Shown here: positions 1 to 64,000 of the stretch, one piece after another | Numbering within the stretch: the first letter of the stretch is position 1 | How the letters are laid out: every line of letters starts with the position of its first letter | DNA from: Herbiconiux solani NBRC 106740 | Lineage (GTDB): Bacteria > Actinomycetota > Actinomycetes > Actinomycetales > Microbacteriaceae | DNA length: 64,000 bases | Assembly: GCF_001571005.1 (NCBI RefSeq) | Contig: NZ_BCST01000006.1 | Location: forward strand, 62,001-126,000 | Direction of reading: 5' to 3' | Made by a program: the position numbers and the translations under genes | Notes under the pieces: model-generated | Databases searched by the model: none | Told to the model about the DNA's origin: nothing | Seen by the model: only the letters and a program-made list of their open reading frames with translations

Positions 1-1
1 G

Positions 2-1024
2 GTCAACGTCGGCACCCGGGCCCGGCCGGCGCTCGCGCTGTTCTCGGTGCTGCTGCTCGTCGTCACGTCCGGCGGGGCCGCAGGCGCCGCGTACCTGGCG
101 AACGTGGCGCAGTCCGGGCTCAGCTCGGTGTTCTCGGCCCAGGCCGCGGCCGAGCCTCCGGTCGACGGCCGCTACAACATCCTGCTGCTCGGCGGCGACG
201 CCGGCCCCGACCGCGACGGGATGCGGCCCGACAGCATGACCGTGGTCAGCATCGACGCCGACACCGGCAAGGCCACCATGATCGGCATCCCGCGCAACCT
301 CGAGCAGGTTCCGCTGCGCGAGGGTTCGCCGCTGATCGGCACCGACTACGCGCCCGACGGCAATTACGACTGCGGCAGCGACTGCCAGATCAGCTTCCTC
401 TACCCCCGCGTCGAGGCCTTCGATCAGGATCTCTACCCGAACGCCGACGCCGAGGGGTCGAACCCGGGCGTCGAGGCGACGAAGGATGCGGTCGAGGGGG
501 CCCTCAACATCACCATCCAGTACTACGTGATGATCGACATGCAGGGCTTCTCCGACCTGATCGACGCACTCGGCGGCGTCGACATCAACGTCACCGAGAA
601 GCTCCCGATGGGCGGCGACGAGGACGGCAACGAGATCGAGGGCTGGATCTGGCCCGGCGAGCAGCACATGAACGGCTACACGGCCCTCTGGTACGCGCGC
701 TCGCGGCACACCACGAGCGACTACGACCGGATGCAGCGCCAGGGCGAGCTGCAGACCGCGATCCTGAACCAGTTCCAGCCGGTGAACGTGCTCACGAAGT
801 TCCAGGGCATCGTCGAGGCGGGCACGCAGGTGGTGCAGACCGACATCCCCCAGTCGACCCTCTCGTACTTCCTCGACCTGGCCCTCAAGACCAAGTCGCA
901 GCCCATCGACCGCATCGACCTCACGCCCCCGCTCATCGACCCGGAGGACCCGGACTGGGACCTCGTGCGGACGACGGTGCAGGCTGCGCTGAACCCCACC
1001 CCCAGCACGGACACCGCCGGCTGA
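2..1024 (+). CDS. LCP (LytR-CpsA-Psr) family protein, 5' truncated by window
   Basis: LCP enzymes transfer undecaprenyl-linked wall polymers to peptidoglycan on the outer face of the membrane. The frame is open to the window edge and the first GTG seen (position 47) lies inside the hydrophobic N-terminal segment, so the true start is upstream. A membrane anchor (ALALFSVLLLVV region) is followed by the LCP core: NILLLGGD, the Arg/Asp-rich RPDSMTVVSID strand, IGIPRNL, and later YARSRHTTSDYDRMQRQ, which carries the conserved arginines that bind the polyprenyl pyrophosphate. The tail is short and Pro/Thr-rich. Its position beside rhamnose and glycosyltransferase genes suggests it attaches the polymer made by this locus; that role is inferred. 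The stop is TGA, 11 bp before a 37-bp repeat array. Confidence 0.9.
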   Translation, partial: VNVGTRARPALALFSVLLLVVTSGGAAGAAYLANVAQSGLSSVFSAQAAAEPPVDGRYNILLLGGDAGPDRDGMRPDSMTVVSIDADTGKATMIGIPRNLEQVPLREGSPLIGTDYAPDGNYDCGSDCQISFLYPRVEAFDQDLYPNADAEGSNPGVEATKDAVEGALNITIQYYVMIDMQGFSDLIDALGGVDINVTEKLPMGGDEDGNEIEGWIWPGEQHMNGYTALWYARSRHTTSDYDRMQRQGELQTAILNQFQPVNVLTKFQGIVEAGTQVVQTDIPQSTLSYFLDLALKTKSQPIDRIDLTPPLIDPEDPDWDLVRTTVQAALNPTPSTDTAG

Positions 1025-1034
1025 CATCTGGCTG

Positions 1035-1122
1035 CCGGCAGGTGAAGGCACCGAAAACGGCGTCTCACGTCCCGGCAGGTGAAGGCCCCAAAATGGTCTC
1101 TCACGCCCCGGCAGGTGAAGGC
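1035..1122 (+). repeat. 37-bp tandem repeat array, copy 1 (three units)
   Basis: The 15-mer CCGGCAGGTGAAGGC occurs exactly at 1035, 1072 and 1108, giving periods of 37 and 36 bp; the intervening 21-22 bp are only loosely conserved (ending TCTCACG). The third unit decays before 1140. The same 15-mer with the same 37-bp period recurs at 55107-55232. The array starts 10 bp after the stop codon of the LCP gene. The gap 1025-1342 contains this array, a hairpin and a second repeated element, and no supported gene. Confidence 0.85.
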
Positions 1123-1139
1123 ACCAAGGCCCACGACCC

Positions 1140-1184
1140 GTCACTTGTTGTCGCTATACGCACCCTTTAGCGACAACAACTGAC
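1140..1184. other. Long hairpin in convergent intergenic gap
   Basis: Arms 1140-1156 and 1168-1184 are inverted repeats of 17 bp with one mismatch (GTCACTTGTTGTCGCTA against GTCAGTTGTTGTCGCTA read on the other strand), separated by an 11-nt loop. It lies between the convergent LCP and glycosyltransferase genes, so a bidirectional terminator is possible, but no T-run follows either arm. It shares the GTCACTT terminal sequence and short loop with the palindromes at 31825 and 61866. Confidence 0.75.
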
Positions 1185-1204
1185 GGATCGAGGACAGTCG
1201 GTCG

Positions 1205-1342
1205 GCACGGAACACAAACGCAACAGGCCCTACTCGACGACCCAGGGTGAGCGCGTCGAGTCGCGGCACGACCGAAGGCCGCGCCGCGAGACGGCACGCG
1301 AACATGTCGCCCGCGCCGCAGAGGCGGCGGCGCGGCAACTAG
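1205..1342 (-). repeat. Shared intergenic element, copy 1
   Basis: Read on the minus strand this stretch begins CTAGTTGCCG, forms a GC-rich hairpin, then carries GCGACATGTTCG, GGCGCGGCC, a patch CTCACCCTGGGTCGTCGAGT and a final CCGTGC. All of these patches recur in the same order at 55252-55403. It begins immediately after the stop codon of the minus-strand glycosyltransferase. A 65-codon minus-strand frame runs through it, and the best-conserved patch reads LTLG-R/C-RV-G/R-PV in both copies in the same frame, so a decayed coding sequence is as possible as a structured RNA or transposed repeat. Confidence 0.6.
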
Positions 1343-2482
1343 CTACAGATCAGCGTGCAGCTGCCAGACCTTGTCCGCCGAGTCGCGCCAGGAGAAAGCT
1401 CGGGCTCGGTCCAGGCCCGAGATCGAGAGACGGGTGCGGAGCGAGGAGTCGGTGACGACGGCGCCGATGGCCTCGGCGAGCTGGCCCGCGTAGGCGTCGG
1501 CGGTGGTGCGGGTGACGACGAACGTCGATCCGGCCGCGACCTCGACGAGGGCGGGCACGTCGGCGTGGATGACGGGGGTGCCGAAGTTGAAAGCCTCCAC
1601 GAGCGGCAGCCCGAACCCCTCGGCGAGGCTGGGGTAGACGAACACCGTGGCCCGGTCGACGAGCAGGGCGAGGTCACTGTCGCTGACGAATCCGAGAACG
1701 CGGATGCGCGACGCATCCACTCCGGCGGCAGCCGCGACCGAAGCCACGTCGAACTCGCCCCAGCCATCGGGCCCAGCGATCAGAAGCGGCAGGTCGCCGG
1801 TGGCGGGGTGCGCGAGCGCCTGGATGAGGGCGCTGAGGCCCTTCCGCGGCTCGAGCGTTCCGACGGCGAGGATGTACTGGGCCGGCAGATCGAGCTCGGC
1901 CGCGCGGGCCGAGGGCTCGGCGGGCAGGCGCAGCAGCTCGCTGACCGCGCCGCCGATCACCCGAACGCGGTCGCCGAAGTTGAAGTACTTGGACAGGTCC
2001 TCCGCCACCGCGTGCGTGGGCACGACGATCGCATCGGCGTAGCGGGCGGCCCGCTTGGCCATCGCCTTGTGCCAGGTCACCCCGCGCGGCGTGAGGGTCT
2101 GCGGATGCGTCCACGGCACGACATCGTGAATGGTCACGGCCGTCTGCGTGCCGAGGTCGGCGCGGCGATCGTGCTTCCGCAACGGGGCGAGCAGGCTCGT
2201 GGCGTGCACCATCCCGGAGCCGGACGAGCCGATCACACCGTGCTGCCAGGCCGCGGCGAGCTCACGACGGGGGAGCGTGGCGCGGTGCAGGCCCGCGAGT
2301 CCGGGGAGCCGCGTCTCGATCTCCTCGGCCTTCTCGTTCGAGATCGCCGAGACGATGCCCTCGACGTCGCAGTTACGCGGCGCGGTGGCGATCAGCTGCT
2401 TGGTGAGTTCGAGCGTGTACCGCCCGATGCCGCCGGGGACGGGTGCGACCAGCTGGTCGACGATCACCCGCAGCGTGGCCAT
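1343..2482 (-). CDS. Family 4-type glycosyltransferase
   Basis: GT-B retaining glycosyltransferase of 379 aa, probably adding a sugar to a polyprenyl-linked polysaccharide on the cytoplasmic face. The N-terminus (VIVDQLVAPVPGGIGRYT) has the glycine-rich acceptor loop. The C-terminal half shows the GT4 nucleotide-sugar site: AVGTLEPRKG, VLGFVSDSDLALL, and FVYPSLAEGFGLPLVEAF with the conserved EGFGLP motif. The ATG at 2482 is chosen over a longer in-frame GTG because it overlaps the rmlD stop as TAATG, indicating translational coupling. It is the last gene of the rmlB-rmlD-GT minus-strand group. Its donor is unknown; adjacency to rmlBD makes dTDP-rhamnose plausible. Confidence 0.85.
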   Translation of the reverse strand: MATLRVIVDQLVAPVPGGIGRYTLELTKQLIATAPRNCDVEGIVSAISNEKAEEIETRLPGLAGLHRATLPRRELAAAWQHGVIGSSGSGMVHATSLLAPLRKHDRRADLGTQTAVTIHDVVPWTHPQTLTPRGVTWHKAMAKRAARYADAIVVPTHAVAEDLSKYFNFGDRVRVIGGAVSELLRLPAEPSARAAELDLPAQYILAVGTLEPRKGLSALIQALAHPATGDLPLLIAGPDGWGEFDVASVAAAAGVDASRIRVLGFVSDSDLALLVDRATVFVYPSLAEGFGLPLVEAFNFGTPVIHADVPALVEVAAGSTFVVTRTTADAYAGQLAEAIGAVVTDSSLRTRLSISGLDRARAFSWRDSADKVWQLHADL

Positions 2483-3333
2483 TACTCTCCAAAAACTCCC
2501 GAGGACGCCGCCTCGTGCAGAGCGGCACGCCAGTCTCGCATGGGCTCCAATCCCGCTCGGGACCACGCGTCGTGCCCGAGTACGGAATACGCGGGCCGCG
2601 GGGCGGGACGAACAAACTGCGAGCTGTCCGTTGGCTTGACTTTATCAGGGTCGAGTCCGGCTTCCTGAAAGGTTGCCTGGGCGAAGTCGAACCAGGATGC
2701 CTGCCCCGAGTTGGTGCCGTGGTAGACCCCGGCCGGAGCATCCGAGTCGGCCAGCTCGACGAGCTTGCGGGCCAGATCGGCTGTCCAGGTGGGCTGCCCG
2801 ACCTGGTCGTTGACGACGCTCACGCTGTCGCGCTCGCGCCCCAGGCGCAGCATCGTCGCGGGGAAGTTCGGGCCGGCTGCGCCGTAGAGCCAGGCCGTGC
2901 GCACGACGTAGCCGCCCGCGGGGTTCAGGCGCAGCACGGCCTCCTCGCCGCCGGCCTTGGTGCGGCCGTAGGCGTTCAGCGGATCGCGGGGCTCGTCCTC
3001 GGGGTAGGGCGTCGTGGCGTCGCCCTGGAAGACGTAGTCGGTCGAGATCTGGAAGAGCTTGGCGTCGTTCGCCGCGGTCGCCTCGGCGAGGGTCGCGGGG
3101 CCGACCGCGTTCACCAGGTGGGCGGTCTCTTCATCGGTCTCCGCCGCATCCACCGCCGTGTAGGCGGCCGCGTTGAAGACCACGTCGACACCGGCGACCG
3201 CGGCGGCCACGGCCTCGGCGTCGGTGATGTCGAGCTCGGCGCGGGTGAGCGCGACCACGTCGCGGCCGGCGAGAGCGGCCTGCAGGTCGTGGCCGAGCAT
3301 CCCGGCGGCACCGGTGATGAGGTAGCGCGGCAT
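2482..3333 (-). CDS. rmlD: dTDP-4-dehydrorhamnose reductase
   Basis: Catalyses the last step of dTDP-L-rhamnose synthesis, NAD(P)H-dependent reduction of dTDP-4-keto-L-rhamnose. The 283-aa protein has the Rossmann motif TGAAGMLG (residues 7-14), the conserved STD at 97-99 (ISTDYVF), and the catalytic Y122-x3-K126 pair in AYGRTK. RmlD-family landmarks (VRTAWLYG, DQVGQPTWTADLA, GVYHGTNSG) are all present and the length is typical. The start is ATG with a moderate AAAGACG upstream sequence. It lies 70 bp downstream of rmlB on the same strand and overlaps the next glycosyltransferase by one base. The partner genes rmlC and rmlA are 12 kb away on the other strand. Confidence 0.95.
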   Translation of the reverse strand: MPRYLITGAAGMLGHDLQAALAGRDVVALTRAELDITDAEAVAAAVAGVDVVFNAAAYTAVDAAETDEETAHLVNAVGPATLAEATAANDAKLFQISTDYVFQGDATTPYPEDEPRDPLNAYGRTKAGGEEAVLRLNPAGGYVVRTAWLYGAAGPNFPATMLRLGRERDSVSVVNDQVGQPTWTADLARKLVELADSDAPAGVYHGTNSGQASWFDFAQATFQEAGLDPDKVKPTDSSQFVRPAPRPAYSVLGHDAWSRAGLEPMRDWRAALHEAASSGVFGE

Positions 3334-3403
3334 GTCAGCGTCTTTCAGATCGTCGGATGGGCGGACCCGCGGATGTGGCGGATCGGCGGGGTGGCCGGTC
3401 GGC

Positions 3404-4390
3404 TCAGACCAGGGCGGCGCGGGCCTTGAGCGGCTCCCACCAGGTGCGGTGGTCGCGGTACCACTGCACCACGTCGGCCAGGCCCTGCTCGAACGGCACG
3501 AGGGGCTCGTAGCCGAGCTCGTCGCGGATCTTCGAGATGTCGACCGAGTAGCGCAGGTCGTGGCCGAGGCGGTCGGCGACGCGGTCGACATACGACCAGT
3601 CCTTGCCGGTCGCGTCGAGGAGCAGCTGGGTGAGCTCCTTGTTGGTGAGCTCGGTGCCGCCGCCGATGTTGTAGATCTCGCCGGCGCGGCCGCCGACCAG
3701 CACCATGGCGATGCCACGGGTGTGGTCGTCGACGTGCAGCCAGTCGCGGATGTTGTTGCCCTCGCCGTAGAGCGGCACGTGCTTGTCGTCGATCAGGTTC
3801 GTGACGAAGAGCGGGATGACCTTCTCGGGGAAGTGGTAGGGCCCGTAGTTGTTGGAGCAGCGGGTGATCGAGACGTTCAGGCCGTGCGTGCGGTGGTAGC
3901 TGCGCGCGAGCAGGTCGCTGCCGGCCTTCGACGCCGAGTAGGGCGAGTTCGGCTCGAGCGGACGGTCTTCGGCCCAGGAGCCCTCGGCGATCGAGCCGTA
4001 GACCTCGTCGGTGGAGACGTGCACGAAGCGGGGGAGGTTGTTGCGGAGCGCCGCGTCGAGCAGCTGCTGGGTGCCGAGCACGTTGGTCTCGACGAAGATC
4101 GAGGCGTCGCGCACCGAGCGGTCGACGTGCGACTCGGCGGCGAAGTGCACCACGGCGTCGAGGCCGGGGAAGAGGTCGTCGAGCAGCTGGCCGTCGCGGA
4201 TGTCGCCCTTGACGAAGGTGAGGCGGGGGTTCTCGGCCACGGGGAGGAGGTTGTCGAGGTTGCCCGAGTAGGTCAGTGCGTCGAGCACCACGACCTCGGC
4301 ACCCTCGAGGCCCGGGTAGGCGTCTTCGAGCGTGCGGCGGACGAAGTTGGAGCCGATGAACCCGGCTCCGCCGGTGACAAGAATCTTCAT
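3404..4390 (-). CDS. rmlB: dTDP-glucose 4,6-dehydratase
   Basis: Converts dTDP-glucose to dTDP-4-keto-6-deoxyglucose using bound NAD+; the product is the branch point for rhamnose and for 4-amino-4,6-dideoxyhexoses. The 328-aa protein has TGGAGFIG at 6-13, the STDEVYG dehydratase triad region (T127, D128, E129), catalytic YSASK (Y151, K155), and RCSNNYGPYHFPEKVIPLF, a hallmark of this subfamily. ATG at 4390 is preceded by GGAGACC. A divergent leaderless gene (gtrA) begins 93 bp away. Both the rhamnose enzymes here and the WecE-type aminotransferase at 8916 could use its product. Confidence 0.97.
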   Translation of the reverse strand: MKILVTGGAGFIGSNFVRRTLEDAYPGLEGAEVVVLDALTYSGNLDNLLPVAENPRLTFVKGDIRDGQLLDDLFPGLDAVVHFAAESHVDRSVRDASIFVETNVLGTQQLLDAALRNNLPRFVHVSTDEVYGSIAEGSWAEDRPLEPNSPYSASKAGSDLLARSYHRTHGLNVSITRCSNNYGPYHFPEKVIPLFVTNLIDDKHVPLYGEGNNIRDWLHVDDHTRGIAMVLVGGRAGEIYNIGGGTELTNKELTQLLLDATGKDWSYVDRVADRLGHDLRYSVDISKIRDELGYEPLVPFEQGLADVVQWYRDHRTWWEPLKARAALV

Positions 4391-4471
4391 GTGGGGAGGT
4401 CTCCTCGCGATGTGGTCGCCACCGATTCTAGCTGGCGGGTGTCGCGGGGCGGTCTCGCCAGGCGGGGGGCC

Positions 4472-4477
4472 TAGAGT
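4472..4477 (+). promoter_or_regulatory. -10 hexamer TAGAGT of leaderless gtrA
   Basis: TAGAGT is followed by exactly 6 nt and then GTG at 4484, the geometry expected if transcription starts on the initiation codon. No Shine-Dalgarno sequence precedes either GTG 4478 or GTG 4484, which supports a leaderless transcript starting at 4484. No convincing -35 hexamer is visible. Confidence 0.6.
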
Positions 4478-4483
4478 GTGCAC

Positions 4484-5131
4484 GTGACAGAGCCGGGCAA
4501 CTCGGACGGCGCGGTGGACGCCGAGCGCGCCGGCGACGGCAGCGGGGCGCGAGACGGCAGCCGGGTCAGCGGCCACGGCAGCCGGGTCAGTGGCCAGGGC
4601 GGCCGGGACGGTCAGACTTCCGAGGCTCAGCCGGGGCTGCTGCTGCGGGTCGTGAAGGACCAGAAGTTCGCGTTCCTGCTCGTGGGCGGGTTCAACACCG
4701 GCTTCGGATTCGTGCTGTTCATCCTGTTCGACCTCACGGTCGGTGCCTGGCTCGACCGGGCCGTCAACGAGACGATCGGGTCACTGGCCACACTGTTCTG
4801 CGCCCACGTGATCGGCGTGCTGATCGCCTTCGTGCTCTACCGCCGCTTCGTCTTCCGCGTGCGCGGCCACGTCTGGCGCGACCTCGCCCGCTTCGAGAGC
4901 GTCTATCTCGTCTCGATCGGCATCAACGCCGTCATCCTGCCGATCCTGGTGAACCTGGGCTGGAACCGCATCCTCGCCCAGCTGTGCATCCTCGTCATCA
5001 CCGTCGCGATCAGCTGGTTCGGCCACAAGGGGTTCTCCTTCCGCCGCCCCGCCGACGAGGCAGCCGGGATCGACGAGGCAGCCGGAATTGACGAGGCCGA
5101 CGGGCCCGACGACGCGCGGAGGAAGCACTGA
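4484..5131 (+). CDS. GtrA family membrane protein (putative polyprenyl-phosphate-sugar flippase)
   Basis: GtrA-type proteins have four membrane helices and are thought to flip polyprenyl-phosphate-linked sugars. Residues after about 60 contain four hydrophobic segments: FAFLLVGGFNTGFGFVLFIL, the segment around IGSLATLFCAHVIGVLIAFVL, VYLVSIGINAVILPILV, and LCILVITVAISWF, with the family motifs VGGFNT and YRRFVFR and the basic end GHKGFSFRR. The N-terminal 50 residues are Gly/Ser-rich and repetitive (GSRVSGHGSRVSG) and look disordered. The tail contains a short duplicated DEAAGI unit. GTG 4484 is preferred because of the -10 spacing; GTG 4478 is possible. It overlaps the next gene by one base (TGATG), starting a four-gene unit with a glycosyltransferase, a large membrane protein and a GtrB-like enzyme. 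Confidence 0.88.
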   Translation: MTEPGNSDGAVDAERAGDGSGARDGSRVSGHGSRVSGQGGRDGQTSEAQPGLLLRVVKDQKFAFLLVGGFNTGFGFVLFILFDLTVGAWLDRAVNETIGSLATLFCAHVIGVLIAFVLYRRFVFRVRGHVWRDLARFESVYLVSIGINAVILPILVNLGWNRILAQLCILVITVAISWFGHKGFSFRRPADEAAGIDEAAGIDEADGPDDARRKH

Positions 5132-5973
5132 TGCCCAAGCTCTCCGTCGTCATCCCCAGCTACCAGAACGCCGACTTCATCGCCGCGACCGTCCGCTCCG
5201 TGCTCGACCAGGACCACCCCGACTTCGAGCTCGTCATCGCCGACCACTCCTCCACCGACGCGACCGTCGCCGAGATCGAGCGCGCGGCTGTCGGCGACCC
5301 GCGGCTGCGCATCCTGACCACCCCCACCGGCGGCGGCGCCGAGGCGAACTGGCGCCGGGTGTCCGAGGCCGCGACGGGGGAGTACCTCAAGCTCCTCCCG
5401 GGCGACGACCTCCTCTACCCGGGGGCGCTCACCGCGCACTCCGAGGCACTCGACGCGCATCCGGAGGTCGTGCTCGTCTCGAGCCCCCGCGACATCCTCG
5501 ACGCCCGCGGCTCCGTGACCATCCCCAATCGCGGCCTGCAGGGCGTGCCCCGCCGGGTGCAGCCCGGGGTCGAAGCCGTGCGGCAGACGGTGCGCCGTGG
5601 CACGAACGTGTTCGGCGAACCCGGATGCGTGACGATGCGCCGCGCGGAGCTCGAGCAGGCGGGCGGCTGGGACGCCCGGTTCCCGTACCTGATCGACCAG
5701 ACCACCTACACCTCGGTGCTGCTCCGCGGCGACTACCTGCCGGTCGACCGCACCCTCGCCGGCTTCCGGGTGAACCAGGGGCAGTGGAGCGTCGCGCTGA
5801 TGGATGAGCAGTCTTCCCAGGCCAAGGCGTACCACGCCTGGTGCCGCGAGCAGGCCCCGGACACCATCACCGAACGGGACGTCTGGATCGGCAACCGCCG
5901 CGCCGAGGCGATGGCCCTGGCCCGCCGCGCCTACTACACGATCAACAGCCGGCGGATGAAGGCGGCCTCGTGA
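5131..5973 (+). CDS. Family 2 glycosyltransferase
   Basis: Inverting GT-A glycosyltransferase of 280 aa, probably cytoplasmic. It opens with KLSVVIPSYQNADFI and the VLDQDHPDFELVIADHSSTD nucleotide-binding strand, followed by the DxD equivalent GDDLLYPGAL and a C-terminal GGWDARFPYLIDQ region. There is no membrane helix. A strong GGAGGA sequence lies 8 nt before ATG 5131, and the start overlaps the gtrA stop. Acceptor and donor are unknown; the operon suggests surface-polysaccharide or lipid-linked glycan assembly. Confidence 0.85.
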   Translation: MPKLSVVIPSYQNADFIAATVRSVLDQDHPDFELVIADHSSTDATVAEIERAAVGDPRLRILTTPTGGGAEANWRRVSEAATGEYLKLLPGDDLLYPGALTAHSEALDAHPEVVLVSSPRDILDARGSVTIPNRGLQGVPRRVQPGVEAVRQTVRRGTNVFGEPGCVTMRRAELEQAGGWDARFPYLIDQTTYTSVLLRGDYLPVDRTLAGFRVNQGQWSVALMDEQSSQAKAYHAWCREQAPDTITERDVWIGNRRAEAMALARRAYYTINSRRMKAAS

Positions 5974-7847
5974 TCGCGCGCCTGACCGGCTGGCGCTGGC
6001 TGCCCTACGCCGCCGCCGCCGTGCTCTCGCTCGTGGCCGTCTGGTACGGGCTCGACCTCTGGAACCTCGACTGGCGCGTTCCGCTCTACTACTCCGGCGA
6101 CGCGCTCGCCGTGGCCTCGCACTTCAAGACGATCATCGAGACCGGCTGGTTCACCCAGCAACCGGCCCTCGGGGCGCCGTACGGCCAGTTCTACAGCGAC
6201 TATCCTCAGGCCGACAACCTGCACTTCATCGCAGCCGACGTGCTGCGCCTGTTCACCAACGACTTCGGCGTCGCGATGAACGTCTACTTCGTGATCGGCT
6301 TCCCGCTCGCGGCGATCACCGCGGTGTGGTTCCTGCGGCTCGTCGGGGTGAGCCGCACACTCTCGGTCGCACTCGCCGTCGCCTTCGCGATCGCGCCGTA
6401 CCACTTCATCAAGGGCGAGGGGCACCTCTTCCTCGCCGCCTACTTCGTCGTGCCGCTCGCGCTCGGGGTCGTGTACCGGGCCGCCCGAGGGATGCCGCTG
6501 TGGTCGCGGAAGGTGCTCTCGCGCCGCAACCTCGCGACCGTGGGAATCCTGGTGCTCCTCGGCACCGCCTCCAGCTACTACTCGGTCTTCGTCGCCCTGG
6601 TGCTCGCCGTGGTGGGGCTTGCGAAGCTGTGGCAGACGCACGGCTGGCGCCGGTTCTTCGGCGCCGCGGCGGCCGGGCTGGTGATCGCGGGCACCATGCT
6701 CGTGAACCTGACCCCGAGCATCCTGTACCGGCTCGCGAACGGCGTGAACGAGGCGGTGCTCGTGCGGAGCCCGCCCGAGGCCGAGCTCTACTCCTTCAAG
6801 CTGTCGGCGCTGCTGCTGCCGGTGCCCGGGCACCGCTTCGGCCCGTTCGCGACGCTGCGCCAGCTGTACGACGCGCACTACCCGCTGCCCTCCGAGGAGC
6901 CGGCCCTCGGCCTGATCGCCGCCGCCGGGTTCGTGGCCCTCGTCGTGGTCGCCGTCTACTACCTGCTCACCGCCGGCAAGACCCGCTGGGCGATGCCGAA
7001 GCGCACCGTGAACACGCTCGTCGTGCTCGCGGGGCTCGTGCTCGTGGCCTTCCTGTTCGGCACGGTCGGCGGGCTCTCGACGCTGCTCTCGTTTATCGAC
7101 TTCCCGATCCGCTCGTGGAACCGCATCGCCATCCTGATCGCGATGATCGCGCTCGCCGCGGTGGGGCTGCTGCTCGACCGGTTCGTGCGGTGGGTGTCGA
7201 AGCGCCGCCGCGCCGCGGTGGCGACGCGCCCCGACGGGCAGCCGGAGGGAACGCGCCCCGGTGTGCAGCCGGATGCGGCCCGCCGAGCCCGCCCCGCCGC
7301 ATCCCGCCGCGCCGTCGTCGCAGTGCCGCTGGCCGCCCTCCTCCTCGTGGTCGCCGTCTGGGACCAGATCCCGCCGATCGACCCGCCAGCCCGCGCCGCC
7401 ACCGTCGCGAGCTTCGACTCCGACCAGAGCTTCGTGCAGCAGATCGAGGCCGACGTCGAGCCCGGCTGCCTGATCTACCAGCTGCCCTACATCGCCTTCC
7501 CCGAGTCGGCGCCCGTGAACGGCGTGACCGACTCGGAGCAGCTCCGGATGTTCCTGCACTCCGACACCCTGCGCTGGTCCGGCGGCGGCATCAAGGGCCG
7601 CGCCCCGATCGACCAGGTCGGCGCCTACGGCTCGCTGCCCGTGCCCGAGATGCTGACCGCGCTCCAGGGCATCGACAGCTGCGGCATCGTCGTCGATCGT
7701 GCAGCGTTCGCGGATGACGGAGCCGGGCTCATCGGCCAGCTCGAGCAGCAGCTCGGCGAGCAGTCGGGAGGCCAGACGGGCCAGCCCGGCGCCACCTCGT
7801 TCGACTCGCCCGACGGCCGCTTCCACTTCCTGGAGATGCGGAAGTGA
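5970..7847 (+). CDS. Large multi-spanning membrane protein, GT-C / YfhO-like
   Basis: 625-aa polytopic protein with about a dozen hydrophobic segments. The first loop contains YYSGDALAVASHFKTIIETGW and a DYPQADNLHF stretch, resembling the acidic extracytoplasmic loop of GT-C polyprenyl-phosphate-sugar-dependent glycosyltransferases. Later segments include APYHFIKGEGHLFLAAYF and FPIRSWNRIAILI. A basic cytoplasmic stretch (KRRRAAVATRP) precedes a final membrane helix and a ~130-aa external domain. Start GTG 5970 overlaps the previous stop (GTGA). Flanked by gtrA and a GtrB-like gene, it fits the third, acceptor-specific member of a three-component Gtr system; this is inference from context and topology, not a recognised signature. 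Confidence 0.7.
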   Translation: MIARLTGWRWLPYAAAAVLSLVAVWYGLDLWNLDWRVPLYYSGDALAVASHFKTIIETGWFTQQPALGAPYGQFYSDYPQADNLHFIAADVLRLFTNDFGVAMNVYFVIGFPLAAITAVWFLRLVGVSRTLSVALAVAFAIAPYHFIKGEGHLFLAAYFVVPLALGVVYRAARGMPLWSRKVLSRRNLATVGILVLLGTASSYYSVFVALVLAVVGLAKLWQTHGWRRFFGAAAAGLVIAGTMLVNLTPSILYRLANGVNEAVLVRSPPEAELYSFKLSALLLPVPGHRFGPFATLRQLYDAHYPLPSEEPALGLIAAAGFVALVVVAVYYLLTAGKTRWAMPKRTVNTLVVLAGLVLVAFLFGTVGGLSTLLSFIDFPIRSWNRIAILIAMIALAAVGLLLDRFVRWVSKRRRAAVATRPDGQPEGTRPGVQPDAARRARPAASRRAVVAVPLAALLLVVAVWDQIPPIDPPARAATVASFDSDQSFVQQIEADVEPGCLIYQLPYIAFPESAPVNGVTDSEQLRMFLHSDTLRWSGGGIKGRAPIDQVGAYGSLPVPEMLTALQGIDSCGIVVDRAAFADDGAGLIGQLEQQLGEQSGGQTGQPGATSFDSPDGRFHFLEMRK

Positions 7848-8926
7848 TAGCTTCCCGTGTTGTGCCCCACGACGACGCGATCCGCGACGTGACCGAGTAC
7901 ACCATCTCCGTGGTCGTACCCGTCTACCAGGGCGAGCGCACCCTGACGGCCGTCGTCTCCGAGCTCGCGCCGCTCACGCAGGGGGCCGTGACGCCGGACG
8001 GCGTGCGCTACCGCATCTCCGAGGTCATCCTCGTGCACGACAACGGGCCCGATCACTCGGACACCGTGATGCGGGCGCTCGAGCGGCAGTACCCCTTCGT
8101 CAGCATCCTGTGGCTCAGCCGCAACTTCGGGCAGCACGCGGCCACGATCGCGGGAATGGCGATCTCGACGGGCCGGTGGATCCTCACGATGGACGAGGAC
8201 GGCCAGCACGACCCCTCCTCGATCGGCGCCTTCCTCGACACCGCGATCCGCGAACGCGCCGGCGTCGTCTACGCCCGCTTCACGAACGAGCGCCCGCACG
8301 GCCTGTTCCGCAGCGCCGCCTCGAAGAGCTCGAAGCGGATGCTCGGGGCCGCCTTCCACCTGCCCGACGCCTCGCAGTTCCAGAGCTACCGCCTCGTGCG
8401 TGGCGACATGGGCCGGAAGCTCGCCGAGTTCGCCGCCACCGGCGTCTACCTCGACGTCGCGCTCTCCTGGGTGACCAACCGCGTCGCGACCGTGCCGACC
8501 CGGCTGCGCTCGGCCGACGGCCGGGTCTCCGGCTACTCGCTGCCGGCCCTGTTCGCCTACTTCTGGCGCATGGTGCTGACCAGCGGCACGGCGGGCCTCC
8601 GCGCGGTGAGCGTGCTCGGCGGCGTGATCGCCCTGATCGGCTTGGCCATCGCGGTCTACATCATCGTCTCACCCGAGGTGGGTCAAGACCGCGAGACCGC
8701 GGGCTGGGCGTCGACGATCGTCGTGCTGCTGCTCTGCTCGGGAGCCGTGCTCGTGTCGCTCGGCATCATCGCCGAGTACATCGGCGTCTCGCTGAACGTG
8801 GCGATGGGCCGCCCGCTCTACCTCGTGGTCGACAACCCCGAGACGATCATGCCCGACGACGGCCAGGTCGCCGCGCCCGCCACCCCTCGCCCCGACAGAA
8901 CGGATCCCGCACCCGGTGCTCGATGA
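7844..8926 (+). CDS. GtrB/ArnC-type polyprenyl-phosphate glycosyltransferase
   Basis: GT2 enzyme of 360 aa that would load a sugar onto undecaprenyl phosphate at the cytoplasmic face. Seen: ISVVVPVYQGERTL, ILVHDNGPDHSD, WLSRNFGQHAATIAG, the catalytic acidic motif MDEDGQHDPSSI, and two C-terminal membrane helices (VSVLGGVIALIGLAIAVYII and IVVLLLCSGAVLVSLGIIAEYIG), which is the GtrB/DPM1-like architecture including the terminal EYIG(V)S motif. GTG 7844 overlaps the preceding stop as GTGA. Followed with an 11-bp overlap by the WecE-type gene. Together with GtrA and the 625-aa membrane protein it forms a plausible lipid-linked sugar relay. Confidence 0.88.
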   Translation: MIASRVVPHDDAIRDVTEYTISVVVPVYQGERTLTAVVSELAPLTQGAVTPDGVRYRISEVILVHDNGPDHSDTVMRALERQYPFVSILWLSRNFGQHAATIAGMAISTGRWILTMDEDGQHDPSSIGAFLDTAIRERAGVVYARFTNERPHGLFRSAASKSSKRMLGAAFHLPDASQFQSYRLVRGDMGRKLAEFAATGVYLDVALSWVTNRVATVPTRLRSADGRVSGYSLPALFAYFWRMVLTSGTAGLRAVSVLGGVIALIGLAIAVYIIVSPEVGQDRETAGWASTIVVLLLCSGAVLVSLGIIAEYIGVSLNVAMGRPLYLVVDNPETIMPDDGQVAAPATPRPDRTDPAPGAR

Positions 8927-10103
8927 GATCGTCTTCAGCCGCCCCTTCCGCACCCCCGGCGAGCTGACGAACCTCGAAGCGGTGCTCGACTCCGACCACT
9001 CCCACGGTGACGGTCGGTTCACCGCCTCGGCCACCGCGCGGCTGAAGGCCATCCAAGGCGCCCGGGATGCTCTGCTCACGACCTCCTGCACGCACGCGCT
9101 CGAGATGGCGACCCTGCTGCTGGAGATCGGCCCGGGCGACGAGGTCGTGATGCCGAGCTTCACCTTCCCCTCCGCGGCCACCGCGGTCGTGCTGCGCGGG
9201 GCGACGCCGGTGTTCGTCGACATCGATCCGGCCACCGGCAACATCGATCCTGCCCTCGTCGCCGAGGCGATCACCGAACGCACCCGCGCGGTCGCGGTGA
9301 TGCACTACGGCGGCGTCCCCGTCGACCTGGCCTCCGTGCTGGCGGTCACCGAGCCGCTCGGCATCCCCGTCGTCGAGGACAACGCGCACGGGGTCGGCGG
9401 GCGTTCGGGCCTCACGCACGGCGACGGCTCCGACCGGATGCTCGGCACCGTCGGCGTCCTCGGAACCCAGAGCTTCCACGACACCAAGAACGTGCACTGC
9501 GGCGAGGGCGGAGCGCTGCTCGTGAACGACACCGCTCTGATGGAGCGGGCCGAGATCATCCGGGAGAAAGGCACGAACCGCGCCCGCTTCCTCCGCGGCG
9601 AGATCGACAAGTACACCTGGCAGGACACCGGGTCGAGCTACCTGCTCAGCGAGCTGAACGCCGCGGTGCTCGACTCGCAGCTGGAGTCGTTCGACCGCAT
9701 CCAGACCGAACGCCACCGGGTCTGGGACGCCTACGCCGCGAACCTCGGCGACTGGGCCGACGGGGTCGGGGCCCGGTTGATGTCGGATGCACCGGCCTTC
9801 GAGCACACCGCGCACCTCTTCTACGTGCTGATGCCCGACCACGAGGCCCAAGGCGGCCTGATCGCGCACCTGCGTCAGCAGGGCGTGCGGGCCGCGTTCC
9901 ACTACGTACCGCTGGACGCGAGCCCGGCGGGACGCCGGTTCGGCCGCACGCTCCGGCCGCTCGACCGCAGCCGGGACTTCTCCGAGCGCCTCGTGCGGTT
10001 GCCGCTCTACGCGGGGCTCAGTGATTCTCAGCAGGAACGGGTGCTGGCCGGGGTTCGGTCGTACCGCCCCGCCGCGACTGCCGCCACTGCCGCGCGCGGC
10101 TGA
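8916..10103 (+). CDS. wecE: dTDP-4-amino-4,6-dideoxygalactose transaminase (WecE/RffA type)
   Basis: PLP-dependent DegT/DnrJ aminotransferase expected to convert dTDP-4-keto-6-deoxyglucose, the RmlB product, into dTDP-Fuc4N. The 395-aa protein follows the enterobacterial WecE pattern closely: LLTTSCTHALEMATLLL, IGPGDEVVMPSFTFPS, VEDNAHGV, Schiff-base K191 in SFHDTKN, and the diagnostic RAEIIREKGTNRARFLRG followed by DKYTWQDTGSSYLLSEL. GTG 8916 overlaps the GtrB-like gene. No WecD-like N-acetyltransferase is visible nearby. The 3' end overlaps the convergent acyltransferase gene by 86 bp. Assignment to the Fuc4N branch rather than another 4-aminosugar is strong but made by eye. Confidence 0.85.
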   Translation: MLDEIVFSRPFRTPGELTNLEAVLDSDHSHGDGRFTASATARLKAIQGARDALLTTSCTHALEMATLLLEIGPGDEVVMPSFTFPSAATAVVLRGATPVFVDIDPATGNIDPALVAEAITERTRAVAVMHYGGVPVDLASVLAVTEPLGIPVVEDNAHGVGGRSGLTHGDGSDRMLGTVGVLGTQSFHDTKNVHCGEGGALLVNDTALMERAEIIREKGTNRARFLRGEIDKYTWQDTGSSYLLSELNAAVLDSQLESFDRIQTERHRVWDAYAANLGDWADGVGARLMSDAPAFEHTAHLFYVLMPDHEAQGGLIAHLRQQGVRAAFHYVPLDASPAGRRFGRTLRPLDRSRDFSERLVRLPLYAGLSDSQQERVLAGVRSYRPAATAATAARG

Positions 10104-11214
10104 CCCAGAACGCGATGCCCTGACCGGGGCCCCGGTTCTTCAGCTTCATCACCTGCTTCTCGATCAGGTGCCAGCTGAGCCAGGCGCAGCCGAGCGACAG
10201 CACGAAGACGATCAGGATGAACGGCACGATGCCGAGCTTCTCGACGCCGAACGACGCCAGGAACTGCTGCAGCAGGAACCCGTAGAGGTAGATGCCGTAG
10301 GAGTAGTCGTTGACCCGCCCGATCCGCCGGAAGGGCGACGGCAGCGCGGCCGCGAGCCAGAGCAGGAAGTACGCCATCGCCGGGTAGCCGACGATCTCGA
10401 AGCCGCCGTAGTGGAGGCTCACCAGCACGACGATCAGGCCGCCGATGCCCAGGCGCCAGTCGAAGACGATCTCGTTGGCGTAGAGGGCGAAGCAGGCGCC
10501 CACCAGGAACGCCAGCGCGAGGTTCACCAGCCGCGGGTCGGACAGCAGCGGGATAAGGCCGCCGAAGCTGTCGGGGGAGAGGTTCTTGGCGACCTGCAGG
10601 GCGAAGAACACACCGGTGACGATGAGGACGAGCGCGCGCGCCTTCTTCAGCACCCCGAAGAGCACGAAGGCTGCGATGATCAGGTAGCACGACCACTCGT
10701 AGGCCAGGGTCCAGAGCGAGCCGTTGAAGATGCTGAACCCGGTGATCGCGCCGTAGGGCGTGTCGTTGACGTAGATGTCGTGGATGCCGTACTGGGTGAC
10801 CGTCAGGTTCCAGTTGTTGTAGAAGTAGCCGAACGGGTTGAGCGGCCCGGTCGTGAAGTAGGTGCCGAGCGTGCCGCCGTTCGACAGCCAGACGATGGGG
10901 CCGACGATGAACGCGCCGACCAGGAGCACCACCCAGAACGCCGGGAAGATGCGGAGGAAGCGGTGCCAGACGAACTGCACGACGTCGGCGTTCTTGCCGC
11001 TCTTGGTGATCAGGTAGCCGCTCAGCACGAAGAAGCCGGCCACGGCCACTCCGCCGAGGTTGGTCTGGTTGTGCGCCCACGGCCCGAAGGGGTCGTCGCC
11101 GAGGCCCCCGGTGGGGAAAGCGTGCGACACGATGACCATGGCGGCGAGGATCAGCCGGATCAAGCCGAGTGCGTTGTCGCGGCCCACAAAGGAGTTGCCG
11201 AAGGTCTTGATCAC
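10018..11214 (-). CDS. Membrane acyltransferase 3 (OafA-like)
   Basis: Integral membrane O-acyltransferase of 398 aa, probably acetylating a surface glycan. It begins with GRDNALGLIRLILAAMVIVSHAFP, containing the R-x10-H region typical of the acyltransferase 3 fold, then GGVAVAGFFVLSGYLIT, FLRIFPAFW and SLWTLAYEWSCYL, all family landmarks, with about ten hydrophobic segments and a basic cytoplasmic tail. GTG 11214 is chosen because TACTGT lies exactly 6 nt upstream, implying a leaderless transcript; the minus-strand frame stays open far upstream but runs antisense to the next gene. Its end overlaps the convergent wecE by 86 bp. Confidence 0.88.
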   Translation of the reverse strand: MIKTFGNSFVGRDNALGLIRLILAAMVIVSHAFPTGGLGDDPFGPWAHNQTNLGGVAVAGFFVLSGYLITKSGKNADVVQFVWHRFLRIFPAFWVVLLVGAFIVGPIVWLSNGGTLGTYFTTGPLNPFGYFYNNWNLTVTQYGIHDIYVNDTPYGAITGFSIFNGSLWTLAYEWSCYLIIAAFVLFGVLKKARALVLIVTGVFFALQVAKNLSPDSFGGLIPLLSDPRLVNLALAFLVGACFALYANEIVFDWRLGIGGLIVVLVSLHYGGFEIVGYPAMAYFLLWLAAALPSPFRRIGRVNDYSYGIYLYGFLLQQFLASFGVEKLGIVPFILIVFVLSLGCAWLSWHLIEKQVMKLKNRGPGQGIAFWVSRARQWRQSRRGGTTEPRPAPVPAENH

Positions 11215-11220
11215 CGCTAC

Positions 11221-11226
11221 ACAGTA
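11221..11226 (-). promoter_or_regulatory. -10 hexamer TACTGT of leaderless acyltransferase gene
   Basis: On the minus strand TACTGT is followed by 6 nt (GTAGCG) and the GTG start at 11214, the same geometry as for 4484, 15221, 18481 and 34356. No Shine-Dalgarno is present. Confidence 0.55.
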
Positions 11227-11270
11227 ACAGTTGACGAACAGCGGACCCGGGGGTTCAGCCGGGCATGGTC

Positions 11271-11276
11271 TAATAT
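11271..11276 (+). promoter_or_regulatory. Putative -10 TAATAT for the 11.3-14.3 kb operon
   Basis: TAATAT is the best -10 match in the divergent gap and would place the transcript start near 11283, about 30 nt before an AAGGG sequence at 11302-11306. No -35 hexamer at the right distance is evident; TTGACG at 11231 is too far upstream. Confidence 0.45.
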
Positions 11277-11313
11277 CATGAGCCGCACTTAGGAAACGAC
11301 GAAGGGCTCCACG

Positions 11314-13476
11314 ATTTTCGCTCTCACCGACACCGACGAACTGTTCGGTCGGCCCATCCAGGTGGGCGACGTGGTCGCCGCCCTCACCCTCTTCTCCGGA
11401 GGCTCGACCTGGGCGCTCTGCGTCACGAGCCTGCTCGAGCACACCAGCACCGAGACCCCCATCGTGGTCTTCGACGACGCCGGTCCCAGCGAGATCGCGG
11501 TCGAAGAGCTCGCCGAGATCGAGAAGACCGCCGGCCGCCAGGTGTTCTACTACCGTCAGCCGAAGAACCGCGGCGTTGTGGGCAACCTCAACACCGCGTT
11601 CGAGAAGCTCGCACCCGCCGACGTGATCGTGCTGAACAGCGACATCATCGTCGGCCCCGAGTGGGACACCCGGCTGATCGCCGCGGCCCGCTCGCGCACG
11701 GACATCGCCACCGCCACCGCCCTCTCGGCGAACGCCACGATCTTCACGGTCGAGGGCCCGGAGTCGTGGAAGCTGCAGCCGCCGAGCGTGGGCGAGTTCG
11801 CCCAGATCGCGACCAAGGTCTCGGCCGCCTCGAAGCAGGTGCGCCCCTTCGTGCCCGTCGCGACGAGCTTCTGCACCTTCTTCGCGCGTCACGCGCTCAA
11901 CGTCGTCGGCCTCCTGGACGAGGAGTTCAGCCCCGGCTACGGCGAAGAGGTCGACTACTCGCTGCGCTGCGTCGCCTACGGCTTCACGCACATCGCCGTC
12001 GACGACGTCTACGCCTACCACGCCACAGGCGAGTCCTTCGGTGAGGTGTCGCTGAACTGGCGCAAGATCGACAACGACGAGCTCGTCAACCGCCGCTTCG
12101 GCTTCTGGTACGACTGGATCACGGAGTTCGCCGCGGACGAGTCGACGCCGCTGGACCGGGTGCGCCGCCACACCTACGCGACCATCCACGGTCTGACGAT
12201 CGCGATCGACGCCGAGCTCATCCATCCGAACCTCACCGGTACCTTCGAGGGCAGCTTCGCCCTGTCGCGGAAGCTGGCCCTGCACCCCGACGTGCAGCGC
12301 GTCATCTGGGTCGCGGCACCCGACCGCGTGCATCCGCTCCGGGCGATGCTCCGCGAGGCGAAGGTCGACACGATCGAGGTCACGACGCTCGGCGACCTGT
12401 ACGCCCGCCGGGTCGACATCGACGTGGCGTTCCGCCCGTACCAGGACTTCACCGGGGCCACCTGGCCGGCGCTCGCCGGCTACGCCCGCCGCAACATCAT
12501 CTGGATGCTCGACCTGATCGCGCTGCAGAACCCGCACTACGCCGACGACTACGCCGACTTCTCGGCCAAGAACATCGTCGCCCGCCGCGGCTGGGACAAC
12601 GCCGACGCGATCGGCGTGCTCACCCCGCACGTCGAGAAGACGCTCACCGCGTACTACTCGGGCACCAGCGACCACGAGAAGGTCTTCGTGCTGCCCAACG
12701 GCTCGCCCGAGTCCTCCGCGGCGACGCAGAACTGGAACCTGGAGAACCCGGGCATCGAGTCGCTCGGCGACTCGCCCTACATCCTCGTGCTCGGCACCAA
12801 CTACCTGCACAAGAACGTGCCGTGGCTCATGCGCGTGGGCCTCCGGCTCAAGTCGCTGGGCTGGGAGGGTCAGTTCGTGTTCGCCGGGCCGACCCCGGAC
12901 ACGGGTGACTCGTCGCAGCTGCAGAACGACCTCATCCGCCTCTCCGACGCCGACTGCTTCAACTTCCTCGGCCGGGTGAGCGACAGCGACAAGGCGCGCC
13001 TGATCAGCGGCGCGACCCTCGTGGCGTCGCCGTCGATCACCGAGGGCTGGGGCATGATCCCGTCCGAGGCGATCCAGTACGGCTCGACCCCGATCTCCTC
13101 CCAGGGCGGTGGCCTCGGTGACATCGCTCCCGAGGGCGCGCGCTTCCTGAGCCTCCGCGACGACGCCGCCGACGCCCAGACGCTGTTCGAGCTCGTCACC
13201 GACCTGCCGGCACGCCAGAAGCAGCAGGAGCTGTGGGCGGCCAAGGTGCAGGAGTACCAGTGGACCGACTCGGCGCAGCGGGTCGTCACCGCGGCCTTCG
13301 ACAGCCTGCTCCGGCACCGCCAGTTCCGGCTCGACGAGCGCCTGCGCAGCAAGGTCATCGCGACCGGCGGCGTCTCGGTGCGCCGCCGCCTGCTCGACCA
13401 GTCGGTCGTCGTGTTCCCGGTGGGCAGCCGCCGGCGCACGGCGCTCAAGCGCGTCGTGGGGCGGATGTTCGAGTGA
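11314..13476 (+). CDS. Two-domain glycosyltransferase (GT2 + GT4)
   Basis: Residues up to about 240 form a GT-A domain (VVAALTLFSGGSTWALCVTSLLEH, VIVLNSDIIVGPEWDTRLI with a DxD-like element, and DEEFSPGYGEEVDYSLR). From about 300 a GT-B/GT4 domain follows (VFVLPNGSPES, YILVLGTNYLHKNV, FLGRVSDSDKARL, SPSITEGWGMIPSEA). So one chain may add two successive sugars. The first GTG in frame is 11362, which would cut into the first strand. The frame is open back to a TAG at 11290-11292, and ATT at 11314 has AAGGG 7 nt upstream and adds FALTDTDELFGRPIQ, so I start there; a rare ATT start is uncertain. It heads an operon with the methyltransferase (TGATG overlap). Confidence 0.75.
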   Translation: MFALTDTDELFGRPIQVGDVVAALTLFSGGSTWALCVTSLLEHTSTETPIVVFDDAGPSEIAVEELAEIEKTAGRQVFYYRQPKNRGVVGNLNTAFEKLAPADVIVLNSDIIVGPEWDTRLIAAARSRTDIATATALSANATIFTVEGPESWKLQPPSVGEFAQIATKVSAASKQVRPFVPVATSFCTFFARHALNVVGLLDEEFSPGYGEEVDYSLRCVAYGFTHIAVDDVYAYHATGESFGEVSLNWRKIDNDELVNRRFGFWYDWITEFAADESTPLDRVRRHTYATIHGLTIAIDAELIHPNLTGTFEGSFALSRKLALHPDVQRVIWVAAPDRVHPLRAMLREAKVDTIEVTTLGDLYARRVDIDVAFRPYQDFTGATWPALAGYARRNIIWMLDLIALQNPHYADDYADFSAKNIVARRGWDNADAIGVLTPHVEKTLTAYYSGTSDHEKVFVLPNGSPESSAATQNWNLENPGIESLGDSPYILVLGTNYLHKNVPWLMRVGLRLKSLGWEGQFVFAGPTPDTGDSSQLQNDLIRLSDADCFNFLGRVSDSDKARLISGATLVASPSITEGWGMIPSEAIQYGSTPISSQGGGLGDIAPEGARFLSLRDDAADAQTLFELVTDLPARQKQQELWAAKVQEYQWTDSAQRVVTAAFDSLLRHRQFRLDERLRSKVIATGGVSVRRRLLDQSVVVFPVGSRRRTALKRVVGRMFE

Positions 13477-14315
13477 TGCGTCCGCGTCAGACCGACACGC
13501 AGCCCCTTCCGACCTTCGAGCCCGCGGGCCCGATCGAGCCCGCGACCTGGGTGCGCGCCCACGGCATCGAGGTGCTCGTGCCCTCGGCCGATCAGGTCGT
13601 CACCCCGTACATGAAGCGCAAGCGGGAGTGGGACGGCACGGTGCTCTCCGCGGTGCTCGACAGCCTGAGCCCCACGAGCTCGTTCCTCGACGTGGGCGCC
13701 ATGGTCGGGTACTTCTCGACCGTCGTGGCCAAGAAGATCCCGCGCGGTACCGTCGTGGCCGTCGAGCCGCTGCGCGCGAACCTCGAGCTCGCCAGCCTCA
13801 ACCTGAGCAACTTCGACAACACCCTGCTGCTGGAGGGCGCCGTCACGAACTCGCCCGAGCTGGCGTGGTCGGTGGTTCCGGATGACGGCAACCGCGGCAA
13901 CACGCGCGTCGGCGTCGACCGGGTCGCCGGCAGCATCGCCCCGCACGTCACGACCGCCACCCTGCACGACCTGGTGCGCCACTTCCGCAGCGACGTGGTC
14001 AAGATCGACGTGCAGGGCATGGAGAAGGATGTGCTCGGCTCGCTCGACGTCAGCGGCAAGCTGCCCCGCAACCTCACGCTGTTCTGCGAGATCACGCCCT
14101 CGCAGTGGCGCGACGATCGCGAGATCCTGGCCGCCATCCGGCAGTTCCAGTCGGCCGGGTTCGACGCCTACTTCCTGACCGAGGCGAACGCCTACTCCAC
14201 CTTCACCCCGGCCCGCCTGGAGCGCCTGGTGAACGTGGGCTCGTCGTGGGTCGACCACTTCGACATGATCATCACCCGCGGCCGGTACGCCGCGACCATC
14301 CGAGGGAGGGCCTGA
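13476..14315 (+). CDS. FkbM family methyltransferase
   Basis: SAM-dependent methyltransferase of 279 aa; the family often O-methylates sugars. SAM motif I is FLDVGAMVGYFSTVVAKKI, followed by VVAVEPLRANLELASLNLSNF (motif II with the acidic ribose-binding Glu), then DVVKIDVQGMEKDVLGSL, the characteristic FkbM motif, and LFCEITPSQW. ATG 13476 overlaps the glycosyltransferase stop (TGATG); GTG 13473 is the alternative. Its position between a glycosyltransferase and the rhamnose genes suggests methylation of the surface glycan, which is inferred. Confidence 0.85.
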   Translation: MRPRQTDTQPLPTFEPAGPIEPATWVRAHGIEVLVPSADQVVTPYMKRKREWDGTVLSAVLDSLSPTSSFLDVGAMVGYFSTVVAKKIPRGTVVAVEPLRANLELASLNLSNFDNTLLLEGAVTNSPELAWSVVPDDGNRGNTRVGVDRVAGSIAPHVTTATLHDLVRHFRSDVVKIDVQGMEKDVLGSLDVSGKLPRNLTLFCEITPSQWRDDREILAAIRQFQSAGFDAYFLTEANAYSTFTPARLERLVNVGSSWVDHFDMIITRGRYAATIRGRA

Positions 14316-14316
14316 G

Positions 14317-15174
14317 TTGGCCGAGGCTGAGATGACCGGGACGACACCCTCCGCGGTGTCGCCGAGTCGTGCGGGATCGTTCCGTCTGGGCGGCACCGTG
14401 TTCGGCTGGTGGACGCTCGGCGACGAGTCGCTGTCGGCGTGGGTGCACGTGCAGCCCGAGTCGCTCGGCGAGCCCGACACGGGTGCGGTCTGGCTGTCCG
14501 AGGACTTCCTGGCGCTGGCCGCCTCGAAGGCCGACGACGACGCGGTCCAGGTGCTCAGCACCTGGTCGGTGTTCCAGCCCGAGTTCGACTGGCCCGTCGC
14601 TGCCCGCGAGTGCGGCTGCCTCGAGGAGCGCGGCTTCCCCGCGATCGCCCGCGAGCTCAACGGCGACGCCCTGGTGCCCTCGCCCGGGCCGGTGTTCGAC
14701 CACTTCCTGCTCAAGGCGTCGCTGCTCGACGACCTCGCGCTCACCTCGATGCTCGACGAGACCACCGAGCTGCCGTTCAACCTCTGGGCCGGTGTGGTCG
14801 GGGTCGACCGGGCGTTCTTCGCGCCGGCGTTCGTCGACCTCGGAGAGCCGACCACGCTCGTCCGCCGCAGCTCGCAGACCCACCAGACCGGTGAGGCGCA
14901 CGAGGCCTACCTGCGGGCCTTCGACGCGTACTACTACGGCGGCCTGCCGGCGCGGCTCGGCAAGACCAACAAGAAGGTCTACCTCGACACGCTCGAGTCG
15001 CAGCTGGGCTACAGCTTCGACGACCGCGACCAGACCACGGTCGTGCGCAGCCTGTCGACGATCAACTCGATGCGGATGACGAAGTCGTTCTGCTGCACCT
15101 CCCTCGAGAGCCGCGGCGCGAAGGTCTTCGCCTCGCGGCTGGAGAAGGTCGCGGAGTCGACGACCTTCGCCTGA
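14317..15174 (+). CDS. Uncharacterised protein in polysaccharide operon
   Basis: 285-aa soluble protein I do not recognise. It has no signal peptide or membrane helix, is acidic, and contains a Cys-x-Cys (ECGCLEERGF) and a Cys-Cys (SFCCTSLE) element plus a DAYYYGGLPARLGKTNKKVYLDTL stretch. The start is TTG 14317, 1 nt after the methyltransferase stop, with GGGAGGG about 8 nt upstream; ATG 14332 is possible but farther from that sequence. Third-position G+C bias is like the neighbours and a long clean frame supports a real gene. Operon position suggests a part in glycan modification, with no domain to confirm it. Confidence 0.75.
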   Translation: MAEAEMTGTTPSAVSPSRAGSFRLGGTVFGWWTLGDESLSAWVHVQPESLGEPDTGAVWLSEDFLALAASKADDDAVQVLSTWSVFQPEFDWPVAARECGCLEERGFPAIARELNGDALVPSPGPVFDHFLLKASLLDDLALTSMLDETTELPFNLWAGVVGVDRAFFAPAFVDLGEPTTLVRRSSQTHQTGEAHEAYLRAFDAYYYGGLPARLGKTNKKVYLDTLESQLGYSFDDRDQTTVVRSLSTINSMRMTKSFCCTSLESRGAKVFASRLEKVAESTTFA

Positions 15175-15208
15175 ACAGGGGCCGATCGGGTCGGGGCCCG
15201 GCTACGGG

Positions 15209-15214
15209 TAGACT
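15209..15214 (+). promoter_or_regulatory. -10 hexamer TAGACT of leaderless rmlC
   Basis: TAGACT, 6 nt spacer CGGCGC, then GTG at 15221. There is no Shine-Dalgarno sequence before the start, consistent with a leaderless rmlCA transcript. Confidence 0.6.
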
Positions 15215-15220
15215 CGGCGC

Positions 15221-15847
15221 GTGCAATTTCGCGAACTGAGCATCCCAGACAGCTACGAGATCACGCCGAAGCAGTTCGGTGACGACCGGGGCGTGTTCCT
15301 CGAGTGGTACCGCTTCGACAAGCTCGAGGCCGAGATCGGTCACTCGATCGACCTCGCGCAGGCGAACACGTCGGTGTCGAAGAAGGGTGTCGTGCGCGGC
15401 ATCCACTTCGCCGACATCCCGCCGTCGCAGGCGAAGTACGTCACCGCCACGCACGGTGCGGTGCTCGACTTCGTGATCGACATCCGGGTCGGGTCGCCGA
15501 CCTTCGGGCAGTGGGACTCGGTGCTGCTGGACGACGTGGACCGTCGGGGCATCTACATCGCCGAGGGCCTGGGTCACGCGTTCGTGGCGTTGACCGATGA
15601 CGCGACGGTGTCGTACCTGGTGACCTCGACCTTCGCGGCCGACCGCGAGCACGGCATCAACCCGCTCGACGAGGAGGTGGGTCTGGTGTTCCCGGAGTCC
15701 GCCGGTGAGCTGCTGCTGTCGCCGAAGGACACGGATGCCCCGTCGCTGTCCGAGGCGGCCGCGTCGGGTCTGCTGCCGACGTGGGACGAGGCGCGCGCGT
15801 TCTACGCGTCGCTGAACGAGGCTGCTGCCGGGAAGAGCGCCCGATGA
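15221..15847 (+). CDS. rmlC: dTDP-4-dehydrorhamnose 3,5-epimerase
   Basis: Double epimerisation of dTDP-4-keto-6-deoxyglucose at C3 and C5, third step of dTDP-L-rhamnose synthesis. The 208-aa cupin-fold protein has [15 protein letters not shown], catalytic H62 in VVRGIHF, K72 in QAKYV, and Y132 in TVSYLVT, the base/acid pair of the family. GLGHAFVAL and the C-terminal [13 protein letters not shown] strand complete the fold. The GTG start is leaderless. The gene overlaps rmlA by ATGA, so the two are coexpressed, separately from rmlB/rmlD. Confidence 0.95.
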
Positions 15848-16719
15848 AGGGCATCATCCTCGCGGGCGGGTCGGGCACCCGGTTGTGGCCGATCACGAAG
15901 GGCATCTCGAAGCAGTTGATGCCGATCTATGACAAGCCGATGATCTACTACCCCTTGTCGACGCTGATGATGGCCGACATCAACGAGATCCTGATCATCA
16001 CGACCCCGGAGTACAACGAGCAGTTCCGTGCCCTGCTGGGCGACGGCAGCGAGCTCGGGATCCGGTTGGAGTACGCGGTGCAGCCCTCGCCGGACGGGCT
16101 GGCGCAGGCGTTCATCATCGGTGAGGAGTTCATCGGCGACGACTCGGTCGCGCTGGTGCTGGGCGACAACATCTTCCATGGTGTGGGCCTCGGGTCCTCC
16201 CTCCGCAACAACGAGGCGTTGGACGGGGCGCGGATCTTCGCGTACCACGTGTCGAACCCGCGTTCGTACGGTGTGGTCGAGTTCGACGAGGACTTCACGG
16301 CGCTCTCGATCGAGGAGAAGCCGGAGAACCCGAAGTCGAACTACGCCGTTCCCGGCCTGTACTTCTACGACAACAGCGTGGTGGAGATCGCGAAGTCGAT
16401 CGAGCCCTCGGCGCGTGGCGAGCTGGAGATCTCGACGGTCAACGAGCGGTACCTCGAGAAGGGGGCCCTGCACGTGCAGGTGCTCGACCGGGGCACGGCG
16501 TGGCTGGACACGGGGACTTTCGAGTCGATGATGCAGGCCTCGGAGTACGTGCGGGTGATCGAGGACCGTCAGGGCTTCAAGATCGGTTGCATCGAGGAGA
16601 TCGCGTGGCGGGCGGGCTGGATCGACACCGTGCAGCTCGCGAAGCTCGCCAAGCCCCTCGTGAAGAGCGGCTACGGCGCCTACCTCGAGACGCTGGTCGC
16701 CTCCGCCGACGCCGAGTAA
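15844..16719 (+). CDS. rmlA: Glucose-1-phosphate thymidylyltransferase
   Basis: First enzyme of dTDP-rhamnose synthesis (dTTP + Glc-1-P to dTDP-Glc). The 291-aa protein carries the nucleotidyltransferase signature [16 protein letters not shown] (residues 3-18), [16 protein letters not shown], the metal-binding [26 protein letters not shown], and [13 protein letters not shown], all RmlA-specific. Length matches the short RmlA class. ATG 15844 overlaps the rmlC stop. With rmlB supplied upstream, the product also feeds the WecE branch. Confidence 0.97.
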
Positions 16720-16791
16720 CGGGCTGCCGCGCGGGCGGAGACACGTGTAGGGCATACTGCTAGCAGAACCCCTACTCGCGGAAAGGCCGTC

Positions 16792-18411
16792 ATGCCGCCC
16801 CTGTTCTCGTTCGAATCAATCCTCACCGTCGTGATCGTCGGGGTCGTGGTCCTCGTCGCACTGATCGTCCTGATCGTGCTGCTGAGGGGAATCAAGGTCG
16901 CGAAGCCCGACGAGGCGATCATCGTCACCTCCCGGCAGAAGCCGGTGAAGGAGGGGCACCCGCCGCTCGGCCAGACCGCGCTCGAGGAGACCGAGAACGC
17001 CGGCCAGCGCGTGGTCTTCGGCTCGCGCGTGTTCGTCAAGCCGATCGTCGAGGCGTACTTCAAGCTCAGCCTCCGCAGCCGTCAGCTGAACGTGCAGGCC
17101 ACGGCTCAGACCAAGGATGCGATCACGATCAAGGTGAACGCGGTCGCGGTCGTCAAGGTGGGCGGCTCGGAGTCGATGGTGCGTGCCGCCGCCCAGCGGT
17201 TCCTCAACCAGCAGGACCAGATCGAGACCTCCACCGAGGAGGTGCTCTCCGGATCCGTGCGGTCGATCGTCGGTCAGCTGACGGTCACCGAGATCATCAC
17301 GAACCGCCAGGCGCTGCAGGGCCAGGTGCTCGACGCGGTGCGCGAGTCGCTGGACGTTCAGGGTCTTCAGATCGACACGCTCCAGATCAAGGAGATCGAC
17401 GACGACAACGGCTACATCCGCGACCTCGGTCGTGCCGAAGCCGCCCGCGTGAAGCAGGTCGCCGAGGTCGCCGAGTCGGTGGCCCGCCGCACCTCCGAGG
17501 AGGCCCGGATCGAGGCCGACCAGGCCGTGGCCGAGCAGCAACGGAAGCTCGACCTGCGGAACGCCGAGATCCAGAAGGAGACCGACAAGGCCCGCGCCGA
17601 GGCCGCCGCGTCGCGCCCGCTCGCCGAGGCGATCTCGCAGCAGGAGGTCATCGCGCAGCAGGAGATCACCGCCGGCAAGCGGGTGGGCCTCCGCAAGCAG
17701 GAGCTCGACGCCGAGATCCGCGCGGTCGCCGACGCCGAGGCGTACTCGCTCGAGAAGAAGGCGCAGGCGGATGCCGCGGCCGCCGTCGCCGCCGCGAACG
17801 CCGAGCGCGATCGACGCAAGGCCGTCGCCGAGGCCGTCGAGGCCGAGGGTCTGGCCGAGCGCAACCGGCGCCGGTCGGCCGCCGAGGCGACCGAGGCCGA
17901 GGGGGTGGCCGAGAAGAACCGCCGTATCGCGGCCGCCGAGGCGCTCCGGGCCGAGGGTGAGGCCGAGGCGAACTCGATCCGCGTCAAGGGTGCGGCCGAG
18001 GCCGAGGCGACCCGGGCTCAGGCCGACGCCCTCGAGGAGCGCGCCGACGACCTGCTGCGGCAGCAGGTGATCGGCCAGCTGCCCGCCATCGTGCGCGCCG
18101 CATCCGAGCCGCTGTCGGCGATCTCGAACATGACGATCATCTCGAGCGACGGTCAGGGCACCGAGCAGGTCAGCGGCAACGTCGCGAGCCAGCTCGCCTC
18201 GTCGATGCAGATCGTGAAGGACCTGGTCGGCATCGACATCGCGGAGATCGTGACCGGGCGCGCCACGGGTGCGGCCGCCGGGCAGGCGTTCGCCGAGGCC
18301 GGCGGCTCGGCCGGCACGGCCGGCGCGGGTTCTGCGGGTGCCGGCGCGGCTTCGGCGGCGAAGGCCGGGCGCACGGCGACGGTCGCCTCGAAGCCCCCGA
18401 CGACCCCGTAG
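16792..18411 (+). CDS. Flotillin-like SPFH domain protein
   Basis: 539-aa membrane scaffold protein. An N-terminal hydrophobic hairpin (VVIVGVVVLVALIVLIVLL, residues about 12-32) anchors it. An SPFH/band 7 domain follows (KPDEAIIVTSRQK, VNAVAVVKVGG, EVLSGSVRSIVGQLTVTEII, LQIDTLQIKEIDDDNGYI). From about residue 220 to 430 it is a long Ala/Glu/Arg-rich coiled coil with imperfect repeats of the type AEAVEAEGLAERNRR. The tail is Gly/Ala-rich. AAAGG precedes ATG 16792. Flotillins organise membrane microdomains; a link to the neighbouring wall-polymer genes is only positional. The stop codon sits in a 14-bp tandem duplication. Confidence 0.92.
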   Translation: MPPLFSFESILTVVIVGVVVLVALIVLIVLLRGIKVAKPDEAIIVTSRQKPVKEGHPPLGQTALEETENAGQRVVFGSRVFVKPIVEAYFKLSLRSRQLNVQATAQTKDAITIKVNAVAVVKVGGSESMVRAAAQRFLNQQDQIETSTEEVLSGSVRSIVGQLTVTEIITNRQALQGQVLDAVRESLDVQGLQIDTLQIKEIDDDNGYIRDLGRAEAARVKQVAEVAESVARRTSEEARIEADQAVAEQQRKLDLRNAEIQKETDKARAEAAASRPLAEAISQQEVIAQQEITAGKRVGLRKQELDAEIRAVADAEAYSLEKKAQADAAAAVAAANAERDRRKAVAEAVEAEGLAERNRRRSAAEATEAEGVAEKNRRIAAAEALRAEGEAEANSIRVKGAAEAEATRAQADALEERADDLLRQQVIGQLPAIVRAASEPLSAISNMTIISSDGQGTEQVSGNVASQLASSMQIVKDLVGIDIAEIVTGRATGAAAGQAFAEAGGSAGTAGAGSAGAGAASAAKAGRTATVASKPPTTP

Positions 18412-18428
18412 TCGCGACCCCGTAGTCG
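18401..18428 (+). repeat. 14-bp tandem duplication across the flotillin stop codon
   Basis: CGACCCCGTAGTCG occurs at 18401-18414 and again, perfectly, at 18415-18428. The TAG in the first copy is the flotillin stop; the second TAG is in another frame. Confidence 0.8.
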
Positions 18429-18468
18429 CGCCCGCGCGTCGCGCCGGGTCGGCGTAGCGGCCGTCACC

Positions 18469-18474
18469 TAGCGT
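18469..18474 (+). promoter_or_regulatory. -10 hexamer TAGCGT upstream of secreted protease
   Basis: TAGCGT, 6 nt (GGAGGC), ATG 18481. The spacer also reads like a Shine-Dalgarno sequence but is too close to the ATG to act as one, so a leaderless start is preferred. Confidence 0.5.
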
Positions 18475-18480
18475 GGAGGC

Positions 18481-20928
18481 ATGCGCGCTCCGTACCTCGC
18501 CCGACACGTCCGTGCCCTGACGACGGGCGCCGTTCTGCTGGCGCTGGTGGCCGCCGGAGCCGCGGCGCCTGCCGCCGCTGCGACCGTGCCGGGCAACGCG
18601 CTGGGCACCGCACCGGCCGGGGCTGCGACCGAGACGACGGACCCGACCAACCCCGGCGCGACGACCGCCCCTGCAGACCAGACCGACCCTGGCGCCCCGG
18701 TCGACCCGTCCGCGCCGCCGGCGACGATGAAGAGCTACGACGCGGCCGACTTCCAGGCGCTCGCCGAGCAGCTGCCCGCCGAGCTCGGCGAGGCCGTGCA
18801 GCGCGACCTGGGCGAGTCGACGGAGGACTACCTGGCCCGTGCCGCCGCCGCGGTCGACGCCGCCGCGGTGGTCGGCGACCTGACCGAGGACGGCGTGGGC
18901 CTCCTCGGCTCGCGCCTGGAGGGCACCGAGCTCGTCGTGAACGTGGCCTCGCCCGACGACGTCCCCGCCGTCGAGGCGGTCGGCGCCCGCGCCGAGCTCG
19001 GCGAACCGGTCACGCCCGACTACTCCGGCGCCACCCTCGACGCGCTCGGCGACCTGGTCGGCGGCCAGGGCTTCTCGTTCACCACGCAGGAGTACACCTT
19101 CGTCTGCTCGGTGGGCTTCAACGGCCGCACCAAGTCGGGCATCCACCTGCACGAGTTCATCACCTCGGGTCACTGCATCGAGCCGAACCGCACCTTCGGC
19201 ACCGACTTCTACGAGTCGCGCCAGTCATCGGCCGGCGCCTCGCCGTCGCGCGCCGCGGTCATCGGGTCGCCGATCGACAGCCTGTTCCTGTTCGGCAACG
19301 GCGCCGACGTCGGGCCGGTCATCACCGCCGGCGGCTGGAACCCGCAGCCCGCGGTCTCGACCTGGGGCGGCGGGCAGGGAGCGCTGACCGACGGCAACCC
19401 CATCCGCGTCACCGACTACACCCCGGGCATCGTCGGTGCCCCGATCTGCAAGTCGGGCCGCACCACCGGATGGACGTGCGGTCAGATCCTGGTCGTCAAC
19501 GAGTCCTTCCCGGTCTACAACCACTCCAGCCAGCCCCGGTACGTGAACCTCACCCTCACCGACGTCTGCATGCGCTCGGGCGACAGCGGATCCGCCGCGG
19601 TGATCGGCACGGCCGCCTTCGGCCTCGGCACGGCGGGCGACTGGGTCGGCAACTGCGACCGGTCGTCGCAGCCGAACGCGATCTCGGCCTTCTTCCCGAT
19701 GATCACCACCGACGGCACGCCCAGCATCACCACCTCGCTGCCGGACTGGGAGTTGACCGTCGACGTCGCGACCCCGGTCGTCAACCCGCCGACCTTCGTC
19801 GGTGACGCCATCCGCGGCACGGTCGCGAACGTCAACCCCCGCACCTATGTGCGCGTCGTGATCGACGGCAGCCCCTACGCGGTCACCCCGGATGCGAGCG
19901 GCGCCTGGTCGGTGCCCATCCCCTCGAACCTGACCTCGGGCACCCACAGCTACACGGTCAACGCGGGCTGGGGTACGATCTCCGGCTCCGGCACGGTGTC
20001 GGGCACCTACTCGCTGAAGCCGCGGCCGACGGTGCAGCGCATCTCCGGCCCCGACCGCTACGACGTCGCCGTGCAGATCTCGCGGCAGACCTTCCCGGGC
20101 ACCGCGCCCGTCGTCTACCTCGCCGCCGGCGGCAACTACCCGGATGCGCTGAGCGCCGCGCCCGCCGCCGTGCACCGCGGCGGCCCCCTCCTGCTCACCC
20201 TCGGCGACCAGCTCCCCGCCGGTGTGGCCGACGAGCTCCGCCGCCTGCGGCCCTCGGAGGTCGTGATCGTGGGCGGAGCGAACTCCGTGGGCGAGTCGGT
20301 CGCCGACGCCGTGCGGGCGATCGTGCCCTCGGTGCGCCGACTGGCGGGATCCGGCCGGTACGAGACCTCGCAGCTGGTCGTGCGCGACGCGTTCCCGAGT
20401 GCCACCCGCGCCTACGTGGCCACGGGCCAGAACTTCCCGGACGCCCTGTCGGCGAGTGCGGCCGCGGGCTCCTCGGACATCCCGGTGCTCCTGGTCCAGG
20501 GATCGGCCTCGACCCTGGACGACCCGACGCGGGCGACGCTCTCGGCCCTCGGGGTGCAGCGCGCGACGATAGCGGGCGGGCCGAACTCGGTGACCGAGGG
20601 CATCCGCTCGCAGCTCGCCTCGCTGCTGCCCGGCGGGGTCGACCGGCAGGCGGGCGTCGACCGGTTCGAGGCCTCGGTCGCGATCAACCGCGCGGCGTTC
20701 AGCTCGAGCCAGACGGTGTACATCGCCACCGGCTACAACTTCCCGGACGCCCTCGCCGGCGGTGTGCTGGCCGGGGTGCGGGACGCCCCGCTCTACATCG
20801 TGCCGACGAACTGCGTGCCGCGGGGAGTGCTCACCGACATCGTGAACCTGCGCGCCTCGACCGTCGTTCTTCTCGGCGGACCTGTTTCTTTGACCGCTTC
20901 GGTGGAACAATTGGCCTCATGTTCGTGA
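18481..20928 (+). CDS. Secreted trypsin-like serine protease with three CWB2 repeats
   Basis: 815-aa exported protein. A signal peptide (residues about 1-34, LALVAAGAAAPAAAA) is followed by a Thr/Pro-rich linker and a ~130-aa propeptide-like region. The streptogrisin-like S1 domain has H231 in ITSGHC, D266 in SPIDSLF and S369 in RSGDSGSAAV. An Ig-like strand-rich domain lies near 420-505. From about 520 three cell wall binding type 2 repeats follow, each with an R(I/L)(S/A)GxxRY opening and a NYPDAL or NFPDAL motif. The enzyme is probably anchored non-covalently to an anionic wall polymer through the CWB2 repeats. The next gene has the same C-terminal module. Confidence 0.92.
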   Translation: MRAPYLARHVRALTTGAVLLALVAAGAAAPAAAATVPGNALGTAPAGAATETTDPTNPGATTAPADQTDPGAPVDPSAPPATMKSYDAADFQALAEQLPAELGEAVQRDLGESTEDYLARAAAAVDAAAVVGDLTEDGVGLLGSRLEGTELVVNVASPDDVPAVEAVGARAELGEPVTPDYSGATLDALGDLVGGQGFSFTTQEYTFVCSVGFNGRTKSGIHLHEFITSGHCIEPNRTFGTDFYESRQSSAGASPSRAAVIGSPIDSLFLFGNGADVGPVITAGGWNPQPAVSTWGGGQGALTDGNPIRVTDYTPGIVGAPICKSGRTTGWTCGQILVVNESFPVYNHSSQPRYVNLTLTDVCMRSGDSGSAAVIGTAAFGLGTAGDWVGNCDRSSQPNAISAFFPMITTDGTPSITTSLPDWELTVDVATPVVNPPTFVGDAIRGTVANVNPRTYVRVVIDGSPYAVTPDASGAWSVPIPSNLTSGTHSYTVNAGWGTISGSGTVSGTYSLKPRPTVQRISGPDRYDVAVQISRQTFPGTAPVVYLAAGGNYPDALSAAPAAVHRGGPLLLTLGDQLPAGVADELRRLRPSEVVIVGGANSVGESVADAVRAIVPSVRRLAGSGRYETSQLVVRDAFPSATRAYVATGQNFPDALSASAAAGSSDIPVLLVQGSASTLDDPTRATLSALGVQRATIAGGPNSVTEGIRSQLASLLPGGVDRQAGVDRFEASVAINRAAFSSSQTVYIATGYNFPDALAGGVLAGVRDAPLYIVPTNCVPRGVLTDIVNLRASTVVLLGGPVSLTASVEQLASCS

Positions 20929-20938
20929 TGGGGATCGA

Positions 20939-22699
20939 ATGGGTGATGGGCGCCGGCGACTGATCGGCCGCGCCGGCGCGGCGATCGCCCTGCTGGCCGG
21001 GCTCGTACCGGCCGGGATCGGTGTGCTGCCCGCGGCGGCTTCGGTGCCCGCGGCGGCATCGGCTTCTTCTTTCGCATCCGCCGCATCCGCTTCGGCATCC
21101 GCCCCGTCGGCGGTCGTGCTCGCGGCGCAGGAGGACCAGGTCTTCGACCGCGTGAACACGCAGCGTGCCGCGAACGGCCTGCCGCCGCTCCTCCGCGACG
21201 CGACGATCGAGGCGGCCGCCGAGGAGTGGGCGAACTACATGACCACCCTCGCGAATCCGCTCACGCACAGCCCCAACGACTGGCGCGCCTCGAAGATCCC
21301 GCCCGGCTGGCGCACGAATGGCGAGAACATCGCCGTCGGCCAGGTGAGCGCCGACCAGGTGATGAGCGACTGGATGGCGTCGCCGGGGCACCGCGCGAAC
21401 ATCCTGAACAGCAGCTACACCCGGATCGGCGTCGGCTACGTCGCCAGCAACCGCGGAGGGATGTGGGTGCAGATCTTCGGCGGCTACGACAGCAACCCGC
21501 CCGCGCCGGTCGGTCAGCTGACGCCCGGAACGCCCACGATATCCGGCACGCCCCGGGTGGGGAGCGTGCTGACCGCCGACCCCGGCGCCTGGGGCCCGGG
21601 AGAGGTCTCGCTGTCGTACCAGTGGAACGCGGGTGGCCAGGCACTCGCCGGCGCCACGGGCTCGACCTACCTTCCCGACCAGACGACGGTCGGGCGCCCC
21701 ATCACCGTCACGATCACCGGCTCGCGCTCGGGCTACGCCTCGGCATCGCGGACGAGCGCCGCGACCACCGCGGTGACGACTCCCTTCACCGTCGACCGGG
21801 TGGCCGGCCCCGACCGCTACAGCGGCGCCGTCGCCCTCTCCGTGTCGGGCTACCCTGACGGGGCGCCGGTGGTCTACGTGGCGACCGGCACGAACTATCC
21901 GGATGCGCTCAGCGCCGGCCCCGCCGCGGCCGTGCAGGGCGGCCCGCTCCTGCTCACGCTGCCCGACAGCCTGCCTGACGTGGTCGTGAGCGAGCTCGGG
22001 CGGCTGAAGCCCGCCAAAGCCGTCGTGGTGGGCGGCACCGCCTCGGTCTCGCCCGCGGTCGAGGCGCAGCTGCGCGGACTCGTGCCCTCCGTCGTGCGGG
22101 TCGCCGGGCCCGACCGGTTCTCCGGGTCGCGCGCCCTGGTCGACTACGCCTTCGGTGCCGGAGGGACGCACGGAGCGCCCACGGCGTACATCTCGACCGG
22201 CTGGAACTTCCCCGACGCGCTCGCCGCGGGTGCCGCCGGCGGGCACGCCGACTCTCCGGTGCTGCTGGTCGACGGCACGGCGAACGGCACCGACAGCGCC
22301 ACGAACGCGGCCCTGCTCGCGCTCCACCCCTCGTCGGTCAAGATCGCAGGCGGGCCGAACTCGGTCTCGGGCGGCGTCGCGACCTCGCTCTCGATGGTCG
22401 CCCCCGTGCAGCGCCTCGCCGGAGCCGACCGCTACGCCGGGGCCGTGGCAGTCAACCTCGACGCCTACCGCTCCGCCAGCACGGCCTACCTCGCGACCGG
22501 ACTGAGCTTCCCGGACGCCCTCTCCGGCTCGGCCCTCGCCGGGGCGCAGGACGCCCCGCTGTTCGTGGTGCCCGGCACCTGCGTGCCGCGCCCGGTGCTG
22601 GCGGCCCTCACCTCCCTCGGGGTCGGCCGGGTCGTGCTGATCGGGGGAACAGCCACGCTCGCTCCCGAGGTGCAGAACCTCTCAGCCTGCGCCTCGTAG
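20939..22699 (+). CDS. Secreted CAP/SCP domain protein with three CWB2 repeats
   Basis: 586 aa. Signal peptide to about residue 38, then an Ala/Ser-rich linker. The CAP domain (about 60-185) has FDRVNTQRAANGLPPLLRD, the PLTHSPNDW region, GENIAVGQ, DWMASPGHRANILNSSYTRIGVGY. An Ig-like domain follows (TPTISGTPRVGSVLTADPGAW to about 280), then three CWB2 repeats (VAGPDRYSGA, NYPDALSAG, NFPDALAAG, SFPDALSGS). The CWB2 module is paralogous to that of the upstream protease, from which it is separated by only 10 bp, so the pair probably forms one operon. CAP proteins bind lipids or act in wall biology; the activity here is unknown. Confidence 0.9.
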   Translation: MGDGRRRLIGRAGAAIALLAGLVPAGIGVLPAAASVPAAASASSFASAASASASAPSAVVLAAQEDQVFDRVNTQRAANGLPPLLRDATIEAAAEEWANYMTTLANPLTHSPNDWRASKIPPGWRTNGENIAVGQVSADQVMSDWMASPGHRANILNSSYTRIGVGYVASNRGGMWVQIFGGYDSNPPAPVGQLTPGTPTISGTPRVGSVLTADPGAWGPGEVSLSYQWNAGGQALAGATGSTYLPDQTTVGRPITVTITGSRSGYASASRTSAATTAVTTPFTVDRVAGPDRYSGAVALSVSGYPDGAPVVYVATGTNYPDALSAGPAAAVQGGPLLLTLPDSLPDVVVSELGRLKPAKAVVVGGTASVSPAVEAQLRGLVPSVVRVAGPDRFSGSRALVDYAFGAGGTHGAPTAYISTGWNFPDALAAGAAGGHADSPVLLVDGTANGTDSATNAALLALHPSSVKIAGGPNSVSGGVATSLSMVAPVQRLAGADRYAGAVAVNLDAYRSASTAYLATGLSFPDALSGSALAGAQDAPLFVVPGTCVPRPVLAALTSLGVGRVVLIGGTATLAPEVQNLSACAS

Positions 22700-22778
22700 A
22701 CTGGTGCAGGCGATTTCGCCGTGTCCGCCCTCACCGCTATGGTGAGCTTGTATCGACTTCTGCACCCGATGGGCTCCC

Positions 22779-23759
22779 GTGATCACTCCCGACCTGGCAA
22801 TGACTATCCTCGGCGGCGACCTCGCGGCTCCGCTCGTCGACGAGACGTTCGGCCACCTCGGGTCCATCGAGGAGCTGCGCGCGCCGCTCTCGGGCAAGCG
22901 CGTGGTCGTCACAGGGGGAGCCGGCAGCATCGGCGGGGCGCTCGCCGTGGCCCTGATCACCGACCCCGACCGCACGGCGCCCGTGATCGTGATCGACACC
23001 AGCGAACGGGGCGTCGCCGCCCTGAGCAACTGGGTGACCGCGCTCGGCATGTCCGCCAACCTCCAGGTCGTCGTCGCCGACGTCTCGGACCGTGATCAGA
23101 TGGACGAGGTCTTCGACCGGATCGCCGCGGAGGTCGTCGTGCACGCGGCGGCGGTCAAGCACGTCGGCACGTGCGAGGCCAACCCGCGGCTGGCGCAGCG
23201 CATCAACGTCGACGCCACGCGCATCCTGCTCGAGCAGAGCGCCCTGCGCGGCGTGACCCGGTTCGTGCTGGTCTCCAGCGACAAGGCCACCTCGCGCGTC
23301 AACGTGCTCGGCCGCACGAAGTACGACGCCGAGGTCGAGGTGGCCGCGGCCGCCGTGCGCGGTCTCGCGGCCTCCTCGGTGCGGCTGCCCAACATCTGGG
23401 GCTCGAGCGGTTCGGTGATCGAGCTCTGGCGCCAGTCGATCGCCCTCGACCTGCCCGTCACCCTCTTCGGGCCCGAGACCACGCGCTACTACCAGTCGGT
23501 CTACGACACCGTGCGCATCCTTCTTCTGCTCGCCACCCATCGCGAGACGGCCGCAGGCACCACTTTCGTGGTCTCGGAGGCCGTGCAGCTCAGCCTGGCA
23601 GAGGTGCTCGAGCGGGTCGCGGCGGATGCGGGGAACGAGTTGGAGCACCGGGTCGAGCGCCCGCGCCCGGGTGAGATCGCGCACGAGCGGCTGACCAGCC
23701 CGGACGAGACGTACGCCGAGACGCCGTGGAACGGCATCCTGGGGCTCGTCCGCGCCTGA
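22779..23759 (+). CDS. CapD/FlaA1-like polysaccharide biosynthesis epimerase/dehydratase
   Basis: Short-form (326 aa, soluble) NAD-dependent nucleotide-sugar enzyme of the polysaccharide biosynthesis family. Seen: KRVVVTGGAGSIGGAL, VVVADVSDRDQMDEVF, VVVHAAAVKHVGTCEANP, the family motif VLVSSDKATSRVNVLGRTKYDAE, and RLPNIWGSSGSVIELW. The usual YxxxK is LGRTK, i.e. Leu at the Tyr position; dehydratase-type FlaA1/PglF proteins have Met there. This suggests C4/C6 or C5 chemistry with the SDK residues as catalysts. GTG 22779 is assumed; ATG 22800 is an alternative. A CTCACC/GGTGAG hairpin at 22730-22746 lies in the leader. Confidence 0.85.
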   Translation: MITPDLAMTILGGDLAAPLVDETFGHLGSIEELRAPLSGKRVVVTGGAGSIGGALAVALITDPDRTAPVIVIDTSERGVAALSNWVTALGMSANLQVVVADVSDRDQMDEVFDRIAAEVVVHAAAVKHVGTCEANPRLAQRINVDATRILLEQSALRGVTRFVLVSSDKATSRVNVLGRTKYDAEVEVAAAAVRGLAASSVRLPNIWGSSGSVIELWRQSIALDLPVTLFGPETTRYYQSVYDTVRILLLLATHRETAAGTTFVVSEAVQLSLAEVLERVAADAGNELEHRVERPRPGEIAHERLTSPDETYAETPWNGILGLVRA

Positions 23760-23845
23760 GGCCGGCTGCCGCGCCTGGGGCCGGCTACCGCGCCTGGGGC
23801 CGGCTACCGCGCCTGAGTCCGGCTACCGCGCCTGAGGCCGGCTAC
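23751..23845. repeat. Five 19-bp tandem repeats carrying both convergent stop codons
   Basis: The unit CGCGCCTGAGGCCGGCTAC is repeated at 23751, 23770, 23789, 23808 and 23827 with one to three substitutions. The TGA of the plus-strand CapD-like gene lies in unit 1 and the TAG (CTA on the plus strand) of the minus-strand glycosyltransferase lies in unit 5. The array fills the whole 82-bp intergenic gap. Confidence 0.9.
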
Positions 23846-24702
23846 CCCTCGGGGAACTCGAACTGCGGCGGCATCGTCGCACGCTCGGGGTAGAGCTCTT
23901 CGAACAGGGCGAGCTTGAGGTCGACCAGCCCGTAGGACTGGTTCGTCTCATCCATCACGAACTCGATGTCGACGCCGAGCTTCTTCAGGGTCATGCCCCG
24001 CCGGCGGGCGGCGTAGTAGGTGAACCAGAGGTCGTCGACGAAGAAGTACTTCTCGGGCAGCTCGGTGAAGAAGCCGTCGTCGAGGAAGACGGCGGAGTCG
24101 GTGATCATCCCGCCCGGCCCGACATGGTCGACCGGGCCGCCCACCACCGCGGGGCGGCGGTCGTAGTAGTTGCGGCCCACCTCGAAGGCCCACCAGGCCG
24201 AGACGGTGCCCGGCGCGTAGGCCGCGAGGGCGGTGCTCACGAAGTCGGACTGCAGGTTCTCGTCGTCGTCGACGACGATCGCGGGGCCGGCACCGTGGGC
24301 CCGGGCGTGGTCGCGGGCGAGGTAGAACCGGCCCATCGAGCCGAGGTTGTACGGCGTCTTGACCAGCTGCACCTCGCGGAGCGCGCCGCGGGGGCGGAAG
24401 TTCCGAACCACGTCGAGGTAGTGGTCGTGGTCGGCCTTGTTGTTGTTCCAGATGTGGAAGGTGATGCCGGGGGTGCCGGTCTGGCCGTCGAGCGCCTCGA
24501 GCATGTCGATCAGGCGGGTGGGGCGGTTCCAGAGGCACATGAAGACGGGGACGGTCTGCTCGGCGGCGGCGGCGGTGCCCGTGCCCGCGCCGTAGTGCAC
24601 GCGCGTGCTGCGGTAGTGTCCGCCCAGGATGCGGCGGCGGATGACCCGCTTCGCGAGCACCTCGGCTCGGCTCCGGAGGGCGGTGGGGATGCTGGTGGTC
24701 AT
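23842..24702 (-). CDS. Glycosyltransferase-like protein (GT2 fold)
   Basis: 286-aa protein with a GT-A-like core: VPVFMCLWNRPTRLIDMLEAL, ITFHIWNNNK, LVKTPYNLGSMGRFYLARDHA, the acidic metal-site motif IVVDDDENLQSDF, and VDDLWFTYYAARRRGMTLKKL near the end. A basic amphipathic N-terminus (RSRAEVLAKRVIRRRILG) may contact the membrane. ATG 24702 is 4 nt after the wbbL stop, so it is the third gene of the minus-strand GT4-wbbL-GT unit. Donor unknown. Confidence 0.8.
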   Translation of the reverse strand: MTTSIPTALRSRAEVLAKRVIRRRILGGHYRSTRVHYGAGTGTAAAAEQTVPVFMCLWNRPTRLIDMLEALDGQTGTPGITFHIWNNNKADHDHYLDVVRNFRPRGALREVQLVKTPYNLGSMGRFYLARDHARAHGAGPAIVVDDDENLQSDFVSTALAAYAPGTVSAWWAFEVGRNYYDRRPAVVGGPVDHVGPGGMITDSAVFLDDGFFTELPEKYFFVDDLWFTYYAARRRGMTLKKLGVDIEFVMDETNQSYGLVDLKLALFEELYPERATMPPQFEFPEG

Positions 24703-24706
24703 GCGA

Positions 24707-25561
24707 TCAACCTCGGTTCTGCAGGCGCGTGCGGATGCCCAGTCCCGCCCGAAGTACCAGGCGCAAGGGTAGCAGCAAGGGCCCTGAGTACTTCTGCGAC
24801 AGGAACCGGTAGGCGCTCGCGTGGTGGGCCTCCACCATGCGCTTGGACTCGCCCTCGGTCGAGTGGCCGCCGGAGTGCTCGACGACCGCGTGCGGCGCGT
24901 AGCGGTTGCGCCAGCCGTGCGTGCCGAGCCGGTAGCCGAGATCCACGTCTTCGAAGTACATGAAGTAGCCCTCGTCGAAGCCGCCGATCTGCTCGAACGC
25001 CGCCCGTCGCACCAGCAGGCACGAGCCGGAGAGCCAGCCCACGTCGACCTCGCCGGCGGTGTCACCGGCGGTGCCGGCGTGGTAGAGCCTGGTCCACGGA
25101 TTGGTCTTCCAGATCTTCGAGAACAGGGCGTGGCCGATCCCGATCCGGAGCGACGGGATCGCGCGCGCCGAGGGATAGGTGACGCCGTCGGTGAGCACCC
25201 GGGGCCCGACCGAACCGATGTCCGGTGCCGACATGCCGACCGCCACCATCCGGTCGATCGCGTCGGCGTGCAGCACGATGTCGGGGTTCGAGATCAGAAT
25301 CCAGGTGACCGAGGCCGGCAGGGTCGCCACGGCGGCGTTCATCCCGCCGCCGTAGCCGGGGTTGTCGGGGAGCGGGACGTACTCGGCCCCGTGCTCGGCC
25401 GCGATGCCGGCGACACGGGAGTGCTGGTCGGGCTTGTTGTCGGCCACGACCACAACGAGCTCGGTGGCGCTGGCCTCGGGCAGCGACTCGAGGAACGGGA
25501 CGAGCTCGTCCTCGGAGGCGTAGCTCACGGTCACGACCGCGATGTAGGGGTGCTCGCTCAT
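24707..25561 (-). CDS. wbbL: Rhamnosyltransferase WbbL
   Basis: Family 2 enzyme expected to add L-rhamnose from dTDP-Rha to polyprenyl-PP-GlcNAc, the linkage step for actinobacterial wall glycans. The 284-aa protein tracks the mycobacterial WbbL pattern: VTVSYASEDELVPFLESL, VVADNKPDQ, DNPGYGGGMNAAV, SNPDIVLH (DxD region), YPSARAIPSLRIGIGHALF, NPWTRLYHA, VGWLSGSCLLVRRAAFEQIG, GFDEGYFMYFEDVDLGYRLG, and HSTEG. Start ATG 25561 overlaps the upstream GT stop (ATGA). It connects the rml genes to assembly of a rhamnose-containing polymer. Confidence 0.9.
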   Translation of the reverse strand: MSEHPYIAVVTVSYASEDELVPFLESLPEASATELVVVVADNKPDQHSRVAGIAAEHGAEYVPLPDNPGYGGGMNAAVATLPASVTWILISNPDIVLHADAIDRMVAVGMSAPDIGSVGPRVLTDGVTYPSARAIPSLRIGIGHALFSKIWKTNPWTRLYHAGTAGDTAGEVDVGWLSGSCLLVRRAAFEQIGGFDEGYFMYFEDVDLGYRLGTHGWRNRYAPHAVVEHSGGHSTEGESKRMVEAHHASAYRFLSQKYSGPLLLPLRLVLRAGLGIRTRLQNRG

Positions 25562-26709
25562 CGGGCCGGAGCCTCGCTTCCGCTCGTGCCGTCGTAGGCG
25601 TGCTGGTAGACCTCGGCGCACGCGGCCCAGGTGAAGCGGCTGCTGCGCGCGAGAGCGGCGACCGCCAGTTCGAGGCGCTCCTCGGAGTCGGACAGGAGCA
25701 CGGCGAGGGCCTTCTCGATCGACAGGGCGTCGGGCTCCGCGTAGGCCACGGCGTCGCCGCCGACCTCAGGGATCGACAGCCGCCTCGTGGTCAGCACGGC
25801 GGCGCCGGAGGCCATCGCCTCGAGCACGGGCAGACCGAAGCCCTCGCCGAGGCTGGGGTAGACGACGACCCGGGCTCCGCCGAGGAAGGCGCCGAGCGAC
25901 TCCAGGGGCAGGTAGCCGGCCTCGACGACGTCGGATGCGGTGGCAGGGTCGTCGAGGAGCCGCAGCGCATCTTCATCCCAGCCCCGCGAGCCGGAGAGCA
26001 CGAGCTTCGGGGTATCCGGCCGGCTCGCCCGCAGCGCGCGCACCGCGCGGATCAGGGCGGGCACGTTCTTCCGCGGCTCGATGGTGCCGAGGAAGGCGAT
26101 CCACTCCTCGCCGGGAGCGAGGCCGAGTTCGCCGCGCACCGTCTCGACGGCGGCGGCATCCGGGCGGTGGAAGACGCTCGTGTCGACGCCGAGGTAGGCC
26201 ACGGTGATGTCGGGGCGGAGATCGGGCACGACCCGGCGGATCTCGCCGGCCGTCGCCTCGCTGACCGCGACGAGGTGATCGGCGCGATGGCCGGCGAGCC
26301 GGATCCAGCGGCGGAAGAACTCGCCCTTCAGTCGCGAGTGGGCCTCGGGCGAGCTGAAGAAGGTGGCGTCGTGCACGGTGACGACCCGGCGGGCGCGGGT
26401 CAGCAGCGGGAACGTGTAGTGGGGGGAGTGGATGACCGTGCAGCCGAGCCGGCGGGCGAGGGCCGGGAGGCCGCGCTGCTCCCAGAGCAGGCGGGCGGGG
26501 CGGCGGGAGAGGCGGGCCGGGGCCACGTGGTAGCGGTGGCCGGGAGCGGCCGCGGTGAGGAAGTCGAGGTCGTCGGCCTTCACGACGATGTCGATGAGCC
26601 GCCCGTTCTGCTCGAGTCCGGCCGCGAGGCCGGCGATGAAGCGGGCGACGCCGCCGCGCGACGGCGGGATGGAGGTCGCATCGAGCAGGACACGAGGGGC
26701 GTCGGACAC
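25558..26709 (-). CDS. Family 4-type glycosyltransferase
   Basis: 383-aa GT-B enzyme. N-terminal VLLDATSIPPSRGGVARFIAGL, HSPHYTFPLLTRARRVVTVHD, VAVSEATAGEI, then the GT4 C-domain: IAFLGTIEPRKNVPALIRAV, VVYPSLGEGFGLPVLEAMASG with the conserved EGFGLPVLE. Similar in plan to the enzyme at 1343. GTG 26709 has GAGGAG 8-10 nt upstream, which fixes the start. First gene of a three-gene minus-strand unit with wbbL. Sugar specificity not predictable. Confidence 0.88.
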   Translation of the reverse strand: MSDAPRVLLDATSIPPSRGGVARFIAGLAAGLEQNGRLIDIVVKADDLDFLTAAAPGHRYHVAPARLSRRPARLLWEQRGLPALARRLGCTVIHSPHYTFPLLTRARRVVTVHDATFFSSPEAHSRLKGEFFRRWIRLAGHRADHLVAVSEATAGEIRRVVPDLRPDITVAYLGVDTSVFHRPDAAAVETVRGELGLAPGEEWIAFLGTIEPRKNVPALIRAVRALRASRPDTPKLVLSGSRGWDEDALRLLDDPATASDVVEAGYLPLESLGAFLGGARVVVYPSLGEGFGLPVLEAMASGAAVLTTRRLSIPEVGGDAVAYAEPDALSIEKALAVLLSDSEERLELAVAALARSSRFTWAACAEVYQHAYDGTSGSEAPAR

Positions 26710-26724
26710 GGGCGGTCTTCTCCT

Positions 26725-26776
26725 CGGTTCTGGGGCGTGCGGTTCTGGGCGGTGCGGTATCGGCTGTGCGGTTCTG
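26725..26776 (-). repeat. Repeated octamer in the leader of the GT operon
   Basis: CAGAACCG (minus strand) occurs at 26769-26776, 26740-26747 and 26725-26732; the first two are extended to CAGAACCGCAC, and the third runs into the Shine-Dalgarno GAGGAG. All lie between the putative -10 and the start codon. Confidence 0.5.
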
Positions 26777-26784
26777 CCTGCGTA

Positions 26785-26790
26785 ATCCTA
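26785..26790 (-). promoter_or_regulatory. Putative -10 TAGGAT for the GT4-wbbL operon
   Basis: TAGGAT on the minus strand is the best -10 match between the response-regulator stop (26822) and GTG 26709, giving a leader of about 70 nt. No clear -35. Confidence 0.4.
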
Positions 26791-26821
26791 ACTTCCGCAG
26801 CCGACGGCGGCGCCGACCCGC

Positions 26822-27526
26822 TCAGCCCGCGTGCGTCGCGCGGTACTCCACCTCGGGCCGCCCCGGTGTCCCGTAGCGCTGGGCCCGCTGCGCGACCCCG
26901 ATGGCCGCGAGGTGCTCGAGGTAGCGGCGGGCCGTGACCCGGGAGAGCGAGAGTGACGCGCCCAGCTCGGACGCCGAGAGGCCCGCGGGTGCGGCCTGGC
27001 GCACGGCGCTCCGCACCTGGTCGAGGGTCTCGGCGGTCAGGCCCTTCGGCAGCTGCGTCGACGACTCGCGGCGGAGCGCGGCGAAGGAGGAGTCGACGTC
27101 GTGCTGGTCGGTGACGGCCGATCCCGCGATCCGGTCGTGGAAGTCGCGGTAGGCGTTCAGCTTCTCGGCGAAGGCGGCGAAGCCGAACGGCTTGATCAGG
27201 TACTGCACGATGCCGAGCGAGACCGCCGAGCGCACGACGGCCGCATCCCGCACCGCCGTCACGGCGATCACGTCGGTCTCGATCCCGGCCGCGCGCAGGC
27301 GCCGGCAGAGCTCGATGCCCGTGGTGTCCGGCAGGTTCACGTCGAGCAGGATCAGGTCGATCGGATGCGCGGCGTCGCGCAGCTCGCGGAGTGCGGCCGA
27401 CCCGGTGTGCGCGACCCCCGCGACCGTGAACCCGTCGAGCCGGGTGACGTAGGCGGCGTGCGCCTCGGCGGTGAGCGGCTCGTCCTCGACCACGAGCACC
27501 CGCAGGGGCGGGAGCGTGGGGGTCAT
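26822..27526 (-). CDS. Response regulator, CitB/DcuR type
   Basis: 234 aa. Receiver domain with VVEDEP, phosphoacceptor D62 in ILLDVNLPD, AVTAVRDAAVV and YLIKPF. A C-terminal helix-turn-helix (LSASELGASLSLSRVTARRYLEHL) is of the winged type found in DcuR/CitB regulators of di- and tricarboxylate genes. ATG 27526 overlaps the kinase stop by ATGA, so the pair is translationally coupled. The divergent dctA-like and citE-like genes are the obvious targets. Confidence 0.92.
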   Translation of the reverse strand: MTPTLPPLRVLVVEDEPLTAEAHAAYVTRLDGFTVAGVAHTGSAALRELRDAAHPIDLILLDVNLPDTTGIELCRRLRAAGIETDVIAVTAVRDAAVVRSAVSLGIVQYLIKPFGFAAFAEKLNAYRDFHDRIAGSAVTDQHDVDSSFAALRRESSTQLPKGLTAETLDQVRSAVRQAAPAGLSASELGASLSLSRVTARRYLEHLAAIGVAQRAQRYGTPGRPEVEYRATHAG

Positions 27527-29220
27527 CGGACGGCCTCCGGGCGCGGATCGGTCACGCGCGCCGGCAGGTCGACCGTGAAGCGGGAGCCGTCGACGGCGAT
27601 CGTGCCGCCGAGCCGGCCGACCGCCTGACGGACGAGGGCGAGCCCGATGCCGCGCCCGCCGCCGAGCTCGGGGGAGCCTGCGCCGGTCGCCAGGGGTTTG
27701 GTCGTCGCGCCGAGTTCGAACGCACCGGCGCCGCCCGGCCCTGAGCTGTCGAGCCCTGCGCCGCCCGGCCCCGTGCCCCCGTCCTCGACCGCGATCCGCA
27801 GACCACCGTCGTGGCGCGGTTCGACGCCCACGCGCACCCATTGGGCGGAGGGGTCGAGGCCGGCCACCGCATCCATCGCGTTGTCGATCAGGTTGCCGAC
27901 GATCGTGATCAGTTCGCGCGGCGGCACGGCTCCGCCGGGCAGGTGCTCGGGCACGTCGACGTCGAGCCGCAGGCCGCGCTCGGCCGCCTGTGCCGACTTG
28001 CCGAGCAGGAGCGCCAGCAGCACCGGCTCGTCGGCGGCGGTCAGGATGCGGTCGGCCAGCTGCTGGCTCAGCTCCAGCTCCGAGCTCGCCAGCTCGGCCG
28101 CCTCGCCCGCCCGGTCGAGCTCGATCAGGGCGATCATCGTGTGCAGCCGGTTCGCGAACTCGTGGGCCTGAGAGCGCAGGGCATCCGAGAGCGTCGTCAT
28201 CGTCGCGAGCTCGCCGGTGAGCTCCTGCAACTCGGTGTGGTCGCGCACGATCGTGACCGTTCCGGCGAAGGGGCCGGAGGTGCGGGCGCCGCGCCGGGCG
28301 ACCACCCGGTCGCGGTCGACCACCAGCACGTGGGTCGGCGTGATCACGATCTCGTCGACCGTCACCTCGGCGCTCGCGAGCAGCTCGAGCACGGCGGGCT
28401 CCACGGCCGGCGCCTCGAGCGACGACAGCGCCACCACCTCGCCGGCCGTGACGCCGGCGGGCGGCAGGCCGAGCAGCTCGGCGGCGCGGTCGTTGTAGAG
28501 CACGAGCCCGCGCGACGTGTCCTGCAGCACGAGTCCCTCGCCGATCGCGTGCAGCACGCCCTCGTAGTAGGCGAACATCCTGCTCATCTCCTCGGCGCCG
28601 CGCCCCGCGGTCACCCGCCGCAGGTAGCGGCTGAGGCCCCACGAGGCGAGGCCGCCGAGCAGCACGGCGATCCCGGCGGCGGCGAGCACCGTGCCGATCC
28701 GGCCGCCCAGGGCGACCTGGGTGTTCGAGACCGTGATGCCGGCCGAGACCAGCGCGACCACGCGGCCGTCGTCCTCGATCGGGACGACGGCCCGCACCGA
28801 GGGGCCGAGGGTGCCGGTGTAGGTCTCGGTGAACGACTGGCCGGCGAGGGCGCGGTCGATGTTGCCCAGGAAGCGCCGGCCGATCTCGGCCGGGTCGCGG
28901 TGGGTGTAGCGGACTCGATCCGGCGACATCACGGTGATGAAGTCGATGTCGGCCGCATCCATCACCGAGACCGCGTAGGGCTGGAGGGCCGCCGTCGGGT
29001 CGGAGGTCTGCACCGACTCGATCACGAACGGATCCTGGGCCAGGGTCTCGGCCACGGCGAGGCTCCGCTCGGCGGCGTCGCGCTCGACGTCGGCCCGGGC
29101 GTCGGCCCAGCTGATGGCCACGGCGGTCGCGGTCAGGGCGACGACGACGATGAACTGCAGGGCGAACAGCTTCGCCGCGATGCTCCACCGCCGAAACCCT
29201 CGAATCATGTCCCGCTCCAT
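27523..29220 (-). CDS. Sensor histidine kinase, CitA/DcuS type
   Basis: 565-aa membrane kinase. TM1 (about 15-38) and TM2 (about 174-195) flank a periplasmic PAS domain containing RYTHRDPAEIGRRF, the arginine/histidine-rich ligand-binding strand of carboxylate sensors. A cytoplasmic PAS (about 215-330) follows, then the CitA-type dimerisation helix with H353 in LRSQAHEFANRLH and an ATPase domain with NLIDNAMDAV and GGGRGIGLALVRQ. A glycine-rich insert (PGGAGLDSSGPGGAGAF) sits in the ATP-lid region. ATG 29220; ATG 29208 is an alternative. Expected to sense C4-dicarboxylate or citrate outside the cell. Confidence 0.92.
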   Translation of the reverse strand: MERDMIRGFRRWSIAAKLFALQFIVVVALTATAVAISWADARADVERDAAERSLAVAETLAQDPFVIESVQTSDPTAALQPYAVSVMDAADIDFITVMSPDRVRYTHRDPAEIGRRFLGNIDRALAGQSFTETYTGTLGPSVRAVVPIEDDGRVVALVSAGITVSNTQVALGGRIGTVLAAAGIAVLLGGLASWGLSRYLRRVTAGRGAEEMSRMFAYYEGVLHAIGEGLVLQDTSRGLVLYNDRAAELLGLPPAGVTAGEVVALSSLEAPAVEPAVLELLASAEVTVDEIVITPTHVLVVDRDRVVARRGARTSGPFAGTVTIVRDHTELQELTGELATMTTLSDALRSQAHEFANRLHTMIALIELDRAGEAAELASSELELSQQLADRILTAADEPVLLALLLGKSAQAAERGLRLDVDVPEHLPGGAVPPRELITIVGNLIDNAMDAVAGLDPSAQWVRVGVEPRHDGGLRIAVEDGGTGPGGAGLDSSGPGGAGAFELGATTKPLATGAGSPELGGGRGIGLALVRQAVGRLGGTIAVDGSRFTVDLPARVTDPRPEAVR

Positions 29221-29308
29221 CGCGTCGTCGACGACCCCGGCCGCTCCGGGCGTCCGGCGTCCTCCCCAGCGTAGACAGCCGGGGCGCGGGCGGGGTGCTG
29301 GATGCCGC

Positions 29309-29323
29309 GAACACTATGAACAC
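29309..29323 (+). promoter_or_regulatory. Direct repeat GAACAC-N3-GAACAC upstream of dctA-like gene
   Basis: GAACACTATGAACAC lies in the 176-bp divergent gap between the kinase and the symporter, 74 bp before the symporter start. A response-regulator site is a reasonable guess; nothing in the sequence proves it. Confidence 0.35.
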
Positions 29324-29396
29324 AACCCCGGTCGCCGGGCGGTGCCGGGCGAGAGTTGCTCCCACCACACGACGACGTCGACGGAAGAAGGAAGCA

Positions 29397-30845
29397 ATGG
29401 CGCTCCACTCACACCCAGAACGCAGAACCGGGACCGGCAGCCGTGACGGCGGCAACGCCGGCCGCAAGCGCCGGATCGGCTCTTCGCACTACCTCTACAT
29501 CGCGGTGATCGTCGCGGTGCTCTCGGGTGCGGTGGTCGGCCTCGCGGCCCCCGAGTTCGCGGTGAACCTCAAGCCCCTGGGTGACGCGTTCGTCGGCCTG
29601 ATCAAGATGATGATCGCACCGATCATCTTCTGCACGATCGTGCTCGGCGTCGGCTCGGTCGCGAAGGCGGCCACCGTCGGCAAGGTCGGCGGCCTCGCCC
29701 TCGGGTACTTCATCATCATGTCGACCTTCGCGCTCGGCATCGGGCTGGTCGTCGGCAACCTGATCCACCCGGGCGAGGGCCTGAACATCGGCGGCACGAC
29801 GTACGAGGCGGGGACGGGCGAGGCCAAGAGCACGTCCGAGTTCCTGCTCGGGATCATCCCGACGTCGCTGCTGTCGTCGCTGACCGCGGGCAACATCCTG
29901 CAGGTGCTGCTCGTGGCGCTGCTGGTCGGCTTCGCACTGCAGAAGATGGGGGCGAAGGGCACGCCGATCCTCGGGGCGATCCGGCAGATCCAGGCGCTGG
30001 TGTTCCGCATCCTCTCGATGATCATGTGGGTCGCGCCGATCGGCGCCTTCGGGGCGATCGCCGCGGTCGTCGGGGCCACCGGGTTCGCTGCGATCATCGG
30101 GCTCGGCACGCTCATGATCGCCTTCTACATCACCTGCGCCCTGTTCATCGTGGTCGTGCTCGGCACGCTGCTGTGGCTGGTGGCGAAGGTCAACATCTTC
30201 CGCCTGATGAAGTACCTGGGCCGGGAGTACCTGCTGATCGTCTCGACCTCCTCGAGCGAGGTAGTGCTGCCCCGGCTGATCGCGAAGATGGAGCACGTGG
30301 GCGTCTCGAAACCGGTCGCCGGCATCACGATCCCGACGGGCTACTCGTTCAACCTCGACGGCACCGCGATCTACCTGACGATGGCCTCGCTGTTCATCGC
30401 CAGCGCGATGGGCACCCCGCTGGCGCTCGGCGAGCAGATCTCGCTGCTGGTGTTCATGATGATCGCATCCAAGGGCGCGGCGGGGGTCACGGGGGCCGGG
30501 CTCGCCACCCTCGCGGGCGGTCTCCAGGCCCATCGGCCCGACCTCGTCGACGGCGTCGGCGTGATCGTCGGTATCGACCGGTTCATGTCCGAGGCGCGCG
30601 CGCTGACGAACTTCACGGGCAATGCGGTGGCCACCCTGCTGGTCGGAACCTGGACGCGGCAGGTCGATCGCGAACAGCTGACTGCGGTACTCTCGGGTTC
30701 GCGTCCGTTCGACGAGACGACCATGAGCGCCGACGATCACCTCGATGCCGAGGAGACCGCGGAGGTCGAGCGGGAAGCGCGGCCCTCGACCGCGGCCATC
30801 GCTGCGATCGTGGGGGAGATGCAGACGCAGGAGAGGCGACGTTGA
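29397..30845 (+). CDS. DctA-type dicarboxylate:cation symporter
   Basis: 482-aa transporter of the DAACS family (GltP/DctA fold). Seen: IKMMIAPIIFCTIVLGVGSV, the re-entrant serine-rich loop STSSSEVVLPRLIAKME, GYSFNLDGTAIYLTMASLFIA (the NxxGT substrate motif), and SKGAAGVTGAGLATLA, GVGVIVGIDRFMSEARALTNF with the conserved Asp/Arg pair typical of C4-dicarboxylate carriers. A basic N-terminus and acidic C-terminal tail are cytoplasmic. ATG 29397 has GAAGGAAG upstream. Coupled to the citE-like gene by TTGA. Confidence 0.92.
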   Translation: MALHSHPERRTGTGSRDGGNAGRKRRIGSSHYLYIAVIVAVLSGAVVGLAAPEFAVNLKPLGDAFVGLIKMMIAPIIFCTIVLGVGSVAKAATVGKVGGLALGYFIIMSTFALGIGLVVGNLIHPGEGLNIGGTTYEAGTGEAKSTSEFLLGIIPTSLLSSLTAGNILQVLLVALLVGFALQKMGAKGTPILGAIRQIQALVFRILSMIMWVAPIGAFGAIAAVVGATGFAAIIGLGTLMIAFYITCALFIVVVLGTLLWLVAKVNIFRLMKYLGREYLLIVSTSSSEVVLPRLIAKMEHVGVSKPVAGITIPTGYSFNLDGTAIYLTMASLFIASAMGTPLALGEQISLLVFMMIASKGAAGVTGAGLATLAGGLQAHRPDLVDGVGVIVGIDRFMSEARALTNFTGNAVATLLVGTWTRQVDREQLTAVLSGSRPFDETTMSADDHLDAEETAEVEREARPSTAAIAAIVGEMQTQERRR

Positions 30846-31771
30846 CCACCGAGACCCCAGAGACCACCACTTCGGCTGCCGCGCCGCGCGGCACGGAAAC
30901 CGCGTCGAACCCCGCCCCCGGATCTCACGGTCCGGGGGTTCCCGCTGAGATCGCGCGCTCGTGGCTGCTCGTGTCGGCGAACCACCCGGACGCGTTCGAC
31001 TCGGCCGCCCGCTCCCGGGCCGACCAGATCGTGCTCGACATCGAGGACGCGGTCGACCCGAAGCACAAGGCCACCGCGCGCGACGGGGTCGCTTCGTGGC
31101 TGGCCGGTGGCGGCAGCGGCTGGGTGCGCATCAACGACCGCCTGAGCGACTTCTGGAGCGACGACGTCGACCAGCTGAAGGGCCTTCCGGGCCTCAAGGG
31201 CGTCATGCTCGCCAAGACCGAGTCGGGCGCGCACGTCACCGAGACCTTCGACCGCCTGGGCGGGAGCACCCCGGTGCTCGTGCTGGTGGAGTCGGCGCTC
31301 GGCATCGAGGAGGTCGTGTCGATCGCCCGGGCCCGTGGGGCGTTCCGGCTCGCGTTCGGCAGCGGCGACTACCGGCGCGACACCGGCACGAGCGCCGAGG
31401 ACATCGCGATGGCGTACCCGCGGTCGCGCCTGGTCGTGGCCAGCCGTGTGGGCAACCTGCCCGGGCCGATCGACGGACCGACGGTCTCGTCGAGCCACCC
31501 CATCCTTCGCGAGCAGTCGGCCGTGGCCGTGGCGCTCGGGCTCACCGGCAAGCTCTGCCTCGACGTGGAGCAGCTGCCCGTGATCAACGAGGTCATCAGC
31601 CCCACGCAGTCGGATGTGACGTGGGCGCGCGACTTCCTCGACGACTTCGAGGCGCGTGGCCGGGTCATCCGCGACGGCAGCGACCTGCCGCGGCTCGGCC
31701 GGGCCGAGAAGATCGACAAGCTCGCGCGGGCCTTCGGGGTGCAGCCCCTCCCGCGCGGCGGCGCGTCCTAG
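30842..31771 (+). CDS. CitE-like HpcH/HpaI family lyase
   Basis: 309-aa TIM-barrel C-C lyase. Core motifs: RSWLLVSANHPDAF, ADQIVLDIEDAVDPKHK (metal and CoA-binding Asp/Glu), WVRIND, GVMLAKTES, VLVLVESALGIEEVV with catalytic Glu, LAFGSGDYRRD, and LCLDVEQLPVINEV. Citrate lyase alpha and gamma subunits are absent, so a stand-alone CoA-ester lyase such as a malyl- or citramalyl-CoA-type enzyme is more likely than citrate lyase. The first 40 residues are Thr/Pro-rich and look disordered. Start TTG 30842 overlaps the symporter stop; no better start precedes the core. Confidence 0.85.
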   Translation: MTTETPETTTSAAAPRGTETASNPAPGSHGPGVPAEIARSWLLVSANHPDAFDSAARSRADQIVLDIEDAVDPKHKATARDGVASWLAGGGSGWVRINDRLSDFWSDDVDQLKGLPGLKGVMLAKTESGAHVTETFDRLGGSTPVLVLVESALGIEEVVSIARARGAFRLAFGSGDYRRDTGTSAEDIAMAYPRSRLVVASRVGNLPGPIDGPTVSSSHPILREQSAVAVALGLTGKLCLDVEQLPVINEVISPTQSDVTWARDFLDDFEARGRVIRDGSDLPRLGRAEKIDKLARAFGVQPLPRGGAS

Positions 31772-31824
31772 CCCCCGCCCCCCTCGCGCGCACTCACCCC
31801 GCGCTCCCCACCCCACCCCCACCT

Positions 31825-31886
31825 CGCCGAAAAGTCACTTTCACGTCCAAACCCCGCATTTTGGACGTAAAAGTGACTTCTCGGCG
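31825..31886. repeat. 62-bp palindromic element, copy A (intergenic)
   Basis: Left arm 31825-31851 and right arm 31860-31886 pair at 25 of 27 positions around an 8-nt loop; the core reads AAGTCACTTTCACGTCC. C-rich sequence on the left and G-rich sequence on the right extend the symmetry imperfectly. It fills the middle of the 141-bp gap between convergent citE-like and aldo-keto reductase genes. A second copy, almost identical over the whole length, lies at 61866-61927 inside a coding sequence. Confidence 0.9.
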
Positions 31887-31912
31887 GAATGGGGGAGGGT
31901 GCGCGGGCGGGG

Positions 31913-32914
31913 TCAGGTCCAGGGGAGGGACGTGCGGGTGGCCCAGTACGTGGCGGGGGGCTCGGCCAAGGGGGCCAGGCGCTCCTCGGGGAGGGCGGGC
32001 ACGCGGGATTCGGTGGCCTCGCGAAGCTGGCGGCGGGTGACCGCTCCGCTCAGCACGATGTCGGCCCACGGATGCGCGACCGCCGCCCCGATCGCGAGCC
32101 CCACGAGCGGCTGCCCGTCGGCCTCGGCGAGAGCCGCGGCCGCCGCCGGTGCGGCACGCGGGGTGAGGCGTCCGTTGGCCAGCACCTCCTTCACCACCAC
32201 GAGCCACCGCGCCTCGTTCGCGCGCTCGAGTGCCGGGCCGACCGAGGGCTCGAGCAGGTTCCAGGTGGACTGCACCGCGCTGAAGGGCGAGTCGGGGAGG
32301 GCGAGCGCCGCGTCGATCACGGCGGCCTGCTCGGGCCCGCTTGTCGAGAAGCCCACGCGCACGCCCTCGGCGGCGAGCCCCCGCAGCCGGTCGAGCAGCG
32401 CCCGGTCGCCGAGCGCCGGGCTGTCGACGGTGAGCGAATGGATCAGGTAGACATCGGGCGCCCCGCCGAGAGCCTCCAGCGTCTCGGGCCACTGGCGCTC
32501 GAGCTGGGCGAGGCTGTGCTCCTTGCGTTCGTGCACCGGAGCATCCATCTGCCAGTCGCCGACGTACTCGTACCCCCACTTCGAGCCGATCGTGAGCTCG
32601 TCGCGACGGCCCGGATGCGCCGCGAGCCACGACCCGAGGAACTGCTCGGCCAGCCCGTACGAGCGCGCCGCGTCGAAGTAGCGGATGCCCAGCCACCACG
32701 CTCCGTCGAGGAGCGCATGGGCCCGCTCGCGCATCGCCTCGACCGTGCGGCCTGCGCTGTCGCCCAGGTCGTCGTCGCGTCCGGCCGTGATGTAGGCGGG
32801 GCGGCCGATGGCCGCGAGCCCGAGGCCCAGCCGCGAGGCGAGGCCACCGGTGGCGTCGAGGTGGGGGGAGTCCGGGGAGTCGGGAGAAGCCGGGGAGTCG
32901 GGGGAGTCGCTCAT
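31913..32914 (-). CDS. Aldo/keto reductase
   Basis: 333-aa NADPH-dependent (alpha/beta)8 oxidoreductase. Seen: LASRLGLGLAAIGRPAYI, GIRYFDAARSYGLAEQFLGSWL (catalytic Asp and Tyr in the DAARSYG context), LTIGSKWGYEYVGDWQ (catalytic Lys), VYLIHSLTVDSP (His), and VGFSTSGPEQ. The N-terminus after ATG 32914 holds short SPDSP repeats encoded by near-repeats of GGGGAGTC, so a later start is possible but no better candidate is seen. It stands alone; substrate unknown. Confidence 0.85.
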   Translation of the reverse strand: MSDSPDSPASPDSPDSPHLDATGGLASRLGLGLAAIGRPAYITAGRDDDLGDSAGRTVEAMRERAHALLDGAWWLGIRYFDAARSYGLAEQFLGSWLAAHPGRRDELTIGSKWGYEYVGDWQMDAPVHERKEHSLAQLERQWPETLEALGGAPDVYLIHSLTVDSPALGDRALLDRLRGLAAEGVRVGFSTSGPEQAAVIDAALALPDSPFSAVQSTWNLLEPSVGPALERANEARWLVVVKEVLANGRLTPRAAPAAAAALAEADGQPLVGLAIGAAVAHPWADIVLSGAVTRRQLREATESRVPALPEERLAPLAEPPATYWATRTSLPWT

Positions 32915-33122
32915 CCCACCCAGTCTTCCGCGTCCGAGCCCCGCAGGCCAGCACCCGCCGGGAGGCTCGATGTCGCGGTGAAGTAGCGGTGACTCGGCGC
33001 AACGGGGTCTGGACCCCGCGGGTGCAGGCTGACTAGCCTGAGGGCATCCGCTCGGCCGGAGACCCGGTGAGGTGCGGAGGAGCATCCCGACGCGGGCATC
33101 CGCATGAGACGAAGGTGGAATC

Positions 33123-33299
33123 ATGGCCGACCTCGAAGTCCAGGCAGCACTCTCCGAAGCGCGGAAGGCCGCCAGCGCGGCGAGCTACGACATCCAGAAG
33201 CTGCCTGAGGACACCGTGGAGCGCCAGGCGCTGCACAACCTCGTCACCGCGATCGACTACCTGATCGAGGCGCTGACCGTCGACGACGACTCGGAGTAA
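33123..33299 (+). CDS. Small uncharacterised protein (58 aa)
   Basis: A complete 58-codon gene: ATG 33123 preceded by GAAGGTGG at 6-13 nt, TAA at 33297. The product (MADLEVQAALSEARKAASAA...) is acidic, almost entirely helical in character with heptad-like spacing of Leu/Ala/Ile, and has no membrane segment. Codon usage matches the neighbours (G/C at nearly every third position). TAGCCT at about 33035 could be its -10. Function unknown. A 7-bp hairpin follows the stop. Confidence 0.75.
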   Translation: MADLEVQAALSEARKAASAASYDIQKLPEDTVERQALHNLVTAIDYLIEALTVDDDSE

Positions 33300-33307
33300 G
33301 AACCCCG

Positions 33308-33326
33308 GGCGCCGAGGTGCGGCGCC
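33308..33326. terminator. Short GC hairpin between convergent genes
   Basis: GGCGCCG (33308-33314) pairs with CGGCGCC (33320-33326) around a 5-nt loop in the 36-bp gap between the 58-aa gene and the convergent epimerase-like gene. No T-run, so termination is tentative. Confidence 0.4.
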
Positions 33327-33335
33327 GCGGCGCGT

Positions 33336-34229
33336 TCAGACCGCGTAGTAGCCGGCCTCGATGTCGGCGAGGAGACCCTGGTGGGTGGGCACCCACCCGA
33401 GGCGTTTGCGCGTGAGCGCGCTCGAGGCGGGGACGTCGACGCCGTAGAAGCGGGCGAGGAAGCCGAAGTGCGCCGCCGCCTCCTCCGGCGCGACGGATCG
33501 CGTCGGCACGCCGAGTGCACGGCCGAGCGCCTCGGCGATCTCGCGCGTCGGGATGCCCTGCTCGTCGACCGCGTGCATCGCGCTGCCCGCCGCCTCGTTC
33601 TCGAGGGCGAGACGCACCAGTACCGCCGCATCCGCCCGGTTCACGGCCGGCCAGCGGTTCTCGCCGTCGCCCACGTAGCCGGCGAACCCGTGCTCGCGCG
33701 CGATGCCCGCGAGGATCGCCACGAACCCGTGGTCGCCCTCGCCGTGCACGCTCGGCGCGAAGCGGAGTGCGACCGTGCGCACGCCCCGCGCCGAGTACTC
33801 GGCGGCGAGCTGCTCGGCGCCGCCCCGCGGGGCGTCCGGACCCGAGTGCGGCGACTCGTCGTTCTCGGTCACCACGCGCCCGGGCCCGATCAGCGCGAGC
33901 CCCGAGGCGAACAGGAAGGGCCGCCCCGACTCGGCCAGCGCCTCGCCCATCGTCTCGACGGCCGCCCGCTCGGTGCGGCCCGAGGCCTCGAAGTCGCTGT
34001 AGTCGTGCTTGAAACCGAGGTGCACCACGCCGTCGGACGACTCGGCCCCGGCGCGCAGCACCGCGGCGTCGTCGAGCTCGCCGCGCAGCGGGACCGCGCC
34101 CAGCCGGGTCAGGGCGTCGGCCGAGGCCTCCGAGCGCGCCAGCCCGACGACTTCGTGCCCGGCGGCGACGAGCTCGGCGGTGACCGCTGAGCCGATGAAG
34201 CCCGAGGCGCCGGTGACGAATGCACGCAT
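33336..34229 (-). CDS. NAD-dependent epimerase / atypical extended SDR
   Basis: 297-aa Rossmann protein. TGASGFIGSAV at 6-16, EVVGLARSEASADAL, GVVHLGFKHDYSDFE, and LFASGLALIGPG; the usual YxxxK is not obvious, as in atypical extended SDRs annotated as NAD(P)-binding or nucleoside-diphosphate-sugar-type. HAVDEQGIPTREIAEALGRALGVP is a family landmark near the C-terminus. It is divergent from a TetR gene across two 15-bp operators, so it is probably the repressor's target. Confidence 0.85.
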   Translation of the reverse strand: MRAFVTGASGFIGSAVTAELVAAGHEVVGLARSEASADALTRLGAVPLRGELDDAAVLRAGAESSDGVVHLGFKHDYSDFEASGRTERAAVETMGEALAESGRPFLFASGLALIGPGRVVTENDESPHSGPDAPRGGAEQLAAEYSARGVRTVALRFAPSVHGEGDHGFVAILAGIAREHGFAGYVGDGENRWPAVNRADAAVLVRLALENEAAGSAMHAVDEQGIPTREIAEALGRALGVPTRSVAPEEAAAHFGFLARFYGVDVPASSALTRKRLGWVPTHQGLLADIEAGYYAV

Positions 34230-34280
34230 GATCTCTCCTTCTCGCCCGGCGACGAACCGAGCAGCACGCCGGAGACGGGA

Positions 34281-34325
34281 TGTCAGCGACTGACATGACT
34301 GTAGCGCCGATGTCGGTCACTGTCA
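34281..34325. promoter_or_regulatory. Two 15-bp palindromic operators in the TetR/epimerase gap
   Basis: TGTCAGCGACTGACA (34281-34295) is a perfect inverted repeat of six bases with a 3-nt centre. TGTCGGTCACTGTCA (34311-34325) matches it at 11 of 15 positions, with its centre 30 bp away. The second lies about 19 bp upstream of the TetR -10, over the -35 region. They are the likely binding sites of the TetR encoded at 34356. Confidence 0.65.
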
Positions 34326-34343
34326 TCACCTGCGAGACCTCGG

Positions 34344-34349
34344 TAGACT
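34344..34349 (+). promoter_or_regulatory. -10 hexamer TAGACT of leaderless tetR
   Basis: TAGACT, 6-nt spacer GCCTCC, ATG 34356. It is the same hexamer as for rmlC. Confidence 0.6.
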
Positions 34350-34355
34350 GCCTCC

Positions 34356-34931
34356 ATGGCACGTTGGGAACCGGATGCGCGCGGCCGCCTGGCCAAGGCC
34401 GCCCTCGAGCTCTACCTCGAGCGCGGCTTCGAGGAGACGACGGTGCTCGACATCGCCGAGCGCGCCGGCGTCACCGAGCGCACCTTCTTCCGGCACTTCA
34501 CCGACAAGCGCGAAGTGCTCTTCCTCAACTCGGGCGCGCTGCAGGATGCGGTGGTCGCCTCGATCACGGAGGCCCCGCCCGGCGGCTCCCCGCTCGAGGT
34601 GCTCGGCGCGGCCCTCATCGAGGGCGGGCGGCAGCTCGGCGTCTCGCGCGAGCACGCCCGGCTGCGGATGTCGGCGATCACCCGCCACCCGAGCCTGCTC
34701 GAGCGCGAGCTGCTCAAGCTCTCGACGTTGAGCGGGGCCGCGTCGACGGCGCTCCAGGAGCGCGGGGTCGCCGCCCCGACGGCCCGGCTCGTCGCCGACA
34801 TCGCCGTCGGCGCGTTCTCGGTGGGCTTCGAGCGCTGGCTCGACGTGGAGGACGACGCCGAAGCCGACCTCCCCGATTCGATCGGTGCAACGCTCGCCGA
34901 GCTCAGGGAACTGGCGGCTCCGGGGGCCTGA
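34356..34931 (+). CDS. TetR family transcriptional regulator
   Basis: 191 aa. The N-terminal helix-turn-helix reads GFEETTVLDIAERAGVTERTFFRHFTDKREVLF, a classical TetR DNA-binding domain; the C-terminal ligand domain is unassigned. Leaderless start at ATG 34356. Two related palindromes upstream point to autorepression and control of the divergent NAD-epimerase-like gene. It converges with a DUF2510 gene, 14 bp between the stops. Confidence 0.92.
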   Translation: MARWEPDARGRLAKAALELYLERGFEETTVLDIAERAGVTERTFFRHFTDKREVLFLNSGALQDAVVASITEAPPGGSPLEVLGAALIEGGRQLGVSREHARLRMSAITRHPSLLERELLKLSTLSGAASTALQERGVAAPTARLVADIAVGAFSVGFERWLDVEDDAEADLPDSIGATLAELRELAAPGA

Positions 34932-34945
34932 GGCCGCCCTGCCGC

Positions 34946-35260
34946 CTACGCGGCCGTCTCGGCGCGGTACACGTGCCGGCGCGGCCCGTTCTCGATCGGC
35001 TGGATCGAGGTGGTGGCGTAACGGTAGTGCCGTCCCTCCACGACCACCTCCAGTGGTACCGCCGCCGAAGCGCGCACGGTCGTCACCACCGGGGGTGCGT
35101 CCTCGGCCCGGAGTTCCAGGAGCACGCTCCGGAATCCCGAGTCATGGGCCAGGAACGCGGTCCACGCGCTCCCGTCCCACCATCGGTCATTGCCTGTCTC
35201 GTCGTCGTACCAGCCCGCCGGGGTCGCGGTGAAGGCGGTCTTCGGGTGCAGTCCGTCCAT
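34946..35260 (-). CDS. DUF2510 domain protein
   Basis: 104-aa protein. Residues 13-34 form a DUF2510 unit (PAGWYDDETGNDRWWDGSAWT), a short Trp-rich domain common in actinobacterial membrane or envelope proteins. Here it is followed by about 60 residues of beta-rich sequence (VVTTVRASAAVPLEVVVEGRHYRYATTS) without a membrane helix. ATG 35260. The role is unknown. The 119 bp between its start and the end of the next minus-strand gene carry nothing I can identify. Confidence 0.75.
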   Translation of the reverse strand: MDGLHPKTAFTATPAGWYDDETGNDRWWDGSAWTAFLAHDSGFRSVLLELRAEDAPPVVTTVRASAAVPLEVVVEGRHYRYATTSIQPIENGPRRHVYRAETAA

Positions 35261-35379
35261 GAAAGGTGATTCGGATCATCCCGGATCCCGGTTCATCGGA
35301 GACCACTGGCAAGGCGCTGGGGAGAAGCTGGATGCGCCGGACCTCGGCACACCGGGAAACCGGACGAGGCCGGAGCGGC

Positions 35380-36978
35380 TCAGCCCCGCGCCTCCACGAG
35401 CCCCGCCTCGACGGCGGCTGCGACATCCCGCCGCAGCACGAACTTCTGCACCTTGCCCGACACGGTGCGCGGCAGCGCCTCGACCTTCCAGAGCAGCTCG
35501 GGGTACTTCTGGCGCGCGATCGACTGCCGATCGAGGTGGGCGGTGAGGCCGGTGAGGTCGATCTCCGAACCCGCCGCCACGACCACCACCGCGCAGGCCC
35601 GCTCGCCCATCCGCGGATCCGGGACCCCGATCATCGCCACATCGGAGACCGCCGGGTGCGTGAGCAGCAGATCCTCGACCTCTTTGGCGCTGATGTTCTC
35701 GCCCCCGCGCACGATCAGGTCTTTTCGGCGCCCCGTGATCGTGACCCGCCCGTCGTTCGCCAGGTCGGCGAGGTCGCCGGTTCGGAACCAGCCGTCGGCC
35801 GTGAAGGCCTCCTCGTCGTCGGACGGGTCGAGGTAGCCGGCGAAGAGCTCAGGGCCGCGCACCTCGAGTTCGCCGTCGGCCGAGAGCCGGGCGGCGGCCT
35901 CGCCGATCGGGTACCCCTCGGAGGAGTGGCGCTCGGGGGCGTCATCGTCCGGCCGCACGATGCAGAGCGTCGGCATCTCGGTCGACCCGTAGGTGCGGGC
36001 CACGCGGATGCCGAGGGCCCGGTCGGCCTCGGCGACCAGACTCGGCGGGATGTCGGCACCGCCGCAGACGAACCCGCGGAGGGAGGACGCGCTGCCGCGG
36101 CGCGCGTAGCTCTCGGCGAGCCCGCGGAGGAACGGCGTGGCCGAGACGGTGAACGCGCAGCGGTCGCGCTCGATCAGGTCGGTCGCGACCTCCGGGTCCC
36201 AGCGGTCCAGGAGCGACACCGCTCCTCCGGTCACGAGCGGGGTCAGGATGCCATACAGCAGCCCGGTGACGTGCGCGAGCGGCGAGGGCATGAAGACGGT
36301 GTCGCCGGCGAGATCGAAGACCTCGCCGATCGAGGCCGCCTCGTAGAGCAGGCTGCGGTGCGAGTGCAGCACGCCCTTGGGCCGGCCCGTGGTGCCCGAG
36401 GTGAACATGAGCAGGGCCACGTCGTCGGCCGCGGCCGGAGCGGGCTCTGAAGGGGAGATCGCTGAGCCGACCGGCACGCCCGCCAGCACGGCGGCCAGAT
36501 CCAGCACGACGGCCGCCGAGCCGCTGGCCCGGACGGCCTCCCGCGCCTGCGCCACGAAGTCCACCCCGTGCGCCCCGCCCGAACGGGATGCAGAGGTCGG
36601 CGCCGTCGCCAGCACCACCCGCGGCCGCGCGCTGCCGAAGATCACCTCGAGCTCCCGCCCCCGGTAGATCGTCGTGATGGGGTTCACGATCGCCCCGGCG
36701 CTCCACACGCCGTGCATCGCGGCCACGGTCGACCAGGCGTTCGGCAGCTGCATGCTCACCACGTCGCCCGGCCGTACCCCCACCGCCGTCAGGGCGACAC
36801 GGATGCGCCGGGCCGCGTCGGCGAGACCGCCCCGGCTGAGTCGCTCTTCGCCGTCGACGACGAGCAGCGCCTCCGGGTCGGCGGCGACCGACTCGGCGAA
36901 CAGCCGCTGGATCGTCGTGTCCCACCGCGCCGCGGAGAGATAGTCGGGCGACGGCCGTCGTGCGCCACCCTCAGGCAT
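35380..36978 (-). CDS. Acyl-CoA synthetase (ANL superfamily)
   Basis: 532-aa AMP-forming ligase that would activate a carboxylic acid to its CoA thioester. Motifs in order: LLMFTSGTTGRPKGVLHSH (P-loop A3), YGSTEMPTL (A5), DGWFRTGDLADL (A7 with the ribose-binding Asp), GRRKDLIVRGGENISAKEVE (A8 hinge), and the C-terminal PRTVSGKVQKFVLR with the catalytic Lys (A10). ATG 36978 overlaps the TetR stop by 8 bp. With the TetR and E1 genes it forms a coupled minus-strand operon; the SDR/ACAD/kinase operon next door suggests it supplies the acyl-CoA substrate. Confidence 0.92.
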   Translation of the reverse strand: MPEGGARRPSPDYLSAARWDTTIQRLFAESVAADPEALLVVDGEERLSRGGLADAARRIRVALTAVGVRPGDVVSMQLPNAWSTVAAMHGVWSAGAIVNPITTIYRGRELEVIFGSARPRVVLATAPTSASRSGGAHGVDFVAQAREAVRASGSAAVVLDLAAVLAGVPVGSAISPSEPAPAAADDVALLMFTSGTTGRPKGVLHSHRSLLYEAASIGEVFDLAGDTVFMPSPLAHVTGLLYGILTPLVTGGAVSLLDRWDPEVATDLIERDRCAFTVSATPFLRGLAESYARRGSASSLRGFVCGGADIPPSLVAEADRALGIRVARTYGSTEMPTLCIVRPDDDAPERHSSEGYPIGEAAARLSADGELEVRGPELFAGYLDPSDDEEAFTADGWFRTGDLADLANDGRVTITGRRKDLIVRGGENISAKEVEDLLLTHPAVSDVAMIGVPDPRMGERACAVVVVAAGSEIDLTGLTAHLDRQSIARQKYPELLWKVEALPRTVSGKVQKFVLRRDVAAAVEAGLVEARG

Positions 36979-37594
36979 CCGCACCCCGTTCGGCGAACGA
37001 GCGCGAGGCGACCCCGGTCATGAAGATGCGGAACAGCTGCGCCGAGACCTCGTCGTGGCTGAGCCGGCCGTCGGCCCGGTACCACTGGTAGGCCCAGTTG
37101 CACATGCCGAACAGCGCGAACGAGGCGGTTCGCGGATCCTGCCAGGCGATCGAGCCCTCCTTCATGCCCTGCAGGATGGCGCCCTCGACCAGCTCCTCGT
37201 AGCGGTCGCGCTTGATGCGGGCCGAGGTCTGCAACTCGGGCGGCAGCTCGCGGAAGTACTCGAAGAACACCCGCACGTGCCCGGGCCGCTGGGCGATCAG
37301 CGAGACGATGTCGTCCATCACCCGGCGCACGATCTCGACCGGGTCGCTGGTCTCTTCGGTGCTCGCCTGGAACAGCGCGAGCAGCTCGTCGATCCACTCC
37401 TCGTGGATGGCGTGCAGGATGTCGTGCTTCGCGCGGAAGTAGTGGTACACCGTCGCCTTCGCGGTGCCGACCCGGTCGGCGATCGCCGCCGTGGTGGTGC
37501 GGTGGAAGCCCAGCTCGTCGAACAGCGCCGCCGCGGCCTCGAGGATCTCGGCCCGGCGCAGCTCGCCGGAGGTGGTGAGGGTGGACATGCTCAT
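36971..37594 (-). CDS. TetR family regulator of the acyl-CoA locus
   Basis: 207 aa. N-terminal RRAEILEAAAALFDELGFHRTTTAAIADRVGTAKATVYHYFRAKHDIL is a clear TetR HTH; the C-terminal half (SLIAQRPGHVRVFFEYFRELPPE) resembles the KstR2/FadR-like ligand domain that binds acyl-CoAs. ATG 37594 overlaps the E1 stop by ATGA. It sits inside the operon it probably controls; CGACCGG-type palindromes at 39634-39649 and 39725-39736 are candidate operators. Confidence 0.92.
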   Translation of the reverse strand: MSMSTLTTSGELRRAEILEAAAALFDELGFHRTTTAAIADRVGTAKATVYHYFRAKHDILHAIHEEWIDELLALFQASTEETSDPVEIVRRVMDDIVSLIAQRPGHVRVFFEYFRELPPELQTSARIKRDRYEELVEGAILQGMKEGSIAWQDPRTASFALFGMCNWAYQWYRADGRLSHDEVSAQLFRIFMTGVASRSFAERGADA

Positions 37595-39618
37595 CGGTCG
37601 GTCTCCGTCTCGAAGGGCTCGAGCGTGGCCCTGATCGCCCGCTCGATGTCGTCGTGCTGCGGCAGCCAGGCCGCCTCGAGGCCCGGCGCGTACGGGGCGG
37701 GGGAGTAGCCCGCGCCGACCCGGCGCGGCGGCCCGTCGAGGGCCCAGAACGCCTGGTCGACGACGGTCGAGACGATCTCGGCGCCCACCCCGAAATCGGT
37801 CACGGCCTCGTGCACGACCACGAGGCGCGAGGTCTTCCGCACCGAGGCGAGCACGGTCTCCCGATCCCAGGGCGAGATGGTCCGCAGGTCGATCACCTCG
37901 ACGTCGATCCCGTCCGCGGCGAGCCGGTCGGCGACCTCCAGGCACTCCAGCGCCATCCGCGAATAGCTCACGACGGTCACGTCGGTGCCCTCGCGGGCGA
38001 TCCTGGCCCGTCCGATCGGCACGCGGTGGCCGGGCGGGGCGGGCTCGGACCGGCGCCCGTAGAGCGTGCGGTTCTCGATGTAGACGACCGGGTTCGGGTC
38101 GTCGATCGCGCTGCGGAGCAGGCCGTAGGCATCCGCGGCCGTGGCGGGCATCACGACCGTCAGGCCCGGGATGTGGGCGAGCAGGGCTTCGAGGCTCTGC
38201 GAGTGCTGGCTGCCCGCCGACCGGCCGGCGCCGAACTGCGTGCGCACCGTCATGCCCATCGTGGCCCGCCCCGCGGTCATGAAGTGGAGCTTCGCAGCCT
38301 GGTTGAGCAGCTGGTCGAAGGCCACGCCGATGAAGTCGAGGTACATGATCTCGACGACCGGATGCAGGCCCGCCATCGCGCCGCCGACCCCGAGTCCGAG
38401 CACCGCGGCCTCCGAGATCGGGGTGTCGAGCACGCGCCCCGGGTGCCGGGCGGCGAGGCCGCGACTGACCGCGAAGACGCCTCCGCCGGCCGCCACGTCG
38501 ATGCCGGCGAAGAACGCGAGCGGGTCGTCGTCGAGCGCGTCGGCGAGGGCCGAGCGGATGCCGTCGATGTATTTGACCGGCGTGGCCCCCGGTTCCAGAG
38601 CACCCTCCACGACCTCGGGTCGCGGGGCGGTCACGAATCGCCCCGCCTCGGCCGGGTCGGGCGCGGGTGCGGTCTTGGCGCGGTCGGCCGCCGCGGCTAT
38701 CCGGGCGAACGCTCCGTCGTGGAGCCCTGCGATCCGCTCGTCGGGCACCCCGAGCGCACGCAGCCGGTCCTCGGCGCGGGTCACCGGATCCGTGGCGCGG
38801 GCCCGGCGCAGGTCGTCGGTGTCGCGGTACTGCTGCTGGTCGCCCTCGTAGTGGCCGTGCCAGCGGTCGGTCATCGCCTCGACGACGACCGGGCCGCCGC
38901 CCTGCCTGACCCGGTCGAGCACCCGGGCCATCCGCTCGGCGACGGCCCACACGTCGGCCCCGTCGACCTCCAGATACGGGATGCCGTAGCCCGCCGCGCG
39001 CTCACGGAGCGTCGCGGGGTGACCGTCGGCGGCGGCCGTGAACTCGGCGAAGCCGTTGTTCTCGCAGAAGAAGATCACCGGGAGGCCCCAGAGGGCGGCG
39101 AGGTTCACGGCCTCGTGGAAGACGCCCTGCGCGACCGCTCCGTCGCCGAAGAACGCGACCACCACGTCGTCGCCCCGGGTGCGGGCCGCGTGGGCGGCGC
39201 CGACCGCGATCGGGAGCCCGGCCCCCACGATGCCGTTGGCCCCGAGGATGCCGATCGACGGGTCGGCGATGTGCATCGACCCGCCGCGGCCGCCGACCGA
39301 GCCGGTCGCCCGGCCGAACAGCTCGGCGAACATGCCCTCGGGCTCCATCCCCTTGGCGAGGCAGTGGCCGTGACCGCGGTGGTTCGAGGTGATCATGTCG
39401 CTCCGGCGCAGGGGGTGGCAGGCGCCGACCGCCGAGCCCTCCTGGCCGAGCGAGACGTGCACGAAGCCGGGGATGACGCCGTCGCGGTAGAGGTCGGAGG
39501 TGAGCAGTTCGAAGGCGCGCACCTCGCAGACCGCCTCGTAGAGCTCTTCGAGCTCGGCCACCGGCGGGGTCGGCAGCGGGGGGAGGGCGAGGTCGCCCGT
39601 CTCGATGATCGCTGTCAC
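37591..39618 (-). CDS. Fused E1 alpha-beta 2-oxoacid dehydrogenase (TPP-dependent)
   Basis: 675-aa single-chain E1. Residues to about 320 form the alpha part: SLGQEGSAVGACHPL, the phosphorylation-loop-like NHRGHGHCLAKG, and the TPP motif GDGAVAQGVFHEAVNLAALWGLPVIFFCENN. From about 345 the beta part: DTPISEAAVLGLGVGGAMAGLHPVVEIMYLDF, RSAGSQHSQSLEALLAHIPGL, and the transketolase C-domain VVVHEAVTDFGVGAEI. This alpha-beta fusion resembles acetoin- or branched-chain-type E1. No E2 or E3 gene is in the window, so it must borrow them or act as a non-complexed decarboxylase. GTG 39618 has AAGGAG at the right distance. Confidence 0.88.
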   Translation of the reverse strand: MTAIIETGDLALPPLPTPPVAELEELYEAVCEVRAFELLTSDLYRDGVIPGFVHVSLGQEGSAVGACHPLRRSDMITSNHRGHGHCLAKGMEPEGMFAELFGRATGSVGGRGGSMHIADPSIGILGANGIVGAGLPIAVGAAHAARTRGDDVVVAFFGDGAVAQGVFHEAVNLAALWGLPVIFFCENNGFAEFTAAADGHPATLRERAAGYGIPYLEVDGADVWAVAERMARVLDRVRQGGGPVVVEAMTDRWHGHYEGDQQQYRDTDDLRRARATDPVTRAEDRLRALGVPDERIAGLHDGAFARIAAAADRAKTAPAPDPAEAGRFVTAPRPEVVEGALEPGATPVKYIDGIRSALADALDDDPLAFFAGIDVAAGGGVFAVSRGLAARHPGRVLDTPISEAAVLGLGVGGAMAGLHPVVEIMYLDFIGVAFDQLLNQAAKLHFMTAGRATMGMTVRTQFGAGRSAGSQHSQSLEALLAHIPGLTVVMPATAADAYGLLRSAIDDPNPVVYIENRTLYGRRSEPAPPGHRVPIGRARIAREGTDVTVVSYSRMALECLEVADRLAADGIDVEVIDLRTISPWDRETVLASVRKTSRLVVVHEAVTDFGVGAEIVSTVVDQAFWALDGPPRRVGAGYSPAPYAPGLEAAWLPQHDDIERAIRATLEPFETETDR

Positions 39619-39633
39619 GTTCCGCTCCTTCGC

Positions 39634-39649
39634 GGTCGGTCGACCGGCC
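39634..39649. promoter_or_regulatory. Candidate TetR operator 1
   Basis: GGTCGGTCGACCGGCC is a 16-bp palindrome with one mismatched pair, just upstream of the E1 Shine-Dalgarno sequence. It shares the CGACCGG core with the site at 39725. Confidence 0.5.
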
Positions 39650-39724
39650 AGCGGGCCGGTTCTCGTCGTGCTCAGCATAGCGACATCCCGCCGATTACTG
39701 CATAATGGGCAGCAACTCGACCGG

Positions 39725-39736
39725 CCGACCGGTCGG
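39725..39736. promoter_or_regulatory. Candidate TetR operator 2
   Basis: CCGACCGGTCGG is a perfect 12-bp palindrome in the divergent gap between the E1 and alpha/beta-hydrolase genes, a form common among TetR-family operators of acyl-CoA regulons. It lies 34 bp before the hydrolase start. Confidence 0.55.
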
Positions 39737-39770
39737 TTCAGTGAAGCCATCAGATCAAGGGAGATCATCC

Positions 39771-40697
39771 GTGAGGCGAGACATCGAGTTCGTGAGCGAA
39801 GGGGACACCGTCCGCGGATGGCTGTTCACGCCCGACGAGGGCGAGGGGCCGTTCCCCACGGTCGTGATGGCGGGCGGCTGGTGCTACGTCAAGGAGATCG
39901 TGCAGCCGACCTACGCCGAGATGTTCGCGCAGAACGGCATCGCCGCCATCCTCTTCGACTACCGCAACTTCGGCGACAGCGACGGTGCGCGCCGCCAGCA
40001 CATCGACCCGTGGATGCAGATCGCCGACTACCGGCACGCGATCGACTTCGCCGAGACTCTCGACGAGGTCGACTCCAGCCGGATCGGCGTCTGGGGGCTG
40101 TCGTACAGCGGCGGCCACTCGCTGATCCTCGCGGCGACCGATTCGCGCATCAAGGCCGCGGTCTCGCAGATCCCGGTGGTCGAAGGCTACCTCAACATGC
40201 GTCTGGCCAACGGAACCGTCAACTTCCGCCGCCTCGAGAAGGCGATCCTCGAGGCCCGCCGTGCGCGCTTCGCGGGGGAGGGCGACACGATGGTGCCGCA
40301 CTTCACGCTCGACACCGGCAACGAGATCTCGGCCTGGCCGTTCCCGGAAGGGTACGAGGTGTTCCACACCTTCCAGCAGAACGAGGCGCCGAACTACGAC
40401 TTCGACGCGACGCTCGAATCGGTCGACCTGCTGATGTCCTACGACATCCGCCCGTTCCTGCACCGGATCGTCGACACCCCGACGCTCATGATCGTGGCCG
40501 AGAACGACGACATCACGCTCTGGGACGAGGCGATCGGCGCCTACAACGCCATCCCCACCACCAAGAAGCGGCTCGTCGTGATCGACAAGTCCGACCACCT
40601 GGCGCTCTACAGCAACCAGTCGCTCCTCATCCGGGCCGCGACCGCCGCGACCGAGTGGTTCGTCGAACGGCTGATCCCGGCCGGTCAGGGCGTCTGA
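39771..40697 (+). CDS. Alpha/beta hydrolase (dienelactone hydrolase / S15-like)
   Basis: 308-aa hydrolase. RRDIEFVSEGDTVRGWLFTP leads into VVMAGGWCYVKEIVQPTYAEMF (oxyanion region), LFDYRNFGDSDG, the nucleophile elbow GLSYSGGH, and a C-terminal IVAENDDITLWDEA (Asp) and KSDHLALY (His). GTG 39771 has AAGGGAG 5-11 nt upstream and is preferred over an earlier ATG at 39705 that lies in the operator region. It starts a plus-strand operon with SDR, ACAD and kinase genes. An ester, lactone or C-C bond hydrolase; substrate unknown. Confidence 0.85.
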   Translation: MRRDIEFVSEGDTVRGWLFTPDEGEGPFPTVVMAGGWCYVKEIVQPTYAEMFAQNGIAAILFDYRNFGDSDGARRQHIDPWMQIADYRHAIDFAETLDEVDSSRIGVWGLSYSGGHSLILAATDSRIKAAVSQIPVVEGYLNMRLANGTVNFRRLEKAILEARRARFAGEGDTMVPHFTLDTGNEISAWPFPEGYEVFHTFQQNEAPNYDFDATLESVDLLMSYDIRPFLHRIVDTPTLMIVAENDDITLWDEAIGAYNAIPTTKKRLVVIDKSDHLALYSNQSLLIRAATAATEWFVERLIPAGQGV

Positions 40698-40698
40698 G

Positions 40699-41463
40699 GT
40701 GGCCGCCGAGCGGTTCGACGGCGTCGCCCTGGTGACCGGTGGCAGCCGCGGCATCGGGCTCGCGATCGCCCAGCGACTCGCGGCCGACGGCGCCCGGGTC
40801 TGCATCACGGCCCGGCGCGCCGACGCGCTCGCCGAGGCGCTCGCGACCCTGCCCGCCGGGCGGGCGATCGCCGTCGCCGGCCGGGCCGAGGACAAGGCGC
40901 ACCGCCTCGAGGTGCTCGACCGGGTGGCGGATGCCTTCGGCCGGGTCGACGCCCTCGTCAACGTGGTCGGCATGAACCCGGTCTTCGGCCCGGTGGTCGA
41001 CGTCGACGTCGAGGTGGCCCGCAAGATCTTCGAGGTCAACGTGATCACGCCGCTCGCCTGGGTTCAGGATGTGCTGGCGGATGAACGGCTCGGCTTCGCA
41101 TCGCACGGCGGCTCGGTGGTCAACCTGTCGTCGGTCACGGGCCGCACCCCCTCGCCCGGCATCGGGCTGTACGGCATCTCCAAGGCGGCCGTCGCCCATC
41201 TGACGAAGACCCTCGCGGTCGAGCTCGCGCCGGAGATCCGGGTCAACGCCGTCTCGCCGGCGGTCGTCCGCACCGTCTTCTCGCGCGCGCTCTACGATGG
41301 CAAGGAGCAGGAGGTCGAATCCGCCTACCCGCTCGGCCGGCTCGGCGAACCGGAGGACGTGGCGGGTGCTGTGGCCTTCCTGGTCTCGCGCGACGCGGCG
41401 TGGATCACGGGCGAGGTGCTCACGGTCGACGGCGGCCTGATGGCGGCGGGAGGCGTCGCATGA
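40699..41463 (+). CDS. Short-chain dehydrogenase/reductase
   Basis: 254-aa classical SDR. TGGSRGIGLAI at 13-23, NVVGMN in place of NNAG, S in NLSSVTG, YGISK (Y-x3-K) and PAVVRTVF, with C-terminal GEVLTVDGG. The Ala-Gly-Arg-Ala-Glu stretch after beta-strand 3 replaces the usual Asp. GTG 40699 is one base after the hydrolase stop. In this operon a 4-oxoacyl-CoA or 3-oxoacyl-CoA reductase fits, the former matching the role of LvaD-type enzymes; this is inference. Confidence 0.9.
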   Translation: MAAERFDGVALVTGGSRGIGLAIAQRLAADGARVCITARRADALAEALATLPAGRAIAVAGRAEDKAHRLEVLDRVADAFGRVDALVNVVGMNPVFGPVVDVDVEVARKIFEVNVITPLAWVQDVLADERLGFASHGGSVVNLSSVTGRTPSPGIGLYGISKAAVAHLTKTLAVELAPEIRVNAVSPAVVRTVFSRALYDGKEQEVESAYPLGRLGEPEDVAGAVAFLVSRDAAWITGEVLTVDGGLMAAGGVA

Positions 41464-42728
41464 GCGGGGAGACGGCGGCAGAAGGCGCGGTGCAGAGCAC
41501 GGCCGACACGGCCCACACGACAGACACGGCCGACAAGGCTGAGACGACGGACACGGCTGACACGACGCAGCTCGACGCCCTCGTCGACCGCGTGCGCGCC
41601 TTCATCCGTGACGTCGTCATCCCCGCCGAGCCCGCGCCGGGCGTACCGCTCGAGCCCGACGAGCTCGAGCGCCTCCGCCGCGAGGCGCGTGCGGCCGGCG
41701 TCTACGCCCCGCACGGCCCGGTCGAGTACGGCGGTCTGGGCCTCCCGCTGACCGCATGGTCGCCCGTCTTCCAGGCCGCCGGCTACTCGCCGATCGGCCC
41801 GAGCGTGCTGGGCTGCATGGCCCCGGACGAGGGCAACGCGCACCTGCTCGAGAAGATCGGCACGCCCGAGCAGAAGGAGCGCTACCTCGGCCCCCTGGTG
41901 CGCGGCGAGGTGCGCTCCGCGTTCGCGATGACCGAGCCGCATCCCGGCGCGGGATCGGATCCCGAGGCCCTGCTGACGACCGCGACCGAGGTCGACGGCG
42001 GCTGGCGGATCGACGGCGAGAAGCGCTACATCAGCGGCGCGGTGGGCGCGGGCTTCTTCATCGTGATGGCGAAGACCCCGGGCGGCGCGACGATGTTCCT
42101 GGTCGACGCCGACACACCGGGCCTCCGTCTCGGCCGCGACATCCGCACCACCGAGAACGCGATCGCCGGCGGCCACTCCCACGTGCACTTCGACGACTGC
42201 CGGGTTCCGGCCGAGGCGGTGCTCGGGGCTCCGGACGAGGGCTTCCGCTACGCCCAGGTGCGGCTCGGCCCAGCGCGGCTGACCCACTGCATGCGCTGGC
42301 TGGGCCTCGCGCGCCGGTCGCTCGACATCGCCCTCGACCGGGCCGATTCGCGGGAGCTCTTCGGCTCGCGCCTCGGCGACCTCGGGATCGCGCAGGGGCT
42401 GATCGCCGACTCGACGATCGACATCGAGGCCTCGGATGCGCTCATCACCTCGTGTGCGCGGGCGCTGGTCTCCGATCCGCGCGAGGGCGCCCGGTTGTCG
42501 TCGATCGCGAAGGTGTTCTGCTCGGAGGCGATCGTGCGGGTGGTCGACCGCTCCATGCAGCTCTGCGGCGGAGACGGGGTCTCCTACGATCTGCCGCTCG
42601 TCTCCTACCTCGGCGAGGTGCGCCCGTTCCGGATCTACGACGGAGCGAACGAGACGCACCGCTGGGCGATCGCCCGCCGCGCCTCGTCGGCCCGGCGGCG
42701 CGCCCGGGCGGTGGTCGCGGATGACTGA
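41460..42728 (+). CDS. Acyl-CoA dehydrogenase, ACAD10/11-like
   Basis: 422-aa FAD enzyme. FAMTEPHPGAGSDPEAL and DGEKRYISGAV bind FAD and substrate; FRYAQVRLGPARLTHCMRWLGLARR, GSRLGDLGIAQGLIADS and LCGGDGVSYDLPL follow, ending in FRIYDGANETHRWAIARR. In classical ACADs the last motif is YEGTxQ with catalytic Glu context; the YDGxxExH form is that of the ACAD10/11 branch, which removes phosphate from 4-phosphoacyl-CoAs. The N-terminus has an unusual Thr/Ala/Asp-rich repeat (TADTAHTTDTADKAETTDTADT). ATG 41460 overlaps the SDR stop. Paired directly with an APH-like kinase. Confidence 0.88.
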   Translation: MSGETAAEGAVQSTADTAHTTDTADKAETTDTADTTQLDALVDRVRAFIRDVVIPAEPAPGVPLEPDELERLRREARAAGVYAPHGPVEYGGLGLPLTAWSPVFQAAGYSPIGPSVLGCMAPDEGNAHLLEKIGTPEQKERYLGPLVRGEVRSAFAMTEPHPGAGSDPEALLTTATEVDGGWRIDGEKRYISGAVGAGFFIVMAKTPGGATMFLVDADTPGLRLGRDIRTTENAIAGGHSHVHFDDCRVPAEAVLGAPDEGFRYAQVRLGPARLTHCMRWLGLARRSLDIALDRADSRELFGSRLGDLGIAQGLIADSTIDIEASDALITSCARALVSDPREGARLSSIAKVFCSEAIVRVVDRSMQLCGGDGVSYDLPLVSYLGEVRPFRIYDGANETHRWAIARRASSARRRARAVVADD

Positions 42729-43794
42729 CCCAGGCGTGCAGCCGACAGCGGAGCGGACGCCAGGTCCCGGCCCAGGCCCCGACCCCCTCCTGCCGCTCGA
42801 CATCGTCACCCGGTTCCTCGACGAGAACGGCCTCGGCACGGGCCCGGTGATGGCCGAACGGATCGGCGATGGCCAGTCGAACCTCACCTACGCGCTCCGC
42901 CGCGGGGACGAGACGGTCGTGCTCCGCCGAGGCCCCCGGCCGCCCCTGCCGAGGTCGACCCACGACATGGTGCGCGAGGCGCAGGTGCAGCGGTTCGTGG
43001 GGGAGCGCGGGGTGCCGGTCCCGCGCATCCTGGCCGTCTGCCCCGACGAGACCCTGCTCGGTGTGCCCTTCTACGTGATGGAGCACCTCGACGGCCTGGT
43101 GATCACCGACGACATCCCCGAGCAGCTGAGCGCACCGGAGGAGCGGCGTCGCACGAGCGAGCAGCTGGTCGACCTGCTGGCCACGCTGCACGACGTGCCG
43201 GTCGACAACGAGGACGCCGCGGGGCTCGGGAGGCCGGACGGCTACCTCGAACGACAGGTCTCGCGGTTCAGCCGGCTCTGGCCGACGGTCTCCGAGCGCG
43301 AGCTGCCGCTCGTCGGCGAGCTCGCCACACGGTTGAGCGCGCGCATCCCCGTGCCGCAGCGGGCCTCGCTCATCCACGGTGACTACCGGCTCGGCAACCT
43401 GATGTTCGAGCGCAGCAGCCCCGCTCGGGTGCGGGCTCTGCTCGACTGGGAGATGTCGACGTTAGGCGACCCGCTCGCCGACGTCGGCTACCTGATGGCG
43501 ATGTACGCGGATGCGGATGCTCCGGCCTCGATCATGCAGCTCACCCCGGTCACCCGCGAGCCCGGGTACCTCACCCGGCGCGAGCTGGCCGAGCGCTACG
43601 CCGCGGCTTCCGGCGCCGATCTCGGCGAGCTCGGCTGGTACGAGGCGCTGGCCCTGTGGAAGGCGGCCGTGTTCTGCGAGGCCATCCACACCCGCTGGCG
43701 GCACGGGGAGCGACCCGGCGACGACTTCGGTCCCCGGCTGACCGAGGGGGTTCCCGAGCTGCTGCGGGCGGCCGAAGCCGCGCTCGACCGCTGA
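42721..43794 (+). CDS. APH-like phosphotransferase paired with ACAD
   Basis: 357-aa aminoglycoside-phosphotransferase-fold kinase. AERIGDGQSNLTYAL (nucleotide loop), VVLRRGPRPP (Lys-equivalent strand), MVREAQVQRFV, YVMEHLDG (hinge), the catalytic loop LIHGDYRLGNLMF and the metal-binding LLDWEMSTLGDPLADVGYL. Such kinases are fused to ACAD10/11 in animals and phosphorylate the 4-hydroxyl of acyl-CoAs (LvaA in Pseudomonas). Overlaps the ACAD gene by 8 bp, so the two proteins are made together. Last gene of its operon; 127 bp follow before the sugar locus. Confidence 0.9.
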   Translation: MTDPGVQPTAERTPGPGPGPDPLLPLDIVTRFLDENGLGTGPVMAERIGDGQSNLTYALRRGDETVVLRRGPRPPLPRSTHDMVREAQVQRFVGERGVPVPRILAVCPDETLLGVPFYVMEHLDGLVITDDIPEQLSAPEERRRTSEQLVDLLATLHDVPVDNEDAAGLGRPDGYLERQVSRFSRLWPTVSERELPLVGELATRLSARIPVPQRASLIHGDYRLGNLMFERSSPARVRALLDWEMSTLGDPLADVGYLMAMYADADAPASIMQLTPVTREPGYLTRRELAERYAAASGADLGELGWYEALALWKAAVFCEAIHTRWRHGERPGDDFGPRLTEGVPELLRAAEAALDR

Positions 43795-43885
43795 GCCGGC
43801 CGACACCGATCGGAGGCCGTACCGACATAGCGTGCCCACGCCGGACGAAATCCGTGCAGTGCCAACGCACATTTTCCCCTAGCCT

Positions 43886-43902
43886 GTTAATCGCTGATTA
43901 AC
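43886..43902. promoter_or_regulatory. Operator-like inverted repeat GTTAATC-N3-GATTAAC
   Basis: GTTAATCGCTGATTAAC is a perfect 7-bp inverted repeat directly after a TAGCCT (-10-like, 43880-43885) and 20 bp before the ATG of the next gene, where a repressor would block initiation. Half-site-like TTAAC sequences also occur in the 48.4-48.6 kb divergent gap. The XRE-cupin regulator at 45761 is the nearest candidate ligand. Confidence 0.55.
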
Positions 43903-43921
43903 TCGACGATGAGGAGACCAC

Positions 43922-44788
43922 ATGCCGGTGCCGCTGCTCGCGACCTGCTGGACCACGGCCGGGGATGCCGCCCCGCAGCGCGGGGACGAGAGGAGTCCGA
44001 TCCCGATCCGGGAGCGGATCGAGACCGCGGCGGCCGCGGGCTGGGACGGCTTCGGCCTCGTGCACGCCGACCTGGTGGCCTTCCGCGAGGAGCAGCCGCT
44101 CACCGAGCTGGCCCGGATGCTCGACGGCAACGGGATGCGCTTCGTCGAACTCGAGTTCCTCGGCGACTGGTGGACCACGGGCCCGAGGCGCGAGGTCTCC
44201 GACCTCGTGCGGGCCGACCTCCTCGAGGCCGCCGAGGTGCTGGGCGCCCGCACCGTGAAGGTCGCGGCCGACATGGCCGAGGGCGGCCCCGATCCCGACG
44301 TCTTCCGCACCGAGTTGGATGCGCTCGCCACCGAGGCGGCGGGCCGCGGCACGCGGGTCGCGCTCGAGCCGATGCCGTTCTCGAGCAATCTCCGCACGAT
44401 CCACGATGGCGCGGCGCTCCTCGACTCGATCGGCAACCCCGCCGCCGGCCTCTGCGTCGACATCTGGCACGTGTTCCGGGCCGGGACCCCGTACGCGGAC
44501 CTCGCCGCGCTGCCACCCGAGTACCTGTTCGTCGTCGAGCTCGACGACGGTGCGGCCGAGCCAGAGGGCTCGCTCTGGGACGACACGGTCGACCGGCGCC
44601 GCTACCCCGGGCGGGGCGCCTTCGACGTGCCCGCGTTCGTGACCGCTGTCCAGGCGACCGGCTTCGACGGGCCGTGGGGGGTGGAGATCATCTCCGACGA
44701 GCACCGCGCGCTACCGATCGACCGGTCGCTGCCCGTGGTCGCGAGCGAGACCCGGGCCTGCTTCACCCCGACGGAAGGACGACGATGA
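43922..44788 (+). CDS. Sugar phosphate isomerase/epimerase-like TIM barrel (AP endonuclease 2 family)
   Basis: 288-aa xylose-isomerase-like TIM barrel. Metal-ligand glutamates and Asp/His are visible at expected strands: FVELEFLGDWW, TVKVAADM, VALEPMPFSSN, LCVDIWHVFRAG, and the C-terminal VEIISDEH. ATG 43922 has GAGGAG 8 nt upstream. It is coupled by ATGA to an aldo-keto reductase. Members of this family act in inositol, keto-sugar and C-glycoside pathways; which applies here is not decided by sequence. Confidence 0.85.
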   Translation: MPVPLLATCWTTAGDAAPQRGDERSPIPIRERIETAAAAGWDGFGLVHADLVAFREEQPLTELARMLDGNGMRFVELEFLGDWWTTGPRREVSDLVRADLLEAAEVLGARTVKVAADMAEGGPDPDVFRTELDALATEAAGRGTRVALEPMPFSSNLRTIHDGAALLDSIGNPAAGLCVDIWHVFRAGTPYADLAALPPEYLFVVELDDGAAEPEGSLWDDTVDRRRYPGRGAFDVPAFVTAVQATGFDGPWGVEIISDEHRALPIDRSLPVVASETRACFTPTEGRR

Positions 44789-45717
44789 CCCCCACCCCTC
44801 TCGGCTCGACCGGTCTCGAGGTCACCCCGGTCTCGTTCGGCACGGCCCCGCTCGGCCAGCTGTTCGGCCCCGTGCCCGAGGAGGTCGGCGCCGCCGCCGT
44901 CGACGAGGCCATCGACCTCGGCATCACCTTCTTCGACACCTCGCCCTACTACGGCGACGCCGAGGAGCGGCTCGGGCGTGCGCTGCGCGGCAAGCGCGAC
45001 CGCGTGCTGGTCGGCACCAAGGCCGGCCGCAATCCGGGTGAGCACTTCGACTTCAGCCCCCGGGCGATCCGGGCCAGCGTCGACCGGAGCCTCCGGCTGC
45101 TCGGCACCGACCACCTCGACGTGCTCCAACTGCACGACATCGAGTTCGTCGACCTCGATCCCGTGCTGACCGAGGGCTACACGACCCTGCTCGAGCTGCG
45201 CGACGAGGGCAAGTGCCGGGCCATCGGGATGACCGGCTACTCGATCGCCGCGGCCCGCCGGGTGATCACCGAGACCGACTGCGACGTGGTGCTGAACTTC
45301 GCCCACGGCACCCTGCTCGACAACTCCCTCGAGGACGAGCTCGGCGCGGTGGCGCGCGAGAACGGGGTCGCCCTGATGAACGCGGCGGCGGTCGCGCTGG
45401 GGCTGCTGACCCCGGCCGTGCACCGCCTCGCCGCCGAGGGCCACATGGCCCCCGCCGCGGTGGTGGATGCGGCGCTCCGGATGAACGCGGTCTGCGAGGC
45501 CGCCGGCGCGTCGATCTCGTTCCTCGCGAACCAGTACGCGATCCAGCGGAGCGGCGCCGTCACGACCGTGGTCGGGACGACGAATCGCGCGCACCTCCGC
45601 GAGGCGGTCGAGGCGGCCGACGCCCCGATCGACGAGGAGCTGCTGGCCGCGGTGCTCGCCGAGCGTCCCGACCCGGCCGCGGCCCAGTGGGGGCTCGGGC
45701 TGCCGCAGAACTCGTGA
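44785..45717 (+). CDS. Aldo/keto reductase, L-fucose/L-galactose dehydrogenase-like
   Basis: 310-aa AKR. LGSTGLEVTPVSFGTAPLG, GITFFDTSPYYGDAEERLGRAL (catalytic D and Y), VLVGTKAGR (K), LDVLQLHDIEFV (H), IGMTGYSIAAARRVI. The DTSPYYGDAEERLG context and the C-terminal TTVVGTTNRAHL resemble aldose 1-dehydrogenases of the D-threo-aldose/L-fucose type, which oxidise free sugars to lactones. Coupled to the upstream TIM-barrel gene; together they suggest oxidative use of a free deoxy- or aldohexose. Confidence 0.85.
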   Translation: MTPTPLGSTGLEVTPVSFGTAPLGQLFGPVPEEVGAAAVDEAIDLGITFFDTSPYYGDAEERLGRALRGKRDRVLVGTKAGRNPGEHFDFSPRAIRASVDRSLRLLGTDHLDVLQLHDIEFVDLDPVLTEGYTTLLELRDEGKCRAIGMTGYSIAAARRVITETDCDVVLNFAHGTLLDNSLEDELGAVARENGVALMNAAAVALGLLTPAVHRLAAEGHMAPAAVVDAALRMNAVCEAAGASISFLANQYAIQRSGAVTTVVGTTNRAHLREAVEAADAPIDEELLAAVLAERPDPAAAQWGLGLPQNS

Positions 45718-45729
45718 CGGGCAAGGCGG

Positions 45730-45752
45730 GCCGGGCGGCCGGGTGGCCCGGC
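45730..45752. terminator. GC hairpin between convergent genes
   Basis: GCCGGGC (45730-45736) pairs with GCCCGGC (45746-45752) around a 9-nt loop in the 43-bp convergent gap. No T-run. Confidence 0.4.
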
Positions 45753-45760
45753 GCTCGCCG

Positions 45761-46291
45761 TCAGGCGCCGCCGGTCAGGAACCGAACGACCTCCACCGCC
45801 ACGCGCCCGTCGTTCCGGTACTCCGCGGGCCGCCCGCCCTCGAGGGTCAGCGAGTCGCCGGCCCTCAGGATGTGCACGACCGGGTCGACGCACAGGGTCA
45901 GCTCGCCGGAGACGACGTAGGCGTACTCCGTCGCGTCCGGCTGGCCGGCCCCTCCGGCGAGCAGGGTCGCGCCCGGTTCCAGGGTCACGAGGAAGGGATG
46001 GTCCGAGCCGAACCGCGGACCGGAGTCCTCCGTCGCGCCGCCTGCTCCTGCCCCGGCGTCCGCGCTCTCGCCCATCACGTCGTCGAACGAGATCCCGAAG
46101 TGCCCCACCAGGGCCGTCAACGTGCCGATGGACGGCTTCGTGCGGCCGTTCTCGACGAGGGAGAGCAGGCTCGCCGAGACGCCGATCGCCGAGGCGACCC
46201 GACGGAGGCTCAGGCCCTGGGCGATGCGGGCCGACCGGATCCGCTGCCCGATGTCGTCCTCCGCGACCTGCTCGACACGATGGCTCGTCAT
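45761..46291 (-). CDS. XRE-cupin transcriptional regulator
   Basis: 176 aa. Residues about 14-68 are an XRE helix-turn-helix (IGQRIRSARIAQGLSLRRVASAIGVSASLLSLVENGRTKPSIGTL region); residues about 95-170 are a single cupin domain (HPFLVTLEPGA, YAYVVSGELTLCV, LRAGDSLTLEGGRPAEYRN). This layout is the PuuR-like sensor family for small metabolites. A Gly/Ala linker joins the halves. ATG 46291. It is downstream of, and codirectional with, an SDR and a cupin gene, and probably regulates part of the sugar locus. Confidence 0.9.
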   Translation of the reverse strand: MTSHRVEQVAEDDIGQRIRSARIAQGLSLRRVASAIGVSASLLSLVENGRTKPSIGTLTALVGHFGISFDDVMGESADAGAGAGGATEDSGPRFGSDHPFLVTLEPGATLLAGGAGQPDATEYAYVVSGELTLCVDPVVHILRAGDSLTLEGGRPAEYRNDGRVAVEVVRFLTGGA

Positions 46292-46302
46292 CTGCTCCAC
46301 CC

Positions 46303-47025
46303 TCACTGGGTGGTGTAGCCGCCGTCGATGACGAGCTCGGCGCCCGTCATGTAGCTCGACTCGTCGCTCGCGAGGAACAGAGCGCCGTAGGCGATCTCGC
46401 GGGCGCGGCCGAGCCGGCCCAGCGGGGTCTGGGCGACCACGCCGGCCGTGACCTCCGCATCCTGAGCCGCGATCAGCGGGGTGTCGATGATCCCGGGATG
46501 GATCGAGTTCGACCGGATGCCGTCGCCGGCATACGACAGCGCCAGGTTCTTGCTGAGCAGCCGCACCGCGCCTTTCGACGCCGTGTACGCGGCGACTCCG
46601 GCGGCGCCGGCGATCCCCCAGATGGACGAGGTGCTGATGATCGAGCCGCCGCCGGACTCCCGCATGACCGGCACGACCGTGCGGGCGCCGAGGAAGACGC
46701 CGTCGAGATTGACCCGCAGCACGCGGTGCCAGTCCTCGAGCGGGATGGTGTCGACGGGCTCGTACGAGCCCACGAGTCCGGCGTTGCTGAACAGCACGTC
46801 TATCCGACCCTGCTCGGCCACGATCCGGTCGACGAGCGAGCGCCACGACGCCTCGTCGGTGACGTCGAGGTGCACCGCGGTGACCGACGGATGCTCGAAC
46901 GCGGGCCCCTCGGCGATGTCGGCGGCGTACACGACGGCGCCCTCCTCGGCGAACAGCTCCGCCGAGGCGCGCCCGATCCCCCCGGCCGCGCCCGTGACGA
47001 GCGCGACCTTGCCTTCCAGTCGCAT
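46303..47025 (-). CDS. Short-chain dehydrogenase/reductase
   Basis: 240-aa classical SDR: VTGAAGGIGRASA, D in YAADIAEG (NAD-preferring), FSNAGLVGS, S in STSSIWG, YTASK, and a C-terminal YMTGAELVIDGGYTTQ. 11 bp upstream of the XRE-cupin gene and 10 bp after the cupin gene in one minus-strand operon. First of five SDRs in the 46-59 kb locus; its closest local relative appears to be the one at 54346 (shared MRLEGK start and VIDGGYT-AQ/TQ end). Confidence 0.9.
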   Translation of the reverse strand: MRLEGKVALVTGAAGGIGRASAELFAEEGAVVYAADIAEGPAFEHPSVTAVHLDVTDEASWRSLVDRIVAEQGRIDVLFSNAGLVGSYEPVDTIPLEDWHRVLRVNLDGVFLGARTVVPVMRESGGGSIISTSSIWGIAGAAGVAAYTASKGAVRLLSKNLALSYAGDGIRSNSIHPGIIDTPLIAAQDAEVTAGVVAQTPLGRLGRAREIAYGALFLASDESSYMTGAELVIDGGYTTQ

Positions 47026-47035
47026 GACCGGGCGC

Positions 47036-47473
47036 TCAGCTCTCGGATTCGAACTTGTCGGTGCCGTTGGGCACGAAGTGCGGTTCGCCGCCCGGGGGAT
47101 AGGCGGTGTAGCCCGTCCGGTCCTTCGGCATGTAGCTGATCGCGAAGGCCAGGGCGCGGAAGCCCTCGCCCTCGTGGGCCGCGATGCTGTGGATCTCGTT
47201 GCGCGGGATCCGGATCAGGTTGCCGGGCGCGACATCCTGCTCCTCGTCGCCGACCCGCATCCGGGCCGTGCCGGAGAGCAGGTAGTAGAACTCGTCCGTG
47301 TCGTGCGAGTGCGGTTCGAGCGCGGCCCCGGCGGCGAGCTCGAACTCGTCGATGAACTCCAGGTAGCCGCCCTCCGTCTCGTCGCGCAGTTCCTCCTTGT
47401 GGAAGAAGAACCACGAGCGGCAGGTGCCGCCGTGCTCGAGCATGGTGGGCACGTTCGTGTCCTTGATGATCAT
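47036..47473 (-). CDS. Cupin domain protein
   Basis: 145-aa single-domain cupin. LEPHSHDTDEFYYLLSGTARMRVGDEE carries the metal motif G-x5-HxH-x3-E; PGNLIRIPRNEIHSIAAHEGE carries the second motif with its His. The C-terminus (GYTAYPPGGEPHFVPNGTD) extends past the barrel. ATG 47473. Likely a metal-dependent sugar or keto-acid isomerase, or a lyase, within this catabolic operon; not resolvable further. Confidence 0.85.
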   Translation of the reverse strand: MIIKDTNVPTMLEHGGTCRSWFFFHKEELRDETEGGYLEFIDEFELAAGAALEPHSHDTDEFYYLLSGTARMRVGDEEQDVAPGNLIRIPRNEIHSIAAHEGEGFRALAFAISYMPKDRTGYTAYPPGGEPHFVPNGTDKFESES

Positions 47474-47527
47474 GATTCCCCTTTCGGTGCCGCCGGGCTC
47501 CTCGTCGAGGCCGGCGGAGATCGGTAG

Positions 47528-47580
47528 GTGGCGCGGTCGGTCACAGAGTGGCGCGGCCGGTCACAGGGTGGCGCGGACGG
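47528..47580. repeat. 20-bp tandem repeats around an SDR stop codon
   Basis: GTGGCGCGG plus CGGTCACAG recur with a 20-bp period at 47528, 47548 and 47568. The minus-strand stop TGA of the SDR (47563-47561) is in the second unit and is duplicated in the first (47543-47541). Confidence 0.75.
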
Positions 47581-48367
47581 TCCCGCCGTCGACGCCGAGG
47601 GTGCTGCCGGTGGTGAAGCCGGCGAGGTCGGAGGAGAGGAAGAGGATCGCGTTCGCGACCTCCTCGGGCGTGCCCATCCGTCCGGCAGGGATCCCGCGGT
47701 CCTCGATGAAGGCCTGCACCGCGGCGTCGCCCTGGACCCCATAGGCCGCTTCGAGGTTCTTCAGCCAGCCGGTGTCGGCGTCGGTCCAGAACGGGGTCCA
47801 GATCGGCCCGGGGGCCACGTTGTTGACCCGGACCCGGGGCGCATACGCCCGGGCGAGCGACTTGGCCACGCTGGCGACCGCCGCCTTGGAGGCCGCGTAG
47901 TCGACGATGGTGTCCTCGGCCTGGCGGGAGAGGTCGGAGGTGACGTTCACCACCGCGCCCTTCCCGGCCTCGAACATCGCCGGCACGATGATGCGGCACA
48001 TCCGGACCATCGAGTGGAAGTTCAGCTCGAAGGTGCGGTGGAAGTCGTCGTCGCTGAGCTCTTCGAACGTCTTGAGCCGCCCGGCCCCCACGTTGTTCAC
48101 CAGCACGTCCGGCGTGCCGCCGAGAGCCGCCATGGCCTCCTCGGCCGCCGAGGTCACGCCCTCCGCGGTGGAGAGATCGGCGCGGATCGGGGTGACCAGC
48201 TCGCCGAGCCCCGCCTCCTCGATGTGCCGGCTGAGGACATCGAACTCGATGTCCACCGCAGCCACCCGCGCCCCTTCGGCGGCGAACGCGTCGACCGCCG
48301 CCCGCCCGATGCCCGTCGCCGAACCGGTCACCACGACCGTCCGTCCCGAGAGATGGAAATCCGCCAT
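47561..48367 (-). CDS. Short-chain dehydrogenase/reductase
   Basis: 268-aa SDR: VTGSATGIGRAAV, D in AAVDIEFD, NNVGAGRLK, S in NVTSDLSRQ, YAASK, and FTTGSTLGVDGGTV. An extended loop (WTDADTGWLKNLEAAYGVQGDAAVQAF) before the C-terminus is unusual and probably forms the substrate pocket. ATG 48367. Divergent from the ABC transporter operon across 232 bp that contain its promoter region. Confidence 0.88.
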   Translation of the reverse strand: MADFHLSGRTVVVTGSATGIGRAAVDAFAAEGARVAAVDIEFDVLSRHIEEAGLGELVTPIRADLSTAEGVTSAAEEAMAALGGTPDVLVNNVGAGRLKTFEELSDDDFHRTFELNFHSMVRMCRIIVPAMFEAGKGAVVNVTSDLSRQAEDTIVDYAASKAAVASVAKSLARAYAPRVRVNNVAPGPIWTPFWTDADTGWLKNLEAAYGVQGDAAVQAFIEDRGIPAGRMGTPEEVANAILFLSSDLAGFTTGSTLGVDGGTVRATL

Positions 48368-48525
48368 TAGTCAGCCTCCTTGTTGACCGGCGAGCGTCGA
48401 ACCGGCTTCTGCCAGTCGTTCACTGCAAATTAACGCCCGCTGCCACTACTACCACAACAGCCCGTCGGACTGGAAGGGAGAAGGGCGGAAAACCGCGGAT
48501 TTCGGGAATCACGGCGTTAACCCTG

Positions 48526-48553
48526 TTGTGAAGTAGTGCTCAATCTGTAAAGT
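48526..48553 (+). promoter_or_regulatory. Promoter of the sugar ABC transporter operon
   Basis: TTGTGA (48526-48531), 16-bp spacer, TAAAGT (48548-48553). The same arrangement, with a spacer ending AAT(T)CTG, occurs at 57835-57862 before the last SDR of the locus. The rest of the gap 48368-48599 holds TTAAC-containing sequences near 48430 and 48516 that resemble halves of the inverted repeat at 43886. Confidence 0.55.
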
Positions 48554-48599
48554 GTGTCTCGACAAGCACAGTGTCCTGCACGTCTCACGAAGGAGTGAT

Positions 48600-49853
48600 A
48601 TGAACCGCAGAGTGTTGAGCGCCGGTGTAGCCGGCCTCGCCGTAATCAGTCTGCTCGGCCTCGCCGGGTGTTCCTCGGGCGGGAGCGGCGCGACGTCCGC
48701 CCCCTCGTCGGAACTCCCCGACTCGGTGAACCTCAACGGCGAGACCGTCGTCTCGCTGTTCACCAGCATGAACAACGACTACTACGCCAGCTGGGCCCAG
48801 GGTGCGCAGCGCGCCGTCGAGGCCTTCAACGGCAAGTACGTCGGCCTCACCAACGAGGGTGACCCCGCCACCGAGCTCGCCCAGTTCCAGCAGCAGGTCG
48901 ACGCCGGCGCCAAGATCATCTTCATCACCGCGCCCGACCCGTCCAACGTCCCGGCCATGGCCGACATCGCCCAGCAGAACGGCGTCTGCTTCGTCAACAC
49001 CTGGGAGCAGCCGACCTGGACCTCGCCCTTCGACAGCGGCGACCAGTACGTGTCGTACCTGACGCCGAACTCGGAGGAGGTCGCGTACACCGTGGCCAAG
49101 GCCCTGTTCGACAAGATCGGCGGATCCGGCAACGTGGTGCACCTCACCGGTCACCCGGGCGCCACCCCGGACCAGCTGCGCAACGCCGGCTTCGACCGCG
49201 CGCTCGCCGAGTACCCCGACATCAAGGTCATCGCCGAGCAGCCCGGCGAGTGGGACCGCGACGCGGCCCGCCAGGCCATGGCCGGCATCATCACCCAGGT
49301 CGGCGTCGACAAGATCAACGCCGTCTTCGGCCAGAACGACGACGTCGGAATCGGCGCCCTGAACGCGCTCACCGAGGCCGGTGTCGCGAACGAGGACCTG
49401 CCCCCCATCACCGGTATCGACGGCAACCTCAGCACCATGCAGCTGATCAAGGCCGGCCAGATGTTCGGCAGCTTCTCGGGCATCCCGCAGTTCCAGGCCG
49501 GCTTCAGCTTCGTGCAGGCCCTGGACTACTGCAAGGGCGCCAAGGTCGACCCGCTGAACCGGATGCTCAACACCGGTGGCATCTTCGTCACCGCCGACAA
49601 CGTGGACGACTACATCAACACCTACACGGGCGACAACAACCCGTACGACTGGGTGAAGATGAGCCGCGTCGCGTACCCGGACGACTGGGACCCGCAGAAC
49701 GAGGTGAACACGATCGACATGGAGGCCATGTGGACCATGCTCGAGCCGAAGCCGGCGAACTTCACCCTGCCGCAGGCCTACTCGGACGCCCTGCCGAACC
49801 GCGACACGGTCGACGCCGAGTGGGCTGACCACTGGAAGCTGCTGAAGAACTGA
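48600..49853 (+). CDS. Sugar ABC transporter substrate-binding lipoprotein
   Basis: 417-aa periplasmic-binding-protein fold, RbsB/XylF-like. The signal peptide ends in lipobox LAGC with C24. VVSLFTSMNNDYYASWAQGAQRAVEAF opens domain 1; AKIIFITAPDPSNVPAM, VVHLTGHPGATPDQLRNAGFDRAL, VFGQNDDVGIGALNAL and ITGIDGNLSTMQLIKAG are typical sugar-binding elements. It is longer than most RbsB proteins, with an extra ~70-aa C-terminal extension. AAGGAG lies 5-10 nt before ATG 48600. A strong terminator after the gene should let it be made in excess over the permease and ATPase. Confidence 0.93.
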   Translation: MNRRVLSAGVAGLAVISLLGLAGCSSGGSGATSAPSSELPDSVNLNGETVVSLFTSMNNDYYASWAQGAQRAVEAFNGKYVGLTNEGDPATELAQFQQQVDAGAKIIFITAPDPSNVPAMADIAQQNGVCFVNTWEQPTWTSPFDSGDQYVSYLTPNSEEVAYTVAKALFDKIGGSGNVVHLTGHPGATPDQLRNAGFDRALAEYPDIKVIAEQPGEWDRDAARQAMAGIITQVGVDKINAVFGQNDDVGIGALNALTEAGVANEDLPPITGIDGNLSTMQLIKAGQMFGSFSGIPQFQAGFSFVQALDYCKGAKVDPLNRMLNTGGIFVTADNVDDYINTYTGDNNPYDWVKMSRVAYPDDWDPQNEVNTIDMEAMWTMLEPKPANFTLPQAYSDALPNRDTVDAEWADHWKLLKN

Positions 49854-49872
49854 TCCTTCCGCGTCCACTTCC

Positions 49873-49917
49873 CTCCCTGCCGGCCCCGCTTCGCCGGGGC
49901 CGGCAGGGAACCCCTTT
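49873..49917 (+). terminator. Intrinsic (leaky) terminator inside the ABC operon
   Basis: A perfect 15-bp stem (49873-49887 with 49894-49908, arm TCCCTGCCGGCCCCG) with a 6-nt loop is followed by ACCCCTTTTCTT. It is the only classical Rho-independent terminator I found in the window. Located between the binding-protein gene and the permease gene. Confidence 0.85.
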
Positions 49918-49947
49918 TCTTCACCCGAGTCACAATGGAGTCCCTTC

Positions 49948-50904
49948 GTGAATCAACTGGCCAGGCCGCTCAAGTGGGGTGGCGGAATCCTCCTCCCGAT
50001 CGCGGCGATCATCATCCTCATCGTCGTGTTCTCCCTGCTCGCGCCGAGCTTCTTCCAATTCAGCACGCTGATCGGCATCCTGCGTGAGTCCTCCGTGCTG
50101 CTGGTGGTCGCGATCGGGATGACCTTCGTCGTCCTGATGGGAAGCATCGACCTGTCGGTGGGCGCGACCGTGACACTCTCGGCCCTGGTCGCGGCGACGA
50201 TCGCCGGCAGCGGCAACTGGCTGCTCGCGATCCTCGCGGGACTCGGGGTCGGCATCCTGGTCGGTCTGGTGAACGGCATCCTGTTCGCCTTCGTGAAGGT
50301 GCCGAGCTTCCTGACGACCCTGGGCGTGAGTCTCGCGGTCGGCGGTGTCGGCCTCTGGTTCGTCAACGGCCGGCCCGTGCAGATCTTCGAGCAGGGCTTC
50401 ACCGGCATCTCGCAGGGCAAGCTGTTCGGCGAGATCCCGCTGATCGCGATCTGGGCCCTCATCCTCTGGGGCATCTTCTCCTTCGTCGGCCAGAAGACCC
50501 GCTTCGGCCGGTACACCTTCGCCATCGGTGGCGCGGAAGCCGTCAGCGGCCTGGCCGGCATCCCGATCAAGCGCATGAAGCTCTGGGTGATGGTCCTCTC
50601 CGGCGCCCTCGCCGCGGCCGCCGGCATCCTGCTCGCCTCGCGGGTGGGAGCGGCGACACCCGGCATGGGCGACCGGCTCACCCTCGACTCGATCGCCGCG
50701 GTCGTGATGGGCGGTACCGCCCTCACCGGTGGCGTCGGCGGCGTGCACCGCACGATCCTCGGTGTGCTCGTGATCACCACGCTCACGGTGGGCCTCAACA
50801 CGCTCGGCGTGCAGCCGTACCTGCAGCAGATCGTCCAGGGCACGGTCGTCGTGCTGGCCGTCGCGCTCACGCTCGACCGCTCCAAGCTCAGCGTCATCAA
50901 GTAG
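49948..50904 (+). CDS. Sugar ABC transporter permease (RbsC-like)
   Basis: 318-aa inner-membrane permease with 8-10 helices. Family landmarks: LRESSVLLVVAIGMTFVVLMGSIDLSVGATVTLSAL, PSFLTTLGVSLAVGGVGLW, FAIGGAEAVSGLAGI (the EAA-like coupling loop, usually GGN-x-A-A-x-SGI), and LDSIAAVVMGGTALTGGVGG. GTG 49948 has TGGAG 8-12 nt upstream. Followed after 9 bp by the ATPase. Confidence 0.92.
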   Translation: MNQLARPLKWGGGILLPIAAIIILIVVFSLLAPSFFQFSTLIGILRESSVLLVVAIGMTFVVLMGSIDLSVGATVTLSALVAATIAGSGNWLLAILAGLGVGILVGLVNGILFAFVKVPSFLTTLGVSLAVGGVGLWFVNGRPVQIFEQGFTGISQGKLFGEIPLIAIWALILWGIFSFVGQKTRFGRYTFAIGGAEAVSGLAGIPIKRMKLWVMVLSGALAAAAGILLASRVGAATPGMGDRLTLDSIAAVVMGGTALTGGVGGVHRTILGVLVITTLTVGLNTLGVQPYLQQIVQGTVVVLAVALTLDRSKLSVIK

Positions 50905-50913
50905 GGAGCACCG

Positions 50914-52446
50914 ATGACCGACACCGCAGTGGGAACCACCCAGCCTCTGTTCGAGGCGCGCAGCCTCACGAAGAGCTTCGGACCCGTCCGGGCCGTGAAG
51001 TCCGTGTCGATCCAGTCGCGGGTCGGCGAAGTGCTGGGCCTCGTCGGCGAGAACGGAGCCGGCAAGTCGACGCTGCTCAACATGATCAGCGGCACCACCG
51101 AGCCCGACTCGGGCGAGCTGCTGCTCGGCGGCCAGGAGGTGAACTTCCGCACCTACCAGGAGGCCACGCAGCGGGGCGTCTTCCGCATCTTCCAGCACCA
51201 GGCGCTCGTGCCGAACCTCTCGGTCGCGGCCAACGTCTTCCTGGCCCAGGAGTCGAAGTTCACGCGCTTCGGCGTGCTCGACTCGAAGCGGATGCGCCGA
51301 CTGACGCAGGACATCTTCGACGAGCTCGGGATCGAGCTCCGCACCGACACCGAGCTCAGCACGCTGAAGTTCGCCGAGCGCCAGGTGGTCGAGATCGTGC
51401 GGTCGCTCGCGCAGGCCCGGCTCCTCGGCATCGAGCACCCCGTCATCCTGTACGACGAGCCGACCAGCGCGCTCTCCCGCGAGCAGATCGAGTTCTTCTT
51501 CGGCTTCGTGCGGAAGATCCAGCCCAACGCGGCCCAGGTCTTCGTCTCGCACCGCCTCGAGGAGATCATCGAGCTCTGCGACCGCATGATCGTGCTGAAG
51601 GACGGCGAGGTCGTGAGCGTGCAGGACGACCCGCACGCCCTCTCCGAGACGCGCATCCACGAGCTGATGGTCGGCCGCAAGGCCGAGGCCTACAACCGCA
51701 GCCACCACGTCGACTACACCCAGACCCCGCGCCTCGAGGTCGAGGGACTGACCGGCGAGGGCTTCGCCGACGTGTCGCTCCGGGTGATGCCCGGAGAGGT
51801 GCTCGGCATCGCCGGGGTCGTCGGCTCGGGCAAGTCCGAGTTCGGTCGCGCCGTGTTCGAGCTGGGCAAGGGCGTCGAGGGCCGGATCGAGATCGACGGG
51901 AAGGCGCCGGAGCGCGACGGTTCGCGCGCCGGCATCCGCGCCCGTCTCGGCTACGTGCCGACCGAACGTCATAAAGACGGACTCGTGCTCGGCATGTCGG
52001 TCGCGCACAACCTCTCGCTGCCCGAGATCGGCGCGGCGATCGGCTCGCCGGTGATCAACAACCGCAAGGAGACCGCCAACACGAAGAAGGCGATCACCGA
52101 GCTCGGCATCCGGACCCCGGGGCCGGACACGCTGGTCAGCAGCCTGAGCGGCGGCAACCAGCAGAAGGTGCTGCTCGCCCGGTGGACCACGCTCGGCTCG
52201 CGGCTGCTCGTGCTCGACAACCCGACCAACGGGGTCGACGTCGGTGCGAAGGCCGAGATCTACCGGCTGATCGAGAGCCTGACCGAGACCGGGGTCTCGG
52301 TGGTGCTGATCAGCGACGACCTGCCCGAGATCCTGGCGTTGGCCGATCGGATCGTGGTCATGAAGGACGGCCAGGTCAGGACGACGACCGACATCGATCC
52401 GGCGAACCCGCCGTCCGAGGTCGAACTCGTCGCCGCGATGGTCTGA
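50914..52446 (+). CDS. Sugar ABC transporter ATP-binding protein (RbsA/MglA-like, two domains)
   Basis: 510-aa tandem ABC ATPase. Domain 1: GENGAGKSTLLNMISG (Walker A), TLKFAERQVVEIVRSLAQ (degenerate signature), VILYDEPTSAL (Walker B). Domain 2: GVVGSGKSEFGRAVF (altered Walker A as usual in this family), PTERHKDGLVLGMSVAHNL, SLSGGNQQKVLLARW (signature) and LLVLDNPTNGVDVGAK. Completes an RbsABC-type importer whose substrate is unknown; flanking dehydrogenases suggest an unusual or oxidised sugar. Confidence 0.94.
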   Translation: MTDTAVGTTQPLFEARSLTKSFGPVRAVKSVSIQSRVGEVLGLVGENGAGKSTLLNMISGTTEPDSGELLLGGQEVNFRTYQEATQRGVFRIFQHQALVPNLSVAANVFLAQESKFTRFGVLDSKRMRRLTQDIFDELGIELRTDTELSTLKFAERQVVEIVRSLAQARLLGIEHPVILYDEPTSALSREQIEFFFGFVRKIQPNAAQVFVSHRLEEIIELCDRMIVLKDGEVVSVQDDPHALSETRIHELMVGRKAEAYNRSHHVDYTQTPRLEVEGLTGEGFADVSLRVMPGEVLGIAGVVGSGKSEFGRAVFELGKGVEGRIEIDGKAPERDGSRAGIRARLGYVPTERHKDGLVLGMSVAHNLSLPEIGAAIGSPVINNRKETANTKKAITELGIRTPGPDTLVSSLSGGNQQKVLLARWTTLGSRLLVLDNPTNGVDVGAKAEIYRLIESLTETGVSVVLISDDLPEILALADRIVVMKDGQVRTTTDIDPANPPSEVELVAAMV

Positions 52447-52470
52447 GTCACCAGAACCTCGAGGGAGTCG

Positions 52471-53481
52471 ATGATGACGAAGGAACCCCTGCGGATCGGC
52501 GTGCTCGGCGCCGCCCGGATCAACGACATGACGCTGTTCCCGCCGGCGGAGGACATCGGTGCCCGGATCGTGGCGGTCGCCGCCCGCGACCGGGATCGCG
52601 CCGAGGCCTACGCCCGGGAGCACGGTATCGAGCGGGTGGCCGACGACTACGCGGCGCTGATCGCGGATCCGGAGGTCGAGGCGATCTACAACCCGCTGCC
52701 GAACAGCCTGCACACCGTCTGGAACCTGGCGGCGATCGAGGCCGGCAAGCACGTGCTGGGCGAGAAGCCGTTCGCGAGCAACGCCGAGGAGGGCGAGCGG
52801 ATGCACGCGGCTGCCGAGGCGCATCCGGAACTCGTCGTCTTCGACGGGCTGCACTACCGCTACCACCCCGTCTTCAAGCGGCTCCAGGAGATCGTGCGCT
52901 CGGGCGAGATCGGCGAGGTGCAGCACGTGCGCGCGGTCATGACCGTGCCGGTACCGGACCTCTCGGACATCCGCTGGTCGTGGCCGCTGGCCGGCGGGGC
53001 GATGATGGATCTCGGGATCTACTGCATCGACGTCATCCACACCCTCGCGGCCGATCTCGGCGGTCTGCCGACGCTCACCTCGGCGACGATGGGGCATCTG
53101 GACGGCACGCACCCCGAGATCGACTCCTGGTCCGAGCTCACCTACGAGCTGCCGAACGGGGCGCCGGCGGTGGCCGAGATGAACCTGATCGGCCCGCAGC
53201 ACTTCGTGATCACGGTCACCGGATCGCGCGGCACCGTGCACCAGGCGAACCTGAGCTACGTGCACACCGACGACCGCATCCTCGTCTTCACCGGCGGCGA
53301 CAGCCGCGTCGAGGAGCTCGGCCGCACGAGCAGCTTCATCTACCAGATGCGGGCCTTCGAGGACGCGGTGCGGAACGGCACCCCGTACCCCACCAACACC
53401 GCTTCGGCGCTCGTCGACCTCCGGGCCGTCGACGCCGCCTACGCGATGGCCGGCCTCCCGCCGCGCCCATCGGGCACCTGA
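52471..53481 (+). CDS. Gfo/Idh/MocA family oxidoreductase
   Basis: 336-aa NAD(P)-dependent sugar dehydrogenase. N-terminal Rossmann RIGVLGAARINDMT, IYNPLPNSLHTVWNLAAIEAGKHVLGEKPFASN with the conserved EKP catalytic Lys, VVFDGLHYRYHPVF, and in the C-terminal domain GGAMMDLGIYCIDVIHTL with the active-site Asp/His. GAGGGAG lies 6-13 nt before ATG 52471. In related loci such enzymes oxidise sugars or inositol at C2 or C3; here it follows the importer in the same operon. Its stop codon starts a short tandem repeat. Confidence 0.92.
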   Translation: MMTKEPLRIGVLGAARINDMTLFPPAEDIGARIVAVAARDRDRAEAYAREHGIERVADDYAALIADPEVEAIYNPLPNSLHTVWNLAAIEAGKHVLGEKPFASNAEEGERMHAAAEAHPELVVFDGLHYRYHPVFKRLQEIVRSGEIGEVQHVRAVMTVPVPDLSDIRWSWPLAGGAMMDLGIYCIDVIHTLAADLGGLPTLTSATMGHLDGTHPEIDSWSELTYELPNGAPAVAEMNLIGPQHFVITVTGSRGTVHQANLSYVHTDDRILVFTGGDSRVEELGRTSSFIYQMRAFEDAVRNGTPYPTNTASALVDLRAVDAAYAMAGLPPRPSGT

Positions 53482-53543
53482 CCGCGCGAGCGGATGCACC
53501 TGACCGCGTGAGCGGAGAAACCCTGACCGCGCGAGCGGAGAAA
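53476..53543 (+). repeat. 22/23-bp tandem repeats starting at a stop codon
   Basis: CTGACCGCG recurs at 53478, 53500 and 53523 in units of the form CACCTGACCGCGCGAGCGGA. The TGA in the first unit is the stop of the Gfo/Idh/MocA gene, and the array fills most of the 73-bp gap to the next SDR. Confidence 0.75.
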
Positions 53544-53554
53544 AGAGAGAGAAC

Positions 53555-54349
53555 ATGGCAGAGACCACGACCGGCCGCACCGTCTTCATCACGGGCGCCG
53601 CCGGAGGAATCGGCCGCGTGGCCGTCGAGCGCTTCGTGTCGGAGGGCGACGCCGTCGTGCTCGCCGACCTGAGTCTCGAGGCCGTGCAGAAGGTCGCCGA
53701 CGAGATCGCCGAGCGCTACCCCGACGCGAAGATGCTTTCGCTCGCCGTCGACCAGTCGTCGGAGGAGTCGCTCCGAGAGGCGCGCAAGGCGATCGAGGAC
53801 TGGTCGGGATCGCTCGACGTGATCGCCCTGGTCGGCGGCACGGTGCAGGCCGTCGGCGCCTCGGTGCTCGAGCTCACCACGGAGGAGTGGGACCGCGTGC
53901 ACAACACCAACCTCCGCGGCGTCTTCCTCGCCAGCCGCGAGCTCGTCCCGCTGCTGCCGAAGGATTCGGGCGCCTCGGTGATCGCGGTCGCCTCCTACTG
54001 GGGCCGGAGCGGGCACGCCTTCTACTCCTCTTACTGCACCTCCAAGGCGGGGGTCATCAGCTTCGTGCAGTGCCTCGCGGGGGAGCTCGCCGAATCCGGC
54101 ATCCGGGTCAACGCGGTCGCCCCCGGCAACATCAACACCGGGATGCACCAGGCGGCTCTCGCGAGCGAGGCCGTCGAGCGCGGCATCAGCTTCGAGGAGA
54201 TGCGCGACATCGAGTGGGCGAAAATCCCGCTCAAGGTCGCCGGCCCGCCCAAGTCGATCGCCGACGCGATCTACTTCCTCTCCTCGGACAACGCCTCGTA
54301 CATGACCGGCGCCACGGTCGACGTCAACGGCGGGGTCATCTTCGTATGA
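53555..54349 (+). CDS. Short-chain dehydrogenase/reductase (paralogue 1)
   Basis: 264-aa SDR: FITGAAGGIGRVAV, D in LADLSLE, S in VASYWGRSG, YCTSK (Y-x3-K), and SYMTGATVDVNGGVIF. The usual NNAG is replaced by LVGGT. The protein is a clear paralogue of the SDR at 57916: both have the active-site stretch WxGRSGHAxxSxYCxSKAGVI, GNIxT-MH, an RGI-F-EM-IEWAKIPL segment, and a VNGGV-F end. AGAGAGA precedes ATG 53555. Coupled by ATGA to the next SDR. Confidence 0.9.
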   Translation: MAETTTGRTVFITGAAGGIGRVAVERFVSEGDAVVLADLSLEAVQKVADEIAERYPDAKMLSLAVDQSSEESLREARKAIEDWSGSLDVIALVGGTVQAVGASVLELTTEEWDRVHNTNLRGVFLASRELVPLLPKDSGASVIAVASYWGRSGHAFYSSYCTSKAGVISFVQCLAGELAESGIRVNAVAPGNINTGMHQAALASEAVERGISFEEMRDIEWAKIPLKVAGPPKSIADAIYFLSSDNASYMTGATVDVNGGVIFV

Positions 54350-55101
54350 GGCTCGAAGGCAAGACCGCGATCGTCACCGGTGCCGGCAGCGGCATGGGCG
54401 AGGCCATCGCGAAGATGTTCGCCCGCGAGGGCGCCGCCGTGGCCCTGGTCGACATGACCGAGGGCGGGGCGCGAGTGGCGGGCGAGATCCGCGAGGCCGG
54501 CGGCACCGCCGAGTCGTGGGTGCTCGACGTGACCGACGAGGAGAGCGTCCGCGACGTGTTCGCGCAGGTGTTCGAACGCTTCGGCGCCCTGAACATCCTG
54601 ATCAACAACGCCGGGATCGCGGGGCCGGTCGAGCCCACCGACCAGGTCGACTTCGCCGACTGGGAGAAGGTCTACCGGGTGAACGCCGGCGGGCCGTTCC
54701 TCTGCACCAAGCACGCCATCCCGTACCTGCGGCAGACGCCCGGGCAGAAGAGCATCGTCAACATGTCGTCGATGTACGCGCTGATCGGCAACGCCGACGT
54801 GCCGGTCTACCACGCGACCAAGGCGGCCGTGCGGACGATGACCAAGGTGGATGCGATCACCTACGCCTCCGAGGGCATCCGGGTGAACGCCATCCTGCCC
54901 GGCACCATCATGACGCCGATGAACTACGAGAAGGCGCGGCAGACGCCGGGCTACATCGAGCAGATGCAGGAGGTGCACCCGCTCGGGATCCTCGGGGAGC
55001 CGGACGACGTGGCGTACGCGATGCTGTTCCTGGCGTCGGACGAGTCGCGGTTCACGACGGGGAGTGAGCTCGTGATCGATGGGGGGTACACCGCGCAGTG
55101 A
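54346..55101 (+). CDS. Short-chain dehydrogenase/reductase
   Basis: 251-aa classical SDR: VTGAGSGMGEAI, D in ALVDMTEGG, NNAGIAGP, S in NMSSMYA, YHATK, and FTTGSELVIDGGYTAQ. Conventional in all motifs. Last gene of the plus-strand ABC transporter operon; a 37-bp repeat array begins 6 bp after its stop. Resembles the SDR at 46303 in its N- and C-termini. Confidence 0.9.
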   Translation: MRLEGKTAIVTGAGSGMGEAIAKMFAREGAAVALVDMTEGGARVAGEIREAGGTAESWVLDVTDEESVRDVFAQVFERFGALNILINNAGIAGPVEPTDQVDFADWEKVYRVNAGGPFLCTKHAIPYLRQTPGQKSIVNMSSMYALIGNADVPVYHATKAAVRTMTKVDAITYASEGIRVNAILPGTIMTPMNYEKARQTPGYIEQMQEVHPLGILGEPDDVAYAMLFLASDESRFTTGSELVIDGGYTAQ

Positions 55102-55106
55102 TTGTG

Positions 55107-55250
55107 CCGGCAGGTGAAGGCGGCTTAGACGGTCTCTTGCGTGCCGGTAGGTGGAGGCGGCGTAGACGGTCTTCTTCGTGCCGGCAGGTGAAGGCGGCTT
55201 AGACGGTCTTTCGCGTGCCGGCAGGTGTGGGCGGCAAGACGTCCTGCTGT
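55107..55250 (+). repeat. 37-bp tandem repeat array, copy 2 (four units)
   Basis: CCGGCAGG (one copy CCGGTAGG) occurs at 55107, 55144, 55181 and 55218, an exact 37-bp period. Units 1-3 are conserved across almost their whole length, including GTAGACGGTCT or TTAGACGGTCT; unit 4 diverges in its second half. Units abut without spacers. The head sequence is the same as in the array at 1035. The gap 55102-55403 holds this array and the shared element, and no gene I can support. Confidence 0.9.
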
Positions 55251-55251
55251 G

Positions 55252-55403
55252 CTAGTTGCCGGGATGCGCGTGCTTCGCGCGCGTATCCCGGGCTGCGCCG
55301 GTCCCTGCCCGGCGCAGCGCGACATGTTCGGCCTCGGTCGCTGGCGCGGCCAAGGCCTCACCTTGGGTTGTCGAGTACGGCCTGTTGGCCTGCACTCCCG
55401 TGC
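55252..55403 (+). repeat. Shared intergenic element, copy 2, with two strong hairpins
   Basis: Begins CTAGTTGCCG and ends CCGTGC as copy 1 (1205-1342, opposite orientation). Between them are two consecutive stems, GCCGGGAT...ATCCCGGGC near 55259-55294 and a perfect 10-bp GCTGCGCCGG/CCGGCGCAGC pair near 55293-55319, then the shared patches GCGACATGTTCG, GGCGCGGCC and CTCACCTTGGGTTGTCGAGT. It abuts the stop codon of the LacI gene on the other strand. Confidence 0.6.
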
Positions 55404-56477
55404 TCAGGTCCTCTGTAAGGGACGGCTGGTGGAGGCTCGGACTACTAGGTGGGGGGCCAGGACTGTGCGGGTGCGGGGCGGGGCCTCGCCGGCGAGGGCC
55501 TGGAAGGTGAGGCGGGCGCTTCGGCGGCCTACGTCTAGGCCGGGGAGGCGGATGGTGGTGAGGGGCGGGTCGAGGTGGTCGATCAGGGGGACGTCGTTGA
55601 AGCCGACGATCGAGACGTCCTCGGGGCAGCGGAGGCCGGCCTCGTGCACCGCATCCAGCGCGCCGACCGCCATCTGATCGTTGTGCGCGAGCAGGGCCGT
55701 GGGACGGCGGCCGGCGGGGGCCGCGAGCAACACGGCGGCGAGACGACGACCCTCGGCCACGGTGCTGAGCGCTGCGTGATCGGCCCGGGTGAGATCGGTG
55801 GTGCCCGGATGCGCCGCGAGGGCCGCCCGGAACCCCGCCGACCGCTCGGCGAACGACGAGATCTCCGGAGTACCGGGCAGCTCGGCGAGACGGCGGTGAC
55901 CGAGCCCCAGCAGGTGCTCGGTCGCCATCCGTGCCCCTCGCACGTCGTCCGGCAGCACCTCACGGTGTCGTGCAACACCCGGAGCCGCGGAAGCCCCGGC
56001 GGGCGCGGCCGCGAGACCCCGCACCGCGAGCACGACCGGGAGCCGGCTCTCCAGCTCGAGGATGAACTCCTCGTCGGCCAGCCGGGCGGCGCTCATGATG
56101 ATCGCGTCGACCCGGTTGAGCAGCAGCCGGCTCACCACCGAGCGCAGCCGCTGCGGGTCGTCGTGGGTCTCGGCGACGACCGGCATGCAGCCGAGCGGCC
56201 GGCACTCCTCCTCGATCCCGCGGAGCACCGCGACCACGAACGGGTTCTCCAGGTCGGCCACGACGAAGCCGATCGTGCCCGTCGCCCCCGTGCGGAGGCT
56301 CCGCGCGAGCGCGTTGCCGCGGTAATCGAGCGAGTCGGCGGCTTCCCGCACGCGCTGCCTGGTCGCGTCGCCGACGAGATGGGCGCGGTCGTCGCTAAGG
56401 GCACGCGAGGCCGTCGCGATGTGCACGCCGGCCAGTTCGGCGACGTGCTTCAGGGTGGGCGGGCCGGGCTGCGCCAT
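55404..56477 (-). CDS. LacI family transcriptional regulator
   Basis: 357 aa. N-terminal LacI HTH (TLKHVAELAGVHIATASRAL), hinge helix region GNALARSLRTG, and a sugar-binding core: TIGFVVADLENPFVVAVLRGIEEEC, VDAIIMSAARL, MATEHLLGLGHRRLAELPG, ALLAHNDQMAVGALDAVHEAG, VSIVGFNDVPLIDHLDPPLTTIRLP. ATG 56477 overlaps the M24 gene stop by one base. An unusual Ala/Gly-rich insertion (RGLAAAPAGASAAPG) sits in the middle. TGCAA-N4-TTGCA at 57807, upstream of its operon, is a fitting operator. Confidence 0.93.
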   Translation of the reverse strand: MAQPGPPTLKHVAELAGVHIATASRALSDDRAHLVGDATRQRVREAADSLDYRGNALARSLRTGATGTIGFVVADLENPFVVAVLRGIEEECRPLGCMPVVAETHDDPQRLRSVVSRLLLNRVDAIIMSAARLADEEFILELESRLPVVLAVRGLAAAPAGASAAPGVARHREVLPDDVRGARMATEHLLGLGHRRLAELPGTPEISSFAERSAGFRAALAAHPGTTDLTRADHAALSTVAEGRRLAAVLLAAPAGRRPTALLAHNDQMAVGALDAVHEAGLRCPEDVSIVGFNDVPLIDHLDPPLTTIRLPGLDVGRRSARLTFQALAGEAPPRTRTVLAPHLVVRASTSRPLQRT

Positions 56478-57745
56478 CAGAACGGGTTGGCGACGACGAG
56501 GTCCTCGGCCGGGTACTTGGTCAGGATGACCGGGCCCTCGTCGGTGACCACGACCTCCTCCTCGATCCGGGCCGCGGAGTACCCGTCGGTCGCCGGGCAG
56601 TAGGTCTCGACCGCGAACACCATGCCCGCCTTCAGCTCCACCGGCTCCCGGTAGCTGTTCAGGCGCGAGATGATCGGCCGCTCGTGGAGCCCGAGACCCA
56701 GTCCGTGGCAGAACTGCAGCCCGAACGCCGAGAGCTCGTCGTCGAAGCCGAGCGACTCGGCCGTGGGGAACAGGCTCGCGATCTCGTCCGACCCGACACC
56801 GGGTTTCACGGCGGCGATCGCCGTGTCCATCCACTCGCGGGCCCGGCTGTAGGCCGCCTTCTGCGGCCCGGTCGCACGCCCGACGCTGAAGGTGCGGTAG
56901 TAGCAGGTGCGGTAGCCGTTGAACGAGTGGATGATGTCGAAGAACGCCTGGTCGCCGGGCCGGATGATGCGGTCGGTGAAGTTGTGCGGATGCGGGTTGC
57001 AGCGCTCGCCGGAGATCGCGTTGACCGCCTCGACCTGGTCGGAGCCGTACTCGTACAGCTTCTTCGCCGCCAGCGCGACGATCTCGTTCTCGCGGACGCC
57101 CGGTTTCAGCGCCTCGACGATGTCGGTGTACACGCCGTCGACCATCGCCGCGGCCTGGTTGAGCAGCATGATCTCGTCGACGCTCTTGATCTCGCGGGCG
57201 TCGAGCATGTGCTGCTGGGCGTCGACCACCCGCAGGCCCTGCCGTTCCATCTCGAACAGGAAGGGCGGTTCGACGATGTCGATGCCCACCGGCTGCTTCT
57301 CGAGCCCGAGGTCGGTGAGCAGCCCGCGGATCTCGGTGACCGCATCCACCATCAGCCCGGCCGTCGGGCTCACGGCGCCGCGGAAGCCGAGGAACCCGGC
57401 GTGGTTGTGGTCGGTCTTGAGCCAGGGCGAGTAGAGCTTGTGGTGACGGACGGCCGAACCGAAGTCCCAGAGGTGCGGCTCGGCGCCGCGGGTCAGCAGC
57501 GCGTACCGGATCATCTTGTCGCCGAGCGCTCCGCCCACCCAGGACTGGGTGCTGTAGCGGATGTTGTAGAAGTCGAACAGCAGGAACGCTCCGCACTCGC
57601 TCGCTTCGAGGGCCGCGGTGGCACGGGCGAGGCGGTACTGCCGCAGGCGGTCGAAGTCCACGCGCTGCTCGTAGTCGACGGCCATCTGGCCCGGGGTGAG
57701 GAGCGGGGGCGGGGCGGTGGGTCGGGTGGGGTCTTCAGCACTCAT
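56477..57745 (-). CDS. M24 (creatinase/DddP-fold) family protein with altered metal site
   Basis: 422-aa pita-bread-fold protein. The N-terminal domain (YRLARATAALEASECGAFLLFDFYNIRYST region) resembles DddP-like and creatinase-like M24 members. In the C-terminal domain D270 (FFDIIH), H347 (FCHGLGLGLHERP), E380 (FAVETY) and E395/396 (ARIEEEV) keep metal-ligand positions, but the second canonical Asp in GY-x2-D-x2-RT is Cys281 (GYRTCYYRT). It may therefore be a metal-poor hydrolase or lyase, as creatinase is, not a peptidase. ATG 57745. Coupled to lacI in the sugar locus, which argues for a small-molecule substrate. Confidence 0.8.
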   Translation of the reverse strand: MSAEDPTRPTAPPPLLTPGQMAVDYEQRVDFDRLRQYRLARATAALEASECGAFLLFDFYNIRYSTQSWVGGALGDKMIRYALLTRGAEPHLWDFGSAVRHHKLYSPWLKTDHNHAGFLGFRGAVSPTAGLMVDAVTEIRGLLTDLGLEKQPVGIDIVEPPFLFEMERQGLRVVDAQQHMLDAREIKSVDEIMLLNQAAAMVDGVYTDIVEALKPGVRENEIVALAAKKLYEYGSDQVEAVNAISGERCNPHPHNFTDRIIRPGDQAFFDIIHSFNGYRTCYYRTFSVGRATGPQKAAYSRAREWMDTAIAAVKPGVGSDEIASLFPTAESLGFDDELSAFGLQFCHGLGLGLHERPIISRLNSYREPVELKAGMVFAVETYCPATDGYSAARIEEEVVVTDEGPVILTKYPAEDLVVANPF

Positions 57746-57806
57746 GTCGTCAGGTCTCCATCGATCTGCGTTGAATTCAGCTGGACACGGTGACCGTAAC
57801 AGGCGG

Positions 57807-57820
57807 TGCAATCCTTTGCA
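57807..57820. promoter_or_regulatory. LacI-type operator candidate
   Basis: TGCAATCCTTTGCA: TGCAA and TTGCA arms around a 4-nt centre, in the divergent gap between the M24-lacI operon and the last SDR, 15 bp upstream of the latter's -35. LacI-family sites usually have a CG centre, which is missing here. Confidence 0.5.
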
Positions 57821-57834
57821 AGAGGCCCAAATGG

Positions 57835-57862
57835 TTGTCTGGGCTGAACAATTCTGTAAAGC
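57835..57862 (+). promoter_or_regulatory. Promoter of the last SDR, matching the ABC operon promoter
   Basis: TTGTCT (57835-57840), 16-bp spacer ending AATTCTG, TAAAGC (57857-57862). It parallels TTGTGA-N16-TAAAGT at 48526-48553. Confidence 0.5.
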
Positions 57863-57915
57863 TGAGGTGAACGCAGGCTCAGCGGAGAGCCTCGAACGAG
57901 CAACGAGGAGTGTCG

Positions 57916-58707
57916 ATGGAGACGTCCACAACCGGCCGGACCGTAGTGATCACGGGTGCGAGCGGAGGCATGGGCCGCGAGGCCGCCCATCGGTACGCCG
58001 GCCTCGGCGACCGGGTCGCGCTGCTCGACGTCGACGGCGGTGTGCTCGCGTCGGTGGCCGAGGCGCTGCATGCCGAGTTCCCGGATGCCGATCTGCTCGA
58101 GGTGGTCTGCGACGTCGCCTCTCCCGAGTCGGTCGACGCGGCGCGTGAGGCGGTGGACGCCTGGTCGGACCGGGTCGACGTGCTCGTGCTGATCGCCGGC
58201 GTCGTGCAGAAGGCGGGCCCGATCACCGAACTGCCGATCGAGGAGTGGGACCGCACGCAGAACATCAACCTGCGCGGCGTCTTCCTGATGGCCCGCGCGT
58301 TCATCCCGGCCATGCCGAGTCACGCGGGCGCCTCGATCGTGACGATCGGATCCTGGTACGGCCGCTCGGGTCACGCGCTCTTCTCGGCCTACTGCGCCTC
58401 GAAGGCGGGGGTCATCAACCTCACCCAGACGATCGCCGGCGAGCTCGCCGAGAAGGGCATCCGCGCCAACGTGGTCTGCCCGGGCAACATCGACACCCAG
58501 ATGCACCGCAAGGCGCTGGAGGACGAGGCGGCCTCACGCGGGATCACCTTCGACGAGATGAAGGCGATCGAGTGGGCCAAGATCCCGCTCGGCATCGCCG
58601 GGCCCGCGAGCACGATCATCGACGCCGTCGAGTTCCTCTCGTCGGCGAAGGCCTCCTACGTGACGGGGGCGTCGATCGACGTCAACGGGGGAGTGCTCTT
58701 CCACTGA
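57916..58707 (+). CDS. Short-chain dehydrogenase/reductase (paralogue 2)
   Basis: 263-aa SDR: VITGASGGMGREAA, D in ALLDVDGG, S in TIGSWYGRSG, YCASK, and SYVTGASIDVNGGVLF; the NNAG motif reads LIAGVV. Clear paralogue of the SDR at 53555 with the same active-site frame and the same RGI-F-EM-IEWAKIPL segment near the C-terminus. ATG 57916 has GAGGAG at 7-12 nt. Expressed from its own promoter divergently from the M24-lacI unit. Confidence 0.9.
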   Translation: METSTTGRTVVITGASGGMGREAAHRYAGLGDRVALLDVDGGVLASVAEALHAEFPDADLLEVVCDVASPESVDAAREAVDAWSDRVDVLVLIAGVVQKAGPITELPIEEWDRTQNINLRGVFLMARAFIPAMPSHAGASIVTIGSWYGRSGHALFSAYCASKAGVINLTQTIAGELAEKGIRANVVCPGNIDTQMHRKALEDEAASRGITFDEMKAIEWAKIPLGIAGPASTIIDAVEFLSSAKASYVTGASIDVNGGVLFH

Positions 58708-58759
58708 GTCGCCGCCCGGCTGCGCGTTGATGTGCGCGATGCGCGGTGCGCCGCCCGGC

Positions 58760-60472
58760 TCACTGTGCCGTGAGCAGGTGCTTCTCGGCGATCAGCTCCT
58801 TCGACAGCACGGTGTAGCCCTCCTTCTCGAAGAAGACCGTGATCCGGTCGTCCTCGACACTGACGACGGTGCCGGGGCCGAACTGTTCGTGCTCGACCTT
58901 CTCGTCGACCGCGAACTCCTCGGCCCCGGTGGCGCCGGTGCCCGCAGCATCCGCATCCGCATCCGCGTCTCCCTCGGACGCGCCCGAGGTCCCGCCGGCC
59001 AGCGCGGCAGAGTACTCATCCGCGGCCCCGGACTCGCAGGTGTCGCAGAGCCCGCAGTTGTGGTCGCTCTGCGCGCCGAAGTACCCCAGGATGAACCGGC
59101 GCCGGCACTCGTTCGTCTCGGCGAACAGCCTCATCATGTCGATCCGGCTGTGCTCGATCCTGTCGCGCTGCTCCTGTGCCTCCTGGGCGAGCGAGACGAG
59201 CTCGAAGACCCGGCGGTCGCGGCCCTCGGGTGTGAGTGCGAACGAACCGTCGACCTCCTTCACCGCTCCGGCCTCGATCAAGAGGTTCAGCTGCTGGGTG
59301 GCCGATCGGGCCGAGACCCCGGTGCCCTCGGCGAGCTCGGCGATCTCGAGCGGCGCCTCCGCCTTCTTCAGCTGCTCGCCGATCGCCGCGAGCTTGGCCG
59401 GATGCGGCGACGAGGTCGCGAAGAAGCTGCGGAGGCCCAGGTCTTCCTGCCGGTAGAACAGCACGGCGCGGGCCGGTTCGCCGTCGCGGCCGGCGCGGCC
59501 GATCTCCTGGTAGTACGCATCCACCGACTCGGGGATCGACTCGTGCACGACGAAACGGATGTCGGCCTTGTCGATGCCCATGCCGAAGGCCGAGGTCGCG
59601 ACCACCACGTCGACCTCGCCGGCGTGGAACTCGTCGTAGACCGCCTTCTTCTGCTTCGCCGGCATCGTGCCGTGGAACGCCCTAACGCGGTGGGCACCCG
59701 CTTCGGAGAGCTCTTCGGCCAGCTCTTCGGCGTCGCGGCGGGTAGCCACGTAGACCAGCCCGGGGGCCTCGAGCCCGGCCACGCGGTCGAGCACCGCCTG
59801 CCGCTTCTCGGACTCGTGCTGGTGTCGCACGACCTCGAGGTGCAGGTTCGGGCGCTCGAAGCCGCTGACCTGGATCTCGGCGTCGCGGAGCCGGAGCTTG
59901 GCCACGATGTCCTCCCGCACCGGTGCCGAGCCGGTCGCGGTCATCGCGACGGTGACCGGATGACCCAGGTCGTCGATGATCTCGCCCAGGCGCAGGTAGT
60001 CAGGCCGGAAGTCGTGGCCCCAGGCCGAGACGCAGTGCGCCTCGTCGACCACGAACTGCGTGACGCCGCGGGCGGTCAGCCGCTCGCGCACCTCGGGCTT
60101 CACCAGCTGCTCGGGGGCGAGGAAGACGACCGCGGTCGCCGCCTTCGCGAGCGACTCCCAGGACGCGGCGTTCTCGTGCTCGGTGCGCGAGGAGTTGATC
60201 GCGACCGCGGTGAGGTCGGCGCCCGAGTCGACGAGGTGCTGCACCTGATCCCACTGCAGGGCGATCAGCGGTGTCACGACGACCGTGAGGCCACCGAGCG
60301 CGAGGGCGGCCATCTGGTAGATCGCGGACTTGCCGTGCCCGGTGGGCATCACCGCCAGCAGATCGTGGCCTGCCAGTACGGCGGTCACCGCCTCCTCCTG
60401 GCCCGGTCGCAGGGACTCGTAGCCGAGCGCTCGGGCGGCCTCCCGTACTGCAGTTCGATCGAGAGTCGCCAT
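58760..60472 (-). CDS. recQ: RecQ-family DNA helicase with Tudor-like C-terminus
   Basis: 570-aa superfamily 2 helicase. Motif 0/I: LGYESLRPGQEEAV and MPTGHGKSAIYQMAAL; motif II VVDEAHCVSAWGHDFRPDY (RecQ DEAH plus aromatic loop); motif III MTATG; motifs IV-VI including GTMPAKQKK, ATSAFGMGIDKADIRFVVH and YYQEIGRAGRDG. The zinc-binding end is C-RRRFILGYFGAQSDHNCGLCDTC. Instead of an HRDC domain there is an acidic Ala/Asp linker (GDADADADAAG) and a ~50-aa module (VEHEQFGPGTVVSVEDDRITVFF) like the DUF3553/PcrA C-terminal domain. ATG 60472 has GAAGGTG upstream. Confidence 0.9.
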   Translation of the reverse strand: MATLDRTAVREAARALGYESLRPGQEEAVTAVLAGHDLLAVMPTGHGKSAIYQMAALALGGLTVVVTPLIALQWDQVQHLVDSGADLTAVAINSSRTEHENAASWESLAKAATAVVFLAPEQLVKPEVRERLTARGVTQFVVDEAHCVSAWGHDFRPDYLRLGEIIDDLGHPVTVAMTATGSAPVREDIVAKLRLRDAEIQVSGFERPNLHLEVVRHQHESEKRQAVLDRVAGLEAPGLVYVATRRDAEELAEELSEAGAHRVRAFHGTMPAKQKKAVYDEFHAGEVDVVVATSAFGMGIDKADIRFVVHESIPESVDAYYQEIGRAGRDGEPARAVLFYRQEDLGLRSFFATSSPHPAKLAAIGEQLKKAEAPLEIAELAEGTGVSARSATQQLNLLIEAGAVKEVDGSFALTPEGRDRRVFELVSLAQEAQEQRDRIEHSRIDMMRLFAETNECRRRFILGYFGAQSDHNCGLCDTCESGAADEYSAALAGGTSGASEGDADADADAAGTGATGAEEFAVDEKVEHEQFGPGTVVSVEDDRITVFFEKEGYTVLSKELIAEKHLLTAQ

Positions 60473-60617
60473 CGTGCACCTTCCGTCGCGGTCTCCGCCG
60501 ACAACGGTACCCAGATCCTCCGACAGTGCGACCCGGTGCCGGGAACATCCTCTTCTGGTAGTGGGATGCACTGTGGGAGACGCGTGCAGAAGAGTTGTGC
60601 ATAGAAAGCGTGCATGG

Positions 60618-60623
60618 CATTAT
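60618..60623 (+). promoter_or_regulatory. Putative -10 CATTAT of leaderless regulator
   Basis: CATTAT, 6-nt spacer CGGAGC, ATG 60630. The hexamer departs from TAnnnT at the first bases but keeps the spacing. GTGCAT occurs twice just upstream (about 60596 and 60611). Confidence 0.4.
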
Positions 60624-60629
60624 CGGAGC

Positions 60630-61232
60630 ATGGGCGACGAGACGTACACCGGGATCCGACTCGACGAGCGCGCCGTGCGGGTGCTCGCGCATCCGCTGCG
60701 CTCGCGCATCCTCGGGCGCCTTCGGGTCGACGGGCCTGCGACCGCGACCGAGCTCGCCGCTGCGCTCGACTCCAACACCGGGGCGACGAGCTACCACCTC
60801 CGGGCGCTCGAGGGGGTCGGGCTCGTCACCGACACGGGGGAGGGCCTCGGGAAGCGCCGGCTCTGGCGGGCGTCGAGCGACTTCCACACCTGGACCGACT
60901 CGGACTTCGCCGGCGACGAGGATGCGCAGACCGCGCTCGGCTGGCTGCAGCGCGACTACATCCGTCAGTTCGCCGCTCGGGCCGAGCGCTGGCAGGACGC
61001 CTTGGCGAATTGGCCGGCGGAGTGGGTCGACCGGCTCGGGCTGTCGGACACCTTCGTGACCGTGACCCCTGGGCAGCTGCAGGGCTTCCGGGACGAACTC
61101 GAGGAGCTGTTCGACCGGTACCGCACGATCGGGGCGGGGGACCCGGCGGCCCGGCGCATCCACGTCACCACCCACGCCGCCCCCATCGACCCCACCCCGC
61201 CCGCGCCCGAGCCGGAAGAGTCGGCACAGTGA
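60630..61232 (+). CDS. ArsR-like winged helix regulator
   Basis: 200 aa. The first ~90 residues form an ArsR/DUF-type winged helix (VRVLAHPLRSRILGRLRVDGPATATELAAAL region, NTGATSYHLRALEGVGLVTD, GKRRLWRAS). The C-terminal ~100 residues (helical, AERWQDALANWPAEWVDRLGL, VTVTPGQLQGFRDELEELFDRY) resemble effector domains of helix-turn-helix regulators linked to drug transporters. The stop overlaps the MFS start (GTGA), so it probably controls that transporter. Confidence 0.88.
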   Translation: MGDETYTGIRLDERAVRVLAHPLRSRILGRLRVDGPATATELAAALDSNTGATSYHLRALEGVGLVTDTGEGLGKRRLWRASSDFHTWTDSDFAGDEDAQTALGWLQRDYIRQFAARAERWQDALANWPAEWVDRLGLSDTFVTVTPGQLQGFRDELEELFDRYRTIGAGDPAARRIHVTTHAAPIDPTPPAPEPEESAQ

Positions 61233-62641
61233 CGCACGCGCTGAGCGCCGGGCATGCCGAGCGGCGGTTCATACTGCTGACCGCCACACGGTGGCTGCCG
61301 GTGGGCGTGGTCTTCGGGCTGACCGTGCTGCTGCCCCTCGAGCGCGGCCTCTCGCTCGCCCAGGTCGGCGCCCTCCTCGCCGTGCAGGGCTTCGTCGTGC
61401 TCGGGCTCGAGCTGCCGACCGGCGGGCTCGCGGATGCACTGGGCCGGCGCCCCCCGCTGGTCGCCTCGGGCGTGCTGGCCGTCGCGTCGGCACTGCTGAT
61501 GGTGGTGGCGACGGGCTTCTGGATGTTCGCGGCCGCGATGCTCCTGCAGGGCGTGTTCCGCGCGCTCGACTCAGGGCCGCTCGAAGCCTGGTACGTCGAC
61601 AGCGCGCAGGCCGCCGACGCCGGCGCCCCGATCGAGCGGGGTCTGGGCCGGGCCTCCGGGATGCTCGGACTCGCGATCGCCGCGGGCGCGCTGGCCGGCG
61701 GAGGACTCGTGGCGTGGCATCCGATCGCCGGCTGGTCGGCGCTCGCCCTCCCGTTCGTGGTGGCGACCGTGCTCTACGCCCTGCACGCCACCCTCGTGGC
61801 CCTCCTCGTGCGCGAGCCGGGCCGCCGCCCGCGCACCCCCACCTCGCCCACCCCCGCCCCCACCTCGCCGAGAAGTCACTTTCACGTCCAAAATCCGCGT
61901 TTTGGACGTAAAAGTGACTTCTCGGCGGACGGGGTGGGGGTGGATGCGCCCACGAGCACCCGCGCCACGCGCCACGGGCCCCGGGCGTTCGCGCCCGTGG
62001 CCGAGGGGGTGCGGCTGCTCGGGCGGTCGCGGGTGCTGCGGTGCCTCGTGCTCGTCGAGGTGTTCTGGAGCCTCGCGATGATCGCTTTCGAGACCCTCAC
62101 CCCGGTGGGCCTCGCGGGCTTCCTCGGCGGCGAGGATGCGGCTGCGGCCCTGTTCGGCCCGGCCTCCGCCGCGGCCTGGGGGCTGTTCGCCCTCGGCTCC
62201 CTGCTCGGCGCGACCCTGGGCCGCCGCATCGGAGTCGCCCGGGCAGCGATCGTCGCGCGCATCCTGAACGGCGGTTTCGTCGTGCTGATGGGGTTCGCGC
62301 TCGGCCCCGTCGGGCTGCTGGCGGGCTACGGCCTGGCGTACCTCAGCCATGGCGCGGCGGGGCCGCTGCACAGCACGCTGCTGCACCGCGAGGCCAGCGC
62401 CGCGAACCGCTCGGTCGTGCTCTCGATCAACTCGATGATCGCGGGCGGCAGCTACAGCCTCGGGCTCCTCATCCTCACCCCGCTCGCCCAGACCGCCGGC
62501 ACCGGCGTCGCCTTCGTCGCCGCGGGGGCCTTCAGCGTGATCGGCGCGCTGCTCTACCTGCCGGCGGCCGCCCGGGAACGCGAGACCCGCGCCGACCGCG
62601 CCGACCGCGCCCTCAGGCTTCGTGCGGAGACTTTAGGCTAG
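61229..62641 (+). CDS. MFS transporter carrying an in-frame palindromic insertion
   Basis: 470-aa, 12-helix major facilitator protein. Helices 1-6 (ATRWLPVGVVFGLTVLLPLERGL, LALVQGFVVLGLELPTGGLADALGRRPPL with the loop 2-3 signature, and so on) are followed by a long central cytoplasmic loop and helices 7-12 (VEVFWSLAMIAFETL, LGATLGRRIGVARAAIVARIL). In the central loop, residues about 213-233 (SPRSHFHVQNPRFGRKSDFSA region) are encoded by a 62-bp palindrome that also exists in an intergenic region 30 kb away. The frame stays open through it. GTG 61229 overlaps the regulator stop. Probably a drug or metabolite efflux pump. Confidence 0.88.
   Translation: MTHALSAGHAERRFILLTATRWLPVGVVFGLTVLLPLERGLSLAQVGALLAVQGFVVLGLELPTGGLADALGRRPPLVASGVLAVASALLMVVATGFWMFAAAMLLQGVFRALDSGPLEAWYVDSAQAADAGAPIERGLGRASGMLGLAIAAGALAGGGLVAWHPIAGWSALALPFVVATVLYALHATLVALLVREPGRRPRTPTSPTPAPTSPRSHFHVQNPRFGRKSDFSADGVGVDAPTSTRATRHGPRAFAPVAEGVRLLGRSRVLRCLVLVEVFWSLAMIAFETLTPVGLAGFLGGEDAAAALFGPASAAAWGLFALGSLLGATLGRRIGVARAAIVARILNGGFVVLMGFALGPVGLLAGYGLAYLSHGAAGPLHSTLLHREASAANRSVVLSINSMIAGGSYSLGLLILTPLAQTAGTGVAFVAAGAFSVIGALLYLPAAARERETRADRADRALRLRAETLG
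61866..61927. repeat. 62-bp palindromic element, copy B (inside MFS coding sequence)
   Basis: Left arm 61866-61893 and right arm 61900-61927 pair at 27 of 28 positions around the 6-nt loop TCCGCG. Over the full length it is nearly identical to copy A (31825-31886), including the flanking CCCCCACCTCGCCGA on the left and a G-rich stretch on the right. Confidence 0.92.
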
Positions 62642-62644
62642 ATT
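62639..62644 (+). promoter_or_regulatory. Putative -10 TAGATT for the wzm-wzt operon
   Basis: TAGATT overlaps the TAG stop codon of the MFS gene and would start a leader of about 42 nt before ATG 62693, which has GAGGACG upstream. No good -35 is visible. Confidence 0.4.
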
Positions 62645-62692
62645 GGTCTGCGGCCACGCGCCCGTGCGTGCACCGTAGGCGACTGAGGACGA

Positions 62693-63529
62693 ATGGGATA
62701 TCTGAAAGAAGTCTTCGCTTCGAGGGAACTCCTGGCGAACCTGACCCTTCGCGAAGTCCGCGGCCAGTACAAGCGCACCATCTTCGGTCAGCTCTGGTCG
62801 CTCGCGAACCCGCTCGCGGCGATGGTCGTCTACACCTTCGTGTTCTCGTTCATCTTCCGCATCCAGCCCGACGCCGGTGACCCCAGCGGCCTGAACGTCT
62901 TCGCCCTGTGGCTGCTCTGCGGCCTGCTGCCGTGGACCTTCTTCTCCAACGTGATCAACTCCGGCATGGGCTCGCTGCTCATCAACGCCGGTCTGGTGCA
63001 GAAGGTCTACTTCTCGCGGATCGTGCTGCCGCTGTCCTACGTCGGGTCGATCGGCTTCAACTGGCTGTTCGAGATGGCGGTGCTGGTCATCGCGCTGAGC
63101 ATCGCCGGCGCGTTCGTGCTGCCGTGGATTCCGCTGATGCTCTTGACCATGGTCATCCTCGCGATCTTCGCGACGGGTGTGGCTCTCATGCTCTCGGTGG
63201 CCAACGTGCACTTCCGTGACACGCAGTACTTCGTGAGCATCCTGCTGCAGATCTGGATGTACCTCACCCCGATCGTCTACCCGATCAAGCTCGTCGCGAC
63301 CCAGTCGGACGAGATCGGCGGGCTGTTCGGCAGCAACATCACCCTTCTGGACGTGTACCAGATCAACCCCATGGAGCGTTTCGTCTCCGTGTTCCGCCAG
63401 ATGCTGTACGACAACCGCTGGCCCGACCCGAACGACTACCTCACCATCGTGATCTGGGCGCTCGTCTCGCTGGTCGTCGGCGTGCTGGTCTTCCGGCGCA
63501 GTGAGAAAGGACTGGCTGAACTCCTGTGA
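62693..63529 (+). CDS. wzm: Polysaccharide ABC exporter permease (Wzm/TagG type)
   Basis: 278-aa ABC-2 permease with six helices. LLANLTLREVRGQYKRTIFGQLWSLANPLAAMVVYTFVFSFIF is the family N-terminus, with FFSNVINSGMGSLLINAGLVQKVYFSRIVLPLSYV, the re-entrant-type segment, and LLQIWMYLTPIVYPI near the end. It should move lipid-linked polymer to the outer face together with the ATPase that starts four bases before its stop. Its partners in this window are the rhamnose and glycosyltransferase genes, located up to 60 kb away. Confidence 0.92.
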   Translation: MGYLKEVFASRELLANLTLREVRGQYKRTIFGQLWSLANPLAAMVVYTFVFSFIFRIQPDAGDPSGLNVFALWLLCGLLPWTFFSNVINSGMGSLLINAGLVQKVYFSRIVLPLSYVGSIGFNWLFEMAVLVIALSIAGAFVLPWIPLMLLTMVILAIFATGVALMLSVANVHFRDTQYFVSILLQIWMYLTPIVYPIKLVATQSDEIGGLFGSNITLLDVYQINPMERFVSVFRQMLYDNRWPDPNDYLTIVIWALVSLVVGVLVFRRSEKGLAELL

Positions 63530-64000
63530 CCGATCAGAAACTCGCGGTGCGTGTCGACGACATCAGCAAGCGCTTCCGCCTCTACAAAGAGCGTAATCAG
63601 ACCCTGAAGGCCACCGTCATGCGCGGTCGCCGCTCGGTGCACGAGGACTTCTGGGCCCTTCGCGACGTCTCCTTCGACGTTCCCGAGGGCTCGACCTTCG
63701 GCCTGATCGGCAGCAACGGATCGGGCAAGTCGACCCTGCTGAAGTGCCTCGCCAAGATCTACTACCCCGAGAAGGGCAGCATCACGCCCTACGGCAAGGT
63801 CGCGGCGCTGCTCGAGGTCGGCTCGGGCTTCCACCCGGAGCTCTCCGGCCGGGAGAACATCTTCCTGAACGGCTCGATCCTCGGGATGTCGCGCAAGGAG
63901 ATCCTCTCCAAGTACGACGAGATCGTCGAGTTCTCCGGCGTCAGCGAGTTCATCGACCAGCCGGTGAAGAACTACTCCTCGGGCATGTACGTGCGCCTGG
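63526..64000 (+). CDS. wzt: Polysaccharide ABC exporter ATP-binding protein (Wzt/TagH type), 3' truncated by window
   Basis: First 158 codons of an ABC ATPase; the frame is open to the window end. GTG 63526 overlaps the permease stop (GTGA). Seen: VRVDDISKRFRLYKERNQTLK, FWALRDVSFDVPEGSTFGLIG, Walker A GSNGSGKSTLLKCL, AALLEVGSGFHPELSGRENIFLNG (the Q-loop region and the GSGFHPELTGREN hallmark of Wzt/TagH), and the start of the signature motif KNYSSGMYVRL. Whether it has the C-terminal carbohydrate-binding domain of Wzt cannot be seen. Confidence 0.92.
   Translation, partial: MTDQKLAVRVDDISKRFRLYKERNQTLKATVMRGRRSVHEDFWALRDVSFDVPEGSTFGLIGSNGSGKSTLLKCLAKIYYPEKGSITPYGKVAALLEVGSGFHPELSGRENIFLNGSILGMSRKEILSKYDEIVEFSGVSEFIDQPVKNYSSGMYVRL

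Follow-up and report, generated by a model that had tools for sequence, protein, structure and literature searches.

A palindrome inside an MFS transporter gene

The window analysed here is a stretch of 64,000 nucleotides from contig C6 of the 3.85-Mb genome of Herbiconiux solani (G000). It carries an MFS transporter gene with a long palindrome in its coding sequence (copy B) and an intergenic copy of the same palindrome (copy A).

61229..62641, + strand: MFS transporter gene by translation (PF07690, MFS_1, E 3.1e-22); copy B forms residues 213-233, a segment absent from the 13 orthologue loci aligned
61866..61927, no strand: palindrome core of copy B, 28-bp arms and 6-nt loop, 27/28 paired; member of family 1, in frame within the MFS gene
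61853..61940, no strand: copy B with its outer imperfect C-rich/G-rich arms, 41-nt arms 83% complementary, fold z -12.4
31825..31886, no strand: palindrome of copy A, intergenic with convergent neighbours, 25/28 paired, agreeing with copy B at 58/62 positions

The MFS protein has 470 aa, with a GTG start at 61229 and its stop at 62641, and copy B encodes SPRSHFHVQNPRFGRKSDFSA. The initial annotation had described copy B as read in frame inside an MFS transporter, and both the translation and the MFS_1 match bear this out. Its figure of 27/28 paired arm positions was reproduced by our recount, and copy A, which it called nearly identical over the full length, agrees with copy B at 58 of the 62 positions. 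The convergent context claimed for copy A was also found, the neighbouring genes matching the Pfam families HpcH_HpaI and Aldo_ket_red. The extent of the element was understated: the 62-bp core stands, but the imperfect outer arms carry the pairing to 61853-61940. With its flanks (61846-61945, + strand), copy B folded at -79.2 kcal/mol versus a shuffled mean of -34.1 (0/200 shuffles equally good), and copy A reached a z of -9.6 on the plus strand. These results confirmed that the pairing of both copies is real and far beyond chance. Rfam 15 gave 0 matches in the window at the gathering score, and copy B with its flanks had no blastn match in either a plasmid or a phage collection.

An MFS orthologue was matched at E<=0.001 in 12/16 Herbiconiux genomes, our own included, the match in G013 being weak. 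We aligned 13 MFS loci from ten congeners, H. daphne (G002 again) and two Subtercola; 12 of them are distinct, and one is truncated where its contig ends. The copy B segment was present in 0/13 of these loci, and the loop from LVRE to the following helix varied freely in length and sequence. A palindrome scan of the congener loops (five of nine returned) gave 12-14/20 at best versus 19/20 for copy B. Because the segment is missing from all 13 loci and the loop varies freely, the alignment supports the view that the segment is not conserved ancestral protein, and the comparison of orthologues proposed by the initial annotation came out consistent with an inserted element. The same alignment is the basis for placing copy B in the central cytoplasmic loop, and the exact junction is unreadable because this loop is too variable. 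The kept reading frame is unremarkable, since copy B is stop-free in 4/6 frames.

The MFS copy was the only in-gene copy among the 39 classified in our genome. The kdpD sensor kinase gene of the congener G005 contains a degenerate member of the wider palindrome family in frame (L034:1500-1590, G005:C2), with 16/22 arm positions paired. In-frame residence of palindromes may therefore recur, as in this kdpD relative, but it is rare.

A dispersed palindrome family and its relatives

The initial annotation spoke of two dispersed copies. The palindromes do form a dispersed family (family 1), but the genome carries about 40 of them. BLAST of the genome gave 76 strand-wise matches. A pattern with exact arms occurred at 31 places, 30 of which are elements, every one exactly 54 nt long, GAGAAGTC to GACTTCTC. 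After the partial copy C8:73487 was removed from a list of 38 copies, the remaining 37 aligned without gaps and exhibited conserved arms, a fixed length and about ten variable central bases. A covariance model added the variants C1:557888, C1:313649 and C3:37601, in which both arms are altered together, and its 86 strand rows suggested about 43 places. The column table of the 37 copies showed a C-rich left flank and no conserved unpaired GTAG or CGTC tag at the hairpin end, and no T-tract follows the stem. No empty site was found for any solo intergenic copy.

A home-made codon-model gene caller was employed to classify 39 copies (the 37 aligned ones and two variants). Convergent genes surround 27 of them, tandem genes 11 and divergent genes none, and one lies inside a gene. 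Two of the 11 tandem copies are the pair bracketing the nuclease gene described below. The convergent share (27/39) was far above the 24.7% of intergenic bases that are convergent in the control, which was the 64-kb window only (p 2.5e-9). Copies between divergent genes do occur in other species, though they are few. An in-gene assignment made by the home-made caller at L230 (G004) looked doubtful and was left out of the counts.

Model R1 found hairpins of near-equal length with different arms in 11/16 Herbiconiux genomes. It gave no match in the other 5/16, in one of which (G006) model R2 later gave 2 rows. At E<=1e-5 and with scoring limited to 23 candidates per genome, R2 matched 39/199 genomes and 28/85 genera of the bacterial family. 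Across species (18 sequences), 18/26 stem pairs were altered on both sides with 98 compensated cells, and the covariation score was 0.592 versus 0.177 after shuffling (0/500 shuffles as high). Covariation inside our genome alone is weak because the arms are conserved in sequence; the strong signal is the cross-species one. Selection on a strand-specific RNA was considered and rejected, the arm mismatches being mainly C/T, which permits G-U pairs on either strand in turn.

One intergenic gap holds a single palindrome at C5:226029 in our genome and two palindromes of different families in H. daphne (L270:1950-2100, G002). A gap shared by two species with differing palindromes was also seen at L227 (G014) and L242 (G013). 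Such cases could fit target preference or replacement alike. In G010, the ends of the draft contigs C66, C72 and C91 fall at palindromes, so draft assemblies may under-count them.

Nuclease-like genes between matching palindromes

The flanking genes of 101 palindrome copies were compared, with 15 loci carrying a sub-threshold palindrome excluded. Genes of one protein family were repeatedly bracketed by two palindromes about 1.05 kb apart, in four Herbiconiux species (G000, G010, G007 and G002) and one other genus (L301). At L299, in another genus, a gene of this partner family has two palindromes beside its 3' end. The corresponding features of our genome are as follows.

C4:371104-372241: palindrome-gene-palindrome unit
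C4:371237-372229: partner gene, flanked by the palindromes 371104-371157 and 372188-372241, with its stop codon within the second palindrome
C4:177423: second nuclease gene, bracketed by a palindrome different from that of family 1

Both palindromes flanking the first gene are members of family 1, with its about 40 copies. Partner homologues were found in 16/16 Herbiconiux genomes (49 rows) and, class-wide, in 106/296 genomes at E<=1e-30. The RAYT-type transposase that had been suggested as a partner did not appear: PF01797 (Y1 HUH tyrosine transposase) matched nothing in G000 or in G002, which has more copies than any other congener, and was found in 1/16 Herbiconiux genomes (G004). With 0 matches in G000, a RAYT/Y1 transposase was rejected as the mobiliser here.

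The partner protein has about 310 aa, with Pfam similarity to a Vsr/DUF559/MTES_1575-like nuclease domain at its C-terminus. At E<=0.01, MTES_1575 matched 20/28 members (best 4.6e-9) and DUF559 16/28 (best 1.9e-8), often under Pfam's cut-off. Five residues (E210, D243, E254, H260 and D270) are invariant in the 28 members. The AbiEi models each matched up to 6/28 members (best 1.2e-15) in the N-terminal half of some of them, the matched region being the middle of the model and not clearly its DNA-binding start. Taken alone, the partner protein of our genome had a single, weak domain match, to MTES_1575 (0.0023); none of the AbiEi models reached E<=0.01 with it. The domain matches appear weak but consistent over the partner family, and the Pfam similarity together with the conserved acidic and histidine residues points to membership of the Vsr/DUF559 nuclease superfamily. 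A sequence profile search returned no PDB relative, its one match standing at E 1.5. We take the family to be akin to EDxHD nucleases. MTES_1575 is described as a Vsr-family REase in the accessible part of an earlier paper (PMC3710099).

We then counted palindromes around the partner genes. Thirty Herbiconiux loci were fetched, and the partial loci L327, L340 and L341 were not counted. Palindromes lie on both sides of the gene at 21 of the 27 remaining loci, on one side at 4 and on neither at 2; without the four family-defining loci, 17/23 are two-sided. L319 lies where its contig ends, and the palindromes of L328 are below or outside the limits on both sides (15 and 17/22). As background, the 64-kb window contains 10 such palindromes, three of which are family members. 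At all 21 two-sided loci the flanks match each other at 18-21/22 positions; the cross-gene mean was 11.2, and 9/420 cross-gene pairs, some of them from close homologues, reached at least 18.

Class-wide, 30 loci were fetched, one of them our own, which left 29 outside Herbiconiux. Palindromes were two-sided at 22, one-sided at 4 and absent at 3. L372 is the same locus as L301, so the count without L372 is 21/28 two-sided. The remainder of the same loci (67,232 bp) contained 6 palindromes, and 0.03 were expected per side. The two sides match at 11-20/20 positions, the cross mean being 9.0 with 12/462 cross pairs at 16 or more, and 8/22 two-sided pairs match at under 16/20. One or both palindromes are missing at 6/27 Herbiconiux genes and 7/29 elsewhere. 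Protein similarity correlated with palindrome similarity (Pearson 0.63, 25 genes; Mantel 0/5000 permutations). The sequences show that genes and palindromes are paired with cognate specificity and co-diverge: the flanks of one gene usually match, and unrelated paralogues carry different palindromes.

Six pairs of nuclease loci within one genome were also compared. Three match as units, one matches inside the gene only and two are unmatched. Two genomes contain the whole unit twice, G269 with 90% identity over 1122 bp and G251 with 80% over 1134 bp. In both, the homology ends no more than about 30 bp from the palindromes, which places the unit boundaries there. The G350 pair matches over 978 bp, one locus being cut by a contig end, and in one G155 pair the match is confined to the gene interior. 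The two units of G269, like those of G251, agree in their outer arms and differ in the inner ones, and no target-site duplication is visible at these duplicated units.

The palindrome bracketing C4:177423 belongs to a second dispersed family with about 30 merged places, the two flanks of the gene included (53 rows, E<=0.01). Its members are often clustered, and tandem clusters of solo palindromes were seen. The 25 classified places comprise 16 convergent, 3 tandem, 2 divergent and 4 unclear ones.

A candidate mobile element, alternative readings and further repeats

Our results suggest that the palindrome-bracketed nuclease-like genes are an undescribed kind of mobile element. With a probability of about two in three, we favour a two-component selfish mobile element, whose autonomous unit is palindrome-gene-palindrome and whose non-autonomous copies are the palindromes. 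This unit would measure about 1.06-1.12 kb, the copy in our genome being G000:C4:371104-372241. The AbiEi-related N-terminal half of the protein would be the recognition part, and the protein would recognise its own palindrome via the arms, which would probably be in an extruded hairpin or cruciform form. It would cut at the palindrome, and repair or strand transfer would seed new palindromes or the whole unit. New copies would land where they are tolerated, chiefly 3' of genes. Copies A and B would be solo copies, and the MFS copy, perhaps with the degenerate kdpD copy of G005, would be a rare in-frame survivor. We infer DNA binding, catalysis, mobility and a protein-caused spread of the palindromes from the sequences. 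It is also fairly probable that such selfish elements occur throughout the class Actinomycetes, an AbiEi-related Vsr-like nuclease recognising and spreading its own palindrome, and several co-diverging pairs per genome are possible. The initial annotation had proposed a mobile REP- or MITE-like palindrome; the dispersed family and the absence of the segment in the aligned orthologues agree with this, but no RAYT was found in our genome. The nuclease-like gene with which the palindromes are paired lies outside the window and had escaped that annotation.

Alternatively, selection on RNA structure could maintain the palindromes as strong hairpins between convergent genes, where they would act as bidirectional terminators or stabilise 3' ends. 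This reading draws on the convergent excess of family 1 (27 convergent, 11 tandem, 0 divergent and 1 in a gene) over the 24.7% control, on the distribution of the second family, and on the stem pairs changed on both sides across species, with a score above all 500 shuffles. However, it leaves unexplained why genes of one family have matching palindromes on either side, with a sequence differing per paralogue, as well as the in-frame copies and tandem clusters, and the congeners without the palindrome type (5/16 with no R1 match; 2 rows of R2 in G006). The stem is also not followed by a T-tract. We consider it unlikely, and any termination may be secondary. Functions as terminator or operator may exist alongside the proposed mobility, yet they leave the paralogue-specific pairs unexplained.

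An AbiEi-like autoregulator acting on palindromic operators, with the dispersed copies as a regulon or decoys, seems quite unlikely to us. Part of the partner family matches AbiEi, and according to the accessible text of PMC7319586 the promoter of AbiEi contains two inverted repeats of 23 bp to which the protein binds, a length close to that of the 22-28-bp arms. The second palindrome, however, lies at the 3' end of the gene and contains the stop codon in our genome, divergent gaps are avoided (0/39 in family 1, 2/25 in family 2), and the nuclease domain would be unneeded for such a role. The occurrence of the complete unit twice in a genome and the Vsr / PD-(D/E)XK-type similarity (PMC3710099, in its accessible part) would also suit a free-standing homing-type element, whose nuclease cuts palindrome-free alleles and whose unit is copied in, the solos being immobile recombination scars like solo LTRs. 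This too seems quite unlikely: about 40 solos per one full unit in our genome, as well as the tandem clusters of solo palindromes, fit direct palindrome copying better.

The favoured two-component element has features in common with several known systems. In the available portion of a 2013 paper (PMC3733652), REP/RAYT systems have dispersed palindromes mostly downstream of or between convergent genes and sometimes in genes, a gene that these palindromes flank, and non-autonomous copies. Dispersal, these preferred positions, bracketing of a gene by the same palindromes and non-autonomous copies are shared between our palindromes and these REP/RAYT (TnpA-REP) REPtrons/REPINs. The gene C4:371237-372229, between dispersed-family members, resembles a REPtron in form only, its protein being unrelated. 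Unlike REP/RAYT, our genome yielded no Y1 transposase, the protein resembles Vsr/DUF559 and, in some family members, AbiEi, and the stems are longer (26-28 bp), nearly symmetric and without a GTAG foot. Because neither the transposase nor the tag was found, the element is not filed as REP/RAYT, despite its REP/RAYT-like presumed working. CGTC-tagged REPs apparently have no dedicated transposase, and the literature found names no dedicated mobiliser for RAYT-less palindromic repeats (PMC3733652, portion available). Our palindromes are likewise dispersed repeats without a RAYT, but they have no unpaired CGTC tag at one end and do have a dedicated gene.

MITEs are similarly short, non-autonomous, dispersed and based on inverted repeats. 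In contrast, the whole element here is one hairpin, and the partner is outside known transposase types. No target-site duplication was visible at the G269 and G251 units. In Rickettsia palindromic elements (RPE), palindromes are frequently in frame within proteins. The translated palindrome of the MFS gene is alike in this respect, but in-gene residence is rare here (1/39) and a cognate nuclease-like gene exists. The partner family resembles AbiEi antitoxins and Vsr/DUF559 nucleases at the domain level, and the accessible literature on these proteins makes no mention of palindrome pairing. Our literature search, with subscription journals and bioRxiv largely outside its scope, returned no description of palindromes flanking DUF559/MTES_1575-like genes in the texts accessible to it. 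If the favoured reading is true, it would provide a second, independent protein-palindrome mobile system, REPtron-like and built on an unrelated enzyme, with a dedicated partner of the type that CGTC palindromes are said to lack in the portion of that paper available. It would also give a role to a large group of uncharacterised nuclease-like genes (those of the 106/296 class genomes), and offer naturally paired enzymes and DNA hairpins of differing specificities, which are directly testable.

The window also holds a palindrome of a third family.

1135..1189, no strand: third-family palindrome, 20/22 arm positions paired, arms GACCCGTCACTTGTTGTCGCTA

Four further regions fetched from the genome contain diverged copies of it, and no nuclease partner was seen for this family. 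Direct repeats of 36-37 bp and of one type (CCGGCAGGTGAAGGC core) form clusters at 1032-1122 and 55104-55235, one of them beside the third-family palindrome. At 23750-23844 of the window, a 19-bp tandem repeat begins at the end of a called gene.
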